This document shows, piece by piece, positions 1 to 64,000 of a stretch of DNA of 64,000 nt. The notes beneath the pieces are model-generated. The model made no database searches. It was not told the DNA's origin and was given only the letters and a program-made list of their open reading frames with translations. The position numbers and the translations under genes are program-made. Source of the DNA: Rhizobium sp. ASV20 (GTDB lineage Bacteria > Pseudomonadota > Alphaproteobacteria > Rhizobiales > Rhizobiaceae); the NCBI RefSeq assembly GCF_016429015.1, contig NZ_JAELTU010000001.1, positions 1 through 64,000 of the forward strand, given 5' to 3'. The first letter of the stretch is position 1. Each line of letters begins with the position of its first letter.

Positions 1-33
1 TATCGAAAGCCTCCGAATAGAGAGGGGCGTAGC

Positions 34-1227
34 ATGGCAGCGGATTTCAGGTTCATCGTCGTCGGTCGCGGAATGATGGGGGCGGCCGCTGCCCGCCATC
101 TCGCCAGACAGACGGATGGTATTGCGGTCATCGGGCCGGATGAGCCAGAAGATCGCACCAGCCATCAAGGCGTCTCCGGCAGCCACTACGATGAGGGCCG
201 GATTACGCGCACGATCGATCCGAACACGGATTGGGCGCGCCTCGCAAACCGTTCGATCAGCCGCTATGCGGAAATCGAACGGGATAGCGGCATTCAGTTC
301 TATTCACCCGTCGGCTGCCTCGTTACCGGCCCGAAGCGAGGTGGCGAGAACGACTATGTCGGCGACGTCGTGGATGCTGCCCAGCGACTGGGCGTTGAGA
401 CCGATCTTCTCGATGATGCCGGGCTCAAGGCGAAGTTTCCCTTCTTCTCCTTCTCATCGGGGAGCGAAGGGGTCTACGAGCCTCGCGGTGCCGGTCACAT
501 CAGCCCGAGGCGGCTGGTGAAGGCGCAGTCGCTGCTTGCTGAAAAAGCCGGGGCGCGGGTGATCAAGCAGACTGTTCTGTCGATCCGCGACGAGGCCGGC
601 CGCGCCGTCGTCACGACCGCGGAGGGGGAGACATTCAGCGCCGAAAAGGTGCTGCTTGCCGCCGGCGGTTTCTCTATTGCCGAGAATCTCTTGCAGAAAC
701 CTGTTGAGATGAAGGTTTATGGCCGCACGGTCACATTCTTCGAGGTGAGCGAGGCGGAAGCCGAGGCCCTGTCCGGTATGCCATCATTGATTTCCGTGAA
801 GCCGGACGGCGTGGACAGTATCTACATGCTGCCGCCGATCCGCTATCCTGACGGCAAGCACTACATCAAGATCGGCGGCGATCCGGACGATCTTCGGTTC
901 GAGACCGAGGCCGAGTTGCGCGCCTGGTTCCGCACTGCCGGCCGTGACAAGGCCCGCGAACATCTGGTGAGGATCTTCCATGAACTCGTTCCTGGCGTGA
1001 AGCGACCGCCGTCTTTCACCAATTCCTGCGCCGTCTCGTATTCGCCGACTGGCTATCCGATGATCGGCTATACATCTTCCTCGCATGTCGCGGTCCTGGT
1101 GGGTTGCAGTGGTACCTCCGCCAAGAGCTCCGATGAAATCGGCCGGCTCGGAGCGGAGCTTCTGCTCGCAGGTCGAATCAAGGACGAGGGCTACACCACG
1201 GATTTCTCAGCTCATTTCCGCAACTGA
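34..1227 (+). CDS. FAD-dependent amine oxidase, sarcosine / N-methyltryptophan oxidase-like (DAO family)
   Basis: A 397-residue cytoplasmic flavoenzyme predicted to oxidise a secondary amine or N-methyl amino acid using oxygen. The N-terminus carries a Rossmann dinucleotide-binding fold (VVGRGMMGAAAARHLA, about residues 9-24); the usual GxGxxG is written GRGMMG. The C-terminal part has the TNSC-AVSYSPTGYPMIG stretch that corresponds to the Cys-containing motif of monomeric sarcosine oxidases, so Cys332 is a candidate covalent flavin site. GCSGTSAKSSDEIG near residue 360 matches the final FAD-contact segment of the family. The start ATG follows a good Shine-Dalgarno (agaggggcg). It stands alone upstream of rnpB. 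The exact substrate cannot be told from sequence; family membership is fairly sure. Confidence 0.8.
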   Translation: MAADFRFIVVGRGMMGAAAARHLARQTDGIAVIGPDEPEDRTSHQGVSGSHYDEGRITRTIDPNTDWARLANRSISRYAEIERDSGIQFYSPVGCLVTGPKRGGENDYVGDVVDAAQRLGVETDLLDDAGLKAKFPFFSFSSGSEGVYEPRGAGHISPRRLVKAQSLLAEKAGARVIKQTVLSIRDEAGRAVVTTAEGETFSAEKVLLAAGGFSIAENLLQKPVEMKVYGRTVTFFEVSEAEAEALSGMPSLISVKPDGVDSIYMLPPIRYPDGKHYIKIGGDPDDLRFETEAELRAWFRTAGRDKAREHLVRIFHELVPGVKRPPSFTNSCAVSYSPTGYPMIGYTSSSHVAVLVGCSGTSAKSSDEIGRLGAELLLAGRIKDEGYTTDFSAHFRN

Positions 1228-1289
1228 CATCCTGCTTGGGCAAAGCCGTATATTTAGGTGGCATTTGCGGGCGGTCTCGGTTAATGAGC

Positions 1290-1695
1290 CTGTGCCAGTT
1301 GGCCGGGCAGCCGCGCTTCATCAATGTCGAAAGGCGATGAGGTGAGGAAAGTCCGGGCTCCACGGAAACACGGTGCCGGATAACGTCCGGCGAGGGCAAC
1401 CTCAGGGAAAGTGCCACAGAAAGCAAACCGCCCGATCTCAGGATCGGGTAAGGGTGAAAGGGTGGGGTAAGAGCCCACCGCGTCTCTGGAAACAGCGACG
1501 GCACGGAAAACCCCACCGGGAGCAAGACCGAATAGGGATGACGCGGGGTGCGCAAGTGCTCCAGCCCGTTTCCGGGCCGGTCATCCGGGTGGGTTGCAAG
1601 AGGCGTCGCGCAAGCGCCGTCCCAGATGAATGGCTGCCACGTTCCGGTCTCGGCCGGAGCCATACAGAACCCGGCTTACAGGCCAACTGGCAAAT
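1290..1695 (+). ncRNA. rnpB: RNase P RNA, bacterial type A
   Basis: Catalytic RNA of RNase P, which matures tRNA 5' ends. The conserved core gaggaaagtccgggctcc is at about 1341-1358. The long-range P1 helix is visible as TGCCAGTTGGCC (1293-1304) pairing with GGCCAACTGGCA (1681-1692). The 3' part contains the family's acagaa...ccggcttacaggcc segment. The ends are set from the P1 helix and are good to a few bases. No protein frame across this stretch is convincing. A short stem (CGCCCTT/AAGGGCG, 1701-1719) just after the 3' end could act in termination but has no T run. Confidence 0.95.
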
Positions 1696-1847
1696 CAACG
1701 CGCCCTTTCAACAAGGGCGATCCCTGCTCTCCAAAAATAAATTCGGGAGCCTGTGGATGCCCTGGTTTTCCGGGGTTTCCCGTCGTCGTGCGAGCGAGCT
1801 TTCGCTTGTGAAAACAATCCGTTTTGCGGCGTGCCCTCAAGGGCATC

Positions 1848-1862
1848 CTAACCTTTCGTTAA
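1848..1862 (+). promoter_or_regulatory. Candidate CtrA box upstream of mraZ
   Basis: CTAA-CCTTTCG-TTAA matches seven of eight fixed positions of the CtrA consensus TTAA-N7-TTAA. CtrA is the essential cell-cycle response regulator of alphaproteobacteria and controls division genes in several of them. A similar box lies upstream of ddl (18822-18836). The match is short, so chance cannot be excluded; function is inferred. Confidence 0.4.
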
Positions 1863-2001
1863 ACTTAACGGCTTATGAATATTCAGGCTGTGGTCGCGCC
1901 TGATGCGGCTTCATCCCATTGACGCCCATATGGTCCCATGGTATCCCAAAAGAACACTGCAAACGGGCAAATCAGAGCCCAATCATCGCAAAGCCATGAT
2001 T

Positions 2002-2018
2002 ACTCCCGCTTCGGGAGT
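2002..2018 (+). other. Hairpin in the mraZ leader
   Basis: ACTCCCG (2002-2008) and CGGGAGT (2012-2018) form a perfect 7-bp stem with a 3-nt loop about 110 nt before mraZ. No T run follows, so it is not a standard terminator. It may be an RNA-stability or attenuation element, or incidental. Confidence 0.35.
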
Positions 2019-2084
2019 GTCGAAGGGGTGTTGGCTCTTTCGGCTTGCGACGCTGTGTCCGATTTTGGCTGTGTCTGCGAGCGC

Positions 2085-2109
2085 GTGAGTGCTCGTGGGT
2101 CATGGGGGA
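2085..2109 (+). promoter_or_regulatory. Candidate MraZ operator repeats
   Basis: GTGAG (2085), GTGGG (2095) and GGGGA (2105) occur at exact 10-nt spacing just upstream of the mraZ start. In E. coli, MraZ represses its own operon by binding TGGGN repeats separated by 5 nt, so this is the expected place and geometry. The third copy deviates most. The position argues that the coding start is the ATG at 2125 and not the GTG inside these repeats. Confidence 0.5.
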
Positions 2110-2124
2110 CGGGTGTTTCGCGTC

Positions 2125-2565
2125 ATGAACCGCTTCCTGTCAAGTGCGACCAACCGGATCGATTCCAAGGGGCGGGTTTCCGTGCCTGCGGCGTTTCGCT
2201 CCGTGCTGGCCGAGCGCAATATCCAGGAGCTCTACTGCTTTCAGGATTTTGTGTTTCCGGCGATCAGCGTCGGCGGTCTCGATCTGCTCGATCGCTTCGA
2301 GCGGCAGATTGCGGCGGAGGATCCTTTTTCGCCGGCGGCGAACCAGATGTCGCTCCTTATTCATGGGGGCGGGGTCTTCATGAAGCTCGACGCCGAAGGG
2401 CGGTTGATGGTCACGGATTTCATTCGCGATTTCAGCGGAATTACGGGCGAAGTGACCTTCGTCGGTCGGGCGGATCATTTTCAATTGTGGCGACCGGAGG
2501 CCTTTCTGGCTTTGCAGGCGCAGGCACGAGAGGAGCGCAGGCTGGCGGGCAGGCGCTCGGAATAG
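2125..2565 (+). CDS. mraZ: Transcriptional regulator MraZ
   Basis: DNA-binding autoregulator of the dcw cluster, 146 residues, the usual MraZ length. It has two AbrB/SpoVT-like half domains, each with the family DxxxR signature: DSKGR at residues 13-17 and DAEGR at 89-93. MraZ oligomerises into a ring that binds repeated G-rich boxes. I chose the ATG at 2125 (protein begins [13 protein letters not shown]), which matches rhizobial MraZ N-termini; a GTG 36 nt upstream would put the operator-like repeats inside the gene. First gene of the mraZ-murB block; rsmH follows after 14 nt. Confidence 0.95.
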
Positions 2566-2579
2566 AGCGGGGAAACGGA

Positions 2580-3605
2580 ATGGTGGCGAATTCAGGCGGA
2601 GGTTCTTCTGATGCCGGTGGCGGACCCGTTCGTCACATTCCGGTTCTTTTGTCCGAGGTGCTCGAGGCGGTAGCGCCTGCGCCCGGTAAAGTCATCCTCG
2701 ATGGAACGTTTGGTGCGGGCGGTTACACCTCTGCCATTCTGGCGGGTGGTGCTGATGTGATCGCGCTTGATCGCGATCCGACGGCGATTGCGGCCGGTCA
2801 GGCGCTTGTCTCGGCGCATGGTGGCCGGCTCACGCTCATTCAGTCGCAGTTTTCGCAGCTGGCCGATCATGCTCCGGCTGGAGGTCTCGATGGCGTCGTG
2901 TTGGATATCGGCGTTTCCTCGATGCAGATCGATGAGGCCGAGCGCGGCTTTTCCTTCAGCAAGAACGGTCCGCTCGATATGCGCATGTCGGCAAGCGGCG
3001 TCTCGGCGGCCGATGTCGTCAATCGCGCCAAGCTTGCGGATCTCATTCGCATCTTTGTATTTCTGGGTGAGGAAAAGCAGGCTCCGCGTATCGCGCATGC
3101 GATCGAAAAGCGCCGCGCTGAAGCGCCGTTCGTGACCACTCGCGATTTGGCTGGTCTGATCGAGGTTGTGACGCCGCGAAAGGCAAAGGACAAGATTCAT
3201 CCCGCCACGCGTGTTTTTCAGGCGCTGCGCATTTTCGTCAACGACGAACTGGGCGAACTTGCTCAGGCTCTGTTTGCTGCCGAACGTGCGCTGAAGCCGG
3301 GCGGACGTCTTGTTGTCGTGACCTTCCATTCCCTGGAAGACCGGATCGTCAAGAAATTCTTCGCCGATCGCTCGGGCCGGGCGACCGGCTCGCGCCACAT
3401 GCCTGTTGTGCATGAGCGGCTGGCCACCTTCGATGCGGTCGGCAGATCGATGATTTCTGCGAGCGAGGCTGAGGCGGAAGCCAATCCGCGCGCGCGTTCC
3501 GCCAAACTGCGAGCGGGGGTTCGCACTTTGGCTCCGGCAGAGGAGGCAGATCTCTCGATCTTCGATCTGCCCAGTCTCGCCAGTCTCGGAAAGCTCGGGG
3601 GATAG
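2580..3605 (+). CDS. rsmH: 16S rRNA (cytosine(1402)-N(4))-methyltransferase
   Basis: SAM-dependent methyltransferase that modifies N4 of C1402 in the 16S rRNA decoding centre. The 341-residue product shows [13 protein letters not shown] followed by the SAM-binding [15 protein letters not shown], the inserted MraW domain ([16 protein letters not shown]) and the late [17 protein letters not shown] motif. The frame is open far upstream through mraZ in a different register, but similarity begins only after the ATG at 2580, which follows gcgggg. It sits in its usual place between mraZ and ftsL, with one base separating it from ftsL. Confidence 0.96.
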
Positions 3606-3606
3606 C

Positions 3607-4131
3607 ATGCTGAAGACCTTTGACATCGTGCTGATTGGCGTCATGACGGCGATGGCCAGCGTGACCTATACGATCAAGCATCGAGCCGAGCTGAAATTGG
3701 AAGAGGTTCGTCGCCTCGAGGCTGATATCAAGCTTGAGAAGGACACGATCGAGCTCCTCAAGGCTGACTGGGCTTTGGTCTCGCAGCCGAACCGGCTCGA
3801 GCGTCTGGTCAACAATTATAGCAACGAGCTACAGCTGCAGCCGACCCTGTCGACGGCCATCGTTCAGCCAAGCGAGCTGCCGATGCTGCGTTCGCAGGTC
3901 CCGCCGCCAATCGTGGCGGATGCGAAAGATGGCGCCAAGAACGGCAAGGCAACGGGCTCCAAGAGCAACGCCGTTGTCGCGTCTAAGAATGGCGACACCA
4001 CCGATGCGCAGATCAGGAAAGCTATCGCCGATGTAGCGTCCGCGCCGGCGCCACGGCCTAAGGCGCCCGTCGTAGCCAAACGCAAGAAGCCAGGCATCGA
4101 TAACATCGCAACGGGATCGGTGGCTCAATAA
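3607..4131 (+). CDS. ftsL: Cell division protein FtsL
   Basis: Bitopic inner-membrane divisome protein, partner of FtsB and FtsQ. The 174-residue product has a short cytoplasmic N-terminus, one hydrophobic segment (about residues 6-22) and a periplasmic coiled-coil-like region rich in Glu/Leu/Lys (about 25-60). The remaining ~100 residues form an Ala/Lys/Pro-rich tail without obvious fold, making it longer than the ~120-residue enterobacterial FtsL. Call rests on position between rsmH and ftsI plus topology, since FtsL is poorly conserved. The stop overlaps the ftsI start by one base (TAATG). Confidence 0.85.
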   Translation: MLKTFDIVLIGVMTAMASVTYTIKHRAELKLEEVRRLEADIKLEKDTIELLKADWALVSQPNRLERLVNNYSNELQLQPTLSTAIVQPSELPMLRSQVPPPIVADAKDGAKNGKATGSKSNAVVASKNGDTTDAQIRKAIADVASAPAPRPKAPVVAKRKKPGIDNIATGSVAQ

Positions 4132-5885
4132 TGTCTTTCCTTTCCCGCATCATGGTCTTGAAGAGCAAGGCGCATTTCTCCACGGACGGCAACAATCGTC
4201 CGAGCGATGGCTTCTTCCATTCGAAATTCGAGGGCGTGCGCAAGCGTAAGTCCAATCAGGCCAAGAGCCGCGTCGTTCTGCTGGTCGGTAGCTTTATCGC
4301 TATCTATTGCGTCATCGGCGGGCGTCTCGCCCAGTTTGCCCTTACGCCGCCGGACGTGACCTCCAGCATCCTGCCGCCGGATCGGCTGATGGCCTCGCGG
4401 CCGGATATCGTCGACCGCAATGGGGCTCTGCTTGCGACCGATATTCGCACCGTCTCGCTGTTTGCCGAGCCGAACAAGATCATCGATGCCGATGAGGCCG
4501 TCGAGGAACTGCGCAAGGTCCTGCCGGATCTCGATGCGAGATCCACCTACAGGAAGCTTGCTTCCAAGACCTCGCACTTCGCATGGCTTCGCCGACAGCT
4601 GACGCCGAAGCAGCAGAGCCAGATCCTGGCACTCGGCATTCCCGGTATCGGCTTCCGTCCCGAGAAGCGTCGCTTCTATCCAGGCGGTACGACCGCGCCC
4701 CATATCCTCGGCTACGTCAATATCGACAATCGCGGCGTTGCCGGCATGGAGAAATATATCGATGATCAGGGTCTTGCCGATCTTGCCGCGGCCGGCATGA
4801 CCAACGACCAGCCGCTGCAGCCGGTCAAGCTCTCTATTGATCTGCGCGTGCAGGGCATCGTTCGCGATGCGGTCGTCAATGCCGTCAAGAATTTCCAGGC
4901 AAAGGGCGCAGGCGCCGCGATCCTCGACGTGCACACGGGCGAAGTGCTGGGCATGGCCTCGGCTCCCGATTTCGATCCGAACTATCCAAGCGAGGGCGCG
5001 AGCGAAGGATGGCTCAATCGCATGACGAACGGCACGTTCGAAATGGGATCGACCTTCAAGACCTTTACCATGGCGATGGCGCTCGATTCCGGCAAGGTGA
5101 CGTTGCGTGATGCCTTCGATGCATCCGCTCCGATCCGGATCGGCGGCTTCACCATTCACGACTTCCACGGCCAGCACCGCGTGCTCAGCGTTCCGGAAAT
5201 CTTCCAGTACTCCTCCAACATCGGCACTGCGAAGATCGCCGACCTCGTTGGCATCGATGCGCACAAGGAATTCCTGACGCGTCTGGGTCTGCTCAACAAG
5301 ATGGACACCGAACTGCCGGAAGTGAAGATGCCGAGCCAGCCTCGCGTCTGGAAGAAGATCAACTCGATCACCATTTCCTTCGGCCATGGCGTCTCGACCA
5401 CGGCATTGCAGACGGCGGTCGCAGCATCAGCCCTCATCAACGGCGGCAAGCTGATCGAACCGACCTTCCTGCCGCGCACCCGCGATCAGGCCGACGCCAT
5501 TGCCAAGATGGTGGTCAAGAAAAGCACGAGCGATGACATTCGCTACCTGCTGGAGTTTAACGGCACCAGAGGCTCCGGCCGCAATGCGCGCGTCCCCGGC
5601 TATAATGTCGGCAGCAAGACCGGTACGGCTGACAAGGTCGTCAACGGCCGCTATTCGCACACGCTGAACTTCAACAGCTTCCTGGCGGCGTTCCCGATCG
5701 ACAATCCGCAATACATCGTCATGACCTTCATCGACGAGCCGAAGAGCGGCGAGCGTGGCGGCGGCACCATCTCGGCCTTCACCGCGCTGCCGATCGCACG
5801 TGACATCATCGCCAGAGCGGCACCAATCCTCGGAGTACAGCCCAGCTTCGGAAAAGATAACTCGGCCTTGCTGGCGTCTTATTAA
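4131..5885 (+). CDS. ftsI: Septal peptidoglycan transpeptidase FtsI (PBP3, class B)
   Basis: Cross-links septal peptidoglycan at the division site, working with FtsW. 584 residues: cytoplasmic tail, one membrane segment near residues 42-62 (VVLLVGSFIAIYCVIGG), PBP dimerisation domain and C-terminal transpeptidase domain. All three catalytic boxes are present: STFK (307-310, nucleophile Ser307), SSN (361-363) and KTGT (496-499). It overlaps ftsL by one base and is followed by a 65-nt gap before murE, one of the wider gaps within this block. Confidence 0.96.
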   Translation: MSFLSRIMVLKSKAHFSTDGNNRPSDGFFHSKFEGVRKRKSNQAKSRVVLLVGSFIAIYCVIGGRLAQFALTPPDVTSSILPPDRLMASRPDIVDRNGALLATDIRTVSLFAEPNKIIDADEAVEELRKVLPDLDARSTYRKLASKTSHFAWLRRQLTPKQQSQILALGIPGIGFRPEKRRFYPGGTTAPHILGYVNIDNRGVAGMEKYIDDQGLADLAAAGMTNDQPLQPVKLSIDLRVQGIVRDAVVNAVKNFQAKGAGAAILDVHTGEVLGMASAPDFDPNYPSEGASEGWLNRMTNGTFEMGSTFKTFTMAMALDSGKVTLRDAFDASAPIRIGGFTIHDFHGQHRVLSVPEIFQYSSNIGTAKIADLVGIDAHKEFLTRLGLLNKMDTELPEVKMPSQPRVWKKINSITISFGHGVSTTALQTAVAASALINGGKLIEPTFLPRTRDQADAIAKMVVKKSTSDDIRYLLEFNGTRGSGRNARVPGYNVGSKTGTADKVVNGRYSHTLNFNSFLAAFPIDNPQYIVMTFIDEPKSGERGGGTISAFTALPIARDIIARAAPILGVQPSFGKDNSALLASY

Positions 5886-5950
5886 GCGTGAAAGAATACA
5901 CGGGTCGATTCGCGAGAGGGCGGATGGATTAACAACGAAAAGTATATTCG

Positions 5951-7414
5951 ATGAAGCTGCGGGATATCGCCGGAGATGGATTTCCGGAAGTCAAAACACA
6001 GATCGGCGGAGCGATCGGCGATCTTGAGATAACCGGGATTTCTGCCGATAGCCGGCGGGTGTCGCCGGGTATGGCCTTTGTTGCCGTTGCCGGTACGAAA
6101 GCCAATGGCGCAAGCTTTATCGCCGATGCGACTTCGCGAGGCGCCTCCGTTATTATCGCAGGCCCTGGAGCCGTCGCGAATGGTGTGCCTTTGCTCGAGG
6201 TTTCTGAGCCACGTCGGTTTTTAGCGATCGCCGCCTCTCATTTCTATGGTCGTCAGCCCGAGGTCATGGTGGCCGTCACCGGCACCGCCGGCAAGACTTC
6301 GGTCGCGTCCTTCACCCGACAGATATGGGCTTTTGCCGGCCATCGCGCCGCGATGATCGGAACGACGGGCGTCGTATCTCCGACCCGCAACGACTACGGC
6401 TCCTTGACGACTCCTGATCCGACATCGCTGCACGAGCTGCTTGCCGAACTCGCCGACGAAGGCGTTACCCATGCTGCGATGGAAGCATCCAGCCATGGTC
6501 TTGATCAATTCCGGCTGGATGGCGTCAGGCTTGCCGCCGCCGGCTTCACCAATCTCGGTCGCGATCACATGGATTATCATCCGACGATCGAGGACTACAT
6601 GGCCGCCAAGATGCGGCTGTTCAAGGATTTGCTACCAAAGGGCTCACCGGCGGTGATCTTTGCCGATGATGCCTGGTCTGATCGGGCGATTGCCGCTGCA
6701 CACGCTGCCGGGCATGATGTGCGCACGGTCGGACGCAAGGGCGATTTCCTTTCGCTGAAGCGCGTGGAGCATTTTCGTCACAAGCAGATCGCCGAGGTTC
6801 ATGTCGGCGATGAGATTTTCGAAATCCATATCCCACTCGCCGGCGATTTCCAGATTGCCAACGCGCTCGTCGCTGCCGGCCTCGCCATCTCGACGGGCGT
6901 TGCTGCGTCTGTTGCGATGGCCGCGCTCGAAAAGCTCGTCGGCGCATCCGGGCGTCTCGAGCTTGTCGGACATACGCGTGACGGCGCGCTCGCCTACGTA
7001 GACTATGCGCACAAGCCGGACGCGTTGGAAAACGTGCTGAATTCGGTGCGGCCCTTTACGACAGGTCGCGTCATCGTTGTTTTCGGCTGTGGCGGTGACC
7101 GTGATCGCGGCAAGCGCCCGATCATGGGCGAAATCGCCTGCCGTCTCGCCGATGTGGTTGTTGTCACCGACGATAATCCTCGCTCGGAAGACCCCGCTGA
7201 TATCCGCTCGGAAATCATGGCCGCAGCCGCTTGCGCCACGGAGGTTGGCGATCGTGCCGAAGCGATCCGCAAAGCTGTCGGCATGCTGAAATCAGGCGAC
7301 ACCCTTATCGTCGCCGGCAAGGGTCATGAGGAAGGTCAGACGATCGGCGGCGTGACGCTGCCCTTTTCGGATCATGCCGAACTGCGCAAAGCATTGGAGG
7401 AATTGAAGTCTTGA
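5951..7414 (+). CDS. murE: UDP-N-acetylmuramoyl-L-alanyl-D-glutamate--2,6-diaminopimelate ligase
   Basis: Cytoplasmic ATP-dependent Mur ligase adding the third residue of the stem peptide. 487 residues. The P-loop GTAGKTS is at 111-117, and DNPR at about 407-410 is the signature selecting meso-diaminopimelate over lysine, as expected for a Gram-negative. Central domain motifs ([21 protein letters not shown]) are typical of MurE. The reading frame overlaps the murF start by 4 nt, implying translational coupling. Confidence 0.96.
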
Positions 7415-8871
7415 GCTGGCTGTGGACAACTGAGGATCTGATCGCTGCAATCTCGGGCCGCTTCGTCGGATCGCTGCCCGCGGGCATCACCGGCATTTCC
7501 ATAGACAGTCGGTCCATCCAGCCGGGCGAGGCTTTTTTCGCCATCAAGGGCGACCGTGTCGACGGTCATGATTATGCCAATGTCGCCATGGCGAACGGCG
7601 CCGCGTTTATTGTGATCAGCGAAGCACGCTTGCCGGCCATGGGAAGCCTCACCGTGCCGAAGGTTGTCGTGGATGACGTATTGGCCGCGTTGGCGCGGCT
7701 GGGCGTCGCGGCACGTCAACGCACACGAGCGAAGATCATTGCCGTTACCGGCTCTGTCGGCAAGACCACGACCAAGGAGATGTTGCGTCGCGCGCTGACG
7801 CCATCGGGCAAAGTGCATGCTTCCGTCGCCTCCTTCAACAATCATTGGGGCGTGCCGCTTACTCTCGCACGCATGCCTCAGGATACGGATTTCGGCGTGT
7901 TCGAAGTCGGTATGAACCATTCAGGAGAGATCAGGCCATTGGTAAAGATGGTGCAGCCTGACGTCGCCATCATCACGACCATTGCGCCGGCCCATCTCGG
8001 CAATTTCAACAGCATCGGTGAGATTGCCGCCGCCAAGGCGGAGATCTTCGAAGGCGTGGTGCCGGGTGGACATGCCATCCTCAATCACGACAACGACCAG
8101 TTCGAGATGCTGGAGCGCGCAGCAGCAGCGGCCGGCATCGAACACATTCACAGCTTCGGTCAGCATGCCAAAGCCGATGTGCGCCTCGCTGAATTCAACG
8201 CCTCGGAGGAGAACTCGACGCTCTGGCTGACCATCGGCGGCGAGACGCTGGAAGTGGCGATCGGTGCGCCGGGCCGTCACATCGCCGAAAACGCGCTCGC
8301 CGTGCTCGGCGCAGTCATGATCGTGGAAGCGGATCTCGACAAAGCAGTTGCGGCGCTGGCGGACCTACAGCCGGAAAAGGGCAGGGGGCAACGCCACAAG
8401 CGAGCAATCGGCAACGGCTACATCACGTTGATCGACGAAAGTTACAATGCCAACCCCGCATCGATGCGCGCGGCCATCGGGCTGCTGGCGACGACATCGC
8501 CGAATGCGGGAATAGGCGGTCGGACGGGCAGGCGGATCGCCGTGCTCGGCGACATGTTGGAAATGGGGGATTATGCCCAGCAAGTACATGTAAATCTTGC
8601 CGGACCGCTTCTCGCGGCCGGTATCGAGCATGTCTGGCTGGCAGGTCCGGAGATGGCGGCTTTGAGGGATGAGCTGCCAGAAAGTGTTCATGTCGAATAT
8701 CGTGAGACGACGGAGGAACTCTCGGAATTCGCGCTCAACGCTGTCGCCCCTGGCGACGTGTTGATGGTGAAATCGTCGTTGGGGATGAAGTTTGGAAAGA
8801 TCGTGGCCGGCTTGCTTGACAAGTTTCCCGCATTTTCCGACACGGGCACCCGCACCCATCAGGGGCTTTAG
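7411..8871 (+). CDS. murF: UDP-N-acetylmuramoyl-tripeptide--D-alanyl-D-alanine ligase
   Basis: Adds D-Ala-D-Ala to complete the UDP-MurNAc-pentapeptide. 486 residues with the Mur-ligase P-loop GSVGKTTT (114-121), the [11 protein letters not shown] central motif and [13 protein letters not shown] characteristic of MurF. The most likely start is TTG at 7411, inside the murE stop region (TTGA); the next in-frame methionine would remove the conserved N-terminal domain that includes [15 protein letters not shown]. Coupled to murE; mraY begins 11 nt downstream. Confidence 0.95.
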
Positions 8872-8882
8872 AAAGGGCTCTT

Positions 8883-10004
8883 ATGCTGATCTGGTTAGCC
8901 GAGCTGTCGGACCATATTCAATTTTTTAGTACTCATCTCAGATTTCTCAATCTGTTCAGATACATCACGTTCCGCACCGGCGGCGCTCTGTTCACGTCAG
9001 CGTTGATCGTCTTCCTTTTCGGGCCGCGAATCATCTCCTCCCTGCGCGTGCGCCAGGGCAAGGGACAGCCGATTCGCGCCGACGGTCCGCAGACGCACTT
9101 CAAGAAGGCCGGCACCCCGACCATGGGCGGCTTGATGATCCTCGCCGGCATCGTCGTCTCGTCTTTGTTGTGGGCGGATCTGGCCAATGTCTATGTGGTG
9201 GCCACGCTGCTCGTCACCTTGGGCTTCGGCGCGATCGGCTTTTATGACGATTATCTGAAGGTGACGAAGCAGAGCGACAAGGGGTTCTCCGGTCGCGCGC
9301 GGCTCGGCATCGAGTTCGTCATCGCGGCCATCGCGGTGTACTTCATGATGACCACGGCCCTGTCTTCCGGTCCTGCTGGCTCGACCTTCGGCTCATCGGT
9401 CGCCTTCCCCTTCTTCAAGAGCCTGCTGCTCAATCTCGGCATGTTCTTCGTTCTGTTCGGCGCTTTCGTCATCGTCGCCGCGGGAAATGCCGTCAACCTC
9501 ACCGACGGCCTGGACGGGCTTGCGATCGTGCCTGTCATGATCGCGGCAGCCTCCTTCGGAATCATCGCCTATCTGGCGGGCAACTTCGTCTTTGCCGACT
9601 ATCTCGCCATCAATTTCGTGCCGGGTACAGGTGAATTGGCGGTGGTGCTCGGTGCGGTGATCGGCGCCGGCCTGGGCTTCCTCTGGTTCAATGCACCGCC
9701 AGCGGCAATCTTCATGGGCGACACCGGCTCGCTGGCGCTCGGTGGTTTGATCGGCTCGGTGGCGGTTGCCACCAAGCACGAGATCGTCATGGCGATCATT
9801 GGCGGCCTCTTCGTGCTTGAGGCTCTGTCGGTCATCATTCAGGTCGGTTTCTTCAAGATGACCAAGCGTCGCGTCTTCCTGATGGCGCCGATCCACCACC
9901 ACTTCGAAAAGAAGGGTTGGACGGAAAGTCAGGTCGTCGTGCGTTTCTGGATCGTTGCCGTCATCCTGGCGATGGTCGGCCTCTCCACCTTGAAGCTGCG
10001 GTGA
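8883..10004 (+). CDS. mraY: Phospho-N-acetylmuramoyl-pentapeptide-transferase (lipid I synthase)
   Basis: Integral membrane enzyme that transfers phospho-MurNAc-pentapeptide to undecaprenyl phosphate, forming lipid I. 373 residues with about ten hydrophobic segments. Family motifs seen are [10 protein letters not shown] (catalytic Asp pair), [20 protein letters not shown] and [13 protein letters not shown]. It follows murF by 11 nt and precedes murD by 7 nt. Confidence 0.96.
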
Positions 10005-10011
10005 GGCACCG

Positions 10012-11424
<1,413 letters not shown>

Positions 11425-11425
11425 T

Positions 11426-12580
11426 ATGGTAAGCCGCGTTGAACGTGGGGCCTTGGCCGAATGGTTCTGGACCATCGACCGTGTATTTCTTGCCCTTTTC
11501 ATCCTGTTGATCGGTATCGGTTTCATGCTCTCCTTCGCCGCGTCGCCGGCGGTGGCGGAGCGCATCGGGCTTGAGCCGTTCCACTTCGTCAAGCGTCATG
11601 CCTTGTTCCTCGTTCCGGCGATCGCGGCGATGATCGGCATTTCCTTCATGACGCCCCGTCAGGTAAGGCGCACGGCGGTCATCCTGCTGATCGTTTCGCT
11701 GGCGATGATGCTTTTCGCACTGTTTTTCGGTATCGAGGTCAAAGGGTCGCGGCGTTGGGTCAACATCGCGGCGCTGTCGATCCAGCCGTCGGAATTCATG
11801 AAGCCGGCTTTCGTCGTCGTCTGCGCCTGGCTCTTTGCCGAGCATGCGCGGCAGCCGGAAATTCCTGGCAACCTTTTCGCCATTATTCTCTTCGGCATCG
11901 TCGTGGCGCTGCTTGTCGCTCAGCCTGACCTTGGGCAGACCATCCTGACGACGGCCGTCTGGGGTGGCATGTTCTTCATGGCGGGGATGCCCTGGCTCTG
12001 GATCATCGTCCTTGGCGGCTTCGGTGCGGGCGGGTTTGTCGCAGCCTACTACGTGTTCGATCACGTGGCGCAGCGCGTCAATAAATTCATGACCGGCGAA
12101 GGTGACACGTTCCAGGTGGATACGGCCAAGCAGGCGATCGTTCATGGTAACTGGTTCGGCGTTGGCCCAGGCGAGGGCGTCGTCAAGCGCATCATTCCTG
12201 ATGCCCATACCGACTTCATCTTTTCGGTCGCGGCCGAAGAATTCGGTGTGATCTTCTGCATGGTACTCGTCTGCATCTTCGCCTTCCTCGTGCTGCGCGG
12301 TCTGTCGCACGCCTACAAGGAGAAGAACGACTTCAACCGCTTTGCCGTTGCCGGCCTGGTGCTGCAGATCGGCATTCAGTCGATCATCAATATCGGCGTC
12401 AACCTGCAGCTTCTGCCGGCCAAGGGTATGACCCTGCCGCTGATTTCCTACGGTGGTTCGTCGATGACGGCGATCTGCGTAACGGCGGGGTTCATTCTGG
12501 CTCTCACGCGCCACCGCCCGGAAAAGCGAGCGCAAGATCGCAGCCAGTTCCGTGTGACGCACGGGCTGCCCGCGGAGTAA
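11426..12580 (+). CDS. ftsW: Septal SEDS glycosyltransferase FtsW
   Basis: Polytopic inner-membrane SEDS protein that polymerises septal glycan strands together with FtsI. 384 residues with about ten membrane segments. Family motifs include KGSRRWVNI, QPSEFMKPAFV and the C-terminal LPLISYGGSSM. Position between murD and murG is standard. A 171-nt gap follows before murG, the largest in the mraZ-murB block; it contains CCCC-gagtatt-GGGG (12717-12731) but I could not place a secure promoter. Confidence 0.95.
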   Translation: MVSRVERGALAEWFWTIDRVFLALFILLIGIGFMLSFAASPAVAERIGLEPFHFVKRHALFLVPAIAAMIGISFMTPRQVRRTAVILLIVSLAMMLFALFFGIEVKGSRRWVNIAALSIQPSEFMKPAFVVVCAWLFAEHARQPEIPGNLFAIILFGIVVALLVAQPDLGQTILTTAVWGGMFFMAGMPWLWIIVLGGFGAGGFVAAYYVFDHVAQRVNKFMTGEGDTFQVDTAKQAIVHGNWFGVGPGEGVVKRIIPDAHTDFIFSVAAEEFGVIFCMVLVCIFAFLVLRGLSHAYKEKNDFNRFAVAGLVLQIGIQSIINIGVNLQLLPAKGMTLPLISYGGSSMTAICVTAGFILALTRHRPEKRAQDRSQFRVTHGLPAE

Positions 12581-12751
12581 TCGTCGTGGATTTGCCTTTA
12601 CCCGCTCTCGTTTTCCCCACCCATTCTCCGGTCGCTTTTCCAGAAGCGGCGGGCTATGAGGGGGCTTGGTCCGCGCCGATGACGCGGTCGTGGCAACTTC
12701 CTATATTAGGGAGATGCCCCGAGTATTGGGGTGTTCGCGGGAGCGAAAATT

Positions 12752-13873
12752 ATGAGTAAAGGCATTGTCCTTCTTGCCGCCGGCGGAACCGGCGGTCACG
12801 TATTTCCGGCAGAAGCGCTGGCCTATAAGCTGAAGGAGCGCGGCTATTCCGTGCATCTCGTCACGGATAGCCGCGCCGAACGCTATGCCGGCAAATTCCC
12901 GGCCGACGAGATCCATGTCGTGCCGTCGGCAACGATCGGCTCGAAAAGCCCGTTGAAGGTTGCTGGTGCCCTGTGGAAGCTTTGGACGGGTATGCGCGCC
13001 GCGCGCAAGCTGATCCAGAGAATCAAGCCTGTCTGCGTCGTTGGTTTCGGCGGTTACCCCACAGTTCCGCCGCTGCTCGCCGCGACGCGCATGGGCGTGC
13101 CCTCGATGCTGCATGAGCAGAATGCCGTCATGGGCCGCGCCAACAAGATGCTGGCAACGCGAGTGCGTGCGATCGCCGGTGGGTTCCTGTCGGAAGACGG
13201 CGCATTCGCGGAGAAGACGGTCACGACGGGCAATCCCGTGCGTCCGGCCGTCATCGAAGCGGCCAAGCGGCCCTACATGCCTTCCGTTCCGGATGAACCA
13301 TTCAATCTCGTTGTGTTCGGCGGCAGCCAGGGCGCGCAGTATTTCTCCAAGGCGGTTCCGACCGCCATCAGTCTGCTGGAAGAGCCGCTGCGCAAGCGCC
13401 TGCGGATCACGCAACAGGTGCGCCCGGAAGATATGGAGACGGTCAACAGCTGCACGAGAAAGCTGGAGATGGGCGCAGATGTTGCGCCGTTCTTCACCGA
13501 TATGGCGGAGCGTATTGGCGCTGCACATCTGGTTCTCTGCCGTTCCGGTGCTTCCACCGTATCCGAACTGGCAGTCATCGGTCGCCCGGCGATTCTGGTG
13601 CCCTATCCGCATGCGCTCGATCACGATCAGGCCGCCAATGCGGCGGCGCTGGCGGCAACCGGTGGCGTCAAGGTGATCGCACAATCCGAACTGACACCGG
13701 AGAAGCTTTCCACGATCCTGCGTGGTTCCATGACTATGCCGGAAAAGCTCGCCAAGATGGCGGCGGCAGCCAAGCAGGCCGGCAAGCCTGATGCGGCAAA
13801 CTTGCTCGCCGACATGGTTGAAGCTATTGCCGGGGGACGTTCAATTCAGCAATTCAAGGGGGCAGGCGTATGA
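12752..13873 (+). CDS. murG: Undecaprenyldiphospho-muramoylpentapeptide beta-N-acetylglucosaminyltransferase
   Basis: Peripheral inner-membrane GT28 enzyme that converts lipid I to lipid II. 373 residues with the N-terminal G-loop [16 protein letters not shown], a central [14 protein letters not shown] donor-domain motif, and [11 protein letters not shown] plus [14 protein letters not shown] in the UDP-GlcNAc site. I chose ATG at 12752, preceded by gggag; a GTG 21 nt upstream is also in frame. The last 4 nt overlap murC (ATGA). Confidence 0.95.
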
Positions 13874-15285
13874 AGCTGCCGAAGGCAATCGGCCTTGTGC
13901 ATTTTATCGGTATCGGTGGTATCGGGATGAGCGGTATCGCCGAGGTCTTGCATAACCTCGGTCATCGCGTACAGGGATCCGACCAGTCGGAAAGTGCCAA
14001 CGTGCAACGGCTGCGCGACAAGGGCATTCCGGTTCATATCGGTCACAAGGCGGAAAACCTCGGCGACGCCGAAGTTGTGGTCGTTTCCACGGCAATCAAG
14101 AAGAGCAATCCCGAGCTTGTGGCCGCGCGCGAAAAGTTGCTGCCGGTGGTGCGTCGCGCCGAAATGCTGGCCGAATTGATGCGCTTCCGCAATGCGATCG
14201 CAATCGGCGGCACCCACGGCAAGACGACGACCACGTCGCTCGTGGCGACGCTGCTGGAAGCCGGCGGGCTCGATCCGACCGTCATCAACGGCGGCATCAT
14301 CAATGCCTATGGCACCAATGCGCGCATGGGTGAGGGCGAATGGATGGTGGTCGAGGCCGACGAATCCGACGGCACCTTCCTTAAGCTGCCCGCCGACGTC
14401 GCTGTCGTTACCAATATCGATCCGGAGCATCTGGACCATTACGGCAATTTCGATGCCGTCCGCGCCGCGTTCCGCCAGTTCGTCGAGAATGTGCCTTTCT
14501 ACGGCTTCGGCGTCATGTGCATCGACCATCCGGAAGTGCAGGCACTCGTCGGGCGCATCGAGGACCGCAAGGTCATTACCTATGGTGAGAACCCGCAGGC
14601 GGACGTGCGCTTCATGAATGTGCGCATCGATGGAACGCGTTCGTTGTTCGATGTTGAGATTCGCAGGCGCCGCACCGGCAAGGTGATCCATATCAAGGAT
14701 CTCGTCATGCCGATGCCCGGACGTCATAATATTTCCAATGCGACAGCAGCCGTTGCCGTTGCCAACCGGCTCGGTATTTCCAGCGAGGCGATTGCCAAGG
14801 GGCTGGCGTCCTTCGGCGGCGTCAAGCGCCGTTTCACGCTGACCGGCGAATGGAACGGGGTCAAGGTTTTCGACGACTACGGTCATCATCCCGTCGAGAT
14901 CAAGGCTGTGCTGAAGGCTGCCCGCGAGGCTTGCAAGGGCCGTGTCATCGCCGTGCACCAGCCGCATCGTTATACGCGCCTGTCGAGCCTCTTCGAAGAG
15001 TTCGCTGCGTGCTTCAACGATGCCGACAGCATCTTCCTGGCGCCGGTCTATGCCGCCGGTGAGGATCCCATCGAAGGCGCGGATTCGCAGACACTCGTGT
15101 CGCGCATCAAGGCCGGTGGCCACCGCGACGCGCGGTATCTGCCGTCACAGGAAGATCTTGCCGCCATGGTTGCAGAGATTGCGCGGCCGGGTGATTTTGT
15201 GGTTTTGTTGGGGGCTGGCAGCATCACATATTGGGCAGCGTCATTGCCAAAGGAATTGGAAGGCCTATCGGGTAAGTCCGCATGA
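13870..15285 (+). CDS. murC: UDP-N-acetylmuramate--L-alanine ligase
   Basis: First Mur ligase of the stem peptide pathway. 471 residues: N-terminal [16 protein letters not shown] fold, ATP P-loop GGTHGKTTT (113-121), [11 protein letters not shown] central motif and C-terminal [10 protein letters not shown] and PHRYTR motifs, all diagnostic of MurC. ATGA overlap with both murG upstream and murB downstream indicates tight coupling of this trio. Confidence 0.96.
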
Positions 15286-16256
15286 AACAGGTAAATGGAG
15301 AAAAGCTTCTGGCGTCGCTCGGCGACAGTGTCAAGGATATCAGGGGACGGCTCACGCCGGACGCGCCGATGGATCGCGTCACGTGGTTCCGCGCCGGCGG
15401 ATTGGCGGAACTTATGTTCCAGCCGCACGATACCGACGATCTGATCGCGTTTCTGAAGATCCTGCCGGAAGAGGTGCCGCTGACGGTCGTCGGCGTTGGG
15501 TCGAATATTCTGGTGCGCGATGGCGGCATTCCGGGCGTCGTGCTCAGGCTTTCGGCCAAGGGCTTTGGCGCAGTCGAGCTTGCGGGCGAGAACCGCATTC
15601 TGGCTGGGGCGATCTGCCCGGACAAGCATGTCGCGGCCATGGCGATGGATAACGGCATCGGCGGTTTCCATTTTTACTACGGTATTCCGGGCAGCATTGG
15701 CGGCGCGGCTCGCATGAACGCCGGCGCCAATGGCGCCGAGACGCGCGAGCGTGTTGTCGAAGTGCATGCGATCGACCGCAAGGGCGACAAGCATGTCCTG
15801 ACGAATGCTGAGATGGGCTACAGCTACAGGCATTCCGGTGCTTCCGACGATCTGATCTTCACGCATGTCCTGTTCGAAGGCTATCCGGAAGACCGCGCCA
15901 AGATCCGAGCTGAAATGGATGCCGTGCGCGCGCATCGTGAGACGGTGCAGCCCATTCGCGAGAAGACCGGCGGTTCGACCTTCAAGAATCCAGAGGGTCT
16001 TTCCGCCTGGAAGCTGATCGACGAAGCAGGCTGCCGTGGTCTTGTCATTGGCGGTGCGCAGATGTCGTCGCTGCACTGCAATTTCATGATCAACATGGAG
16101 CAGGCAACCGGTTATGACCTCGAATATCTCGGCGAACAGGTCCGCCGCGAAGTGTTCGAAAATTCCGGCGTGAAACTGGAATGGGAAATCAAGCGCCTCG
16201 GCCAGTTCATGCCTGGCCGCGAGGTTCGCCCGTTTCAGGGTGTCACGACGGAATAG
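15282..16256 (+). CDS. murB: UDP-N-acetylenolpyruvoylglucosamine reductase
   Basis: FAD/NADPH-dependent reductase completing UDP-MurNAc. 324 residues. Visible are NTFR-equivalent TWFRAGG (34-40), the FAD-binding [12 protein letters not shown] (71-82), [17 protein letters not shown], and [10 protein letters not shown] containing the likely proton donor Ser232. It lacks the extended loop of type I enzymes, fitting type II MurB. Last gene of the first dcw block; a strong terminator follows. Confidence 0.95.
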
Positions 16257-16295
16257 GCATCACTAATCGTGCCGCAGTTCATAAATTGATTCAAC

Positions 16296-16324
16296 AAAAA
16301 GGCCGGGTTTCGACCCGGCCTTTT
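16296..16324 (+). terminator. Terminator after murB, shared with the convergent transporter
   Basis: GGCCGGGT (16301-16308), loop TTCG, ACCCGGCC (16313-16320) followed by TTTT and preceded by AAAAA, so it can act in both directions between the convergent murB and transporter genes. Confidence 0.9.
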
Positions 16325-16345
16325 CAATTGGTTATGGCGAAATGT

Positions 16346-17677
16346 TCAGATCTCGTCGTTGCCCGACAGCAGGATGCCGATCAGTGAAAGAATGGCGGCG
16401 GCGGCCAGATAATAGCCGACGTAGACCAGGCCATAATTCGTCGCGAGCCATGTGGCGATGTAGGGCGCGAGAGATGCGCCGACGATGCCGCCGAGATTGA
16501 AGGTCATCGAAGCACCGGTATAGCGCACGGTGGTCGGGAAGGGCGCAGCCAGGGCGGCGCCAATCGGACCGTAGGTGAAGCCCATCAAGGCCAGGCCGAT
16601 GATCGAGCACGCGAAGGCGCCTGCAAGGCCGGCGGTCAACAGCGATGAGTAGAACAGGCCGAAGATCAAGATGCCGACGGTCGTCAGGATCAGAACCAGG
16701 CGACGCGAATAGCGGTCAGACAACAGCCCCGAAACCGGGATCATCAGGCCGAAGAACACGACGCCGACGAGCTGGACGACCAGGAACTGACCCTGCGTGT
16801 AGCCAAGGCCCAGCGGCAGCGGACCATCTCCTGGGGGACGGGTGCCCCAGCTCAGCGTAAAGGCGGTCATCAGGTAGAACAGCACGAAGGTCGCGACGGC
16901 GATGATGGTGCCGAGGATGAGGCTGCGGAAGTGCGAGCGGAAGATGACCGCGATCGGAACCGAAACGCGTTCTTCCTTTTCGATTGCGCGCTGGAATTCC
17001 GGGGTTTCCGTGATCTTCAGGCGGACATAGAGGCCGACGGCGACGAGTACGACGCTGATCAGGAAGGGGACGCGCCAGCCGTAGCTGAGGAAGTCCGCAT
17101 CGGTCATGGTCTCGCGCAGGATCAGGAAAAGGCCAGCCGAGAGGATGAAGCCGATCGGTGCGCCAAGCTGCGGGAACATCGCATACCAGCTGCGCTTGCC
17201 TTCCGGAGCGTTTTCCGTGGCGAGCAGCACGGCGCCGCCCCATTCCCCGCCAAGGCCGAGGCCCTGACCGAGGCGGCAAAGCGCGAGCAATATCGGGGCA
17301 AGAACGCCGATCGAGGCATAGGTCGGCAGCAGGCCGATCACGACGGTCGACAGGCCCATGGTCATCAAGGCCGCAACGAGGGTTGCCTTGCGCCCGATCC
17401 GATCGCCGAAATGACCAAATATCATGGCGCCGATCGGGCGTGCGAAGAAGGCGATGGAGAAGGTTGCGAAGGACTGCAGCGTTGCGGAAGTCGGGTCGCT
17501 TGCGGGGAAAAACAGCTTCGGGAAGACGATAACCGCCGCCGTCGCATAAACGTAGAAATCGAAAAATTCGATCGTTGTGCCGATAAGGCTCGCGATCAGA
17601 ACACGTGCCGGGGAGTTGGCAACTTTATTGTTCGATGACGAGGGGCTCGGCGATAAAGGAGATATCGCGTCAGTCAT
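16346..17677 (-). CDS. MFS transporter, metabolite:H+ symporter (MHS) family
   Basis: Twelve-helix inner-membrane transporter of the MHS group, whose members take up carboxylates such as shikimate, alpha-ketoglutarate or proline/betaine by proton symport. 443 residues. Diagnostic features are GTTIEFFDFYVYATAA in helix 1, the loop 2-3 signature GHFGDRIGRK, and RLGQGLGLGGEWGGAV in helix 4. The substrate cannot be assigned from sequence. It is transcribed against the dcw cluster and lies between murB and the aquaporin, an unusual place for a transporter. Confidence 0.88.
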   Translation of the reverse strand: MTDAISPLSPSPSSSNNKVANSPARVLIASLIGTTIEFFDFYVYATAAVIVFPKLFFPASDPTSATLQSFATFSIAFFARPIGAMIFGHFGDRIGRKATLVAALMTMGLSTVVIGLLPTYASIGVLAPILLALCRLGQGLGLGGEWGGAVLLATENAPEGKRSWYAMFPQLGAPIGFILSAGLFLILRETMTDADFLSYGWRVPFLISVVLVAVGLYVRLKITETPEFQRAIEKEERVSVPIAVIFRSHFRSLILGTIIAVATFVLFYLMTAFTLSWGTRPPGDGPLPLGLGYTQGQFLVVQLVGVVFFGLMIPVSGLLSDRYSRRLVLILTTVGILIFGLFYSSLLTAGLAGAFACSIIGLALMGFTYGPIGAALAAPFPTTVRYTGASMTFNLGGIVGASLAPYIATWLATNYGLVYVGYYLAAAAILSLIGILLSGNDEI

Positions 17678-17930
17678 GATCCCACCAATTTGGACGATGC
17701 TAAGGGCTGCTTAGCGGACAAACCGTGTCCTAGCGCAATTTTTGTTCGGCGCAAACGTCGACTACGCAAGAAATCAACGGTTGTATGCTATTATTTAGCC
17801 GTAATTGTTGATTCGCGAGCAATTGGGCGAATGTCTGCCACAGTGTCGGCGTGTTTCCGGCGAGTTCTCCCGGAATCTTTTTCAGAAACGGCTGATTTTC
17901 GTTGCGATTGAGGGCAAAGGGGAAGTCTTC

Positions 17931-18617
17931 ATGCAGAAAAAGCTTTTGGCTGAATTTCTTGGAACATTCTGGCTCGTATTTGGCGGCTGCGGCAGCGCGA
18001 TTTTCGCTGCGGCATTTCCGAGCCTAGGTATCGGTTTTCTTGGCGTTGCATTCGCGTTCGGTCTGACCGTGCTGACAATGGCCTTTGCCGTCGGCGGCAT
18101 ATCGGGCGGACATTTCAATCCAGCCGTGTCGGTTGGCCTGACCGTAGCTGGCCGCTTTCCCGCCGGGCAGCTCATTCCCTATATCATCGCGCAGGTCATC
18201 GGTGCCATCGTCGCGGCAGCCGTGCTCTATCTGATTGCAAGCGGCAAGGCAGATTTCCAGCTCGGCGGTTTTGCTGCCAATGGTTATGGCGAGCATTCGC
18301 CGGGCGGCTACTCCATGGTCTCGGCCCTGGTAGCTGAAATAGTGCTGACCTTGTTCTTCCTCGTCGTGATTCTCGGATCGACGAGCAGCAAGGTGCCGGC
18401 CGGCTTTGCGCCGATCGCCATCGGCTTGAGCCTGACGCTCATCCATCTGATTTCGATCCCCATCACCAACACGTCAGTCAATCCGGCCCGTTCGACAGGG
18501 CAGGCTCTGTTCGTGGGCGGTTGGGCGTTGCAGCAGCTTTGGCTGTTCTGGGTTGCTCCGATTGTGGGCGGTGCCCTGGGCGGAATCGTCTGGAAGCTGG
18601 TCGACGACAGCGAATAA
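17931..18617 (+). CDS. aqpZ: Aquaporin Z-type water channel
   Basis: Inner-membrane water channel of the MIP family, 228 residues with six helices. Both half-helix NPA boxes are present: NPA at 63-65 (GGHFNPAVS) and at 184-186 (VNPARS), with the selectivity-filter Arg directly after the second NPA. The ATG at 17931 follows aaggggaag; the frame is open further upstream but without family similarity. It is monocistronic, with its own terminator, between the transporter and ddl. Confidence 0.93.
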
Positions 18618-18644
18618 AATCAGCCTGCGTTTTTAAGGGGTTCT

Positions 18645-18680
18645 GGCCCGTATCGGAGAATCCGGTGCGGGCCTCTTTGT
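18645..18680 (+). terminator. Terminator after aqpZ
   Basis: A 13-bp stem (18645-18657 with 18661-18673, two G-T wobbles) with a GAA loop, followed by TCTTTGTTT. It separates aqpZ from the ddl-ftsQAZ block, implying that block has its own promoter in 18681-18920. Confidence 0.9.
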
Positions 18681-18821
18681 TTAAAAAAACTAAATGTAGC
18701 GATTTCAAAAGTAGCAACTCTCTGAATCTAATGGCAGAATTCTCTATATCCATTTGATTCGAATGGTTTGAGCATCGCTGGAACGGCGGGAAAGTTAACG
18801 AAAGTAAACGCTTCATTAACC

Positions 18822-18836
18822 TTAATGTCGTTCTAA
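18822..18836 (+). promoter_or_regulatory. Candidate CtrA box upstream of ddl-ftsQAZ
   Basis: TTAA-TGTCGTT-CTAA matches seven of eight fixed positions of TTAA-N7-TTAA. Extra TTAA half-sites occur at 18795-18798 and 18816-18819. It lies 85 nt before ddl in a stretch more AT-rich than its surroundings, a good place for the promoter of the second dcw block. Function is inferred. Confidence 0.4.
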
Positions 18837-18920
18837 TCGGCCTATTGAACGAGGGGCGAGAATCGCTGTTAGGCGAGGCCTCGCAAAAGCAGAGCAGAGA
18901 CCGCGAGGTCGGGGGTATTA

Positions 18921-19847
18921 ATGGGTGCCAAGCATGTGGCTGTCCTTATGGGCGGATTTTCCTCGGAGAGGCCTGTCAGCCTTTCCTCGGGAAAGGCATG
19001 TGCTGATGCTCTCGAGGCCGAAGGCTTCCGGATTACCTGCGTCGATGTCGATCACGAAGTTGCCAGCCGCCTGACCGAACTGAAGCCGGATGTCGTCTTC
19101 AATGCGCTGCATGGTCCGTTCGGCGAGGATGGCACCATTCAGGGCATCCTCGAATATCTGCAAATTCCTTACACTCATTCCGGCGTGCTTGCTTCTGCCC
19201 TTGCGATGGATAAAGCGCGAGCGAAGACGGTTGCGGCCGCTGCCGGCATTCCGGTCGCAACGTCACTCGTCATGGATCGCTTCGGCATCGTTGGCGAGCA
19301 TCCGATGAAGCCGCCTTATGTCGTCAAGCCGGTGCGCGAAGGGTCAAGCTTCGGTGTCGTCATCGTCAAGGAAGATCAGGCGCATCCGCCGCAGATCGTT
19401 ACGTCTGCCGAATGGCGGTATGGCGACGAGGTGCTGGTCGAGCGTTACATTCACGGCCGTGAGCTGACCTGTGGGGTCATGGGTGGCAAGGTTCTTGGGG
19501 TTACCGAGATCGTGCCGCTCGGCCACAGCTTCTACGACTATGATGCCAAGTATGCCAAAGGTGGATCAAAACACGTCCTTCCGGCAGAAATTTCACCGAA
19601 TCTTTACCAAAAGATACAAACATTATCGTTAAGGGCGCATGAAGCTATCGGCTGCCGCGGCGTCAGTCGATCTGACTTCCGTTTCGATGATCGCTTTTCC
19701 GAAGAAGGTGAACTTGTCTGGCTTGAAGTCAACACTCAGCCCGGCATGACCCCTACCTCGCTGGTGCCCGAAATGGCCGCTCATGCTGGCTACTCGTTTG
19801 GTGAATTTCTCCGGTGGATGGTGGAGGACGCGTCTTGTTTGCGCTGA
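18921..19847 (+). CDS. ddl: D-alanine--D-alanine ligase
   Basis: Cytoplasmic ATP-grasp ligase that makes D-Ala-D-Ala for MurF. 308 residues. [14 protein letters not shown] (8-21) is the N-terminal family motif, [12 protein letters not shown] binds ATP/substrate, [15 protein letters not shown] is the grasp-loop lysine region, and [15 protein letters not shown] is the metal-binding end motif. The ATG follows a strong gtcgggggt site. Its end overlaps the ftsQ start by 13 nt with the chosen ftsQ start. Confidence 0.96.
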
Positions 19848-20767
19848 CGCTCAAAAATATGAGACGGTCCCGTCATCGCGTCCCGCTCGCTATCGACGAT
19901 GTGGAGGATGCGTTCGTATTGCCGCGCCCTCTGCGTCGCGCCGTTCGCTTTCTGGTGAGCCTCGGCTCTGGCCGCATCAATATTCCTGCGCATACCGGCA
20001 CGGTCGCGACCTTCATGCTCTTTGGTGCAACGGCCCTCTACGGCATGTCGGTCGGCGGTCACAGCCAGGCCGTTGCTGAGGCGACGACGTCGGCTGCCGG
20101 GTTCGCCATCGAAGACGTGAAAGTCTCCGGCAATGACGAGACCTCCGAAATCGAGATCCTGCAGCTGCTCGGTCTTGATGGGACGACTTCGCTCGTTGCG
20201 CTCAACGCAGACGCTGCCCGTCAGAAGATTGCCAATCTGCCCTGGGTTCAGAATGTCGAGGTTCGCAAGGTCTATCCGAAGACCGTCGAAGTGAAGCTGA
20301 AGGAACGCAAGGCCTATGCCATCTGGCAGCATGGTGCAGAGCTCTCGCTGATCCAGAAGGACGGCAGCGTGATTGCGCCGCTGCGTGACAACAAATTTGC
20401 GAAGCTGCCGCTGTTCGTTGGTCGTGATGCCGAGACGGCAGCTGCTTCTATTGATGATGCATTCGCCAAGTGGCCAGATGTTCGCAGTCATGTGAAGGCA
20501 TTCGTGCGCGTCGCTGGTCGCCGCTGGGATCTGTATCTCGACAACGGCGTGATCGTCCGGTTGCCGGAAGACAATATTGATGGCGCGCTGGCTCGTCTGA
20601 CCAAGCTGGACAAGGATCAGAATCTTCTGCAGCGCGACATCGCCGCCGTGGATCTTCGTCTCGCAGACCGCACGGCAATAGAATTGACCCCCGACGCAAC
20701 GCTCCGCCGCCAGGCCGCGGTGGATGCAAGAAACAAGGCTTTGAAGAAAGCAGGGCAGGATACATGA
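19835..20767 (+). CDS. ftsQ: Cell division protein FtsQ
   Basis: Bitopic divisome protein linking FtsB/FtsL to the rest of the septal machinery. About 310 residues: basic cytoplasmic region, one membrane segment ([18 protein letters not shown]), a POTRA domain ([21 protein letters not shown] up to [17 protein letters not shown]) and a beta-rich FtsQ domain. I favour TTG at 19835 (protein MFALTLKN...) because ggagg lies about 9 nt upstream and rhizobial FtsQ proteins start similarly; an ATG at 19814 would add seven Gly-rich residues. The ATGA end overlaps ftsA. Confidence 0.9.
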
Positions 20768-22095
20768 GCTTATTCGGTTCGTCTCATTTCGGCCTGCCTC
20801 GGTTGAAGCCGCTGTCCTCCAAGCGGTCGCATATCGTGTCGGTTCTCGATATCGGTTCGACGAAAGTCGTCTGCATGATCGGCCGGCTGACGCCGCGCGA
20901 GGAGAGCCAGGTTCTCCCGAACCGCACGCACAATATCGAAATCATCGGCATCGGCCATCAGCGTTCTCGCGGCATCAAGACCGGCGTGATCGCTGACCTC
21001 GATGCTCTGGAAGGCGTCGTCCGGCTTTCCGTCGATGCGGCTGAGCGCATGGCTGGCCTCACCGTCGATAGCCTGATCGTCAACGTCTCCGCTGGAAGGC
21101 TGGGCAGCGACATCTACACCGCGACCATCGATCTCGGCGGCCAGGAAGTCGAATCCAACGATCTCAAGAAGGTATTGGCCGCCGCTTGCCAGCAGTCGAT
21201 CCGCCAGGAGCGCGCCGTGCTGCATTCGCTCGCGACGGGCTATTCGCTAGATGGCGAGCGTGGCATTCGCGATCCGCTGGCGATGTTCGGCGATGCGCTT
21301 GGTGTCGACATGCATGTGGTGACGGCCGAACGTGCGGCGCTCCGTAACCTCGAGCTTTGCATCAACCGCGCGCATCTTTCGGTCGAAGGCATGGTGGCGA
21401 CGCCTTATGCCAGCGGTCTTGCTGCTCTCGTCGACGACGAAGTCGAGCTCGGCTGCGCCGCGATCGACATGGGCGGCGGCACGACGACGATTTCGGTCTT
21501 TGCCGAGGGCAAGCTGGTGCACACCGATGCTGTCAGCCTTGGTGGCCATCACGTCACCACGGATCTTGCACGCGGCCTTTCCACCCGTATCGAAGATGCG
21601 GAACGTCTGAAGGTGGTTCATGCATCGGCGCTCGCAAATTCTTCGGAAGAGCGCGAATTGATTTCCATCCCGCCGATCGGCGAAGACGAGCGTGACCAGC
21701 CGACACAGGTGCCGAAGGCGCTGGTGTCGCGCATCGTCAAGGCTCGCATCGAGGAAACCCTCGAGCTCATTCGCGATCGCATCCAGCGTTCGGGTTTCAG
21801 CCCGATCGTCGGCAAGCGCGTCGTCCTCACGGGCGGCGCCAGCCAGCTGACCGGCCTGCCTGACGTGGCGCGCCGGGTTCTTGCCCGAAACGTCCGCATC
21901 GGTCGCCCGATGGGCGTATCCGGCTTGCCGACGGCGGCCAAGGGGCCGGCCTTCTCGACCGCGGTTGGTCTGATGATCTATCCGCAGGTCGCGGACATGG
22001 AGACACATGCGCCGAGCAGCGGCCTGCTCTCGTCGCTTGGGGGTAACAACAGTCGGATCGGTCGTGTGGGCCAATGGCTGAAAGAGAGTTTTTGA
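20764..22095 (+). CDS. ftsA: Cell division protein FtsA
   Basis: Actin-like ATPase that tethers FtsZ to the membrane. 443 residues with VSVLDIGSTKVVCMIG (phosphate 1), the inserted 1C domain, AAIDMGGGTTTISVF (phosphate 2) and VVLTGGASQLTGLPDVA (adenosine motif). The C-terminus GRVGQWLKESF is the amphipathic membrane-targeting helix. N-terminal extension of about 25 residues before the first motif. It overlaps ftsQ by 4 nt; a 102-nt gap separates it from ftsZ. Confidence 0.96.
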   Translation: MSLFGSSHFGLPRLKPLSSKRSHIVSVLDIGSTKVVCMIGRLTPREESQVLPNRTHNIEIIGIGHQRSRGIKTGVIADLDALEGVVRLSVDAAERMAGLTVDSLIVNVSAGRLGSDIYTATIDLGGQEVESNDLKKVLAAACQQSIRQERAVLHSLATGYSLDGERGIRDPLAMFGDALGVDMHVVTAERAALRNLELCINRAHLSVEGMVATPYASGLAALVDDEVELGCAAIDMGGGTTTISVFAEGKLVHTDAVSLGGHHVTTDLARGLSTRIEDAERLKVVHASALANSSEERELISIPPIGEDERDQPTQVPKALVSRIVKARIEETLELIRDRIQRSGFSPIVGKRVVLTGGASQLTGLPDVARRVLARNVRIGRPMGVSGLPTAAKGPAFSTAVGLMIYPQVADMETHAPSSGLLSSLGGNNSRIGRVGQWLKESF

Positions 22096-22179
22096 GTGCC
22101 TGATCTCGGAAAGATCTTCCGGGGTAAGCGTCAGGCAAGTGAAATCAGTGAATTGGCCGGCGTGGCGATGCGGCCATAA
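22096..22179 (+). CDS. Possible 27-codon leader peptide between ftsA and ftsZ
   Basis: A GTG immediately after the ftsA stop (TGAGTG) opens a frame encoding VPDLGKIFRGKRQASEISEL followed by AGVAMRP and a TAA, ending 18 nt before ftsZ. It starts with no gap from ftsA, a geometry that suits re-initiation, and has a basic patch (RGKR). No family recognised. It may simply be untranslated spacer, and the GTG could be chance; reported because it fills most of the gap. Confidence 0.2.
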   Translation: MPDLGKIFRGKRQASEISELAGVAMRP

Positions 22180-22197
22180 AGAGAAGGAACGGGTACA

Positions 22198-23922
22198 ATG
22201 ACTATCAAGCTGCATAAGCCAGATATCACCGAGCTTAAGCCGCGTATCACCGTGTTCGGTGTTGGTGGCGGTGGCGGCAATGCCGTCAACAACATGATCA
22301 CGGCAGGCTTGCAGGGCGTCGACTTCGTCGTCGCCAACACCGATGCACAGGCGCTGACCATGACGAAGGCGGAGCGGATCATCCAGCTCGGCGTCAACGT
22401 CACGGAAGGTCTCGGTGCCGGTTCGCAGCCGGAAGTCGGCCGTGCAGCTGCCGAAGAGTGCATCGATGAAATCATCGACCATCTCAATGGTACGCATATG
22501 TGCTTCGTCACCGCCGGCATGGGCGGCGGCACGGGTACGGGTGCTGCTCCTGTTGTGGCGCAGGCCGCTCGCAACAAAGGCATCCTGACTGTCGGCGTTG
22601 TCACCAAGCCGTTCCACTTCGAAGGCGGCCGCCGCATGCGCCTCGCCGAGCAGGGCATCCAGGAACTGCAGAAGTCGGTCGACACGCTGATCGTCATTCC
22701 GAACCAGAACCTCTTCCGTATCGCCAACGACAAGACGACTTTCGCCGACGCGTTCTCGATGGCCGACCAGGTTCTCTATTCGGGCGTTGCCTGCATCACC
22801 GACCTGATGGTGAAGGAAGGTCTCATCAACCTCGACTTCGCCGACGTCCGTTCGGTCATGCGCGAAATGGGCCGCGCGATGATGGGTACCGGCGAGGCTT
22901 CCGGCCAGGGCCGCGCAATGCAGGCTGCTGAGGCCGCCATTGCCAACCCGCTGCTCGACGAAACCTCGATGAAGGGCGCACAGGGCCTGCTGATCTCCAT
23001 CACCGGCGGTCGTGACCTCACCCTGTTCGAAGTCGACGAAGCTGCGACCCGTATTCGCGAAGAAGTCGATCCGGATGCCAACATCATCCTCGGCGCCACC
23101 TTCGACGAATCGCTCGAAGGCATCATCCGCGTTTCCGTCGTCGCAACCGGCATCGACCGCGCGATGAACGAAGCAGCCGACCGTGGCATGGATTTCCGCC
23201 CGGTCGCGAAGCCGGCTATCCGTCCGTCCGCGGCCGCCGCTCCGGTAGCGGCCGCAGCTCAGCCTGTCCATGTCGCGCAGGCCCACACCGCACAGGCCGC
23301 CGCTCCGGCTCCTCGCACTGTCGATCCGGTCGCTCAGACCATTCGTGCTGCGGAAGCCGATCTGGAACGTGAACTCGAAATCCAGATGGCCCGTCAGGCG
23401 CATGTTCAGCAACAGCAGCAGCCTGTAGCGCAGGAAGAAAGCTTCCGTCCGCAGAGCCGCATCTTCGCGGCTGCGCCGGAAGCACAGCCGGTCCGTCAGG
23501 CTCCGGTTCAGCAGCAGCCGGCTCCGGTCATGCATCAGCAGCCGATCATCCGTCAGGCTCCCGAGCAGGTCCGTATGCCGAAGGTGGAAGACTTCCCGCC
23601 GGTGGTTAAGGCAGAGATGGAACATCGTGCACAGCCGGCCGCTCCTCAGGCCGCCGAAGAGCGTGGTCCGATGGGCTTGCTGAAGCGCATCACCAACTCG
23701 CTCGGCCGTCGCGAAGAAGATCCGGCATTCGACGACATGATGGCACCGACACAGGCCGCTGCTCCGCAGCAGCGTCGCGCGCCGTCGCCGGAAGCCAGCC
23801 TCTACGCTCCGCGTCGCGGCAACCTCGACGACCAGGGTCGTCAGGTTCCGCAGGCCCGCATGGCGAGCCATGAAGACGATCAGCTCGAAATTCCGGCCTT
23901 CCTGCGCCGCCAGTCGAACTGA
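22198..23922 (+). CDS. ftsZ: Cell division GTPase FtsZ
   Basis: Tubulin-like GTPase forming the Z ring. 574 residues. The GTPase core has the tubulin signature GGGTGTG (109-115) and T7-loop NLDFAD (211-216) and ends near residue 330. A long Gln/Pro/Ala-rich linker of about 220 residues follows, containing a short conserved island ([20 protein letters not shown]), and the protein ends with the FtsA-binding peptide [15 protein letters not shown]. Long linkers are typical of Rhizobiales main FtsZ. The ATG has aaggaacggg upstream. A strong terminator follows. Confidence 0.97.
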
Positions 23923-23967
23923 CCTAGTATCGGGCAGCTTTTTAATAGGTTGCTAACCATCCTGATC

Positions 23968-24005
23968 AAATCCGGGGCTGAAAAGCTCCGGATTTCCTTA
24001 TTTTA
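23968..24005 (+). terminator. Terminator after ftsZ
   Basis: AAATCCGGGGCT (23968-23979), loop GAAA, AGCTCCGGATTT (23984-23995), a 12-bp stem with one G-T pair, followed by CCTTATTTT. It ends the ddl-ftsQAZ block, so lpxC probably has its own promoter in 24006-24252. Confidence 0.9.
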
Positions 24006-24252
24006 GACTTGTTGTCGTATCTGGAATTATCCAACAAATTCAATCGTCTGCTTTCGTAACAATGCGAAAGAAACAGTGATTTGGAATGCGGTGCCTCGAC
24101 GCGTATGTAGATACCAAGCAAGGCTGCGGAATCACATTCGACAATCAACGTATGTGACATGCGCGGCATAGTTAACAGACTGAACCGGCGACAAGGGTAA
24201 GCGTTCGAAGATGACCGCCCTGCATGGATCAGATAGACGAAGGCAGAATTAT

Positions 24253-25209
24253 ATGGCGATCGGATTGCTGGGTTTTCAGACCACTATCGCAAACCCTGTG
24301 ACACTTTCGGGTATCGGCGTTCATTCGGGCGCCAATGTGTCGATTACTCTATATCCGGCAGAGGCCGGCACCGGCGTGGTTTTCCAGCGCGTGCACGGCA
24401 ATGGCGACGTGACGGAGCTTCGCGCCGTTTCCTCGCAAGTTGGCAATACGGACCTATGCACCGTTCTCGGCTTCTCGCCGATGCGCTCCGTTTCCACGGT
24501 AGAGCACGTGATGGCTGCGATCTATGCGATAGGCCTCGATAACGTCGTTGTCGAAGTGATGGGCGCAGAAATGCCGATCATGGACGGCAGCTCCTATCCC
24601 TTCATCGAAGCGATCGAGCAGGCCGGTATCGTGTCGCTCGGCGTCAAGCGCCGCTACATTCGCGTCACCAAGCCGGTTCGTATCGAAGCCGGCGGTTCCT
24701 GGTCCGAGTTCCGCCCCTATGACGGTACGCGCTTCGAGGTCGAGATCGATTTTGCCTGCCCGCTGATCGGCCGCCAGAAGTGGGAAGGCGATCTGACTGC
24801 CGAGACCTTCAAGACCGAATTGTCGCGTGCTCGCACCTTCGGCTTCATGCGCGATGTCGAGCCGCTCTGGGCTTCGGGTCATGCGCTGGGTTCCTCGCTT
24901 GAGAATTCCGTCGTCATCTCCGACGACAACACGGTTATCAATGTCGAAGGTCTGCGTTATCCCAAGGACGAGTTCGTTCGTCACAAGACGCTCGACGCCG
25001 TTGGCGATCTCGCGCTTGCCGGCGCGCAGTTCATTGGCCATTACCGCTCGTATCGTGGTGGCCACCGCATGAATGCAAACGCCCTGAAGGCATTGCTGAG
25101 CGATCCGACGGCTTATGACGTCGTCGAAACGCCGGCGCAGCGTCAGCGCGCTCATGGCCGCGAATTCGTTCCGGTGAACGCTCCGGAATTCGCGCCCTGG
25201 TCGGCGTGA
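24253..25209 (+). CDS. lpxC: UDP-3-O-acyl-N-acetylglucosamine deacetylase
   Basis: Zinc-dependent deacetylase, the committed step of lipid A synthesis. 318 residues from the chosen ATG (MAIGLLGFQTTIA). Motifs include LSGIGVHSG, the zinc-ligand stretch SVSTVEHVMAA, MDGSSYPFIEAI, and HKTLDAVGDLALAG with GGHRMN near the end (catalytic/zinc His and Asp). An upstream ATG at 24211 would add 14 residues that do not fit the family; gaagg precedes the chosen start. Flanked by its own terminator. Confidence 0.95.
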   Translation: MAIGLLGFQTTIANPVTLSGIGVHSGANVSITLYPAEAGTGVVFQRVHGNGDVTELRAVSSQVGNTDLCTVLGFSPMRSVSTVEHVMAAIYAIGLDNVVVEVMGAEMPIMDGSSYPFIEAIEQAGIVSLGVKRRYIRVTKPVRIEAGGSWSEFRPYDGTRFEVEIDFACPLIGRQKWEGDLTAETFKTELSRARTFGFMRDVEPLWASGHALGSSLENSVVISDDNTVINVEGLRYPKDEFVRHKTLDAVGDLALAGAQFIGHYRSYRGGHRMNANALKALLSDPTAYDVVETPAQRQRAHGREFVPVNAPEFAPWSA

Positions 25210-25234
25210 AGTTTCGGAATCAAGGTGATTATGA

Positions 25235-25268
25235 GAGTGCCGCTCCGATAAGGGGCGGCTCTTTTTTT
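25235..25268 (+). terminator. Terminator after lpxC
   Basis: GCCGCTCC (25239-25246), loop GATAA, GGGGCGGC (25252-25259), followed by TCTTTTTTT. One G-T pair in the stem. Confidence 0.9.
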
Positions 25269-25493
25269 GACTGGCGACTCAGCTGTATCTTTGGTCGCGG
25301 CAAGACGTGCAGATCCGGCGGTCCGCAAAAGAATTCCCTGTCAAAACAGTGATTAAGCTCGCCGAAATCAGGTCTTTGCCACAAAAATGCGTTAATGCAT
25401 CATCAATGCGTTGCCCTGATGGTGTTTTTGCGGCTAGAAACGCCAGCGAGAGAACGCCGTCTTCGCAACGACGGCTAGTGGGACAGTGATCCG

Positions 25494-26363
25494 ATGAGTT
25501 TTGCAAGGTCTGAAAGCATGAATGTCGCAGCACGGGTTTTGCTCGTATCGCTCCTTCTGGCCGGCACCAGTGCTGTGGTGACGGGTTGTAATACGAAGAA
25601 GGATATCGACATCACCAAGCTCGGTGTCGATACCGATCCGCCGGAATTGCTCTACAATCAGGGTCTTGCCAACATCAAGGCCGGCAACATGACCGAAGCC
25701 GGCAAGAAGTTCGATGCCATCAACCAGCAGCAGCCCTTTTCCGAATGGGCGCGCAAGGCGATGGTCATGAGCACCTTCGTCAAATACCGCACGGGCCGCT
25801 ACGACGACGCGGTGCAGACGGGTAACAGCTATCTGAAGCAGTATCCGGGCTCAGAGGATGCCGATTACGTCCAGTATCTGGTCGGTTCATCCTTCGCCAA
25901 ACAGATTGTCGACGTTACTCAGGATCAGCGCGCAGCGCAGCAGACGATCGAGGCTATGTCCAAGGTCGTCAACAACTATCCGAAGTCTCAGTATGTCAGC
26001 GACGCACAGGAAAAGATCCGCTTTGCCAAGGATCAGCTCGCCGGCAAGGAAATGCAGGTCGGACGTTATTATCTCGAGCGCAAGGACTATCTTGCTGCCA
26101 TCTCCCGCTTCCGTATCGTCGTGGAGCAATACCCGACCACCAACCAGATCGAAGAGGCGCTGGCGCGTCTGGTCGAAGCCTATTATGCAATGGGCATCGT
26201 GCCGGAGGCGCAGACGGCAGCTGCCGTTCTCGGCCACAACTATCCGGACAGCCGCTGGTATAAAGATTCCTACCAGCTGCTGAAGAAGGGCGGCGTGGAT
26301 CCGAGCGAAAACTCCGGCTCGTGGATTTCCAGGGCGGGCAAGAAACTTCTTCTTGGGACGTGA
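25494..26363 (+). CDS. bamD: Outer membrane assembly lipoprotein BamD
   Basis: Lipoprotein of the BAM complex that inserts beta-barrel proteins into the outer membrane. 289 residues. The signal sequence ends with lipobox VTGC near residue 32, followed by TPR repeats: PPELLYNQGLANIKAGNMTEAGKKF, WARKAMVMSTFVKYRTGRYDDAV and similar, written here as consecutive helical pairs across residues 50-260. An alternative ATG at 25518 gives a shorter but still valid signal peptide. recN starts 12 nt after the stop, so the two are likely co-transcribed. Confidence 0.93.
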   Translation: MSFARSESMNVAARVLLVSLLLAGTSAVVTGCNTKKDIDITKLGVDTDPPELLYNQGLANIKAGNMTEAGKKFDAINQQQPFSEWARKAMVMSTFVKYRTGRYDDAVQTGNSYLKQYPGSEDADYVQYLVGSSFAKQIVDVTQDQRAAQQTIEAMSKVVNNYPKSQYVSDAQEKIRFAKDQLAGKEMQVGRYYLERKDYLAAISRFRIVVEQYPTTNQIEEALARLVEAYYAMGIVPEAQTAAAVLGHNYPDSRWYKDSYQLLKKGGVDPSENSGSWISRAGKKLLLGT

Positions 26364-26375
26364 GATTGAGCGCAG

Positions 26376-28049
26376 ATGCTGATCCAGCTTTCGATCCGCG
26401 ATATCGTTCTGATCGAGCGGCTGGATCTTGCCTTCGAATCCGGGCTTTCGGTTCTGACCGGCGAGACGGGTGCGGGCAAATCCATCCTGCTTGACAGTCT
26501 GTCGCTGGCCCTCGGCGGGCGCGGCGATGGTGGACTTGTGCGTCACGGGGAAGATCGCGGTCAGGTGACGGCGGTCTTCGATGTCGGCACGCAACATCCG
26601 GCCCGCAAGCTTCTGCGCGAAAATGGCATAGACGATGACGGCGATCTGATCTTCCGCCGCGTCCAGTCGGCTGATGGCCGCACCAAGGCATTTATCAACG
26701 ATCAGGCGCTCAGCGTTCAGCTCATGCGCCAGATCGGGCAGCATCTCGTCGAAATTCATGGACAACACGACGATCGGGCTCTGGTCGATACGGATGCGCA
26801 TCGCATGTTGCTCGATGCCTTCGCCGGCCTTGCTGAAGAGGCCCAGGGGGTCGGCAGACTTTATAAGGTCTGGCGCGACAACGAACGCACCCTGAAGAAG
26901 CACAGGGAGCAGGTGGAGAAGGCCGCACGCGAGGCGGATTACCTTCGTGCATCCGTCGAAGAATTACAGAAACTCTCGCCGCAGGACGGCGAGGAGGATG
27001 AGCTTGCCGAGAAGCGGGCGCGGATGATGAAGGCCGAGCGGATCGCCGGCGATATCGCTGAAGCGTCGGAATTCTTGAACGGCAATGCCTCGCCAGTGCC
27101 GCATATCGCGTCGCTGGTGCGCCGGCTTGAGCGCAAGAGCCATGAAGCGCCAGGCTTGCTGGAAGACACCGTGGCGCTGCTCGATGCGGCCCTCGACCAG
27201 CTTTCCAATGCGCAGATGGAAGTCGAAACCGCGCTACGCAAGACGGAATACGATCCGCGGGAATTGGAACGGGTAGAGGAGCGTCTGTTTGCTCTACGCG
27301 GCGCCTCCCGTAAGTATTCCGTGCCGGTGAGCGAGCTGCCGGCTCTCGCGGAGCGCATGGTCTCGGATCTTGCCGATGTCGATGCTGGTGAAGAGAGGCT
27401 TGCAAAGCTCGACGCCGAGCTTTCCGCCGCTAAGGCGGACTATGATGTTGCCGCGCGCAGCCTTTCGGAGAAGCGCCGGCATGCGGGCGAGGCGCTTGCT
27501 GGCGCCGTCATGGCGGAACTGCCGGCACTGAAGCTTGAGCGTGCGCGCTTCATGGTGGAAATTACGACCGATCCGGAAGCCGGCACGGTGGATGGTATCG
27601 ACGTTGTCGAATTTCACGTTCAGACGAATCCGGGCACACGCCCAGGTCCGATCACCAAGGTTGCCTCCGGAGGCGAACTCTCGCGCTTCCTGCTGGCGCT
27701 GAAAGTGGCGCTTGCCGATCGCGGCTCGGCGCCAACTCTCGTCTTCGACGAAATCGACACCGGTGTTGGTGGCGCTGTCGCCGATGCGATCGGCCAGCGG
27801 CTGAAGCGTCTGTCCGATCGTGTGCAGGTGCTTTCCGTCACCCACGCACCGCAGGTCGCAGCGCGCGCTGCGACGCATCTGCTGATCTCCAAGGGACCGG
27901 TCGCGGACGGCTCGGAAAAGATTTCCACGCGCGTCGCGACGATGGAGCCCAAGGACCGCACCGAGGAAATCGCCCGCATGCTCGCAGGTGCTTCGGTGAC
28001 GGAAGAGGCGAGGGCTGCGGCCAAGCGATTGCTTTCCGGTAACGGCTGA
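26376..28049 (+). CDS. recN: DNA repair protein RecN
   Basis: SMC-like ATPase acting in double-strand-break repair with RecA. 557 residues: Walker A GETGAGKS (29-36), two coiled-coil arms in the middle (about 155-370, rich in Glu/Arg/Ala), ABC signature region VASGGELSRFLLAL, Walker B TLVFDEIDTGVGG and a switch His in SVTHAPQVAA. Full length for the family. Follows bamD closely, as in other Rhizobiales. Confidence 0.96.
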   Translation: MLIQLSIRDIVLIERLDLAFESGLSVLTGETGAGKSILLDSLSLALGGRGDGGLVRHGEDRGQVTAVFDVGTQHPARKLLRENGIDDDGDLIFRRVQSADGRTKAFINDQALSVQLMRQIGQHLVEIHGQHDDRALVDTDAHRMLLDAFAGLAEEAQGVGRLYKVWRDNERTLKKHREQVEKAAREADYLRASVEELQKLSPQDGEEDELAEKRARMMKAERIAGDIAEASEFLNGNASPVPHIASLVRRLERKSHEAPGLLEDTVALLDAALDQLSNAQMEVETALRKTEYDPRELERVEERLFALRGASRKYSVPVSELPALAERMVSDLADVDAGEERLAKLDAELSAAKADYDVAARSLSEKRRHAGEALAGAVMAELPALKLERARFMVEITTDPEAGTVDGIDVVEFHVQTNPGTRPGPITKVASGGELSRFLLALKVALADRGSAPTLVFDEIDTGVGGAVADAIGQRLKRLSDRVQVLSVTHAPQVAARAATHLLISKGPVADGSEKISTRVATMEPKDRTEEIARMLAGASVTEEARAAAKRLLSGNG

Positions 28050-28228
28050 CCCCTCTATATTTCCTGTTCCAGATTGTATGAAAAGCGTCGGTAACAACGA
28101 CTTCCGGCCCAAGGCGAACGACAAGCCCGGCAGCGGGCACATCTGCGCGGTTGAGGTTGCCGTGCTTGAAAGGTGTCTGCTCCAAGGTTACGAATCTCTC
28201 AAAATCCCCTATCAGAAAAGACGCTCCA

Positions 28229-29569
28229 ATGTTTCCGTTCTCCGAAGCCGATCCGATTCGATTTTCCAACGCCGTTCCGAAGGCTTCGGAGGTCGTCATT
28301 ATCGGCGGGGGGATCATTGGCGTCAGCACAGCGATCTTCCTTGCTGCCCGCAATATTCAGGTGACGTTGCTTGAAAAAGGGCGCATCGCTGCCGAGCAAT
28401 CGTCGCGAAACTGGGGTTGGATAAGAAAGCAGGGAAGAGACGCGGACGAGCTGCCGATAGTGATCGAGGCATGCCGTTTGTGGCAACAGTTGGCGGAGGA
28501 AAGCGGCGAAGACATCGGTTTGAGGCAGACAGGTGTCACGTATCTCGCAAGGTCCGAAAGGGACATGGCGGGATTTGCAGACTTCATGAAGATCGCCGCT
28601 GCCCATGGGCTCGATACCCGTCTTGTAGATGGAGCGCAGGTCTCTTCGGTAATCGAGGGCATGGCGCGTAGATTTGCCGGGGCTATGACGACGCCGTCCG
28701 ACATGCGGGCGGAGCCGTGGCTGGCTGTCCCGGCGCTGGCGCGGCTTGCGGGTCGCCGGGGCGTCACGATCATCGAAAATTGTGCGGTCCGTACTCTCGA
28801 TATCGCTGCCGGCAGGATCGCGGGCGTCTGGACGGAACGTGGAAAGATCGAGACCTCGAACGTCCTGGTTGCTGGGGGTGCATGGTCATCGCTGTTTCTG
28901 AAGAAGCATGGCGTTTCCATTCCTCAACTCAGCGTCAGGGCCACCGTTGCGGCAACGGCACCTCTGCCCGAATTTCATGCTGGCGCGGCCGTTGATGATG
29001 ATATCGCATTCAGGCGCCGGCAAGATGGTGGGTACACTCTGGCCCCTGGCGGAAGCAATCTTCTCTATATCGGTCCTGATGCATTCCGACATGCGATGAA
29101 ATATCTTCCGGCTCTGATGGCTCATCCTCTCGGAACACGTTATCTCCCTGCCGCTCCCTCAGGATTCCCCGACGGCTGGTCAACCCGACGTGACTGGGCG
29201 GCCGATACGAGAAGTCCTTTCGAACATATGCGGGTGCTCAATCCAGCTCCTGGCCGCTCTGAGCTGGCCTCGATCCTGCGCGGTTTCAAGACGTTGTTTC
29301 CGCAGTTTGACAACGTACACCTGAAAACCACATGGGCGGGGATGATCGACGCGATGCCGGATGCGGTTCCCGTCGTTGATCGGGTGGAGCCGATTGGCGG
29401 GTTATTCGTCGCAACGGGGATGAGCGGTCATGGTTTTGGGATTGGACCTGGGATCGGTCGCGTCATGTCCGACCTGATCCAAGGGAACGAAACCGGCCAT
29501 GATCTTCATCGTTTCCGCTTGTCGCGCTTTAGTGATGGCAGCTCAATTCGGCCCGGTCCGGCAATCTGA
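28229..29569 (+). CDS. FAD-dependent oxidoreductase, DadA/glycine-oxidase-like (DAO family)
   Basis: Probable D-amino-acid or related amine dehydrogenase. 446 residues: N-terminal FAD-binding Rossmann motif EVVIIGGGIIGVSTAIFLAA (GGGIIG at 26-31), SSRNWGWIRKQGRD shortly after, and a C-terminal GLFVATGMSGHGFGIGPGIG motif closing the FAD site. The start ATG at 28229 is preferred to upstream non-ATG codons because the sequence before it lacks similarity; the ribosome site is weak. Separated by about 180 nt from recN and from ligA, so probably its own unit. Substrate unknown. Confidence 0.78.
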   Translation: MFPFSEADPIRFSNAVPKASEVVIIGGGIIGVSTAIFLAARNIQVTLLEKGRIAAEQSSRNWGWIRKQGRDADELPIVIEACRLWQQLAEESGEDIGLRQTGVTYLARSERDMAGFADFMKIAAAHGLDTRLVDGAQVSSVIEGMARRFAGAMTTPSDMRAEPWLAVPALARLAGRRGVTIIENCAVRTLDIAAGRIAGVWTERGKIETSNVLVAGGAWSSLFLKKHGVSIPQLSVRATVAATAPLPEFHAGAAVDDDIAFRRRQDGGYTLAPGGSNLLYIGPDAFRHAMKYLPALMAHPLGTRYLPAAPSGFPDGWSTRRDWAADTRSPFEHMRVLNPAPGRSELASILRGFKTLFPQFDNVHLKTTWAGMIDAMPDAVPVVDRVEPIGGLFVATGMSGHGFGIGPGIGRVMSDLIQGNETGHDLHRFRLSRFSDGSSIRPGPAI

Positions 29570-29723
29570 CAAATCCCCGTGCATCATCGCGCTAACCCCA
29601 AAGTCGCGGTGATTACCATCGTCACGGTTGTTCGCACCTGCGGCCAGGGATCCCCGATTTTTCTCGCCGTTTTAAGTGTGTTGCGGGGAAAACCGCTTCG
29701 CACTTTTCCTGGAAGTGCTCTAA

Positions 29724-31907
<2,184 letters not shown>

Positions 31908-31948
31908 GCGAGACGGCGGCGGGATCGTCTCCCACCGCCCCTTGTCGA

Positions 31949-32485
31949 TCAAAATCTCAACCGGGCCATTGTGAGCGCATCGACATACTCGCCGTTACGG
32001 AACGCAAATGCACGCAGCCGCCCTTCGGTTTCGAAGCCGAACTTCTCATAAAGGCCGATTGCCGGGATATTGTCGGCATAGACGGTCAGTTCCAGGCGCT
32101 TGATCGCCAGCCAGTTGTCGGCTGTGTCGACTAGCGCACCCAGAAGCGCCGAGCCGATGCCGCAGCCTGTGAAATCGTCGTGCACGCCCATGCCGATCTG
32201 GCCGATGTGAATGCGTCGGCCGGACAGCCGCGTCAGACCGGCACTGCCGACGACCCGTCCGTCGACTTCAGCAACGATGCCGGTCGAGTTGGGAGATGGC
32301 TTTTCCAGCCATTGCCGGGTTTCCGCGACGCTTTGGAAGGGCAGGCGCAAGGTGCCGGCACGGAAGCCGGGAAGATTGGCGATTGCCGCGATCGCCTCGG
32401 CGTCTGACACCTGTATTGCGCGGATCTCGACCGGGCCGATTTTGGCGGATCGTCGTTTATCGGGCTCTTGCTGTTCGAAAGACAT
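31949..32485 (-). CDS. GNAT N-acetyltransferase, YhhY/AaaT-like
   Basis: Acetyl-CoA-dependent acetyltransferase, 178 residues. The acetyl-CoA loop is GIGSALLGALVDTAD, and the C-terminal half (ADNIPAIGLYEKFGFETEG, then RNGEYVDALTMARL) resembles E. coli YhhY (AaaT), an L-amino-acid N-acyltransferase. The substrate in this organism is not known. It is convergent with ligA (about 40 nt between stops) and stands alone. An N-terminal extension of about 17 residues rich in charged residues precedes the domain. Confidence 0.8.
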   Translation of the reverse strand: MSFEQQEPDKRRSAKIGPVEIRAIQVSDAEAIAAIANLPGFRAGTLRLPFQSVAETRQWLEKPSPNSTGIVAEVDGRVVGSAGLTRLSGRRIHIGQIGMGVHDDFTGCGIGSALLGALVDTADNWLAIKRLELTVYADNIPAIGLYEKFGFETEGRLRAFAFRNGEYVDALTMARLRF

Positions 32486-32740
32486 TGGCTCTCCTTGGTT
32501 TTGGGAGGAGAGCTAGGGAGCTTCAACCCTGCTCGCCTCGGCAGGGTTGAGATGGATCGCAGTTAGCTCAGCGCAATACAGCTTCCACTCGCCCTGCAAG
32601 GGGAGAGACGGTGGTAAGATGCATAATTGTGGCGCGAAGTGCGATCATGCCGCGATGATCCAATGCGATGCCACCATTGTCAATTGTCTCTCGTCATTTT
32701 TTGCCATCGCCGAGCGCAAAGGCTGTTCTCAAATGATACC

Positions 32741-32790
32741 TTGACAGGCAACCATTTGGTTGCTTATAAGATGGGAATAAGCAACCAAAT
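32741..32790 (+). promoter_or_regulatory. Promoter with overlapping operator for the ArsR-type gene
   Basis: A sigma-70-type promoter, TTGACA (32741-32746) and TATAAG (32765-32770) with an 18-nt spacer (17 if the -10 is read as TTATAA), overlaps a symmetrical operator. ATTTGGTTGCTTAT (32754-32767) and ATAAGCAACCAAAT (32777-32790) are a perfect 14-bp inverted repeat with 9 nt between. A further half-site GCAACCA (32748-32754) faces TGGTTGC (32757-32763) inside the spacer. A repressor bound here would cover the -10, so autoregulation by the downstream ArsR-type protein is the simplest reading. Confidence 0.8.
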
Positions 32791-32804
32791 AGTTCCGTAT
32801 TTCG

Positions 32805-33146
32805 ATGAATGACGATGCAGTATTCAAGGCTCTGGCGGATGCCAGCAGGCGGCAGTTGCTGGACCGGCTCTATGAGCAAAACGGCCAAACGCTAAATGCG
32901 CTTTGCGAAGATCTCGCCATGACCCGACAAGCGGTGGCCAAGCACCTCGCCATTCTGGAGGAGGCCAACCTCGTATCGACGGAAAAGCAGGGACGGGAAA
33001 AGCTGCATTTCATCAACTCGGTGCCGATCAATGAGATTGCCGAGCGCTGGATCAACAAGTTCGAGCGCCGGCAGCTAAGCGCGCTGTCAGCCTTGAAACG
33101 GGCTCTCGAAGGCGAGGGCGGTTCACAACCACCAAAGCAAGAATAG
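32805..33146 (+). CDS. ArsR-family transcriptional regulator (SRPBCC-associated type)
   Basis: Winged-helix repressor of 113 residues. The HTH lies at about 30-65 (ALCEDLAMTRQAVAKHLAIL) with the wing STEKQGREKLHFIN after it. It lacks the Cys metal-binding box of ArsR/SmtB metal sensors, so it is unlikely to sense arsenic or metals. This subtype is commonly paired with an AHSA1/SRPBCC protein, as here: the partner starts 19 nt downstream. Probably autoregulated from the operator at 32741-32790. Confidence 0.88.
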   Translation: MNDDAVFKALADASRRQLLDRLYEQNGQTLNALCEDLAMTRQAVAKHLAILEEANLVSTEKQGREKLHFINSVPINEIAERWINKFERRQLSALSALKRALEGEGGSQPPKQE

Positions 33147-33165
33147 TGAAACAAGGAGAAATGAC

Positions 33166-33609
33166 ATGACCGGAAGCAAATTCGTCTACGTCACATTCAT
33201 CCGCACTTCGCCGGAGAAGCTCTGGTCGGCGCTGACGACGCCGGAATTCATCAGGCAATATTGGTTCGACATGACGCATGAGACCGATTGGAAGGTCGGT
33301 TCGCCCTGGAAAATGGTCTTCTCCGATGGCCGTGTTGCCGACACCGGAGAAATCGCGGAGTTGGAGCCGCTGCGTCGGATCGCCTTTAAATGGCGCAATG
33401 AATTCAGGCCCGAATTGAAGGCGGAGGGATGGTCGCGTTGCGTCATGGAGTTGGAGCCGGCGGACGATGCAGTGAAGCTGACCGTTACCCACACGATCGA
33501 AGTCGAGAACTCCAAGTTCATCGAAGCCGTTTCCGGCGGTTGGCCGAAGATATTGTCCAATCTCAAGTCGCTGCTGGAGACCGGAAAGGTTGCCATCGCG
33601 AACAAGTGA
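33166..33609 (+). CDS. SRPBCC / AHSA1-domain protein
   Basis: 147-residue START-like fold protein of the activator-of-Hsp90-homologue-1 group. Features are FVYVTFIRTSPEKLWSALTT at the N-terminus, the GSPWKM strand, and the C-terminal amphipathic helix WPKILSNLKSLLETG that closes the hydrophobic ligand pocket. These proteins bind small hydrophobic ligands; no specific substrate is known. Translated behind aaggaga, in an operon with the ArsR-type gene. Confidence 0.85.
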   Translation: MTGSKFVYVTFIRTSPEKLWSALTTPEFIRQYWFDMTHETDWKVGSPWKMVFSDGRVADTGEIAELEPLRRIAFKWRNEFRPELKAEGWSRCVMELEPADDAVKLTVTHTIEVENSKFIEAVSGGWPKILSNLKSLLETGKVAIANK

Positions 33610-33640
33610 GAACCATCCTCGCGCGCCGAGACGCGCAACT

Positions 33641-33688
33641 GCCTAAAGCGCATCGCGATCTCTGAGATCCGCTTCCCGCGCTTTAGGC
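33641..33688 (+). repeat. Intergenic palindromic element
   Basis: GCCTAAAGCGC (33641-33651) and GCGCTTTAGGC (33678-33688) are a perfect 11-bp inverted repeat. The 26-nt centre contains a second small palindrome, GATCTC-T-GAGATC (33657-33669). The nested-stem layout and the AAAGCGC core resemble short dispersed palindromes of rhizobial chromosomes. No second copy was noticed in this window, so its repeat status is inferred. It follows the SRPBCC gene and may also help end its transcript. Confidence 0.5.
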
Positions 33689-33893
33689 CTTCGATTTCAC
33701 GCGTGTCCTTGATGCAAGACTGCTGCACCGTTCTGCGCTGAATGTGTTGTGCGACGGCACTTCCTGATCGAGACTGCCGTCGCTGCCCTTTGACAAGCCT
33801 GCATATGGGCCGCGCTCCCTTGCATCGCTTATTTGTCATCCTACGTTAGCGAAGCCGCTCAAGCTCCCCGCGGTTGATGTTGGAGGATGATCG

Positions 33894-34388
33894 ATGATCC
33901 CACTGAAATTCTGCGCCGCCATTGCTGCGTCGTTCCTGGCCCTTGCTCCCTTTTCCGCCTCCGCCGAGGTTGTGGGAAAGGTTGGTGTGGACTGGACGGG
34001 TAACGATATTCTGGTCGACGCCGTGCCGGATCCGGAAGTGTCTGGCGTCACCTGCCACGTGACCTATTTCGACCGCAGCGTTATCGATCGGTTGCGCAAG
34101 GGGAACTGGTTTGAGGATCCCTCCAACAACTCCATCGCCTGCCGCCAGACCGGACCGATCGAGATCGGCAACATTAACGTGTCGCAGAGCGGAGAAGAGG
34201 TGTTTCGCGCCGGGCTGTCGCTGATCTGGAAGAAGCTGGTTGTCACCCGCATCTATGACAAGAAGAACGACACGCTGGTCTATCTCATCCATTCGCGGCA
34301 ATTGGTCGATGGTTCGGCCAAGATGGCGATTTCGACGATCCCTCTCTTCGGTCAGAACGTCAACTGGAAGAATGGCAAGCCGAAATAG
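33894..34388 (+). CDS. creA: CreA family protein, exported
   Basis: Conserved 164-residue protein of the CreA family. A cleavable signal peptide is visible (MIPLKFCAAIAASFLALAPF, predicted cut after SASA about residue 24), followed by the family start EVVGKVGVDWTGNDI, then VSGVTCHVTYFDR and the DPSNNSIACRQTGPI segment. Two to three Cys suggest a periplasmic disulphide. Function unknown despite the Cre name. Good ribosome site (ttggaggatg). Single gene. Confidence 0.88.
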   Translation: MIPLKFCAAIAASFLALAPFSASAEVVGKVGVDWTGNDILVDAVPDPEVSGVTCHVTYFDRSVIDRLRKGNWFEDPSNNSIACRQTGPIEIGNINVSQSGEEVFRAGLSLIWKKLVVTRIYDKKNDTLVYLIHSRQLVDGSAKMAISTIPLFGQNVNWKNGKPK

Positions 34389-34596
34389 CGGTAATATTAT
34401 ACCTCAATTTTGGCCGTCGAAATGATAAGCACCAAAAAAAGTCTTACTCTTGGGTTGCCGAATTCCTTCTGGTTGCTTTCGGTTTGCACCTTTTTGATGC
34501 AATTTCGAAAGCGAACAAGGGAGCTGACTCTTCCGCTTGTTCACGGCCTGCATGACTGGCGCGTTGGCTACACCCCTGCCAATGCTGGTCACACAA

Positions 34597-34637
34597 AAAT
34601 CGATCGCCCTGAAGCGAGGCTCCAGGGCGATTTTTTG
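34597..34637 (-). terminator. Terminator for cheW, usable in both directions
   Basis: ATCGCCCTG (34603-34611) and CAGGGCGAT (34623-34631) form a 9-bp stem; A/T runs lie on both sides (AAAAAT before, TTTTTTG after). It sits 20 nt beyond the cheW stop on the reverse strand and could also stop read-through from creA. Confidence 0.8.
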
Positions 34638-34657
34638 TTTGTGCTAACCTGTTGAAG

Positions 34658-35122
34658 TTACGCGGCTTGCGCCAACTGGTCGGCAATGATCGTGTCGAGG
34701 TTGAGGAAGCAGACCATCGACTTTTCCAGGGCTACGATGCCGCGGCAGAAGGCGCGCTGTGCTTCCGGAATGATCTCCGGCGCCGGCTGCAGATCTTCGC
34801 TCTTGATGGTCATCATGTCGGACACTTGCTCCACCAGGAGGCCGACCAGCTTGCCGGCGATATCGGTGACGATGATGGCAGAGCGCTCGGACGGCTCCGT
34901 CATCTTCATGCCGAGACGGCAGGCCATGTCGATGACCGGGATTACCGCGCCCCGCAGGTTGATCAAGCCCAGCACGTAAGGCGGCGTGTGTGGCATCGGC
35001 GTCACCGGTGCCCAGCCGCGAATTTCGCGGATGGCCATGATGTCGATGCAGAACTCCTGATCGCCGAGATGGAAGGAGACGATTTCCAGATAAGCGCCGG
35101 CTTGTTTGATGGCGTTCGTCAT
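34658..35122 (-). CDS. cheW: Chemotaxis coupling protein CheW
   Basis: Scaffold protein linking chemoreceptors to the kinase CheA. 154 residues; SH3-like beta fold with EIVSFHLGDQEFCIDIMAIRE at the start, PPYVLGLINLRGAVIPVIDM in the middle (the NLRG motif that contacts receptor and CheA) and VGLLVEQVSDMMTI later. It is isolated from other chemotaxis genes here, so it is either an extra CheW or separated from the main che operon. Confidence 0.92.
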   Translation of the reverse strand: MTNAIKQAGAYLEIVSFHLGDQEFCIDIMAIREIRGWAPVTPMPHTPPYVLGLINLRGAVIPVIDMACRLGMKMTEPSERSAIIVTDIAGKLVGLLVEQVSDMMTIKSEDLQPAPEIIPEAQRAFCRGIVALEKSMVCFLNLDTIIADQLAQAA

Positions 35123-35574
35123 GTTTGTGGGCTTCCCGTTTGGCGCCGCTGGCAGAAGGCGCTAGCAATTGAAAATAAAGATCGGCTGGAGCGGCTTGAG
35201 CAGCGGCAGCGTCCGGTGCATTGGCGGGAAACGCCTGGCTTTTCCGGCGGGCGTCATGCCCTTCTGAAGTAAATCGGCTTGCCGCGCATTCCGGCATGGC
35301 CGAAGTCGGGCGCGACATCTGCCATAGATGTTGGCTCGGACAGGTTAGGATTGCTTTAACACTGAAACGGAATTTATCTGTGCGAGTTCAGCGGACACCC
35401 GAATGAAAGCGTGAGATGCAACGGGAAGAGTAAGGTTGCCTGCTGTGGCAATTTCGGCGTGTTCGGCACGTCTTCTTGAATTGCGTCGTCAACTTCGAGC
35501 GGCTACACCGACTGGTAGATCGACCGTACTCTTATTCGAGTGCTCTCGGCGGGGTTGGATGAGGAATGGCAGTT
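35123..35574. other. Intergenic region between cheW and the SCO1/SenC gene
   Basis: About 450 nt between divergent genes. It should hold both promoters. I see no convincing coding frame, RNA gene or strong inverted repeat; short open frames here have no good ribosome sites. Confidence 0.5.
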
Positions 35575-36177
35575 ATGAGAAACGTGCGGATTGGTGTCTG
35601 GGTGGTCGTACTGATCGTCGCCGGCATATTGGGCTGGCTGAGTTTCGGCGGCGGCAAGGCGCCTAACGTGGCAGCAACTGGACCGTATGGCGTACCCTTC
35701 ACGCTGGTCTCGCAGAGCGGCCAGCCGATCAGCGAGCAGGCGTTTCGCGGCAAACCTTCGGCGGTATTCTTCGGCTATACGCATTGTCCGGATGTCTGCC
35801 CAACGACTTTGTTCGAGCTGAACGGCTGGCTGGAGAAGGTTGACCCGGATGGCACCAAGCTCAACGCCTATTTCGTCACCGTCGACCCCGAGCGTGATAC
35901 GCCCGAAATCATGAACCAATATGTTTCCAACGTTTCGAAGCGCATCACCGGTATTTCCGGCGATCCGGCCAAGGTGATGGACATGGTCAAGGGCTTCCGA
36001 GTTTATGCTAAGAAGGTGCCGGCGGATGATAAGAAGCCGGACGGCGACTATACGATGGACCATACGGCCTCGGTCTTCCTTCTCGATGCTTCCGGCGGCT
36101 TTGCCGGAACCATTGCCTATGAAGAGGATCCGGACGTGGCGGTGAAGAAGCTGGAAAAGCTGATCAAGAAGGGATAG
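35575..36177 (+). CDS. SCO1/SenC family copper chaperone
   Basis: Membrane-anchored thioredoxin-fold protein used in assembling the CuA site of cytochrome oxidase. 200 residues with one N-terminal membrane anchor (about 5-24), the copper-binding CPDVCP (Cys71 and Cys75) and the third ligand His163 in DYTMDHTAS. VTVDPERDTPE is a further family motif. ATG at 35575 is preferred since gagga sits 8 nt before it; an ATG 9 nt upstream is also in frame. The FAD monooxygenase starts 7 nt after the stop. Confidence 0.92.
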   Translation: MRNVRIGVWVVVLIVAGILGWLSFGGGKAPNVAATGPYGVPFTLVSQSGQPISEQAFRGKPSAVFFGYTHCPDVCPTTLFELNGWLEKVDPDGTKLNAYFVTVDPERDTPEIMNQYVSNVSKRITGISGDPAKVMDMVKGFRVYAKKVPADDKKPDGDYTMDHTASVFLLDASGGFAGTIAYEEDPDVAVKKLEKLIKKG

Positions 36178-36184
36178 GCCGTGG

Positions 36185-37333
36185 ATGGCAGACGGGGGTA
36201 GTGTAGACGCCAAGTCCAGATCGATCCTGATCGCGGGCGCTGGCCCCGTTGGGTTGACTGCAGCGTTGGAGCTTGCCCGGCGTGGCTTTACGCCACGAAT
36301 TGTCGATGACGGTCCCGGTCCGACGCCCATTGAGGAGAGCCGAGCTCTTGGTGTCAATGCGCGCACGCTGACACTGCTTTCGCCTTCCGGCGTTGCGGAA
36401 CGCATTGTTGAAGCCGCTCAGTCTATTGATCGTTTCCGTGTCCGTTCCGGCGGGAAAAAGCTCTTCGAATTGGATACGAAGGAAGTGGCGGGCCGCTTCG
36501 GTGCTATTCGCGGTCTGGCGCAGGGCCATACGGAGCGTCTGCTGTTGGAGGCGCTTTCAGCCTATGGAATCACGCCCGAATGGCAGACGGCGTTTGTTGC
36601 GGGCGCGATTGCTGATGCGCAGAGGCCGGAAGCTGCGCTTCGGCACCCGGATGGCCGGACGGAAACTGTTCACCCGGATATTCTGATCGGTGCCGATGGC
36701 GCTCATTCAGCCGTTCGCAAGGCTATGGGAGCGGGCTTTCCGGGCGAAGCGCTCGAAGCTTACTTCTATATCGTCGATTTTCGCTATACCGGCCAGATCG
36801 ATACGCATTTTGCCGAAGTCTCGATCTTCGATCCCGGTATGATCGGACGCTTGCCGATCGCAGCCGATGTCATTCGCTATATCTCGACGCTCGAGGATTT
36901 CGAGAGCCGCATCATTCATCCGGCTGCTGTTGCGGAAAGAACCTGGGCGTCGCAGTTCCGCATTCATTTTCGTCACGTCGAACCCATGGCAAAGGGAAAT
37001 GTGTTTCTCGCCGGCGATGCGGCGCATATCCATTCGCCGGCCGGCGCGCGCGGCATGAATTTGGGTATTGAAGATGCCTGCTGGCTTGCCTGGCTCATTG
37101 CGGAAGGCCGCGAACAGGAGTATTCGGGCCTCAGAATTCCCGCCGTGAAGCAGGTGTTGAAGCAGACCTATGGCCTGACGCGGCTGATCACCATGGCAAA
37201 TCCGCTGGCAATCGCAGCACGCAATCTGTTTGCACCGCTGCTCCTGCGTTTCGGGCCGATGCGCCGGACCTTGCTTCGCGGTGTAGCCGGTTATGATACG
37301 CCAAAGCCGCCCTGGATCGATTGGGCCGAGTAA
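36185..37333 (+). CDS. FAD-dependent monooxygenase (PheA/TfdB-like)
   Basis: Aromatic-ring or related hydroxylase of the p-hydroxybenzoate-hydroxylase fold, 382 residues. Visible: GxGxxG motif ILIAGAGPVGLTAALELARR near residue 15, the DG motif ILIGADGAHSAVRKAMG, and the GD motif VFLAGDAAHIHSPAGARGMNLG. The last shows the loop that contacts FAD ribityl. Substrate unknown. It lies between the SCO1 gene and prmA with short gaps (7 nt and 20 nt), so it is probably co-transcribed with them though not functionally linked in any obvious way. Confidence 0.85.
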   Translation: MADGGSVDAKSRSILIAGAGPVGLTAALELARRGFTPRIVDDGPGPTPIEESRALGVNARTLTLLSPSGVAERIVEAAQSIDRFRVRSGGKKLFELDTKEVAGRFGAIRGLAQGHTERLLLEALSAYGITPEWQTAFVAGAIADAQRPEAALRHPDGRTETVHPDILIGADGAHSAVRKAMGAGFPGEALEAYFYIVDFRYTGQIDTHFAEVSIFDPGMIGRLPIAADVIRYISTLEDFESRIIHPAAVAERTWASQFRIHFRHVEPMAKGNVFLAGDAAHIHSPAGARGMNLGIEDACWLAWLIAEGREQEYSGLRIPAVKQVLKQTYGLTRLITMANPLAIAARNLFAPLLLRFGPMRRTLLRGVAGYDTPKPPWIDWAE

Positions 37334-37353
37334 GAACAAGAAAGAGCGACGAG

Positions 37354-38232
37354 TTGAGCGAAATCCGCCTTTATGTGACGACGACCGAGAAAGAGGCGGG
37401 AGAGATCCTCGACTTGATGACGCCGGTTTTCGAGGATGAGGAACTGCCGATCGCGACGACCGAGATCGATGAGAAGAAGGATATTTGGGAAGCCTCCATC
37501 TATCTGTATGCCGACGACGAAGAAGACGTCCGCAACCGGTTTGAAACACTTCTGAAGCCGACTTTTCCGGGTTTGTCCGTTCAAAAGGAAGTCATTCCCG
37601 ACATCGACTGGATCGCCAAGTCGCTTGAGGGATTGAAGCCCGTCCGTGCCGGGCGTTTCCTCGTTCATGGTTCGCATGATCGCGACAAGGTCGGCGCGAG
37701 CGATATCGCAATTGAGATCGAAGCCGGGCAAGCATTCGGAACGGGCCATCATGGGACCACGGCCGGCTGCCTTGAAACGATCGAGAAGGTTCTTGCCAGC
37801 CGTCGGGTGCGCAACGCGCTCGATCTCGGGACGGGCAGCGGCGTGCTGGCGCTTGCCGTGCGCAAGCTGCGCAATATTCCGGTTCTGGCGACCGATATCG
37901 ATCCGGTGGCCGTTCGTGTTGCCCGCGAGAATGTGCGCAGTAACGGGATTGCTTCAGGCGTCACGCTCGAGACAGCGCCTGGCTTCCATTCCACGGCTTT
38001 CTCGCGTCATGGGCCTTTCGATCTGATCATAGCCAACATTCTGGCGCGTCCATTGATCAAGATGGCGCCGCAGCTGGTCGCGCATCTGGCACCGGGCGGC
38101 TCGGTCATTCTTTCGGGCATCCTGGCGGAGCAGCGTTGGAAGGTGCTTGCCGCTTATAACGGTGCGAAGCTGCGCCACGTGCGGACGATCTGGCGCAACG
38201 GTTGGGTCACCATTCATCTCGACCGGCCTTGA
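37354..38232 (+). CDS. prmA: Ribosomal protein L11 methyltransferase
   Basis: SAM-dependent enzyme that trimethylates ribosomal protein L11. 292 residues from the TTG at 37354 (MSEIRLYVTTTEKEA), which matches rhizobial PrmA; an upstream TTG at 37321 lies inside the preceding gene. The SAM site is LDLGTGSGVLALAV (about 154-167), preceded by GQAFGTGHHGTT and followed by the catalytic-site motif DLIIANILARPL. The stop codon is inside a terminator hairpin. Confidence 0.94.
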   Translation: MSEIRLYVTTTEKEAGEILDLMTPVFEDEELPIATTEIDEKKDIWEASIYLYADDEEDVRNRFETLLKPTFPGLSVQKEVIPDIDWIAKSLEGLKPVRAGRFLVHGSHDRDKVGASDIAIEIEAGQAFGTGHHGTTAGCLETIEKVLASRRVRNALDLGTGSGVLALAVRKLRNIPVLATDIDPVAVRVARENVRSNGIASGVTLETAPGFHSTAFSRHGPFDLIIANILARPLIKMAPQLVAHLAPGGSVILSGILAEQRWKVLAAYNGAKLRHVRTIWRNGWVTIHLDRP

Positions 38233-38248
38233 GCCGGTCAGTTTTTTT
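38221..38248 (+). terminator. Terminator at the end of prmA
   Basis: GACCGGC (38221-38227), loop CTTGA, GCCGGTC (38233-38239), then AGTTTTTTT. The stem includes the last codons and stop of prmA. Confidence 0.88.
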
Positions 38249-38275
38249 CCTGACGTGATGCGATTCTGGCCATAG

Positions 38276-38308
38276 GAAACAAAAAAGGCGGTGCCGAAGC
38301 ACCGCCTT
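38276..38308 (-). terminator. Reverse-strand terminator for the small gene
   Basis: AAGGCGGTGC (38285-38294), loop of 4 nt, GCACCGCCTT (38299-38308), with TTTTTTGTTT on the reverse strand after the stem. It points leftward, opposite to prmA, so it must end a transcript coming from the right. Confidence 0.88.
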
Positions 38309-38445
38309 CAGACCGGCTTTCGCCAATCTTGCCCGCGAGCGTGTGTGGAGGAGTGCTCAAGCGGGCTCTAGCGTTCTGATCACGATCCGGGAGGGAGGAG
38401 GAGAACCGGACCGCGATCTGCTTAGAACGCGTAGCGCATAAACTC

Positions 38446-38586
38446 TTAGCGGCGATCGCCGCGGCTTGCGCCGATGGCCCGTGCGGTTTCGACTTCGAGC
38501 TGACGAAGCGCGCCGACGGAGTGGCGTACGGTGCGACGCTCGCCAGCCAGCGCCGGGCTAACATATGCGGAGCGAGTGATAGGCAT
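38446..38586 (-). CDS. Small basic protein, unrecognised
   Basis: A 46-codon frame: starts MPITRSAYVSPALAGERRTV, then a mixed-charge helix-like stretch (RQLEVETARAIGASR) and ends GDRR. It has aaggac 8 nt before the ATG and GC-rich third positions like a real gene of this organism. It has no signal peptide or membrane segment and about ten Arg, so it may bind nucleic acid or a ribosomal surface. A strong terminator lies about 140 nt beyond its stop on the same strand. No family recognised; the transcript could also be a small RNA with this frame incidental. Confidence 0.55.
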   Translation of the reverse strand: MPITRSAYVSPALAGERRTVRHSVGALRQLEVETARAIGASRGDRR

Positions 38587-38929
38587 TGTCTTTAGTCCTT
38601 GGTTCGAGCTGGTTCTTCGTGAACCCCGTTTGATGCGGCGGATATAGCGACTCGTTCCTCCGAGTGGCAGGGGGGAGGCTTCATGGGAGCTATGCGCCAT
38701 ATGCATATTGTCTGCCGTGAAGATGTCACAATCAGACGGTGATGCTCATGAAATGGGCGGATTCGTTAACGGTGACGGGCGGGACGCGGGCGGGGCAGCG
38801 CTGCCGAATGGCTGCCGCATCGATAGTTTTCACAGAGCTTGGAAAATCACGTCGCGCTTCGAGCATTGATGCTCTAACATACTGGCAGCATTCAGTTTCA
38901 CGGATTCTCCATCAGTCTCGGATCAAGCC
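38587..38929. other. Intergenic region between the small gene and the aminopeptidase gene
   Basis: About 340 nt between two divergent genes, expected to hold both promoters. No convincing gene, RNA or strong repeat seen. Confidence 0.5.
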
Positions 38930-40765
38930 ATGTTTCAGTCTTTTGACGTCACCTCCACCCCGCAATTCGGCTGCGAGCGCGTTGCCGGCCTGCGTGCCGC
39001 CTTCGGCGATCTCGGCATTGACGGCTTCCTCGTGCCGCGTGCCGATGAGTATCAAGGCGAGTATGTACCCCAATGCTCGGAGCGTCTGGCGTGGCTGACC
39101 GGCTTCACTGGCTCGGCAGGTGTTGCGCTTGTGACACACAGCCAGGCCGTGGTTTTCGTGGATGGCCGTTATGTCACCCAGCTTGCCGAGCAGGTCGATG
39201 GAAGCGTCTTCACGGGCGGCGATCTGGTGAACGAGCCGCCGCATGTCTGGCTGCCGCGCCACGGCAAGAAGGGGTTCCGCCTGGGGATAGACCCTTGGCT
39301 GCATACGGGCGCCGAAGTGCGGCGGTTGGAAAAGGCTCTGGCCGAGATCGACGGCAAGCTGGTGTTTCTCCCGCATAATCCGCTCGACAAGCTCTGGTCG
39401 GATCGTCCCGCAGAGCCACTCGGCGGCGTCATCATTCAGGATATCGGTCAGGCGGGCGTCCTCGCCAAGGACAAGCTCGCGACGATCGCGGCCAATCTCA
39501 AGGAAAAGAACCTCAAGGCGGTCTTGATTACCGATCCGTCGTCGGTTGCATGGATTTTCAACATCCGCGGTAGCGATGTGCCGCATACGCCGCATCCGCT
39601 GGCGCGCGCCATTATCCACACGGAAGGCGTTGCTGAACTCTTTCTCGACAAGCGCAAGACCAAGGTCGAGGCCGAGGCCTATCTCGCCCAGATCTGCAAG
39701 CAGCTACCGCCTGCTGACCTCACCAAGCGCCTGGCGGCTGCGGCGGCGAATGGCGGGCGCATTCTCGTCGACCCGGATCTGGCTCCTTATGCTCTTACTG
39801 ATGTCATCCGAGGCGAGGGTGGTGAGATCGTCGAAGGCAGCGATCCCGCCAAATTGCCGCGTGCCTGCAAGAATGCCGCCGAAATCAACGGTTCTGCCGC
39901 CGCTCATCTGCAGGACGGCGCCGCCATGGTCGAGTTCCTCTATTGGCTGGAGACGAGCAAGCCGGGAACGGTGACGGAAATTGCCGCCGCCGAACGTTTG
40001 GAAGCCTGCCGCGCCCGTGTCGGTGAGAGCATGCAGAACCCGCTGAAGGATATCTCCTTCGATACGATTTCAGGCGCCGGCGAGCATGGCGCCGTCATCC
40101 ACTACCGCGTGACGACGGCGAGCGACCGGCTGATCCAGGCGGGCGAATTGTTCCTGATCGATTCGGGTGCGCAATACATCAACGGCACCACTGATATCAC
40201 CCGCACAGTCGGTATCGGTGCAGTTCCCGAAGAGCAGAAGCGCTTCTTCACGCTGGTGCTGAAGGGGATGATTGCCATCAGCATGGCGCGGTTCCCGAAG
40301 GGCACGCGCGGCTGCGACCTCGATCCGCTGGCGCGCATCGCGCTCTGGAAGGCGGGCGTCGATTATGCCCATGGCACTGGTCATGGCGTCGGTTCCTATC
40401 TTTCCGTGCATGAAGGGCCGCAACGCATTGCCCGGCTTGCCGTACAGGAACTGCTGCCCGGCATGATCCTGTCCAATGAACCCGGCTACTACCGCCCGGG
40501 TCATTTTGGCATCCGTATCGAAAACCTGATCTACATCCGCGATCCGGAGGAGATCGAAGGCGGCGACATGTCGATGCTTGGCTTTGAAACGCTGACCTTC
40601 TGCCCGATCGACCGCAGCCTGGTGCTCGTCGAATTGCTGACGCATGAGGAGTTGCATTGGCTGAATGAATATCACGCGCGGACGCGTGAAGCCCTGATGC
40701 CGCTGATCCACGATCACGACATCCGCGCGTGGCTTGAAAATGCCACGCTCGAGCTGAAGCACTAA
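38930..40765 (+). CDS. pepP: Xaa-Pro aminopeptidase (M24B family)
   Basis: Metalloaminopeptidase releasing N-terminal residues before proline; cytoplasmic. 611 residues, the long eukaryote-like APP1 form: two creatinase-like N-terminal domains (FLVPRADEYQGEYVP, TGFTGSAGVALVT) and a C-terminal pita-bread domain. Metal ligands are visible in FLIDSGAQYINGTTDITRT (two Asp), GTGHGVGSYLSVHEGP (His) and ILSNEPGYYRPGHFGIRIEN (two Glu). The symbol is by analogy. Own terminator follows. Confidence 0.9.
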   Translation: MFQSFDVTSTPQFGCERVAGLRAAFGDLGIDGFLVPRADEYQGEYVPQCSERLAWLTGFTGSAGVALVTHSQAVVFVDGRYVTQLAEQVDGSVFTGGDLVNEPPHVWLPRHGKKGFRLGIDPWLHTGAEVRRLEKALAEIDGKLVFLPHNPLDKLWSDRPAEPLGGVIIQDIGQAGVLAKDKLATIAANLKEKNLKAVLITDPSSVAWIFNIRGSDVPHTPHPLARAIIHTEGVAELFLDKRKTKVEAEAYLAQICKQLPPADLTKRLAAAAANGGRILVDPDLAPYALTDVIRGEGGEIVEGSDPAKLPRACKNAAEINGSAAAHLQDGAAMVEFLYWLETSKPGTVTEIAAAERLEACRARVGESMQNPLKDISFDTISGAGEHGAVIHYRVTTASDRLIQAGELFLIDSGAQYINGTTDITRTVGIGAVPEEQKRFFTLVLKGMIAISMARFPKGTRGCDLDPLARIALWKAGVDYAHGTGHGVGSYLSVHEGPQRIARLAVQELLPGMILSNEPGYYRPGHFGIRIENLIYIRDPEEIEGGDMSMLGFETLTFCPIDRSLVLVELLTHEELHWLNEYHARTREALMPLIHDHDIRAWLENATLELKH

Positions 40766-40766
40766 A

Positions 40767-40809
40767 AAGCGCGAGCCCCATCCCGGCACAAAGCGGGATG
40801 GGGCTTTTT
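40767..40809 (+). terminator. Terminator after pepP, shared with azlD
   Basis: GCCCCATCCCG (40775-40785), 8-nt loop, CGGGATGGGGC (40794-40804), then TTTTT; AAAAA precedes the stem so it can also end the convergent azlC-azlD transcript. Confidence 0.9.
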
Positions 40810-40815
40810 AATGTC

Positions 40816-41127
40816 TCAGGCGCCGATGGAATGGCGCCATGCCATCACGATGACCCAGCCCGCGACCAGCATATAGGTCGAGGGAAAGCGCAAGCCGACA
40901 AGAAGGGCTGCTAGCATGGCTACCTTCGTATCCCAACCGCCGATGAAGAAGGCCGGCGCGACGAGGGTCGTCAGGACCGCTGCAGGAACGGCGTTCAGCG
41001 CCGCTTCGACGCGCGGCGGAATGCGGGTCATCTTGACGATCAGAATGTAACCGCCGATGCGCGTCAGGAAGGTCACGACGGCCGCGGCCGCGATCAGCAG
41101 GACCATATGCGAATTGAAATCGAACAT
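40816..41127 (-). CDS. azlD: Branched-chain amino acid export, small subunit AzlD
   Basis: 103-residue membrane protein with about four hydrophobic helices; partner of AzlC in LIV-E type exporters of branched-chain amino acids or analogues. Family features are FLTRIGGYI near residue 20, ALNAVPAAVLTTLVAPAFF in the middle and a C-terminal MLVAGWVIVMAWR helix. Starts 2 nt after the azlC stop, so the two are co-translated. Confidence 0.9.
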   Translation of the reverse strand: MFDFNSHMVLLIAAAAVVTFLTRIGGYILIVKMTRIPPRVEAALNAVPAAVLTTLVAPAFFIGGWDTKVAMLAALLVGLRFPSTYMLVAGWVIVMAWRHSIGA

Positions 41128-41129
41128 GG

Positions 41130-41852
41130 TCAGACCTCGTGGCTTTCGTGGGCAATATCAGGCTTGCGGTTCGCCTTCACCGGCGGCAGCACCGCGGCAA
41201 GCGCGACGCCGGCCAGTGCGCCGATGCTGACATGCCACGGCGAACCGACATAGCGATACGCGATGGCAGACGCTACGGCGCTGGCGGCCACGACAGGCAG
41301 GAAGTTGTCTCGCTTGCGAAAGCCCAGGACGATGCCGAGGAAATAGATCGGCAGCAGGATATCGAGGCCGATGGCTTTCGGATCGCCGATGAGGCTGCCG
41401 AGCAGGCCGCCGATGAAGCTGATCACCACCCAGGGAATATAGACCATCGCGGCAAAGCCCATGTACCAGGCGAAAGTCACTGCCTTGCCGCTTTCATGCC
41501 GCTTGATGGTTTCGGCAAATTGCGGGTCGACCAGCAGGAAGAAGGTGAAGAACTTTTCCACCACCGAGAAGTGCCTGATATAGCGCGCGATGGCAGCCGA
41601 ATAGAGCACATGACGGAAGTTCACGGCCAGGATCGACAGTACGATGAGCCAAGCCTCGACATTATGGCCGAAGAGGTCGAGGCCCACCATCTGGCTGGCG
41701 CCGGCATAGACAGTGCCGCTCATCAGGGTCAGCTCACCGAGCGACATGCCCTGATCGCGTGCCAGCGCACCAAACAAGGCGCCGAAGGGCGCCGCGGCAA
41801 GACCGACCGGAATGCCGCCCTTCAAGCCTTCGAGAAAATCCGCGCGACTCAT
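41130..41852 (-). CDS. azlC: Branched-chain amino acid export, large subunit AzlC
   Basis: 240-residue polytopic inner-membrane protein, large subunit of the LIV-E family exporter. FLEGLKGGIPVGLAAAPFGALFG at the N-terminus (shown in full by residues 6-28) and FRHVLYSAAIARYIRH are typical, as is the DPQFAETIKRH loop. With AzlD forms a two-gene operon read leftward; no local regulator. Confidence 0.92.
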   Translation of the reverse strand: MSRADFLEGLKGGIPVGLAAAPFGALFGALARDQGMSLGELTLMSGTVYAGASQMVGLDLFGHNVEAWLIVLSILAVNFRHVLYSAAIARYIRHFSVVEKFFTFFLLVDPQFAETIKRHESGKAVTFAWYMGFAAMVYIPWVVISFIGGLLGSLIGDPKAIGLDILLPIYFLGIVLGFRKRDNFLPVVAASAVASAIAYRYVGSPWHVSIGALAGVALAAVLPPVKANRKPDIAHESHEV

Positions 41853-42094
41853 GGTCCGCTTTATCCTTTGTGGAAAATCCGGCTATTTCGTCCGGCGACC
41901 GCATTTGCAATCCTGGCTGCAGATTGGTTGTGAGGTGTCGTGTCCTCGCCCCTTGCGCATCTGCCCCCGGGCGCTGTTCAATGGCGGGAGCTGTAAGCCG
42001 TGAGCGTGGAGGCAGCAATTGAATTTACTTGATGGATTAATTGATTTTCTTGAAGCAGTTCCCCGGGCCTGCTTGCGAAATGGAGATGCGGAAC

Positions 42095-42346
42095 ATGAAG
42101 AAGATCACCTTCACGAAGGAAGAGAAGGCAGCGATCGTCGCTCGTCTTCAGCGCTACTTCTCTGAGGAGCTCGACCAGACGCTCGGCACATTGCCGGCCG
42201 AGTTCTTGCTCGATTTCCTAACGACCGAGATCGGGCCATACTATTACAATCAGGGCCTGCGCGATGCTCATGCCGCGTTCATGAGCAAGATGGAGGACTT
42301 CGGCGAGGCGATCTATTTGTTGGAGAAGGAGCCTGCCAAGAGCTGA
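42095..42346 (+). CDS. DUF2164 family protein
   Basis: 83-residue conserved bacterial protein of unknown function. The family pattern is clear: FTKEEKAAIVARLQRYF, then ELDQTLGTLPAEFLLDFL, then GPYYYNQGLRDAHA. The ATG at 42095 has ggagatgcgg upstream and starts the conserved block (MKKITFTKEEK); an upstream ATG at 42041 would add 18 unrelated residues. Convergent with panB, with 7 nt between stops. Confidence 0.88.
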   Translation: MKKITFTKEEKAAIVARLQRYFSEELDQTLGTLPAEFLLDFLTTEIGPYYYNQGLRDAHAAFMSKMEDFGEAIYLLEKEPAKS

Positions 42347-42353
42347 CGGCGCC

Positions 42354-43175
42354 TCATTTCTTCGGCTGGAACGTGTGTTCCAATGCCGGGAAGGTGCGTG
42401 CCTTCACCTCTTCGGCATAAGCTTCCGCTGCTTTGGAGACCAAGGGTGCCAATTCGGCGAAATGCTTGACGAAGCGCGGTTTGAAGTCGTTGAACAGGCC
42501 GAGCATGTCGTCCGAGACGAGGATCTGTCCGTCACAGGCTGCGGAGGCGCCGATGCCGATCGTGGGAATGGCGACAGCGGCGGTGATTTCGCGGGCGAGC
42601 GGCTCTATCGTGCCTTCAATCACCATTGCGAAAGCGCCCGCTTCGGAGATCGCTTTGGCATCACGGCGAATCCTGTCCGCTTCCTCCTGCGAGCGTCCGA
42701 GAGACCGATAGCCACCGGTCGTGTTGACCTGCTGCGGCATTAGCCCGACATGGCCGAAGACCGGGATGCCGCGAGAGGTGAGAAAGGAAACGGTTTCCGC
42801 CATTTCCTCGCCGCCCTCCAGCTTCACGCCATCGCAGCCCGTTTCCTTCAGGATGCGCGCGGCATTGCGGAAGGCTTGTTCCTTCGACTCCTGATAGGAG
42901 CCGAACGGCAGGTCGACGATGACGCAGGCGTGCCTTGCGCCGCGCATGACAGCCTGGCCATGCGCAATCATCATTTCCATGGTGACGCTGACGGTCGTCT
43001 CCATGCCGTATAGCACCATGCCGAGGGAATCGCCAACTAGAAGGAGATCGCAATGGGGATCGAGGAGGCGCGCGATCGGTGTCGTATAGGCCGTCAGGCT
43101 GACAACGGGGCGCGTGCCCTTCATCGCTTCTATGGCGGCAGGCGTGGTGCGCTTGGTGTGTCCGACGGTGCTCAT
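42354..43175 (-). CDS. panB: 3-methyl-2-oxobutanoate hydroxymethyltransferase
   Basis: First step of pantothenate synthesis: transfers a hydroxymethyl group to alpha-ketoisovalerate, giving ketopantoate. 273 residues as a TIM barrel, with [30 protein letters not shown] (Mg-binding Asp), VKLEGGEEM and GHVGLMPQ motifs, and IGIGAS near the C-terminal end. ATG at 43175 ([12 protein letters not shown]) is one base after the panC stop; a start 45 nt further up would lie inside panC. Pair forms operon panC-panB. Confidence 0.95.
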
Positions 43176-43176
43176 T

Positions 43177-44052
43177 TCAGACGGCCCTTTCGTTAGCGGA
43201 CGATTTGCGGCCGATGACACGATTGTCGAGCAGGCGGGTGGTGCCGATGCGCACGAAAAGCGCGACGAGGACAGGATTGCCTTGCAGGTTCGTCAAGAGC
43301 TCCAACGTGTCGGGATGACGAACGGCGGTGACCTCGGCAATCGCCAGGGGTTCGCTCTCGATGAAACTGCGCAGGGCATTCTCGAAAGCTTCCGGATCGT
43401 CCGCACCCAGAGCGTAAAGCCTCTCGGCTTCCGCGAGCGCTTTTGGCACGATGACGGCGGCAGCCCGCTCGTCCTTCGAGAGGTAGACATTGCGCGAGGA
43501 CAGAGCCAGACCATCCGCATCGCGAACGGTTGGTACGGGAACGACACGGACTGGCTGCGCGAGATCCTCGACCATGCGACGGATGATCGCCACCTGCTGA
43601 TAATCCTTTTCGCCGAAATAGGCGCTATCGGGTTGGACGATGTTGAAGAGCTTGGTGACGACGGTTGCTACGCCGGCAAAATGGCCGGGGCGCACCGCGC
43701 CTTCCAGCTCCGAGCCAAGCTTCGGCACATCGACCACTGTTTCCATCGGGCGCGGATACATATCCGCTACTTCGGGCGCAAAGAGGAAGTCGACGCCTGC
43801 CTCGCGCAGCATGGCGCTGTCGCGCTCAAGATCGCGCGGATATTTCGCCAGATCCTCGTTGGCGCCGAATTGCAGGGGATTGACGAAGATCGAGGTGACA
43901 ACGACATCGTTCTCCGCCTTGGCACGGGAAACGAGTTCCATATGGCCAGCGTGCAGATAGCCCATGGTCGGTACCAGACCAATCCGATGGCCGGATTTAC
44001 GATGCTCGGCAAGCCGCTTGCGCAAAGTGGCTATCGTGCTGATGACATCCAT
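43177..44052 (-). CDS. panC: Pantothenate synthetase
   Basis: ATP-dependent condensation of pantoate with beta-alanine. 291 residues with the nucleotidyl-transferase HIGH-type HAGH (34-37) in [40 protein letters not shown] and the [12 protein letters not shown]-binding motif. First gene of panC-panB. No panD or panE nearby. Confidence 0.96.
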
Positions 44053-44332
44053 GGTGACCCTCCTCCCAAGCAGTACCGCCTCACACTGCCTGTTTCTGTC
44101 CCTCGAATTCGCGGGGCCTTCTAACGTGTGCAGTGCAAAAAAGCAAATTCTGGGGATGTCAAACCGTCACGGATCGGGTGTTTGCTCTCATTTTCGCGCC
44201 TTGCAGCACTGAATTTTGGAGGAGTTATCGAGACCGCTAGCTGCCATCTGGCGAGAAAATGGTGCACTGCAGGCGCCGCGGAGCGATAGCACGCCTTCGG
44301 TCCGCAGCGACCTATGTCGGTCATCCTCTCCG
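44053..44332. other. Intergenic region upstream of panC
   Basis: About 280 nt holding the panC promoter region on the reverse strand and the tail of the SDR transcript. No gene or RNA recognised; short open frames here lack support. Confidence 0.45.
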
Positions 44333-44364
44333 CATGAAAACGCTCCCCCAATATAGGGGGAGCG
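44333..44364 (-). terminator. Terminator after the SDR gene
   Basis: CGCTCCCCC (44341-44349), 6-nt loop, GGGGGAGCG (44356-44364); on the reverse strand the stem is followed by TTTTC. It lies 30 nt beyond the SDR stop. Confidence 0.85.
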
Positions 44365-44394
44365 GAAGCGAAATAATGCGATGTTTCGGGGATG

Positions 44395-45099
44395 TTACAC
44401 CGAGCGGGTCAAGCCACCGTCGACCTTGAGGTTCTGGCCGGTAATGTAGCCTGCGCCGTCGGAGGCGAGGAAGGCGACGGTGGCGGCGATCTCGGCACTG
44501 GTGCCGTAACGCTGCATCGGCACGCTCTCGCGGCGATCCTCGGTTGCCGGCAGGCTGTCGATCCAGCCGGGCAGGACGTTGTTCATCCGGACATTGTCGG
44601 CGGCATAGGTGTCGGCGAAAATCTTCGTGTAGGAGGCAAGCCCCGCGCGGAAGACTGCCGAGGTCGGAAACATCGGCGAGGGCTCGAACGCCCAGGCGGT
44701 GGAGATGTTGACGATCGCGCCGGACTTCTGCTTCTGCATGATCGGGGCCACGAGGCGTGTCGGACGGATGACATTCATCAGATAGACGTCCAGGCCGGTG
44801 TGCCATTGCTCATCAGTGATCTCCAGGATCTGCGCGCGGGGGCCGTGGCCGGCGCTGTTGACGAGTACATCGATCCGTCCCCATTTCTCCATGGTGATGT
44901 CGACCAGTCGCTTGAGGTCGTCATTTGATTGATTGGAACCCGTGATGCCGATGCCGCCGAGTTCCTGGGCCAGCGCTTCACCTTTTCCGGAGGAAGATAG
45001 GATGGCTACCTTGAAACCATCGGCAGCAAGGCGTCTGGCGCTTTCGGCACCCATACCGCTGCCGCCTGCTGTGATAACGGCCACTTTTTCTATCGACAT
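44395..45099 (-). CDS. SDR-family protein with a degenerate catalytic site
   Basis: 234-residue short-chain dehydrogenase/reductase fold. Cofactor motif VAVITAGGSGMGAESARRLA is present (TAGGSGMG for TGxxxGxG), as is DVLVNSAGHGPRA (NSAG for NNAG). The region that should hold YxxxK reads FPTSAVFRAGLASYTK, so aligned Tyr and Lys appear to be Ser and Arg. The C-terminal VDGG is normal. It may be a non-canonical or non-catalytic SDR. It is divergent from the LysR gene 124 nt away, which probably controls it. Confidence 0.8.
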   Translation of the reverse strand: MSIEKVAVITAGGSGMGAESARRLAADGFKVAILSSSGKGEALAQELGGIGITGSNQSNDDLKRLVDITMEKWGRIDVLVNSAGHGPRAQILEITDEQWHTGLDVYLMNVIRPTRLVAPIMQKQKSGAIVNISTAWAFEPSPMFPTSAVFRAGLASYTKIFADTYAADNVRMNNVLPGWIDSLPATEDRRESVPMQRYGTSAEIAATVAFLASDGAGYITGQNLKVDGGLTRSV

Positions 45100-45223
45100 T
45101 TTAAGCTCCTCTTTCTTCTCGTTCGAATGGAGTTTCTTGCCTCAAACTTACCGATGAAATATCATCTTTCTCGCGCGTGAGCGAAGCAGTTACGCTCTTA
45201 TTTGTCAGTAGAAAAACTATCGC

Positions 45224-46114
45224 ATGGACGGTTCAGTCGGTAAACTTCCTTCTCTCAATGGCCTCAAGGCGTTCGAGGTGTCGGCTCGGCATCATAGCTT
45301 CAGGCTTGCCGCCGAGGAACTTGGGGTCACGCAAGGGGCAGTGGCTCAGCAAGTGCGAGGGTTGGAAGCGGAGCTCGGCATCAAACTGTTCGAGCGGATG
45401 CCGCGAAGCCTCGTTCTGACGGGTGAGGGGCGCGGTTATTTCGCCGATATCAGGCGTGCTTTCGAGATCATCGCACAGGCGACTGGCGATCTCAGGCCGC
45501 AGCCCGTCAGGCTTACCATCAGCACCACGCCGACATTCGCCTCGAAATGGCTGATCCCGCGCCTGCCGGATTTTACGGCACGTCATCCGGATCTCGACCT
45601 CCATATTCTCGCGACGGAGCGCATGTCCGGCTTTCAGGCCGATGGCGTGGACCTTGCCGTGCGCTATGGCAGGCCACCTTTCGGGCCGGGATTGGCGACA
45701 GAGCTGCTCTTCGAGCAGGAGATCATTGCCGTTTGCAGCCCGGTGCTGCTGTTTGAGCGAAAGCCGCCGACGACCTCGGAGGAGCTTGCAGGTTACGTGC
45801 TTCTCCATGATGCCCATAATTCCTGGCCGGAATTCATCGACAGGCATTTCGGAGGCGCGGCGCAGGCGCCTTACAAGGGGATCAGTTTCAACCAGACCTC
45901 ACACGCCATCGAAGCTGCCATTGCCGGGCAGGGGATCGTGCTCGCCAATCGGGATTTCGTTGCGCGAGATTTGGCTGAGGGCCGACTGATGCAGATCGTC
46001 GAGGGATCGCTGAGCGGCCCTTCCGATTTCTACCTCGTGTGGCCGCGTTATCGGAAATCGGCAGCCCTGGAAACGGTCATTGCCTGGCTGAGCGAAGAGG
46101 CGAGACGGAGATGA
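45224..46114 (+). CDS. LysR-family transcriptional regulator (GcvA-like)
   Basis: 296 residues: N-terminal winged HTH (LNGLKAFEVSARHHSFRLAA then LGVTQGAVAQQVRGLE, about 10-55) and a C-terminal periplasmic-binding-like sensor domain (LTISTTPTFASKWLIPRLPDF onward). The pattern resembles GcvA-type regulators. Divergent from the SDR gene, the classic arrangement for a LysR and its target; inducer unknown. The start ATG lies just after a weak ribosome site. Confidence 0.9.
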   Translation: MDGSVGKLPSLNGLKAFEVSARHHSFRLAAEELGVTQGAVAQQVRGLEAELGIKLFERMPRSLVLTGEGRGYFADIRRAFEIIAQATGDLRPQPVRLTISTTPTFASKWLIPRLPDFTARHPDLDLHILATERMSGFQADGVDLAVRYGRPPFGPGLATELLFEQEIIAVCSPVLLFERKPPTTSEELAGYVLLHDAHNSWPEFIDRHFGGAAQAPYKGISFNQTSHAIEAAIAGQGIVLANRDFVARDLAEGRLMQIVEGSLSGPSDFYLVWPRYRKSAALETVIAWLSEEARRR

Positions 46115-46123
46115 AGGCAGCGG

Positions 46124-47641
46124 GTGCTGAGGTTGCCAGCGCTGCCTTCCCGATCACTCTCGGCCGATGCAACGATCGCCCGGCTGCGGATTCTTCCGTT
46201 CCGGATTAGCGCTTTTCTCAATCTTTTGCTGTTAGCTGACCGCATGGCAAAGATCGTGGCATTAGCGGCATATTTCTATCAGGCGGCCGTGGCATTCGGG
46301 CTGCTGATCGCAATAGCACATTTGCTTGCGCCGGCGGATTACGCGGCCTATTCGCTCTTCATCACCATCAGCCAGTTTGCGGCTATCTTCTGCTTCGAAT
46401 GGATCCGCCATGCCTGCAGCCGCTTCTATCCAGGCTCGACGCCTGGCAGCGAAGCGCTCGAGCGAAAGGCGCTGACCGTCGAGTTTGCCGTATGCGCGGT
46501 GATCTGCCTAGCCGCCGCATCCGCATCGATTTTCTTTTCGGTTTCCCGCGAGATTGCGATTCTCGGTGCTCTTGTTGCGGTCTTGCAGGGCGGAAGCGAT
46601 CTTCATCTCACCATGCTGCGCTTTCGCCAGGAGTTTCGCGCCTTTTCGCGACTGCAGGGATCGCGCGCCACCATTCTTGCTATCGGTACACTCGCGGGGG
46701 CAATTGTTACTCCAAACTTCACCTGCACGATCATAGGGCTGCTTGCCGGCTATGTTGCTTACGGCTCTTGGGCCATCTTTCTGACCCGCGACAGTCTTCG
46801 CGAAGCAGCGCGCCTTGAGCCACCGCTGATCCGCAAGCACTTTGTTTATGGCAGCGTTGCTGCCAGCGCCTCGGTGCTCGGTATGCTCGCGCCATTGGGC
46901 TTGAAGTCGATCCTGACCGCAGCATTGGGGGCGGGAGGGGCTGCAGGCGCATTGCTGGCGCTCGATCTGCTGCAGCGGCCGTTCGTACTGATCGTTTCGG
47001 CACTGCAGGCCATCCAATATCCGGATGTGGTCGCCTCCCATGATCGCGATGGGGTAACCCCCGCGTTCAGGAAACAGCTTGGAGATTACTATTCGCTGCT
47101 GACCGGCCTTACATTGATGACGGCGGCCGGCATTTTCGCCTTGTTGCAGCCCGTTGCGCAACTGGCCATTTCAGCGGGCTTGCGTGACGGATTTCTTGCA
47201 GGCGCGCCTTTTGTCATCGGCCTTTCCGTGTGTCGCGCGCTGACATTGAACATGTCGCCGACGCCTGCTCACCTTCAGCGCCGATTGACGGCGATTTTCC
47301 TGTTGGCGCTGATCGATTGCGTGCTGCTGAACGCCGGGGCGCTCGTCGGCGGCTATTTCGGGGCATTCGAAGATGGCGCCCTTATGTGCGGCGGCATGAT
47401 CGGCGCGCTGGTGGCAATGGCAATCGGGGTGAGAGTGCTCACCCTACTGCCCTTCAGTTTCAACTGGCGACCAGTCATTTTCTCCGCTATCGGTCTCGCA
47501 GTGCCGGTGCTTGCGACGGCCGGCTTCACCTATTCGCTCTGGATATCGGTGACGATCGGCGTCGTCGGCGGCGCTCTGTTCTGTCTGCTCGGCCTTCACT
47601 GCTATTTCGTCACCATGTTTAGGCCGCAGGCCCGAACCTAG
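46124..47641 (+). CDS. Polysaccharide flippase-like membrane protein (MOP superfamily)
   Basis: Up to 505 residues with about 12 hydrophobic segments, resembling Wzx-type lipid-linked oligosaccharide flippases: VALAAYFYQAAVAFGLLIAI, then LLAPADYAAYSLFITISQ, the typical first two helices. The start is uncertain: GTG at 46124 (9 nt after the LysR stop) or ATG at 46244, which would begin right before helix 1. Convergent with a glycosyltransferase gene, suggesting a role in surface polysaccharide export. No polymerase or other assembly genes nearby. Confidence 0.7.
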   Translation: MLRLPALPSRSLSADATIARLRILPFRISAFLNLLLLADRMAKIVALAAYFYQAAVAFGLLIAIAHLLAPADYAAYSLFITISQFAAIFCFEWIRHACSRFYPGSTPGSEALERKALTVEFAVCAVICLAAASASIFFSVSREIAILGALVAVLQGGSDLHLTMLRFRQEFRAFSRLQGSRATILAIGTLAGAIVTPNFTCTIIGLLAGYVAYGSWAIFLTRDSLREAARLEPPLIRKHFVYGSVAASASVLGMLAPLGLKSILTAALGAGGAAGALLALDLLQRPFVLIVSALQAIQYPDVVASHDRDGVTPAFRKQLGDYYSLLTGLTLMTAAGIFALLQPVAQLAISAGLRDGFLAGAPFVIGLSVCRALTLNMSPTPAHLQRRLTAIFLLALIDCVLLNAGALVGGYFGAFEDGALMCGGMIGALVAMAIGVRVLTLLPFSFNWRPVIFSAIGLAVPVLATAGFTYSLWISVTIGVVGGALFCLLGLHCYFVTMFRPQART

Positions 47642-47646
47642 ATCCG

Positions 47647-48753
47647 TCAGAGTGCCGCTAGCATGGACAGTACGCGTTCCGCGCTGCCGTTCCAGGAAAA
47701 GCGCGCGACGTTCTCATGACCACGCCGGCGCAGATCCTCACGCAAGGCGCCATCTGCAGCAATCCTCTGCATGGCGGCGACAAGCTCGCTCTGCCGGGTG
47801 GGATCGAAGTAGAGCGCCGCGTCGCCCGAGGCTTCGCGGACCGCGGGGATATCGGCCGCGAGAACCGGGCAGCCCTGCGTCATGGCTTCCAGCGGCGGGA
47901 TTCCGAAGCCCTCATAGAGGCTTGGGAAGACAAAGGCGGTGGCGTGCCGTTCCAGGGCGGCGATCTCGGCATCTGTCAGGCGGCCGGGAAAGAGCAGCCT
48001 GCCATTGGATTGCGGACCTTCCGATTTGAATACGGTTGGTGCGGTGCCGCCGACGACCACGAGCTTTTGATTTTGGTCGCCGAGCGCCTCGAAAGCTCTA
48101 ATGGCGAAATCGAGATTCTTGTTCGGCTTCATCGTACCAACAAGAAGGAAGAAGCCATTGGTTTGCAATCCGAGCTGCTGGATGATGGCTTGATCGGGTT
48201 CAATGGCGGCAAAATGATCGACGGCGTTGTAGACGATATCGATGTCGCCGGCGGGGACCCGGAAAACGGAGGCAAGTTCGTCGCGCGAAAACTCCGAGAC
48301 CGTGCCGATCTTGGCGGTGCGGGTGAGCACCGTGCCCAGCGCGCCATGCAGCAAACGGTAACTGCGCTTGAAGGATTGCGGATGCCGGAAGATGGTCACG
48401 TCATGGATGACCACCATTTGGCGGCGATGCAGCAGAGGGCCGCTACCGCCGAAACCGATCAGCCGGCTACCGCGCGAGCGCGAAAGCAGCGATGTCTGCT
48501 CCCAGATATGGCCAGGTCCGGAGCCGAAGGAGTCGACTTCTATGGCTGAAAGACCGAGGTCGACGCGCGTATTGCGGGGCACGGCCAGGCGCCATTTTGC
48601 GCCCTTCAATACAGGCGGGACGGCACCTGCCGCGATCTTTCGATCGAGCGCCAGCGTCAATTCGCGTGCAAAGCGCTGCACGCCGGATAATGGCTGGCCA
48701 AGAAAACGCCCGTTGATGATAATCGATTGCACGCGAAAGCCCCGGTATTTCAT
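47647..48753 (-). CDS. Glycosyltransferase family 4 (GT-B)
   Basis: 368-residue retaining glycosyltransferase. The C-terminal domain shows FFLLVGTMKPNKNLDFAIRA and the catalytic EX7E motif in FPSLYEGFGIPPLEAMTQGCPV. The N-terminal acceptor domain includes NGRFLGQPLSGVQRFARELT, common in mannosyl/rhamnosyl-type enzymes of exopolysaccharide and LPS pathways. Convergent with the flippase-like gene (5 nt between stops). Acceptor and donor unknown. Confidence 0.87.
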   Translation of the reverse strand: MKYRGFRVQSIIINGRFLGQPLSGVQRFARELTLALDRKIAAGAVPPVLKGAKWRLAVPRNTRVDLGLSAIEVDSFGSGPGHIWEQTSLLSRSRGSRLIGFGGSGPLLHRRQMVVIHDVTIFRHPQSFKRSYRLLHGALGTVLTRTAKIGTVSEFSRDELASVFRVPAGDIDIVYNAVDHFAAIEPDQAIIQQLGLQTNGFFLLVGTMKPNKNLDFAIRAFEALGDQNQKLVVVGGTAPTVFKSEGPQSNGRLLFPGRLTDAEIAALERHATAFVFPSLYEGFGIPPLEAMTQGCPVLAADIPAVREASGDAALYFDPTRQSELVAAMQRIAADGALREDLRRRGHENVARFSWNGSAERVLSMLAAL

Positions 48754-48812
48754 TGATCGGGAGCAGTCTGCATCATTTTGCTTATAGAAGGTTTAGCTCC
48801 GCGTGCCTGATT

Positions 48813-49436
48813 TTAGGCAAGAGCGTCCCTGCTATCGATCGTGACGATGCCACGCGTCCGCATTTCCTCGATCGCAGCCTTGACGCCGGCCGGATCGATG
48901 CCGCGGCTTGCATCCTCGATGAAGCGGACCGTGACGCCCGGAAGCATCTCGACTGCATCGATTGCTGAAAACTTGACGCAGTAGTCGGTTGCGAGCCCGC
49001 AAAGGTCGAGCTCGCTGATGCCCTTACCGCGCAGATAGGCGGCCAGGCCCGTGAGCGCTGCCTGATCGTTGTCGCGGAAGGCCGAATAGCTGTCGACTGC
49101 CGGATTCTGACCCTTCTGCTGAATGAAATCGACGGCATCGAGGTGGAGACCGGGATGGAAGCGGGCGTCTTCGGTATTCTGGACGCAGTGATCGGGCCAC
49201 ATCATCTGCGGCTTGCCGGAGAGCGTACCCATTTCGAAAACTTTCTTGCCGGGATGGGCAGATGCGAAGCTGCCATGGCCGGCCGGATGCCAGTCCTGCG
49301 ATGCGACGATAAGGTCATATTTGCCGCTGTCGATCAGCCTGTTAGCAACTTGCACCACCTGATCGCCTTCGGGGACGGGCAGATTGCCACCTGGGCAGAA
49401 GCCGTTCTGGATGTCGATGAGCAGCAGTGCTTTCAT
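48813..49436 (-). CDS. pncA: Nicotinamidase / pyrazinamidase
   Basis: Hydrolyses nicotinamide to nicotinate in NAD salvage. 207 residues, isochorismatase-like fold. The catalytic triad is visible as Asp8 (LLIDIQNGF), Lys108 (IQQKGQNP) and Cys153 (LATDYCV); metal ligands are likely Asp48 and His50 (SQDWHP) and His83 (WPDHC). The frame is open well upstream, but family similarity begins at the ATG ending at 49436. Confidence 0.94.
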   Translation of the reverse strand: MKALLLIDIQNGFCPGGNLPVPEGDQVVQVANRLIDSGKYDLIVASQDWHPAGHGSFASAHPGKKVFEMGTLSGKPQMMWPDHCVQNTEDARFHPGLHLDAVDFIQQKGQNPAVDSYSAFRDNDQAALTGLAAYLRGKGISELDLCGLATDYCVKFSAIDAVEMLPGVTVRFIEDASRGIDPAGVKAAIEEMRTRGIVTIDSRDALA

Positions 49437-49500
49437 GAGGCCTGTCCTTCCGTCTTGTTGCACCATACGATGCCAAGCGGCGCGGTTCGGATCAAGTCCT

Positions 49501-49532
49501 CCGTGCCTCGCCGCCGACGCGGCGAGGCACGG
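49501..49532. repeat. Perfect 14-bp hairpin between pncA and the sugar permease
   Basis: CCGTGCCTCGCCGC (49501-49514), loop CGAC, GCGGCGAGGCACGG (49519-49532). It lies 15 nt past the permease stop on the reverse strand. Neither side has a T run, so a standard intrinsic terminator is not supported, although a stem this strong could still help end or stabilise the permease transcript. Confidence 0.6.
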
Positions 49533-49546
49533 AGATTGGCAAGGCC

Positions 49547-50830
49547 TTATGCAGGCTTGTGGCCCTTCAGGCCATAGAAGGCGATATAGACGTAGCAGAT
49601 AATCGGCATCAGGAAGGCGAGGTGGATGCCAATGGTATCGGCAAGGCCGCCCTGGATAACGGGCAGAACGGCGCCGCCGACGATGGCGAGGCATAGAATG
49701 CCGGATCCCTGGCTCGTATATTTGCCAAGTCCATGCAGCGCCAGACTGAAGATCGTCGGGAACATGATGGAGTTGAAGAGGCCGATCGCCAGCACCGACC
49801 ACATGGCGACGTGACCCGTGGTGAGCACGGTTACCACCAGCAGGATGATGACGATAGCAGCGTTGAAAGCAAGTGCCTTGCCATCGTCGATCTGGCGCAT
49901 GATCACAGAGCCGACGAAGCGGCCGATCATCGCACCGCCCCAGAAATAGGAGACGTAATGGGCGGCATCAGCCTCGGAGAGATGAGCGATATCGGGTTGG
50001 CTGAGGAAATTGACGAGGAAGCTACCGACGCTGACTTCGGCACCCACATAGAGGAAGATGCCGACCGCACCGAGCACGAGATGGCGATACTGCCAGGCTG
50101 AGCCGCCGCCACGCATCGGTTCGACGGTTTCCTCGTCTTCGACTTGGGGCAGTTGCAGCGCCGCAAAGACGGCGGCGAGTACCAGAAACGCTACGGCAAG
50201 CAGCAGATAAGGGAATTTTACGGCGCCGGCTTCGGCAAGCCGCATGGCGTCGATCTGCTCCGGCGTTGCATTGGCTGCGGCCACCGTCGCTGCGGAGAGG
50301 ATCAATATTGCGCCGAAATAGGGCGCAATCGTTGTGCCGAGCGAATTGAAGGCCTGCGTGAGGTTCAGTCGGCTGGCGGCGGTATCAGGAGGTCCCAAGA
50401 CGGTGACATATGGATTGGCGGCGACCTGCAGGATCGTGATGCCGGTGGCGAGCACGAAGAGCGCGCCCAGGAAGAGCGCATAGACACGATAGCTGGCGGC
50501 TGGAATGAACAGCGCGCAGCCGACTGCCGCGATAGCGAGGCCGACAACGATGCCCCATTTGTAGGTGATGCGCTTTACCAGCGCGCCGGCCGGCAGCGAT
50601 ACGATGAAATATGCGCCGAAAAAGCAGAGCTGTATGAGCATCGCTTGAGTGTAGTTGAGCTGAAATACACTCTTTAGGTGCGGCACCAGAATGTCGTTCA
50701 GGCAGGTGATGAAGCCCCACATGAAAAAGAGTGAGGTGAGTGCGATAAGCGCGAATTGATAATTGCCCTGGCCTTGATGTGCGGATGCACGGGCGCTGGT
50801 GGTCGCAGAGCTTGTTACTGGTCCAGCCAC
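49547..50830 (-). CDS. gluP: Sugar MFS permease, FHS family (GluP/FucP-like)
   Basis: Inner-membrane fucose/glucose/galactose:H+ symporter type, 427 residues with about 12 helices. Family motifs include [19 protein letters not shown] in helix 1, [20 protein letters not shown] after helix 4 (conserved NPY), and [20 protein letters not shown] in the second half. Substrate probably glucose/galactose by similarity to GluP; not proven. Single gene upstream of pncA on the same strand, 110 nt apart. Confidence 0.88.
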
Positions 50831-51290
50831 TTTTTTATCCTCGGTTCTTGTTTTCGTCAGACGTCGATGTTCGAGCTGGAATAGGTCGAAATACGAGCTG
50901 GCAGCGGCTTGCCGAGGTGCCGCGGGAGGCGTGGAACCCCGAAGCCACTAAGGTCGATATAATCGATTAGGCTGACATTGGTAGCATGCTAGTGATGCGG
51001 ATTTTGCAGGGCAGCAATGTAATGAGCGGGATACCCCGGCTTCGTGAAGCAGGATCTCGTCGGACAGGTCGTTCATTCTCTCCGGCAGGGCCTTCTGCGT
51101 CGTCCGGCGGCGCAACAGGGGGCGAATTCTGGCCGTTTTTCGACCCTGTCGCGATGCTCGAAAGTATAACGCATCCCGCGGATTTTGAAGAGCCAATTCG
51201 AACCTGCCTTGCGCCGGCGCGCGGAGAGCAGATCCGCGCCCCGGCGTGTTCGGCGAAATTGTTGACGACGCCGGCGCCGAGTTTGAAGGT
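50831..51290. other. Intergenic region upstream of the sugar permease
   Basis: 460 nt between the permease start and the stop of the reverse-strand SDR gene. It should hold the permease promoter. Several short frames exist on both strands but none has a convincing start or family match. It may include a decayed gene fragment, which cannot be confirmed by reading alone. Confidence 0.4.
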
Positions 51291-52046
51291 CTAGTTTTGG
51301 GCAGATAGCGCGAGCGCATCGGCGCCGGCGGCCAGGCGGGGCGGGCAGGATGGATCCGTCGCAGCGCGCCAGACGGCTTCCGCGACATCGGTCGCCCGGG
51401 TGACCCCGGTCGAGGGTTGCTGCGCCCAACTTGCGAAAACGCCTTGGACCAGTTCGGCATAAGCCTCGGGGAAACCTCCAGCACTTTTGATACGCGATTG
51501 TGCGGTTTCGCCGAAACGCGTATCGGGCGCGCGCCCCGGCAATATGGTTCTCACGCGGATGTTGAAGGGCTCCAGTTCGAGCGCCAGCACCTCGGCGAAG
51601 GCATTTACCGCCGCCTTGCTGGCGGTATAGACCGAGAGCAGATGCAGCGGCTTCAATGTTACGCTGGATGTGACGTTGACGATCACACCTTGCCTGCGTT
51701 GCCGAAACTGCGGCAGCACCGCTTGCGTCATCGCCATCGTGCCGATCGTGTTCGTTTCGAAAATATTGCGTGCCATCTCCATCGAAGTGCCTTCCAGTGC
51801 ATTGAGCCAACCGATCCCGGCATTGTTGACCAGCACGTCGATTGGCCCGGCGGCCTCGATGAGATTGGCGATGCTGCCGGCGTCGATGACATCGAGTGGG
51901 AGAACGCGCAAATGTTCCGAGCGGGGGAGTATCTCCTCGTTCGGCGTGCGCATCGTCGCGACGACGTTCCAGTTGCGATCATGGAAGTATTTGGCGGTTT
52001 CCAATCCGAATCCGGATGAGCAGCCAGTAATCAGCACGGTTTTCAT
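51291..52046 (-). CDS. Short-chain dehydrogenase/reductase
   Basis: 251-residue classical SDR with cofactor motif TGCSSGFG (residues 7-14), NNAG at about 74-77, catalytic Ser in NVTSSVTL and intact YTASK. Resembles the SDR group acting on small ketones/aldehydes, but the substrate is unknown. It is divergent from the AraC-family gene with 98 nt between starts and is the likely target of that regulator. Confidence 0.88.
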   Translation of the reverse strand: MKTVLITGCSSGFGLETAKYFHDRNWNVVATMRTPNEEILPRSEHLRVLPLDVIDAGSIANLIEAAGPIDVLVNNAGIGWLNALEGTSMEMARNIFETNTIGTMAMTQAVLPQFRQRRQGVIVNVTSSVTLKPLHLLSVYTASKAAVNAFAEVLALELEPFNIRVRTILPGRAPDTRFGETAQSRIKSAGGFPEAYAELVQGVFASWAQQPSTGVTRATDVAEAVWRAATDPSCPPRLAAGADALALSAQN

Positions 52047-52144
52047 ATCGGCTCCTTCATAAGCGTTGCGGATGCCACACTAGACCGCGATGACCGGACT
52101 TTGTATGATTGAAAGTCCATATAAATTTAGCAGGAGTCCTGATT

Positions 52145-53062
52145 GTGATTGATCCGCTTGCCGAAGTGGTGACCTTGCTGCAGCCCGGCGCGCTGTTATC
52201 CAAGGTGGTAAGCGGTGGTGGAGCCTGGAGCGTCCACCGCCCTGCAACGGGCAGGCCGTTCTATTGCGTCGTCATGGATGGAGCTGCCCGACTTGCGATC
52301 GACGGGCATCGACCGATCGACCTTCTGAAAGGCGATTTTGTCCTCATTCCCTCAGTATTAGGCTTCGTGATGTCCAACCGCGAGCCCCAGGCCGCCGATA
52401 CGGATCCCCTGACCGTTACCATGTTGCAGGACGAGGTTCGGCATGGTGATCCCAATTCTGCAGCCAATGCGCGATTGCTGATCGGCCATTTCACCTTCGG
52501 TTCCGAAGATGCGGCGCTTTTGGTTTCGCTGCTTCCGGCGCTCATCCACGTTCGCGACGAGCCGCGATTGTCTCTTCTTGTTCAGCTCGTCGCTGGCGAG
52601 GCACGTGATCAACGGCCGGCGCGTGCCGTCGTTCTTGCACGTCTGTTGGAAGTGGTGTTGATCGAGGCTCTCCGATCTTCGGCGGGGCCTGAGGCATCGC
52701 CTGGACTGCTGCGCGGGCTTTCCGATGAGAGGCTTGCCGCCGCTATCCGCCGGATCCATGAAAGTCCAGCCCATGCCTGGACGATCGCGCTCCTGGCAAA
52801 GGAAGCCGCTCTTTCGCGATCTGCCTTCTTCGAACGCTTCGGTCGTGCCATGGGTGTTGCGCCTATGGAATATCTGCTTTCCTGGCGCATGGCCTTGGCG
52901 AAGAGGTTCCTGCGGCGCGGCGAAGGTGACATTGCCACGATCGCCGAGCGCGTCGGCTATGGATCGGCGAGTGCATTCAGCGTTGCATTCACGCGCTTCG
53001 CAGGGCTTCCGCCGGCGCGCTATGCGCGCGCGGCGGCCGAGTTGGAAAGTCTTGAGGTCTGA
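52145..53062 (+). CDS. AraC-family regulator with cupin N-terminal domain
   Basis: 305 residues from the GTG at 52145 (MIDPLAEVVTLLQP), preceded by aggag 10 nt upstream. The N-terminal cupin-like sensor domain covers about 1-190 (RPFYCVVMDGAARLAIDG; GDFVLIPS). Two HTH motifs follow: WTIALLAKEAALSRSAFFERF and IATIAERVGYGSASAFSVAFTR. This AraC group (cupin_6) often controls the divergent SDR gene beside it, as seen here. Confidence 0.9.
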   Translation: MIDPLAEVVTLLQPGALLSKVVSGGGAWSVHRPATGRPFYCVVMDGAARLAIDGHRPIDLLKGDFVLIPSVLGFVMSNREPQAADTDPLTVTMLQDEVRHGDPNSAANARLLIGHFTFGSEDAALLVSLLPALIHVRDEPRLSLLVQLVAGEARDQRPARAVVLARLLEVVLIEALRSSAGPEASPGLLRGLSDERLAAAIRRIHESPAHAWTIALLAKEAALSRSAFFERFGRAMGVAPMEYLLSWRMALAKRFLRRGEGDIATIAERVGYGSASAFSVAFTRFAGLPPARYARAAAELESLEV

Positions 53063-53134
53063 GACGACCCCAATCAGCGTGTAAGCCTTCTGCGGAGGAG
53101 AGCGCATCGGCCCACACCGGACCAAAGATACCGA

Positions 53135-53767
53135 TCAGAATGCCAAGCCTTCCTCTTCTATCGCCCTGCGCACGGCATGGCGCTGCCTCATGCGGGCATA
53201 CCAGGCTTCGAGATTGCGCAATTCGTCGAAATGAATGCCGGCCTTGTAATAGGATTTCAGCCACGCGGCCTGGCCCCATCCCGTCAGAGCGAACAGATAG
53301 GCATCGGCCACGGTGAAGTGATCCCCCATCAGGAAGGGGCGATCGGCGAGATGCGCATCGATCCATTGATAGCGCTTTTCAAGCTTCGGCCTGGCCGTCT
53401 CGACATAGTTTCCCGCCAATCGCGCATAGAGAAGCGGAATGAAGCCCTTGTGGATTTCCGTGGACAGGAAACCGAGCATTTCTTGCAATCGGTATCGCTC
53501 CATCGTGCCAGCCGGCGCCGCCAATCCAGCATCGGGTTTCAGGTCGGCCAGATATTGCACGATGACCGGCCCCTCCCGGAGGCGATCGCCATTGCCGAGT
53601 TCGAGCAGGGGGACATAACCGTGTGGATTGATGTCATGGAAATCCAATCCCGATTCTGTCTTGTGAGTTGTGTGATCCACCCTGATCAGTTCGACGTCGA
53701 GGCCGAGTTCGTTGACGACGATATGGGGGGAGAGCGAGCAGCTTGCGGGCAGGTAATACAATTTCAC
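53135..53767 (-). CDS. Glutathione S-transferase
   Basis: 210-residue cytosolic GST, beta-class-like. The thioredoxin-fold N-domain has YYLPASCSLSPHIVVNELGL (likely catalytic Ser/Cys near residues 9-11) and GYVPLLELGNGDRLREG with the cis-Pro; the all-helical C-domain has MGDHFTVADAYLFAL (GST N-capping box). Conjugation substrate unknown. Divergent from the HxlR-type gene, which may repress or activate it. Confidence 0.9.
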   Translation of the reverse strand: MKLYYLPASCSLSPHIVVNELGLDVELIRVDHTTHKTESGLDFHDINPHGYVPLLELGNGDRLREGPVIVQYLADLKPDAGLAAPAGTMERYRLQEMLGFLSTEIHKGFIPLLYARLAGNYVETARPKLEKRYQWIDAHLADRPFLMGDHFTVADAYLFALTGWGQAAWLKSYYKAGIHFDELRNLEAWYARMRQRHAVRRAIEEEGLAF

Positions 53768-53876
53768 GAGAGGTCTCCATGGTGTTTTCCAGTGCCAGCC
53801 TTTGCGTCGAAGGCTGCCGCTGAACCATGTAGTCCACTCGGTATGGAATAGTAAGAACGGAAAAGTTTGACATCTA

Positions 53877-53893
53877 GGTACAAAAATTATACC
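53877..53893. promoter_or_regulatory. Candidate HxlR-type operator
   Basis: GGTA (53877-53880) and TACC (53890-53893), with AT-rich centre, form a small inverted repeat 24 nt before the HxlR-type gene and between it and the GST gene. HxlR dimers bind symmetrical sites in such divergent intervals. Weak on its own. Confidence 0.3.
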
Positions 53894-53916
53894 GCCTTAA
53901 TCATGAGGTATGCACC

Positions 53917-54279
53917 ATGAAAAAGACCGTGAGCGGATGCTCCGTAGAGGAGGCGATGCATTTGCTGGGAGGCCGCTGGCGGCTGCTGATCGTGTCTTAT
54001 CTGATCGATGGGCCACAGCGCTTCAACGAGTTGCGCCGGCTGATGCCGGGGATCTCGCAGCGAATGCTGACGCTTGATCTGCGGGCGCTGGAGGAGGCGG
54101 GTCTCGTCAGGCGGACGGTCTATCCGACGGTTCCTGTGAAGGTTGAGTATTCGCTGACGGAAGATGGGAGCCGCCTGGAAAAGGTCGTGGCCGTGGTCAA
54201 GGAATTTGGGCTGTGGCTCAAGGATCGGGATGCGCAAGCGATTGAGGGCCGCGAGGCCTCATCGGAGCTTGTCGTTTAA
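53917..54279 (+). CDS. HxlR-family transcriptional regulator
   Basis: 120-residue winged-helix regulator. Family motifs: LLGGRWRLLIVSYL (helix 2), RFNELRRLMPGISQRMLTLDLRAL (recognition region, split over 36-60) and VKVEYSLTEDGSRL (wing). Cys8 is in the position used by redox- and electrophile-sensing members of the family. Divergent from the GST gene, with a GGTA-N9-TACC repeat in the gap. Confidence 0.9.
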   Translation: MKKTVSGCSVEEAMHLLGGRWRLLIVSYLIDGPQRFNELRRLMPGISQRMLTLDLRALEEAGLVRRTVYPTVPVKVEYSLTEDGSRLEKVVAVVKEFGLWLKDRDAQAIEGREASSELVV

Positions 54280-54298
54280 ATCCCGCCAATCGGGATTT
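54278..54298 (+). terminator. Terminator-like hairpin after the HxlR-type gene
   Basis: AAATCCCG (54278-54285), loop CCAAT, CGGGATTT (54291-54298), overlapping the stop. It is followed by GTATTGT and not by a clean T run. A second stem, CTCTGGT/ACCAGAG (54344-54362), lies between it and the end of the convergent helicase gene. Confidence 0.5.
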
Positions 54299-54377
54299 GT
54301 ATTGTCGGTCAACATGATCCCCGCCATCGCATCGATGTGTACCCTCTGGTCCCAAACCAGAGCGTTGGTTTAGTCAA

Positions 54378-56843
54378 TCAAACCCGCTCCACAAACCCGT
54401 CCAGCACGCGCTTCTGTCCGGCTCGATCGAATTCGATCGTGAGCTTGTTGCCTTCTATCCCGGAAACATTGCCGTTGCCGAATTTGATGTGAAAGACGCG
54501 GTCGCCGACCATGAATTTCGAGGGTTCGGAGGAGGTGGATTTGGCCACCAGCTCGCCGTCGATGGTGCGGACCTTCGGGCCGCTTTCGCCGTAGCCGATG
54601 CGCTCGACGGCGTGGCCGGAGCGGCTGCCCCAGTTATCGCGGGTCGCGTCGTTGCGGTTTGCCTGGGCGCGTTTCCAGCCGGGTGTGGAATAGGAGTTGG
54701 CGAAAGGTTCCGCCTTGTCGAAACGTGACTGGCCGTAGCCGCCGCGACCATAGCCACCATAGGACTGCTCGACTTCAGCGACCTGAACATGCGTTTCCGG
54801 CAGCTCGTCGAGGAAGCGGGAGGGGATTGTGGACTGCCACAGGCCGTGGATGCGGCGGTTCGAGACGAACCAGATGTGGCAGCGGCGTTTGGCGCGGGTG
54901 ATGCCGACATAGGCGAGGCGGCGCTCTTCCTCGAGGCCCGCGCGGCCGCTTTCGTCGAGCGAGCGTTGGTGCGGAAACAGGCCTTCTTCCCAGCCGGGCA
55001 AGAACACTGTCTCGAATTCCAGTCCCTTGGCTGAGTGTAGCGTCATGATGGAGACGGCATCGAGGTTTTCGTTCTGCTCGGCATCCATGACCAGCGACAC
55101 ATGCTCGAGGAAGCCGCGCATGGATTCGAAACTATCCATCGAGCGGATGAGTTCCTTCAGGTTTTCCAGACGCCCTGGCGCTTCCGCCGACTTATCGTTT
55201 TTCCACATGTCCGTGTAGCCGGACTCTTCGAGGATCTGCTCGGCAAGCTCGGTATGCGGCATGTTTTCAAGCAGGCCCTGCCAGCGGCGGAACGATTGCA
55301 CGACGTCGAACAGCGCCTTGCGCGCCTTCGGCTTCATCTCGTCCGTTTCGATGATATCGGCCGCCGCCGCCAGCATCGGGATGTTGCGGACGCGGGCATA
55401 ATCGTGCAGGGCGCGCACGGTGGTGTCGCCGAGACCACGCTTGGGCGTGTTGACGATGCGCTCGAAGGCGAGATCGTCGGCCGGCTGGCAGACGAGGCGG
55501 AAATAGGCCATGGCGTCGCGGATTTCGAGGCGCTCGTAGAAGCGTGGGCCACCGACAACGCGATAGTTCAGGCCGAGCGTGACGAAACGGTCTTCGAATT
55601 CGCGCATCTGGAAAGACGCGCGCACGAGGATCGCCATGTTGTTGAGATTATGCTTGTTGCGCTGGAGCTGCTCGATCTCTTCGCCGATGGCGCGCGCTTC
55701 CTCCTCGGAATCCCACGAAGCGTGTACCTGTACCTTGATGTCGTCTGGATCGGAGCGTTCGGTAAACAGCGTCTTGCCGAGCCGGCCCTCGTTATGGGCG
55801 ATCAAATGGGCGGCTGCACCGAGAATATGTTCGGTGGAGCGGTAGTTGCGCTCGAGCTTGATGACCTTCGCGCCGGGAAAATCCTTCTCGAAGCGCAGGA
55901 TATTGTCGACCTCCGCGCCGCGCCAGCCGTAGATCGACTGGTCGTCGTCGCCGACGCAGCAGACATTCTGCGGCTCGCCCTTCTGCCGCTGAGCCAGCAG
56001 GCGCAGCCACATATATTGCGCCGTATTGGTGTCTTGATACTCGTCGACCAGGATGTAGCGGAAGCGCTGGTGATAGTCCTTCAGTATGTCCGGGTTCCGG
56101 CGGAACATATTGATCGGGTGCAGGAGCAGGTCACCGAAGTCGCAGGCATTCAGCGTCTTCAGGCGGTTCTGGTAAGCGGTGTAGAGTTCGCGGCCCTTGC
56201 CGTTGGCAAAGGCACGGGCGTCGCCTTCCGGAATATCGGCCGGGCTGAGGCCCTTGTTCTTCCAGGTGTCGATCATCCCGGCGAACTGCTTGGCCGGCCA
56301 GCGCTTGTCGTCCAGCCCTTCAGCCTGGATCAGCTGCTTGATCAGCCGGATGACATCGTCGGTGTCGAGAATGGTGAAGCTGGACGTGAGGCCAACCAGT
56401 TCGGCGTGACGGCGCAACAGCTTGACGCCGATCGAATGGAACGTGCCGAGCCAGGGCATGCCTTCGACCGCGCCGCCGACCAGCAGGGCGATACGTTCCT
56501 TCATCTCGCGTGCCGCCTTGTTGGTAAAGGTCACGGCGAGGATCTGGCTCGGGAAGGCGCGGTTGGTGGAGAGGATATGGGCGATACGGGTCGTCAGCAC
56601 ACGCGTTTTGCCGGTGCCGGCGCCAGCAAGCACCAGAACGGGACCATCGAGTGTCTCAACCGCCTCTGCCTGCTCCGGATTGAGGCCTGAGAGATAATCC
56701 GGCCGGCGACCGCTGTCGCGTGCTGCCATGGCGCGAGCGGCAATGCCGCCGCCATTGCTGCTGGCGCTAGGTGCCGGGTGTCGCGGCGCCAGGTGCTCCG
56801 GCTCCTCGTCAAAGAAAGGAATGTCGTCGTGTCCGATGGTCAT
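54378..56843 (-). CDS. uvrD: ATP-dependent DNA helicase, UvrD/PcrA type
   Basis: Superfamily 1A 3'-5' helicase used in repair and replication. 821 residues from the ATG ending at 56843. Visible are Q motif LNPEQAEAVETLDGP, Walker A AGAGTGKT (73-80), motif II VDEYQDTN, motif III GDDDQSIYGWRGA, motif IV LERNYRSTEHIL and the late motif SAKGLEFETVFLPGWEEG with VGITRAK. The C-terminal tail is Gly/Tyr-rich (SYGGYGRGGYG) and ends with a Tudor-like domain (VGDRVFHIKFGNGNV), as in PcrA/UvrD proteins that contact RNA polymerase. Name choice uvrD versus pcrA is arbitrary. Confidence 0.94.
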   Translation of the reverse strand: MTIGHDDIPFFDEEPEHLAPRHPAPSASSNGGGIAARAMAARDSGRRPDYLSGLNPEQAEAVETLDGPVLVLAGAGTGKTRVLTTRIAHILSTNRAFPSQILAVTFTNKAAREMKERIALLVGGAVEGMPWLGTFHSIGVKLLRRHAELVGLTSSFTILDTDDVIRLIKQLIQAEGLDDKRWPAKQFAGMIDTWKNKGLSPADIPEGDARAFANGKGRELYTAYQNRLKTLNACDFGDLLLHPINMFRRNPDILKDYHQRFRYILVDEYQDTNTAQYMWLRLLAQRQKGEPQNVCCVGDDDQSIYGWRGAEVDNILRFEKDFPGAKVIKLERNYRSTEHILGAAAHLIAHNEGRLGKTLFTERSDPDDIKVQVHASWDSEEEARAIGEEIEQLQRNKHNLNNMAILVRASFQMREFEDRFVTLGLNYRVVGGPRFYERLEIRDAMAYFRLVCQPADDLAFERIVNTPKRGLGDTTVRALHDYARVRNIPMLAAAADIIETDEMKPKARKALFDVVQSFRRWQGLLENMPHTELAEQILEESGYTDMWKNDKSAEAPGRLENLKELIRSMDSFESMRGFLEHVSLVMDAEQNENLDAVSIMTLHSAKGLEFETVFLPGWEEGLFPHQRSLDESGRAGLEEERRLAYVGITRAKRRCHIWFVSNRRIHGLWQSTIPSRFLDELPETHVQVAEVEQSYGGYGRGGYGQSRFDKAEPFANSYSTPGWKRAQANRNDATRDNWGSRSGHAVERIGYGESGPKVRTIDGELVAKSTSSEPSKFMVGDRVFHIKFGNGNVSGIEGNKLTIEFDRAGQKRVLDGFVERV

Positions 56844-57203
56844 GCGGCCCAATGTAATGATTCTACCCCGAAAGGCAAAAGAAACGGGCTAAAATTAGAA
56901 CAAAAAGTGCACATTCACAGGGGGCGACGTGATCGGGAGGGCGGATTTTCCCATCGCAAACGCGTTATCAGGCGATGGATAAAACGCGTCGTTGTCCTCA
57001 CCAAGATTACAACTTCGTCATAATTCGCGGTCAATCTTGCCCCATATGCTCAAAAAAACGATATTGCAGCAAATCGGGCACAATCGTGCGTTATATCGCC
57101 ATCAACCCGAAGCCAGCCTCGGTACACGCTCCTGAAGCGACGAGGCCATAACAAACCGACGACGCGATTCCATCGCCTCTGACACAACAAGCCGGAGACG
57201 TGC
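56844..57203. other. Intergenic region between the helicase and RND efflux genes
   Basis: 360 nt between divergent genes with promoters for both. It includes the small inverted repeat GCAC-aatc-GTGC near 57080. No regulator gene (TetR or similar) lies here, unlike many RND operons, and no other gene is seen. Confidence 0.5.
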
Positions 57204-58370
57204 ATGACCGCCTGGAAACAGCTTTCCTTATCCTTTCTCGTGCTGGTGGCGGGTTTTATCGCCGCGGTGGCCTTCGTGCCGGGTGCGGCCAGCCTCTTGC
57301 AGAAAGCCGGTGTGCCGGCTTCCGTGGTGGCGATGATTGCACCCCGCGACGGGGTGAAGGGCGGTCAAGCCGGCAAGGTCGCCAATGGCGGCGCAGGACG
57401 CGGTCAGAATACGCCGCTCGTCCTTACGCAGCCCGTGGTTGGCGGCATCGTCAATGATCGTCTCAGCGCCATCGGCACCGGCGACGCCATTCGCTCCGTC
57501 GTCGTCATGCCGCAGGCGGCAGGCACGATTCGGGAGATCCTCATCAAATCCGGCGACAGGGTGAAGCAGGGGCAAGTGCTGGCGCGTCTCGACGATGACG
57601 AACAGATCATTGCCCGAGGACAGGCGGAAGTGGCGCTCAAGAGCGCATCGGAGAAATTCCAGCTCTATCGCAACATCAAATCCACCGTGTCGCGGATGGA
57701 TGTCTTCGATGCCGAGATCGTGGAGCAGGGGGCAAAGCTTGCATTGCAATCGGCGGAGCTTGCTCTGAAGCGCCGGGATATTGTCGCTCCGATCGGTGGG
57801 ATCGTCGGTATCGTTCCCGTTGTCGTCGGCGATAATGTGACGACGGCAACCAATATCGTCATGCTGGACGATCGCTCCGAGATTCTGGTGGATTATTGGG
57901 TGCCCGAGCGTTTTGCCAATACGGTCAAGGTCGATCAGCCTGTCGAGGCGACATCGGTCGCGCTGCCGGGGCGTGTCTTCACCGGCGCGGTCGAGGCAGT
58001 GGACAATCGCGTCGATGGCGCCAGCCGGACCTTGCGCGTGCGTGCGCGCATCGACAATGCCTCGGATGAGCTGCGCGCCGGCATGTCGTTCAATGTCGGC
58101 ATGCGCTTTGCCGGCAATCCCTATCCCTCAGTCGATCCGCTTGCGGTGCAATGGGATGGCGAGGGCGCGCATGTCTGGCGCGTTGCTGATGGCAAATCCT
58201 CGAAGGTGCGGGTCAGCATCGTGCAGCGCAATCCGGATGCAGTCCTGGTCAAGGGCGATCTGCGCGACGGCGATCTCATCGTCATCGAGGGGTTGCAGCG
58301 CGTAACAGAAGGCGGTGGCGTTCGCCTTGCCCGCGATGTCGCGCAAGCCACGGAGGTCATCGCGCAATGA
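57204..58370 (+). CDS. RND efflux membrane fusion protein
   Basis: Periplasmic adaptor of a tripartite RND pump, 388 residues, with an N-terminal membrane anchor (about 6-28) and no lipobox. Biotin/lipoyl-like halves are AAGTIREILIKSGDRVKQGQVLARLDD (split at about 105-131) and LKRRDIVAPIGGIVGIVPVVVGD; the beta-barrel domain follows (LVDYWVPERFANTVKV). The stop overlaps the transporter start (ATGA), so the two are co-translated. No outer-membrane channel gene follows. Confidence 0.92.
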   Translation: MTAWKQLSLSFLVLVAGFIAAVAFVPGAASLLQKAGVPASVVAMIAPRDGVKGGQAGKVANGGAGRGQNTPLVLTQPVVGGIVNDRLSAIGTGDAIRSVVVMPQAAGTIREILIKSGDRVKQGQVLARLDDDEQIIARGQAEVALKSASEKFQLYRNIKSTVSRMDVFDAEIVEQGAKLALQSAELALKRRDIVAPIGGIVGIVPVVVGDNVTTATNIVMLDDRSEILVDYWVPERFANTVKVDQPVEATSVALPGRVFTGAVEAVDNRVDGASRTLRVRARIDNASDELRAGMSFNVGMRFAGNPYPSVDPLAVQWDGEGAHVWRVADGKSSKVRVSIVQRNPDAVLVKGDLRDGDLIVIEGLQRVTEGGGVRLARDVAQATEVIAQ

Positions 58371-61300
58371 TGCGGCATGGCGATGATATGGCAGAGGGTG
58401 GCGCGAGCGCAGGCAAGCAGTCCTTCACGGCACTTTTCGTGCGGCGGCCAATTCTGGCGCTGGTTTTTAACACACTTCTGGTCGTCGCAGGTCTCGCCGC
58501 CTATTTCGGCGTCGAAGTGCGCGAACTGCCTGATGTCGATCGTCCGGTCGTCACTGTGCGAACCGCCTTCGAAGGCGCGTCGCCGCAGACTGTGGATCAG
58601 GAGCTGACGAAGATCATCGAAGGCGCGGTTGCCCGCGTCAGCGGTCTGAAATCGGTTTCGTCCAGCTCGTCCTTCGGGCAAAGCAGGGTGACGCTGGAGT
58701 TTTCCGACGCTACCGATCTCTCGGTGGCTGCCAACGACGTCCGCGATGCCATCGGCCGGATCACTGAACAATTGCCTGATCAGGCGGATGCACCGCAGAT
58801 CGTCAAGGCGGATTCGGATTCGCAGCCGATCATGCGACTTGCCGTAACCTCCAGCACCATGACGATGGACGACCTGACGCAGCTCGTCGACAAGGAAATC
58901 AGAGATCGGCTGGCCTCTGTCGAAGGCGTTGCCGATGTCGAGCTCTACGGCAATCAGGAGAAAGTTTTCCGGATCGACATCGATCAGGCGGCACTTGCCG
59001 GACGCGGACTGACGATCGGTGACCTGACGACGGCGCTTGCGACCGCCGCGCTCGATGTGCCGGCCGGATCGCTGAAGAGTGCCCGCCAGGATATCGTCGT
59101 GCGCGCCACGGCCGCATTGCAGACGCCCGAGGATTTTTCCCGGCTGATCGTCAAGGATCGCGTGCGGCTCTCCGATGTCGCGACTGTTACCCTCGGGCCG
59201 AGGGATGGCACAACGGCGCTTCGATCCAACGGCGTCCAGGGCGTCGGCCTCGGTATCATCCGTCAGGCTCAGTCGAACACGCTGAATATTTCGGAGGGCG
59301 TGAAGACGGTCGTTGCGCAGCTTTCAAAATCGCTGCCGGAGGGGACGCGCATCGTCGTCACCAGTGATGACGCCCTGTTCATTCAGGGAGCCATCCATGA
59401 AGTGATGCTGGCCCTCGTCTTTTCGGCGCTGATCGTCACCATCGTCATCTATCTTTTTCTGCGCGATTGGCGGGCTACACTCATACCCGTCGTCACCATG
59501 CCGGTGGCGCTCATCGGTACAGTTGCCGCGCTCTATATGGTCGGCTTCTCGATCAACATTCTAACCCTGCTGGCGATCGTGCTCGCCACCGGCCTTGTGG
59601 TCGACGACGCCATCGTCGTGCTCGAGAATATCGTGCGGCGCAGAGCGGAGAAGATCGGACCGCGCGCTGCCGCCGTGCTCGGCACGCGGGAGGTCTTTTT
59701 CGCCGTCATCGCCACGACCGCGACGCTTGCCGCCGTGTTCATTCCGCTGTCCTTCCTGCCGGGGCAGGTGGGTGGCCTGTTCCGTGAGTTCGGTTTCGTG
59801 CTCGCTTTCTCCGTGGGCCTGTCGTCGATCGTTGCCCTGACGCTTTGTCCGATGCTCGCCTCGCGGATGTTGACCAAGGAGATGCGGGAGGAGCACGGCG
59901 TACTTGGCCGTTTTGGCGGTCTGTTCGCCGGCGTCTATCAACGCACGCTCAAGACCTGTCTCAATGCTCCCGTTGTAGTCATTGTCTTCTGTGCGGCGTT
60001 CTCAGCGGCTGCCGTTCTGGCATTCATGAATGTCAAGAGCGAGCTGACGCCGACGGAGGACCGCGCGATGGTCATGCTGCGTCTTACGACGCCGCAGGGC
60101 GCGGGTCTCGATTACACGAAGGATCAGCTGCAGCGCGTCGAGGAGCGATTGCAGCCGCTGATGGATAGCGGCGATCTCCGCAACATTTATGCGATCTCCG
60201 GCCTGAACAGCCAGAAGAACACCGGCTTCATGGTGCTGACTTTGGCGCCCTGGAGCGAGCGCCATCGCACGCAGCAGGAGATCGTTGCCGATATCAACCG
60301 TGCCATGGCCAAGGTGCCGGCTCTGCGCGGTACGGCAATCCAGTCAAACAGCCTTCGCATCCGTGGCGCCGGTAGCGGCGTGCAAATGGCGCTGATCGGC
60401 AGCAATCACGAAGCGCTGACACAATCGGCCCTGAAGCTGGTGCAGGCGCTGGATGCAACGGGTCGGTTCGATACGCCACGCCTCAACAATGAGCCGACGC
60501 AGGCACAGGTTTCTGTCAACATCGATCGGGAGCGTGCATCTGATCTGGGGATCGAGATATCGGGGCTCTCGATGGCGCTTCAGTCCTTGCTCGAAGGACG
60601 TTCAGTGGTCGACGTCTTCGTCGCCGGTGAATCCTATCCGGTGCTGCTGACCTCGACGATGCGTCCGATCGACGATCCCACAGATCTGGAAAACGTCTTC
60701 CTGAAGACCGGCGATGGCAAAATCGTTCCGATGTCCGTTATCGCATCGCTGAAGGAGAATGCCGTTGCGCCGCAGCTGACCCGCGAGCAGCAGCTGGCAT
60801 CCGTCGCCATCACCGCCGGCCTGAAGAACGATATGTCGCTCGGGCAGGCCGTGGAGGAGGTGACCAGGATCGCCACGCCTCTGCTGCCGCCGGGAGCACG
60901 ACTGATGCCGCTTGCGGAAGCCGCGACGCTGGAGGAAAACTCCAGTGGCATGGCGCTCACCTTCGGCTTTGCCATCGTCATCATCTTCCTGGTCTTGGCC
61001 GCACAGTTCGAAAGCGTGCTGTCGTCGTTGATCATCATGTCCACGGTGCCACTCGGCCTCGCCTGCGCCGTCTTTGCGCTCGTCATCACCGGCTCAAGCC
61101 TGAATATCTACAGTCAGATCGGTCTCGTGCTGCTTGTCGGCGTCATGGCGAAGAACGGCATCCTGATCGTCGAGTTTGCCAATCAGCTCCGCGACAAGGG
61201 CGAAGGCGTACGCGAGGCAATTGAAAAGGCGTGCGCTCTGCGCCTGCGGCCCGTCATGATGACGATGATTGCGACCATTCTCGGCGGTGTGCCCCTTGTC

Positions 61301-61522
61301 TTCGCCGAAGGAGCGGGTGCAGAAGCTCGTATAGCACTCGGCTGGGTGATTGTCGGCGGCCTCGGCTTTGCAACCCTGGTCACACTCTACATCACGCCCG
61401 TCGCTTACCTTCTTATTGCGCGTTTCGCCAAACCGCAGACGCATGAGGAGCAACGCCTGCACGAGGAAATGTCGGATGCGGCGCTGCGCACGAAGCTGGC
61501 CAATCTCCGCGCGGCGGAGTGA
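58367..61522 (+). CDS. RND efflux transporter, HAE1 family
   Basis: Inner-membrane proton-driven drug/lipid exporter of 1051 residues with the 12-helix RND layout and two large periplasmic loops. The proton-relay pair is Asp413-Asp414 in GLVVDDAIVVLENI (helix 4); the second half has the GVMAKNGILIVEFANQLR segment with the conserved Lys. FVRRPILALVFNTLLVV is helix 1. In-frame ATGs at 58370 and 58388 are possible later starts. Substrate range unknown; an outer-membrane TolC-type partner must be elsewhere. Confidence 0.93.
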   Translation: MMRHGDDMAEGGASAGKQSFTALFVRRPILALVFNTLLVVAGLAAYFGVEVRELPDVDRPVVTVRTAFEGASPQTVDQELTKIIEGAVARVSGLKSVSSSSSFGQSRVTLEFSDATDLSVAANDVRDAIGRITEQLPDQADAPQIVKADSDSQPIMRLAVTSSTMTMDDLTQLVDKEIRDRLASVEGVADVELYGNQEKVFRIDIDQAALAGRGLTIGDLTTALATAALDVPAGSLKSARQDIVVRATAALQTPEDFSRLIVKDRVRLSDVATVTLGPRDGTTALRSNGVQGVGLGIIRQAQSNTLNISEGVKTVVAQLSKSLPEGTRIVVTSDDALFIQGAIHEVMLALVFSALIVTIVIYLFLRDWRATLIPVVTMPVALIGTVAALYMVGFSINILTLLAIVLATGLVVDDAIVVLENIVRRRAEKIGPRAAAVLGTREVFFAVIATTATLAAVFIPLSFLPGQVGGLFREFGFVLAFSVGLSSIVALTLCPMLASRMLTKEMREEHGVLGRFGGLFAGVYQRTLKTCLNAPVVVIVFCAAFSAAAVLAFMNVKSELTPTEDRAMVMLRLTTPQGAGLDYTKDQLQRVEERLQPLMDSGDLRNIYAISGLNSQKNTGFMVLTLAPWSERHRTQQEIVADINRAMAKVPALRGTAIQSNSLRIRGAGSGVQMALIGSNHEALTQSALKLVQALDATGRFDTPRLNNEPTQAQVSVNIDRERASDLGIEISGLSMALQSLLEGRSVVDVFVAGESYPVLLTSTMRPIDDPTDLENVFLKTGDGKIVPMSVIASLKENAVAPQLTREQQLASVAITAGLKNDMSLGQAVEEVTRIATPLLPPGARLMPLAEAATLEENSSGMALTFGFAIVIIFLVLAAQFESVLSSLIIMSTVPLGLACAVFALVITGSSLNIYSQIGLVLLVGVMAKNGILIVEFANQLRDKGEGVREAIEKACALRLRPVMMTMIATILGGVPLVFAEGAGAEARIALGWVIVGGLGFATLVTLYITPVAYLLIARFAKPQTHEEQRLHEEMSDAALRTKLANLRAAE

Positions 61523-61771
61523 GGCCGGCACGGTTGGGTTGCTTCTGCCGCAAGTTTCTCGCTTTTTTATGGTAAATTATGCGTGTGGCTTAGCGTTTTA
61601 TTAAGCGTGTTTGCTAATCATAGTGGCATGTAACCGCTCGAGCTCAGGCGTTGTTTTTTGCCGGGCTTCCTTTTCGCCGACACAATCGGCCCGTGTGCAT
61701 GAGTGCACGCGGCAAGGTTCCGATGTCTCCTTGTACTTGTTGCGTATTGTTGCGTCCGGAGTTTGTGTGCC

Positions 61772-62785
61772 GTGAGTATTTTTTCGACCTTCATCAGGGT
61801 CACTCCCTCTATGAATACAGCGCTCGAAGTGCTGAGGGACACCCAGACCAAACTAGTCAATGCGGAGCGGCAGATGTCGTCCGGGCTGCGGGTGCAGACG
61901 GTCAAGGACAACGCCACCTATTGGAGAATCTCCACTTTGACGCGTACCGACGTCGGCGCAATATCGGCGGTACAGGATGCGCTCGGGCTTGCAGCCTCCA
62001 CAGTCAATACAGCGTCCACAGGTGTGGAGAGCGCGATCGATGTCGTGACGCAGATCCGTACCAAGCTCGTCAGTGCCTATGAGACCAGCGTCGACAAGAC
62101 GAAGCTGAACGATGAGATCACCCAGCTCAAACAGCAGCTGCGAAGCGTCGGGGAATCGGCCACGTTCAACGGCGTCAACTGGACCGTGTTACAGGACGGC
62201 ACCGACCCGACGAAGCCGCATCAGATTCCAGGGTCGCTCATTCGCGACACCAATGGAGGCATCTCGATCGGCATGCTGAACTACGAAGGTGTTACGTCGG
62301 CTGGCGGTCCCATCATTTCGGCGGATGCCCGATATCTGATCGACGATCAATCGAGCGGTTCGGGCGGCTACGGCGTGCTGACGTCGACCGCCTTTGCGAC
62401 GGAGGCGGGCGCGGCCAAAAACTACGTGTTGATCAGCAGCCGAAATGGCAACACCAGCGGCCAGACCGAAATCTCCCTCAATGCAAATACGACGCAGGGG
62501 GCGATTGCCGATATGGTCAATACGGTGACAGGAATGTTGCAGCAGCTCAATACGATCGGATCCGCCTTCGGTTCGCTCGAATCCCGCATTGGTTTGCAGA
62601 CTGAGTTCGCCAAGAATCTGAACGATTCCCTGACAAGCGGAGTTGGCAAGCTCGTGGACGCGGACATGGAGCAGCAATCGAGCAGGGTCTTGGCGCTACA
62701 GGCCCAGCAACAACTCGGGCTGCAGTCTCTGTCGATCGCCAATGCCAGCTTTAATACCGTGCTTCAGCTTTTCCACGCCGCCTGA
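61772..62785 (+). CDS. Flagellin, divergent orphan
   Basis: Flagellar filament protein of 337 residues from the GTG at 61772 (MSIFSTFIRVTPSMNTALEV). N-terminal D0/D1 helices (VNAERQMSSGLRVQTVKDNA, then GLAASTVNTASTGVESAIDV) and the C-terminal helix (LVDADMEQQSSRVLALQAQQ) are conserved; the middle is variable. Compared with usual rhizobial flagellins the N-terminus is changed. An ATG at 61811 is a shorter alternative. It lies alone, away from any flagellar cluster, so it may be a minor or specialised flagellin. Confidence 0.85.
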   Translation: MSIFSTFIRVTPSMNTALEVLRDTQTKLVNAERQMSSGLRVQTVKDNATYWRISTLTRTDVGAISAVQDALGLAASTVNTASTGVESAIDVVTQIRTKLVSAYETSVDKTKLNDEITQLKQQLRSVGESATFNGVNWTVLQDGTDPTKPHQIPGSLIRDTNGGISIGMLNYEGVTSAGGPIISADARYLIDDQSSGSGGYGVLTSTAFATEAGAAKNYVLISSRNGNTSGQTEISLNANTTQGAIADMVNTVTGMLQQLNTIGSAFGSLESRIGLQTEFAKNLNDSLTSGVGKLVDADMEQQSSRVLALQAQQQLGLQSLSIANASFNTVLQLFHAA

Positions 62786-62980
62786 TCATCATCGGCGCCG
62801 CAAGCAAGGTAAGGCGGGGTTGCTACGGGCTCCGCCGAGTGCCGGTAGCTCACGATTCCTGCAGGAGTTGTGCATAAGCTCTATGCACAGGCAACAAAGG
62901 ACTGGTTAAGATTTCTCTTCATCATCTTGCCGCAATGTTTCATATCTGCTGCGGCCATCGAACCGGAGAGCGACGATTCT

Positions 62981-63649
62981 ATGATCAAGAAATTTGCCAT
63001 TCTTGCCCTGGGGGCAGTCTTTTTGAACGCGTGCACCACGACTGATCCCTATACGGGCGAGCAGAAGGTGTCCAACACGGCTGGCGGTGCGGCGATCGGT
63101 GCCGGCGTCGGTGCTGTTGCGGGTCTCCTTATCGGTCATTCGCCGTCTTCGCGCCGCAATGCCGCCCTGATCGGTGCCGGCGTCGGTGCGCTCGCGGGTG
63201 CGGGCATCGGCAACTACATGGACCAGCAGGAATCCGAGCTGCGTGCGCAGCTGCAGGGCACCGGGGTCTCGGTTACTCGCGTCGGCGACCGCATCATCCT
63301 CAATATGCCGTCGGCGATCACCTTCGATATCGACAGGGACGCGATCAAGCCGGAATTCTTTGCGACGCTCAATTCCGTCGCCATCGTTCTGCGCAAGTTC
63401 AACCGCACTCTCATCGACGTCAACGGTCACACCGATTCGACCGGCAGCCTGCAGCATAATCAGGATCTGTCCGAGCGCCGCGCCGGTTCCGTTGCTTCCT
63501 ATCTCAGCGGCCAGGGTATCGACCAGCGCCGCATGTCGGCGATCGGCTTCGGCCCGTCGCAGCCGGTTGCGTCCAACGCGAGCGAGGCTGGCCGTGCGCA
63601 GAACCGCCGCGTCGAAATCCAGATCGCGCCGATCACACAGAACGGCTAA
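62981..63649 (+). CDS. OmpA-family lipoprotein (YiaD-like)
   Basis: 222-residue outer-membrane lipoprotein: lipobox LNAC (Cys near residue 18), a glycine-zipper region (GGAAIGAGVGAVAGLLIG and IGAGVGALAGAGIGNYM) and a C-terminal OmpA domain binding peptidoglycan (DVNGHTDSTGSLQHN, SERRAGSVASYL, GRAQNRRVEIQI). ATG at 62981 follows ggagagcg and starts a good signal peptide; an upstream start would bury it. A strong terminator follows. Confidence 0.92.
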   Translation: MIKKFAILALGAVFLNACTTTDPYTGEQKVSNTAGGAAIGAGVGAVAGLLIGHSPSSRRNAALIGAGVGALAGAGIGNYMDQQESELRAQLQGTGVSVTRVGDRIILNMPSAITFDIDRDAIKPEFFATLNSVAIVLRKFNRTLIDVNGHTDSTGSLQHNQDLSERRAGSVASYLSGQGIDQRRMSAIGFGPSQPVASNASEAGRAQNRRVEIQIAPITQNG

Positions 63650-63662
63650 GCCTGTTCCACAG

Positions 63663-63698
63663 AAGCGGCCGGGTCTTGCGATCCGGCCGCTCTTTTTT
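63663..63698 (+). terminator. Terminator after the OmpA-family gene
   Basis: GCGGCCGG (63665-63672), 10-nt loop, CCGGCCGC (63683-63690), then TCTTTTTT. It sits between the convergent OmpA-family and DUF2000 genes. Confidence 0.88.
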
Positions 63699-63708
63699 GC
63701 GCGTCTGA

Positions 63709-64000
63709 TCACGCATGCATGCTTGCACCCTTGGTGATCTTGTCCACGATCTTCTTTTCCGCGCGCAGTGCGATACCGACGACTTTGGCGTCCTCGGGAG
63801 CGAATTCGGAAAACACCGCGCGATTGGCAACGTCGTGGCCCGTGGAAAACATTTCCTCGATGAAGATGGAAGAGGTGACGCCGCGTTCCAGCGAGCGGCG
63901 ATGGATGGCGGAGATCTTGTCCTGATCGGCCGACAGGACGATGATCGGCTGAATCGACAATGCGTTGTAGACGTTGCCGGTGCGATCGCGATAGGCTTCG
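63709..64000 (-). CDS. DUF2000 family protein (5' end outside the window)
   Basis: Reverse-strand gene cut by the window edge; about 96 C-terminal residues are visible and the frame stays open to 64000. The visible part includes EAYRDRTGNVYNALSIQPII, VLSADQDKISAIHRRSL, and RGVTSSIFIEEMFSTGHDVA, which fit DUF2000, a small family of unknown function. A TTG at 63960 should not be taken as the start, because family similarity continues upstream of it. Convergent with the OmpA-family gene. Confidence 0.8.
   Translation of the reverse strand, partial: EAYRDRTGNVYNALSIQPIIVLSADQDKISAIHRRSLERGVTSSIFIEEMFSTGHDVANRAVFSEFAPEDAKVVGIALRAEKKIVDKITKGASMHA

Follow-up and report, generated by a model that had tools for sequence, protein, structure and literature searches.

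Two amino acids of an ArsR-type repressor appear to choose two letters of the palindrome in its own promoter

A 64,000-nucleotide stretch of Rhizobium sp. ASV20 DNA (hereafter the window) encodes an ArsR-type repressor that very probably shuts down the two-gene unit to which it belongs, through two copies of a 16-letter palindrome in the promoter. In a comparison of more than 140 relatives, two letters of the palindrome seem to be chosen by two amino acids of the repressor. Judged from orthologous promoters, the recognition unit is the 16-bp palindrome GCAACC-N4-GGTTGC, which lies as operator O1 between the -35 and -10 hexamers (Table 1). Taken as a whole, the reading of this locus as the promoter-operator of a self-regulated arsR-srpbcc operon, with its cognate operators and a helix-operator code, is highly probable. 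The operon is of an ordinary autorepressed kind, and its correctly parsed operator exposes a clean, cheaply testable code. Genomes carry many paralogues of ArsR-type regulators and, to our knowledge, how these avoid each other's operators is seldom known. Here half-sites become predictable from two residues, which is testable by single substitutions. If true, the code would allow operators to be predicted for many ArsR-SRPBCC pairs that are still uncharacterised. It would also supply a set of small repressors that may be orthogonal to one another, and the promoter could serve to trace the signals to which SRPBCC proteins respond.

Table 1. Coordinates of promoter, operator and gene features in the window.
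Feature	Position	Strand	Basis and remarks
-35 hexamer TTGACA	32741..32746	+	sequence; orthologous promoters
-10 hexamer TATAAG	32765..32770	+	sequence; 18-nt spacer from -35
Operator O1 GCAACCATTTGGTTGC	32748..32763	.	perfect 7-bp arms; fills promoter spacer; with flanks 32744-32767
Operator O2 GCAACCAAATAGTTCC	32781..32796	.	imperfect second copy in predicted start/leader region; with flanks 32777-32800
14-bp repeat of the preliminary description	32754..32790	.	combines the right half of O1 with the left half of O2
ArsR-type regulator, 113 aa	32805..33146	+	HTH_20/HTH_5; NF033788 above cut-off; recognition helix TRQAVAKH (A43, K46)
Shine-Dalgarno AAGGAG of SRPBCC gene	33153..33158	+	sequence
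SRPBCC/AHSA1 partner, 147 aa	33166..33609	+	PF08327, E 1.8e-24

Both promoter hexamers named in the preliminary description are where it placed them. The order in the window is TTGACA (32741), GGCAACCATTTGGTTGCT, TATAAG (32765-32770), ATGGGA, ATAAGCAACCAAATAGTTCCGTAT and the ArsR start at 32805; an automated promoter scan missed the promoter because it requires T as the last -10 base. The half-site GCAACCA indeed occurs three times (32748, inverted at 32757-32763, and 32781), and a fourth, degenerate half-site (TAGTTCC, 32790-32796) had been overlooked. Our comparison set comprises 92 ArsR loci, the window and 91 relatives (the best 80 of 145 from one genome scan and the 11 best non-self matches from 41 related genomes); it includes near copies, and 85 of the 92 proteins differ. 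A search for GNAACY-N4-RGTTNC, with at most one mismatch in the 130 bases before each ArsR, identifies a predicted operator in 90 of the 92 loci, which span Rhizobium, Acidobacteriota, Planctomycetota, Myxococcota and Actinomycetota. A perfect TTGACA stands seven bases before the first operator in 85 of these 90 promoters, and TAT occupies the -10 place at 98-100% in 60 distinct double-operator promoters and at 71-96% in 24 single-operator ones. The earlier claim of an operator over the consensus promoter of an autoregulated ArsR/SRPBCC operon is well supported by this conservation, and an ArsR dimer is predicted to bind the palindrome in its own promoter. Compensatory arm-to-arm changes were also considered as support and gave little signal, with covariation weak at position 2/15 (complementary in 32 of 49 versus 26 expected) and absent at other positions. 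Of the two loci without a match, L101 has a site that lacks one base and L013 has a deviant half-site.

The L013 promoter reads TTGACAT-GCAGGT-ATTT-GCCTGC. Its ArsR is 63% identical to that of the window and, alone among the 92, has S43 and Q46 instead of A43 and K46. The question posed before searching was whether an L013-type operator predicts an L013-type helix. The pattern TTGACANGCAGGN6CCTGC matches 11 of 297 genomes of the order (the reversed pattern matches none); ten of these matches, L013's included, lie near an ArsR relative, always with S43, T45 and Q46, and the remaining one (L180) has no ArsR relative nearby. With the ten middle bases left free, TTGACATGCAN10TGCATA finds 11 matches in 398 genomes of the phylum (reversed, none), and within 1 kb of each match there is an ArsR relative; five are ACC-N4-GGT and six GGY-N4-RCC, and the helix is the expected one every time. 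Loci from the preceding search recur in three of these six, and at three loci the ArsR start is 540-950 nt further on. T45 is found with both operator types and is therefore not the switch. The pattern TTGACANGNAACCNNNNGGTTNC has three matches in 289 genomes, all before an ArsR and one of them in the window.

Protein similarity was the sole criterion for picking plasmid relatives, first 11 of 16 records and then 14 more from among the matches listed (40 of 60 plus 40 of 104 records), and the rule for residues 43 and 46 was fixed between these two rounds. Among the first 11, L193 combines A43/K46 with GCAACC, five S43/Q46 regulators have GCAGG[CT] (L195 and L200, also S43/Q46, have it in one arm), the S43/K46 regulators L199 and L201 have GCAGCC, and L198 (G43/Q46) has GCAAG and a second operator with one arm GCAACA, that is, with C at base 5. 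Seven of the next 14 fit the rule: L204 and L205 (S43/K46, close to L199) with GCAGCC, L206 (S43/Q46) with GCAGGT, L212-L214 (A43/Q46, VOC partner) with GCAAG[CT], and L207 (G43/K46) with GTGAC[CT], in which the outer bases differ. Six others share the recognition helix DRCTVMQH and have GTTATA or a close variant, which is off the rule at base 5, and L215 has no readable operator. All four operator types were then sought in 394 genomes of the window's family (presumably Rhizobiaceae), giving 50 matches in 47 genomes and three for the reversed pattern. Thirty loci were examined after this search (27, three of them earlier loci, plus three picked; 17 of the 50 matches were left out); in 26 an ArsR is present and the code is obeyed, at L230 in one arm only, and no ArsR lies near the other four (L219, L226, L231, L233). 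The closest natural pair is TRQAVTKHL with GCAACC (L187, L247) versus TRQAVTQHL with GCAAGT (L245), where K46Q accompanies GCAAGT in a helix otherwise that of GCAACC loci.

For the totals, one operator per locus was set by TTGACA distance and symmetry on both strands, and arms were scored separately. The set holds 161 non-redundant loci: 144 with six residue combinations (87 found via protein similarity and 57 via operator pattern) and 17 of the DRCTVMQH class. With the few deviant arms listed below set aside, the 144 have A at base 4 beside A43 or G43 and G beside S43, and C at base 5 beside K46 and G beside Q46; all four class combinations occur. Arm counts for bases 4 and 5 are A 192/194 and C 194/194 with A43/K46 (97 loci), G 71/72 and G 71/72 with S43/Q46 (36 loci), G 8/8 and C 8/8 with S43/K46 (4 loci), A 8/8 and G 8/8 with A43/Q46 (4 loci), A 4/4 and C 4/4 with G43/K46 (2 loci), and A 2/2 and G 2/2 with G43/Q46 (1 locus). 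Deviant arms occur at L099 and L149 (A43/K46, one arm each with G at base 4) and at L195 and L230 (S43/Q46, one each). The DRCTVMQH class (T43/Q46, half-site GTTAT[AG]) has A at base 4 in 33/34 arms and T at base 5 in 34/34; Q46 therefore does not equal G outside the other helix contexts. A TTGACA-anchored palindrome was not found in 20 further non-redundant ArsR loci, many of them distant relatives, including the A43/K46 relatives L026 and L168 and the A43/Q46 relatives L165 and L166; the operator lies further upstream at L177, L191 and L192 and lacks the right TTGACA spacing at L202 and L206. The fixed frame of the code is TTGACA, one base, GCA-4-5-6, N4, the mirror image and TAT, and the partners of code-bearing ArsR proteins are SRPBCC, VOC or fused. 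We consider it likely that the code is compact and modular and holds across several phyla, with A or G at 43 specifying A and S43 specifying G at base 4 and, outside the DRCTVMQH class, K46 specifying C and Q46 specifying G at base 5, which would define four distinct, probably orthogonal repressor types. In the predicted recognition helix (41-53), roughly one turn separates residues 43 and 46, and both may contact bases.

Distant paralogues with divergent promoters form a side group (L014-L023, L164, L208-L211, L216 and L217), with the helix DRCTVMQH where shown; immediately next to TTGACA they carry GTTATA-N4-TATAAC, exact or slightly varied. L014-L023 have 39-48% identity, and the divergent gene at L210 and L216 is annotated SRPBCC.

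The association could instead be a by-product of descent, each helix class being one clade with its own operator and residues 43 and 46 not reading bases 4 and 5. On a tree from which the helix columns were excluded (as were the DRCTVMQH class, L024 and L128; the A43/K46 and S43/Q46 classes were thinned), residue 43 changes three times and residue 46 four times; no scored pair contradicts the rule, and the sign test gives p 0.25 for 43 and 0.5 for 46, three to four independent switches being too few for formal significance. This small number of switches fits descent, as do the single S43/Q46 clade (100/97) and the DRCTVMQH class with T at base 5 beside Q46, and helix positions 40 and 45 also change with some switches. 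Descent sits poorly, however, with the existence of four combinations in which, outside the DRCTVMQH class, base 4 follows residue 43 independently of residue 46 and base 5 follows residue 46 independently of residue 43; with L245 as a separate K46Q case; and with the pairing of A43/K46 and ACC across several helix backgrounds, among them relatives (L025, L027, L030, L031, L128) that are about 35% identical, have other helices and carry AACC-N4-[GA]GTT. L026 and L168, also A43/K46, lack such a site. We regard descent as an unlikely explanation and a two-residue code as the better one.

A footprinted system bears on the code. Rv2034 of Mycobacterium tuberculosis is an ArsR encoded before a polyketide-cyclase-like gene and an autorepressor footprinted on CCGTAAGT-N4-ACTTACGG (PMC3338718). 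It resembles the window ArsR in autorepression (predicted here), in its partner and in an N4-centred palindrome near the start, and differs in its half-site, GTAAGT (base 4 A, base 5 G), and in having further published targets (PMC3338718). For Rv2034 the code calls for Q at residue 46 together with A or G at residue 43. Its helix, which we take to be SRPAVSQHL, would fit that prediction.

The window ArsR belongs to the ArsR/SmtB family (NF033788 63.3 bits, cut-off 55; PF12840 33.2, cut-off 27; PF01022 27.9, cut-off 22), and its AF2 model has the expected helices and wing (mean pLDDT 77.4) with the recognition helix at 41-53. With SdpR-type autorepressors it shares the idea of a non-metal ArsR autorepressor, although it scores 48.7 bits against NF033789, far below that subfamily's cut-off of 100. 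Metalloregulators of the ArsR/SmtB family with 12-2-12 operators (e.g., AzuR) have a winged HTH fold and a hyphenated palindrome of similar extent. Unlike them, the window ArsR lacks a metal-binding Cys pair and is partnered by an SRPBCC protein rather than a metal-handling one. It had been described as being without metal-binding Cys, which is incomplete, as one Cys (C34) is present and conserved in 89/92 orthologues; the first 107 residues contain exactly one Cys in 85/92 orthologues, two in five and none in two. Conservation of C34, together with H68 in 92/92, would suit a metal or redox sensor acting through Cys34, but this role is doubtful given the missing Cys pair, the absence of C34 from L072, L103, L110 and L193, and the reported lack of response of the analogue Rv2034 to seven metals (PMC3338718). 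The conserved single Cys34 might still serve a thiol or redox input.

An AHSA1/SRPBCC gene lies downstream on the same strand at 89/92 loci, within 100 nt, overlapping or fused in 87; the exceptions are L097 (contig end) and L070 and L078 (no AHSA1 match). At L107 and L108 (Actinomycetota), both domains share one open frame of 276 and 280 aa, and 264-271-aa open frames on four actinobacterial plasmids (L193, L199, L201, L202) are probably further ArsR-SRPBCC fusions. Such fusions suggest that the job of the SRPBCC protein is tied to that of the regulator. A Shine-Dalgarno-like core (at least 4 bases) precedes 3/92 ArsR starts, not including the window's, versus 84/89 AHSA1 genes. In 15 of 24 single-operator loci the start codon is exactly 11 nt past the operator, near the expected transcription start, and ArsR translation in such loci may be leaderless. 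VOC-family partners replace SRPBCC at L212, L213 and L214, on Streptomyces and Deinococcus plasmids, with overlapping genes and an identical operator frame, and at L195 and L196, on two Rhodobacterales plasmids, the ArsR-SRPBCC pair is followed by a GFA-family gene.

The preliminary description spoke of a poorly studied regulator type, which needs tempering because the ArsR-SRPBCC pair is already known as a gene module: Makarova et al. (2009) described the two-gene ArsR-COG3832 (AHSA1/SRPBCC) module as mainly chromosomal (13 plasmid and 310 chromosomal cases in their Table 6; PMC2701414). The window has the arrangement that defines this module, an SRPBCC/AHSA1 gene (33166-33609) directly after ArsR, and the ArsR subfamily of the module likewise lacks the usual metal motif (PMC2701414). 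What the present analysis adds, for a single large group of orthologues, is an operator with its geometry and a helix code; the passages on ArsR-COG3832 in that paper give neither operator nor specificity (PMC2701414). Among the titles listed by a literature search on the operator letters and on ArsR with SRPBCC/AHSA1, none was recognisably on this operator, recognition codes lying outside the scope of the search. The module is listed among toxin-antitoxin-like pairs (PMC2701414), which would make SRPBCC a toxin and ArsR its antitoxin and repressor, but this is very improbable. The authors who listed the module considered a role in antibiotic resistance the most plausible (PMC2701414); a Stenotrophomonas COG3832-ArsR pair was non-toxic in E. 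coli and (data not shown) in its host (PMC7650669); some relatives have a VOC protein as partner; and both domains share one open frame at two actinobacterial loci.

The inverted repeat at 32754-32790 is real and not due to chance. As first described, it is perfect over 14 nt (32754-32767 with 32777-32790); a 9-nt loop separates the arms, which can be extended to 18 nt at 94%. The 64 kb contain two perfect repeats with arms of at least 14 and a loop of at most 9, whereas 20 first-order Markov simulations of the window gave a mean of 0.0. The other, at 49499-49534, has a perfect 16-bp stem and a 4-nt loop and is probably a terminator or other hairpin. A second operator copy is found at 66 of the 92 loci, 25-36 bp downstream of the first (33 bp for the degenerate O2 of the window), and 24/92 promoters have only one site at up to one mismatch. 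TTGACA occurs at the equivalent offset in 1/66 second copies (L107), and the AnA..TAT flanks are still conserved there; being kept without TTGACA, the flanks are part of an operator of about 24 bp, an extent near that of the 12-2-12 operators of the ArsR/SmtB family. The repeat therefore corresponds to the inner halves of two adjacent operators, and the variable distance and single-site promoters mean that pairing between sites is not conserved. On the same two counts the ATTTGGTTGCTTAT arms across the -10 are not supported as the recognition unit that had been proposed, and the "extra half-site" noted in the spacer is present yet is the left half of the main operator. The long repeat is the longest perfect match at the site (14 nt) and could form a stem, but it is most improbable as the functional element, whether bound as one unit (rejected on the spacing seen in orthologues) or as a leader-RNA hairpin, given that single-site promoters exist, that O1 alone is a perfect palindrome with 7-bp arms, and that other helix classes have a palindrome of the same geometry and other letters in the same place. 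Single and double operator states cluster on the ArsR tree, with about ten changes on poorly resolved branches. At L107 (1920-1970) a complete TTGACA-operator module is repeated in tandem at a distance of 28 bp, which looks like an intermediate in the origin of double-operator promoters.

In the mechanism we propose, an ArsR dimer would sit on the palindrome, the 16-bp core of which takes up the spacer between the hexamers of a strong sigma-70 promoter. The flanks of O1 coincide with the ends of both promoter hexamers, and this sharing would make repressor and RNA polymerase mutually exclusive; the weaker second copy over the start region may add repression. Within the half-site G-C-A-4-5-6, the recognition helix would read base 4 by residue 43 and base 5 by residue 46. 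With no Shine-Dalgarno at the ArsR start and a strong one before SRPBCC, derepression would be expected to yield mostly SRPBCC protein, which might then, as a more tentative step, bind or remove a small hydrophobic molecule sensed by the system.

A genome scan had been suggested as a route to the regulon, and a search for palindrome plus promoter reveals no further convincing site in the window's own genome. With up to two mismatches there are seven places, of which only the window is exact; the other six have two mismatches, lie inside open frames of 100-540 codons and have no ArsR homologue in the fetched stretch. The bare palindrome GCAACCANNTGGTTGC with up to three mismatches occurs at 518 places versus 207 for the reversed pattern, an excess of weak matches that may reflect composition; the 14 of these places examined, with one or two mismatches, all lie in open frames (182-750 codons), none near an ArsR homologue. 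The regulon is therefore probably the arsR-srpbcc operon alone, with the excess of weak matches as a reservation and with genome-wide negatives somewhat uncertain because the assembly (8.3 Mb) has 1068 contigs and 5.38% estimated contamination. Among six fetched ArsR paralogues of the same genome, only L164 (44%) has a related architecture, with a GTTATA half-site in a divergent promoter. At genus level, 32 of 80 genomes matched, and 19 of the 29 non-window loci examined are beside an ArsR and 10 are not. A wider regulon is possible for the GCAGGT class: at L219 (genome G1184, of the window's family), with no ArsR in the fetched stretch, a GCAGGT-type promoter-operator precedes an open frame that by eye is of the NAD(P)-binding F420-reductase type. 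The ArsR-SRPBCC pair at L194, which lies on a Microvirga plasmid, is likewise followed by a gene with the annotation NADPH-dependent F420 reductase.
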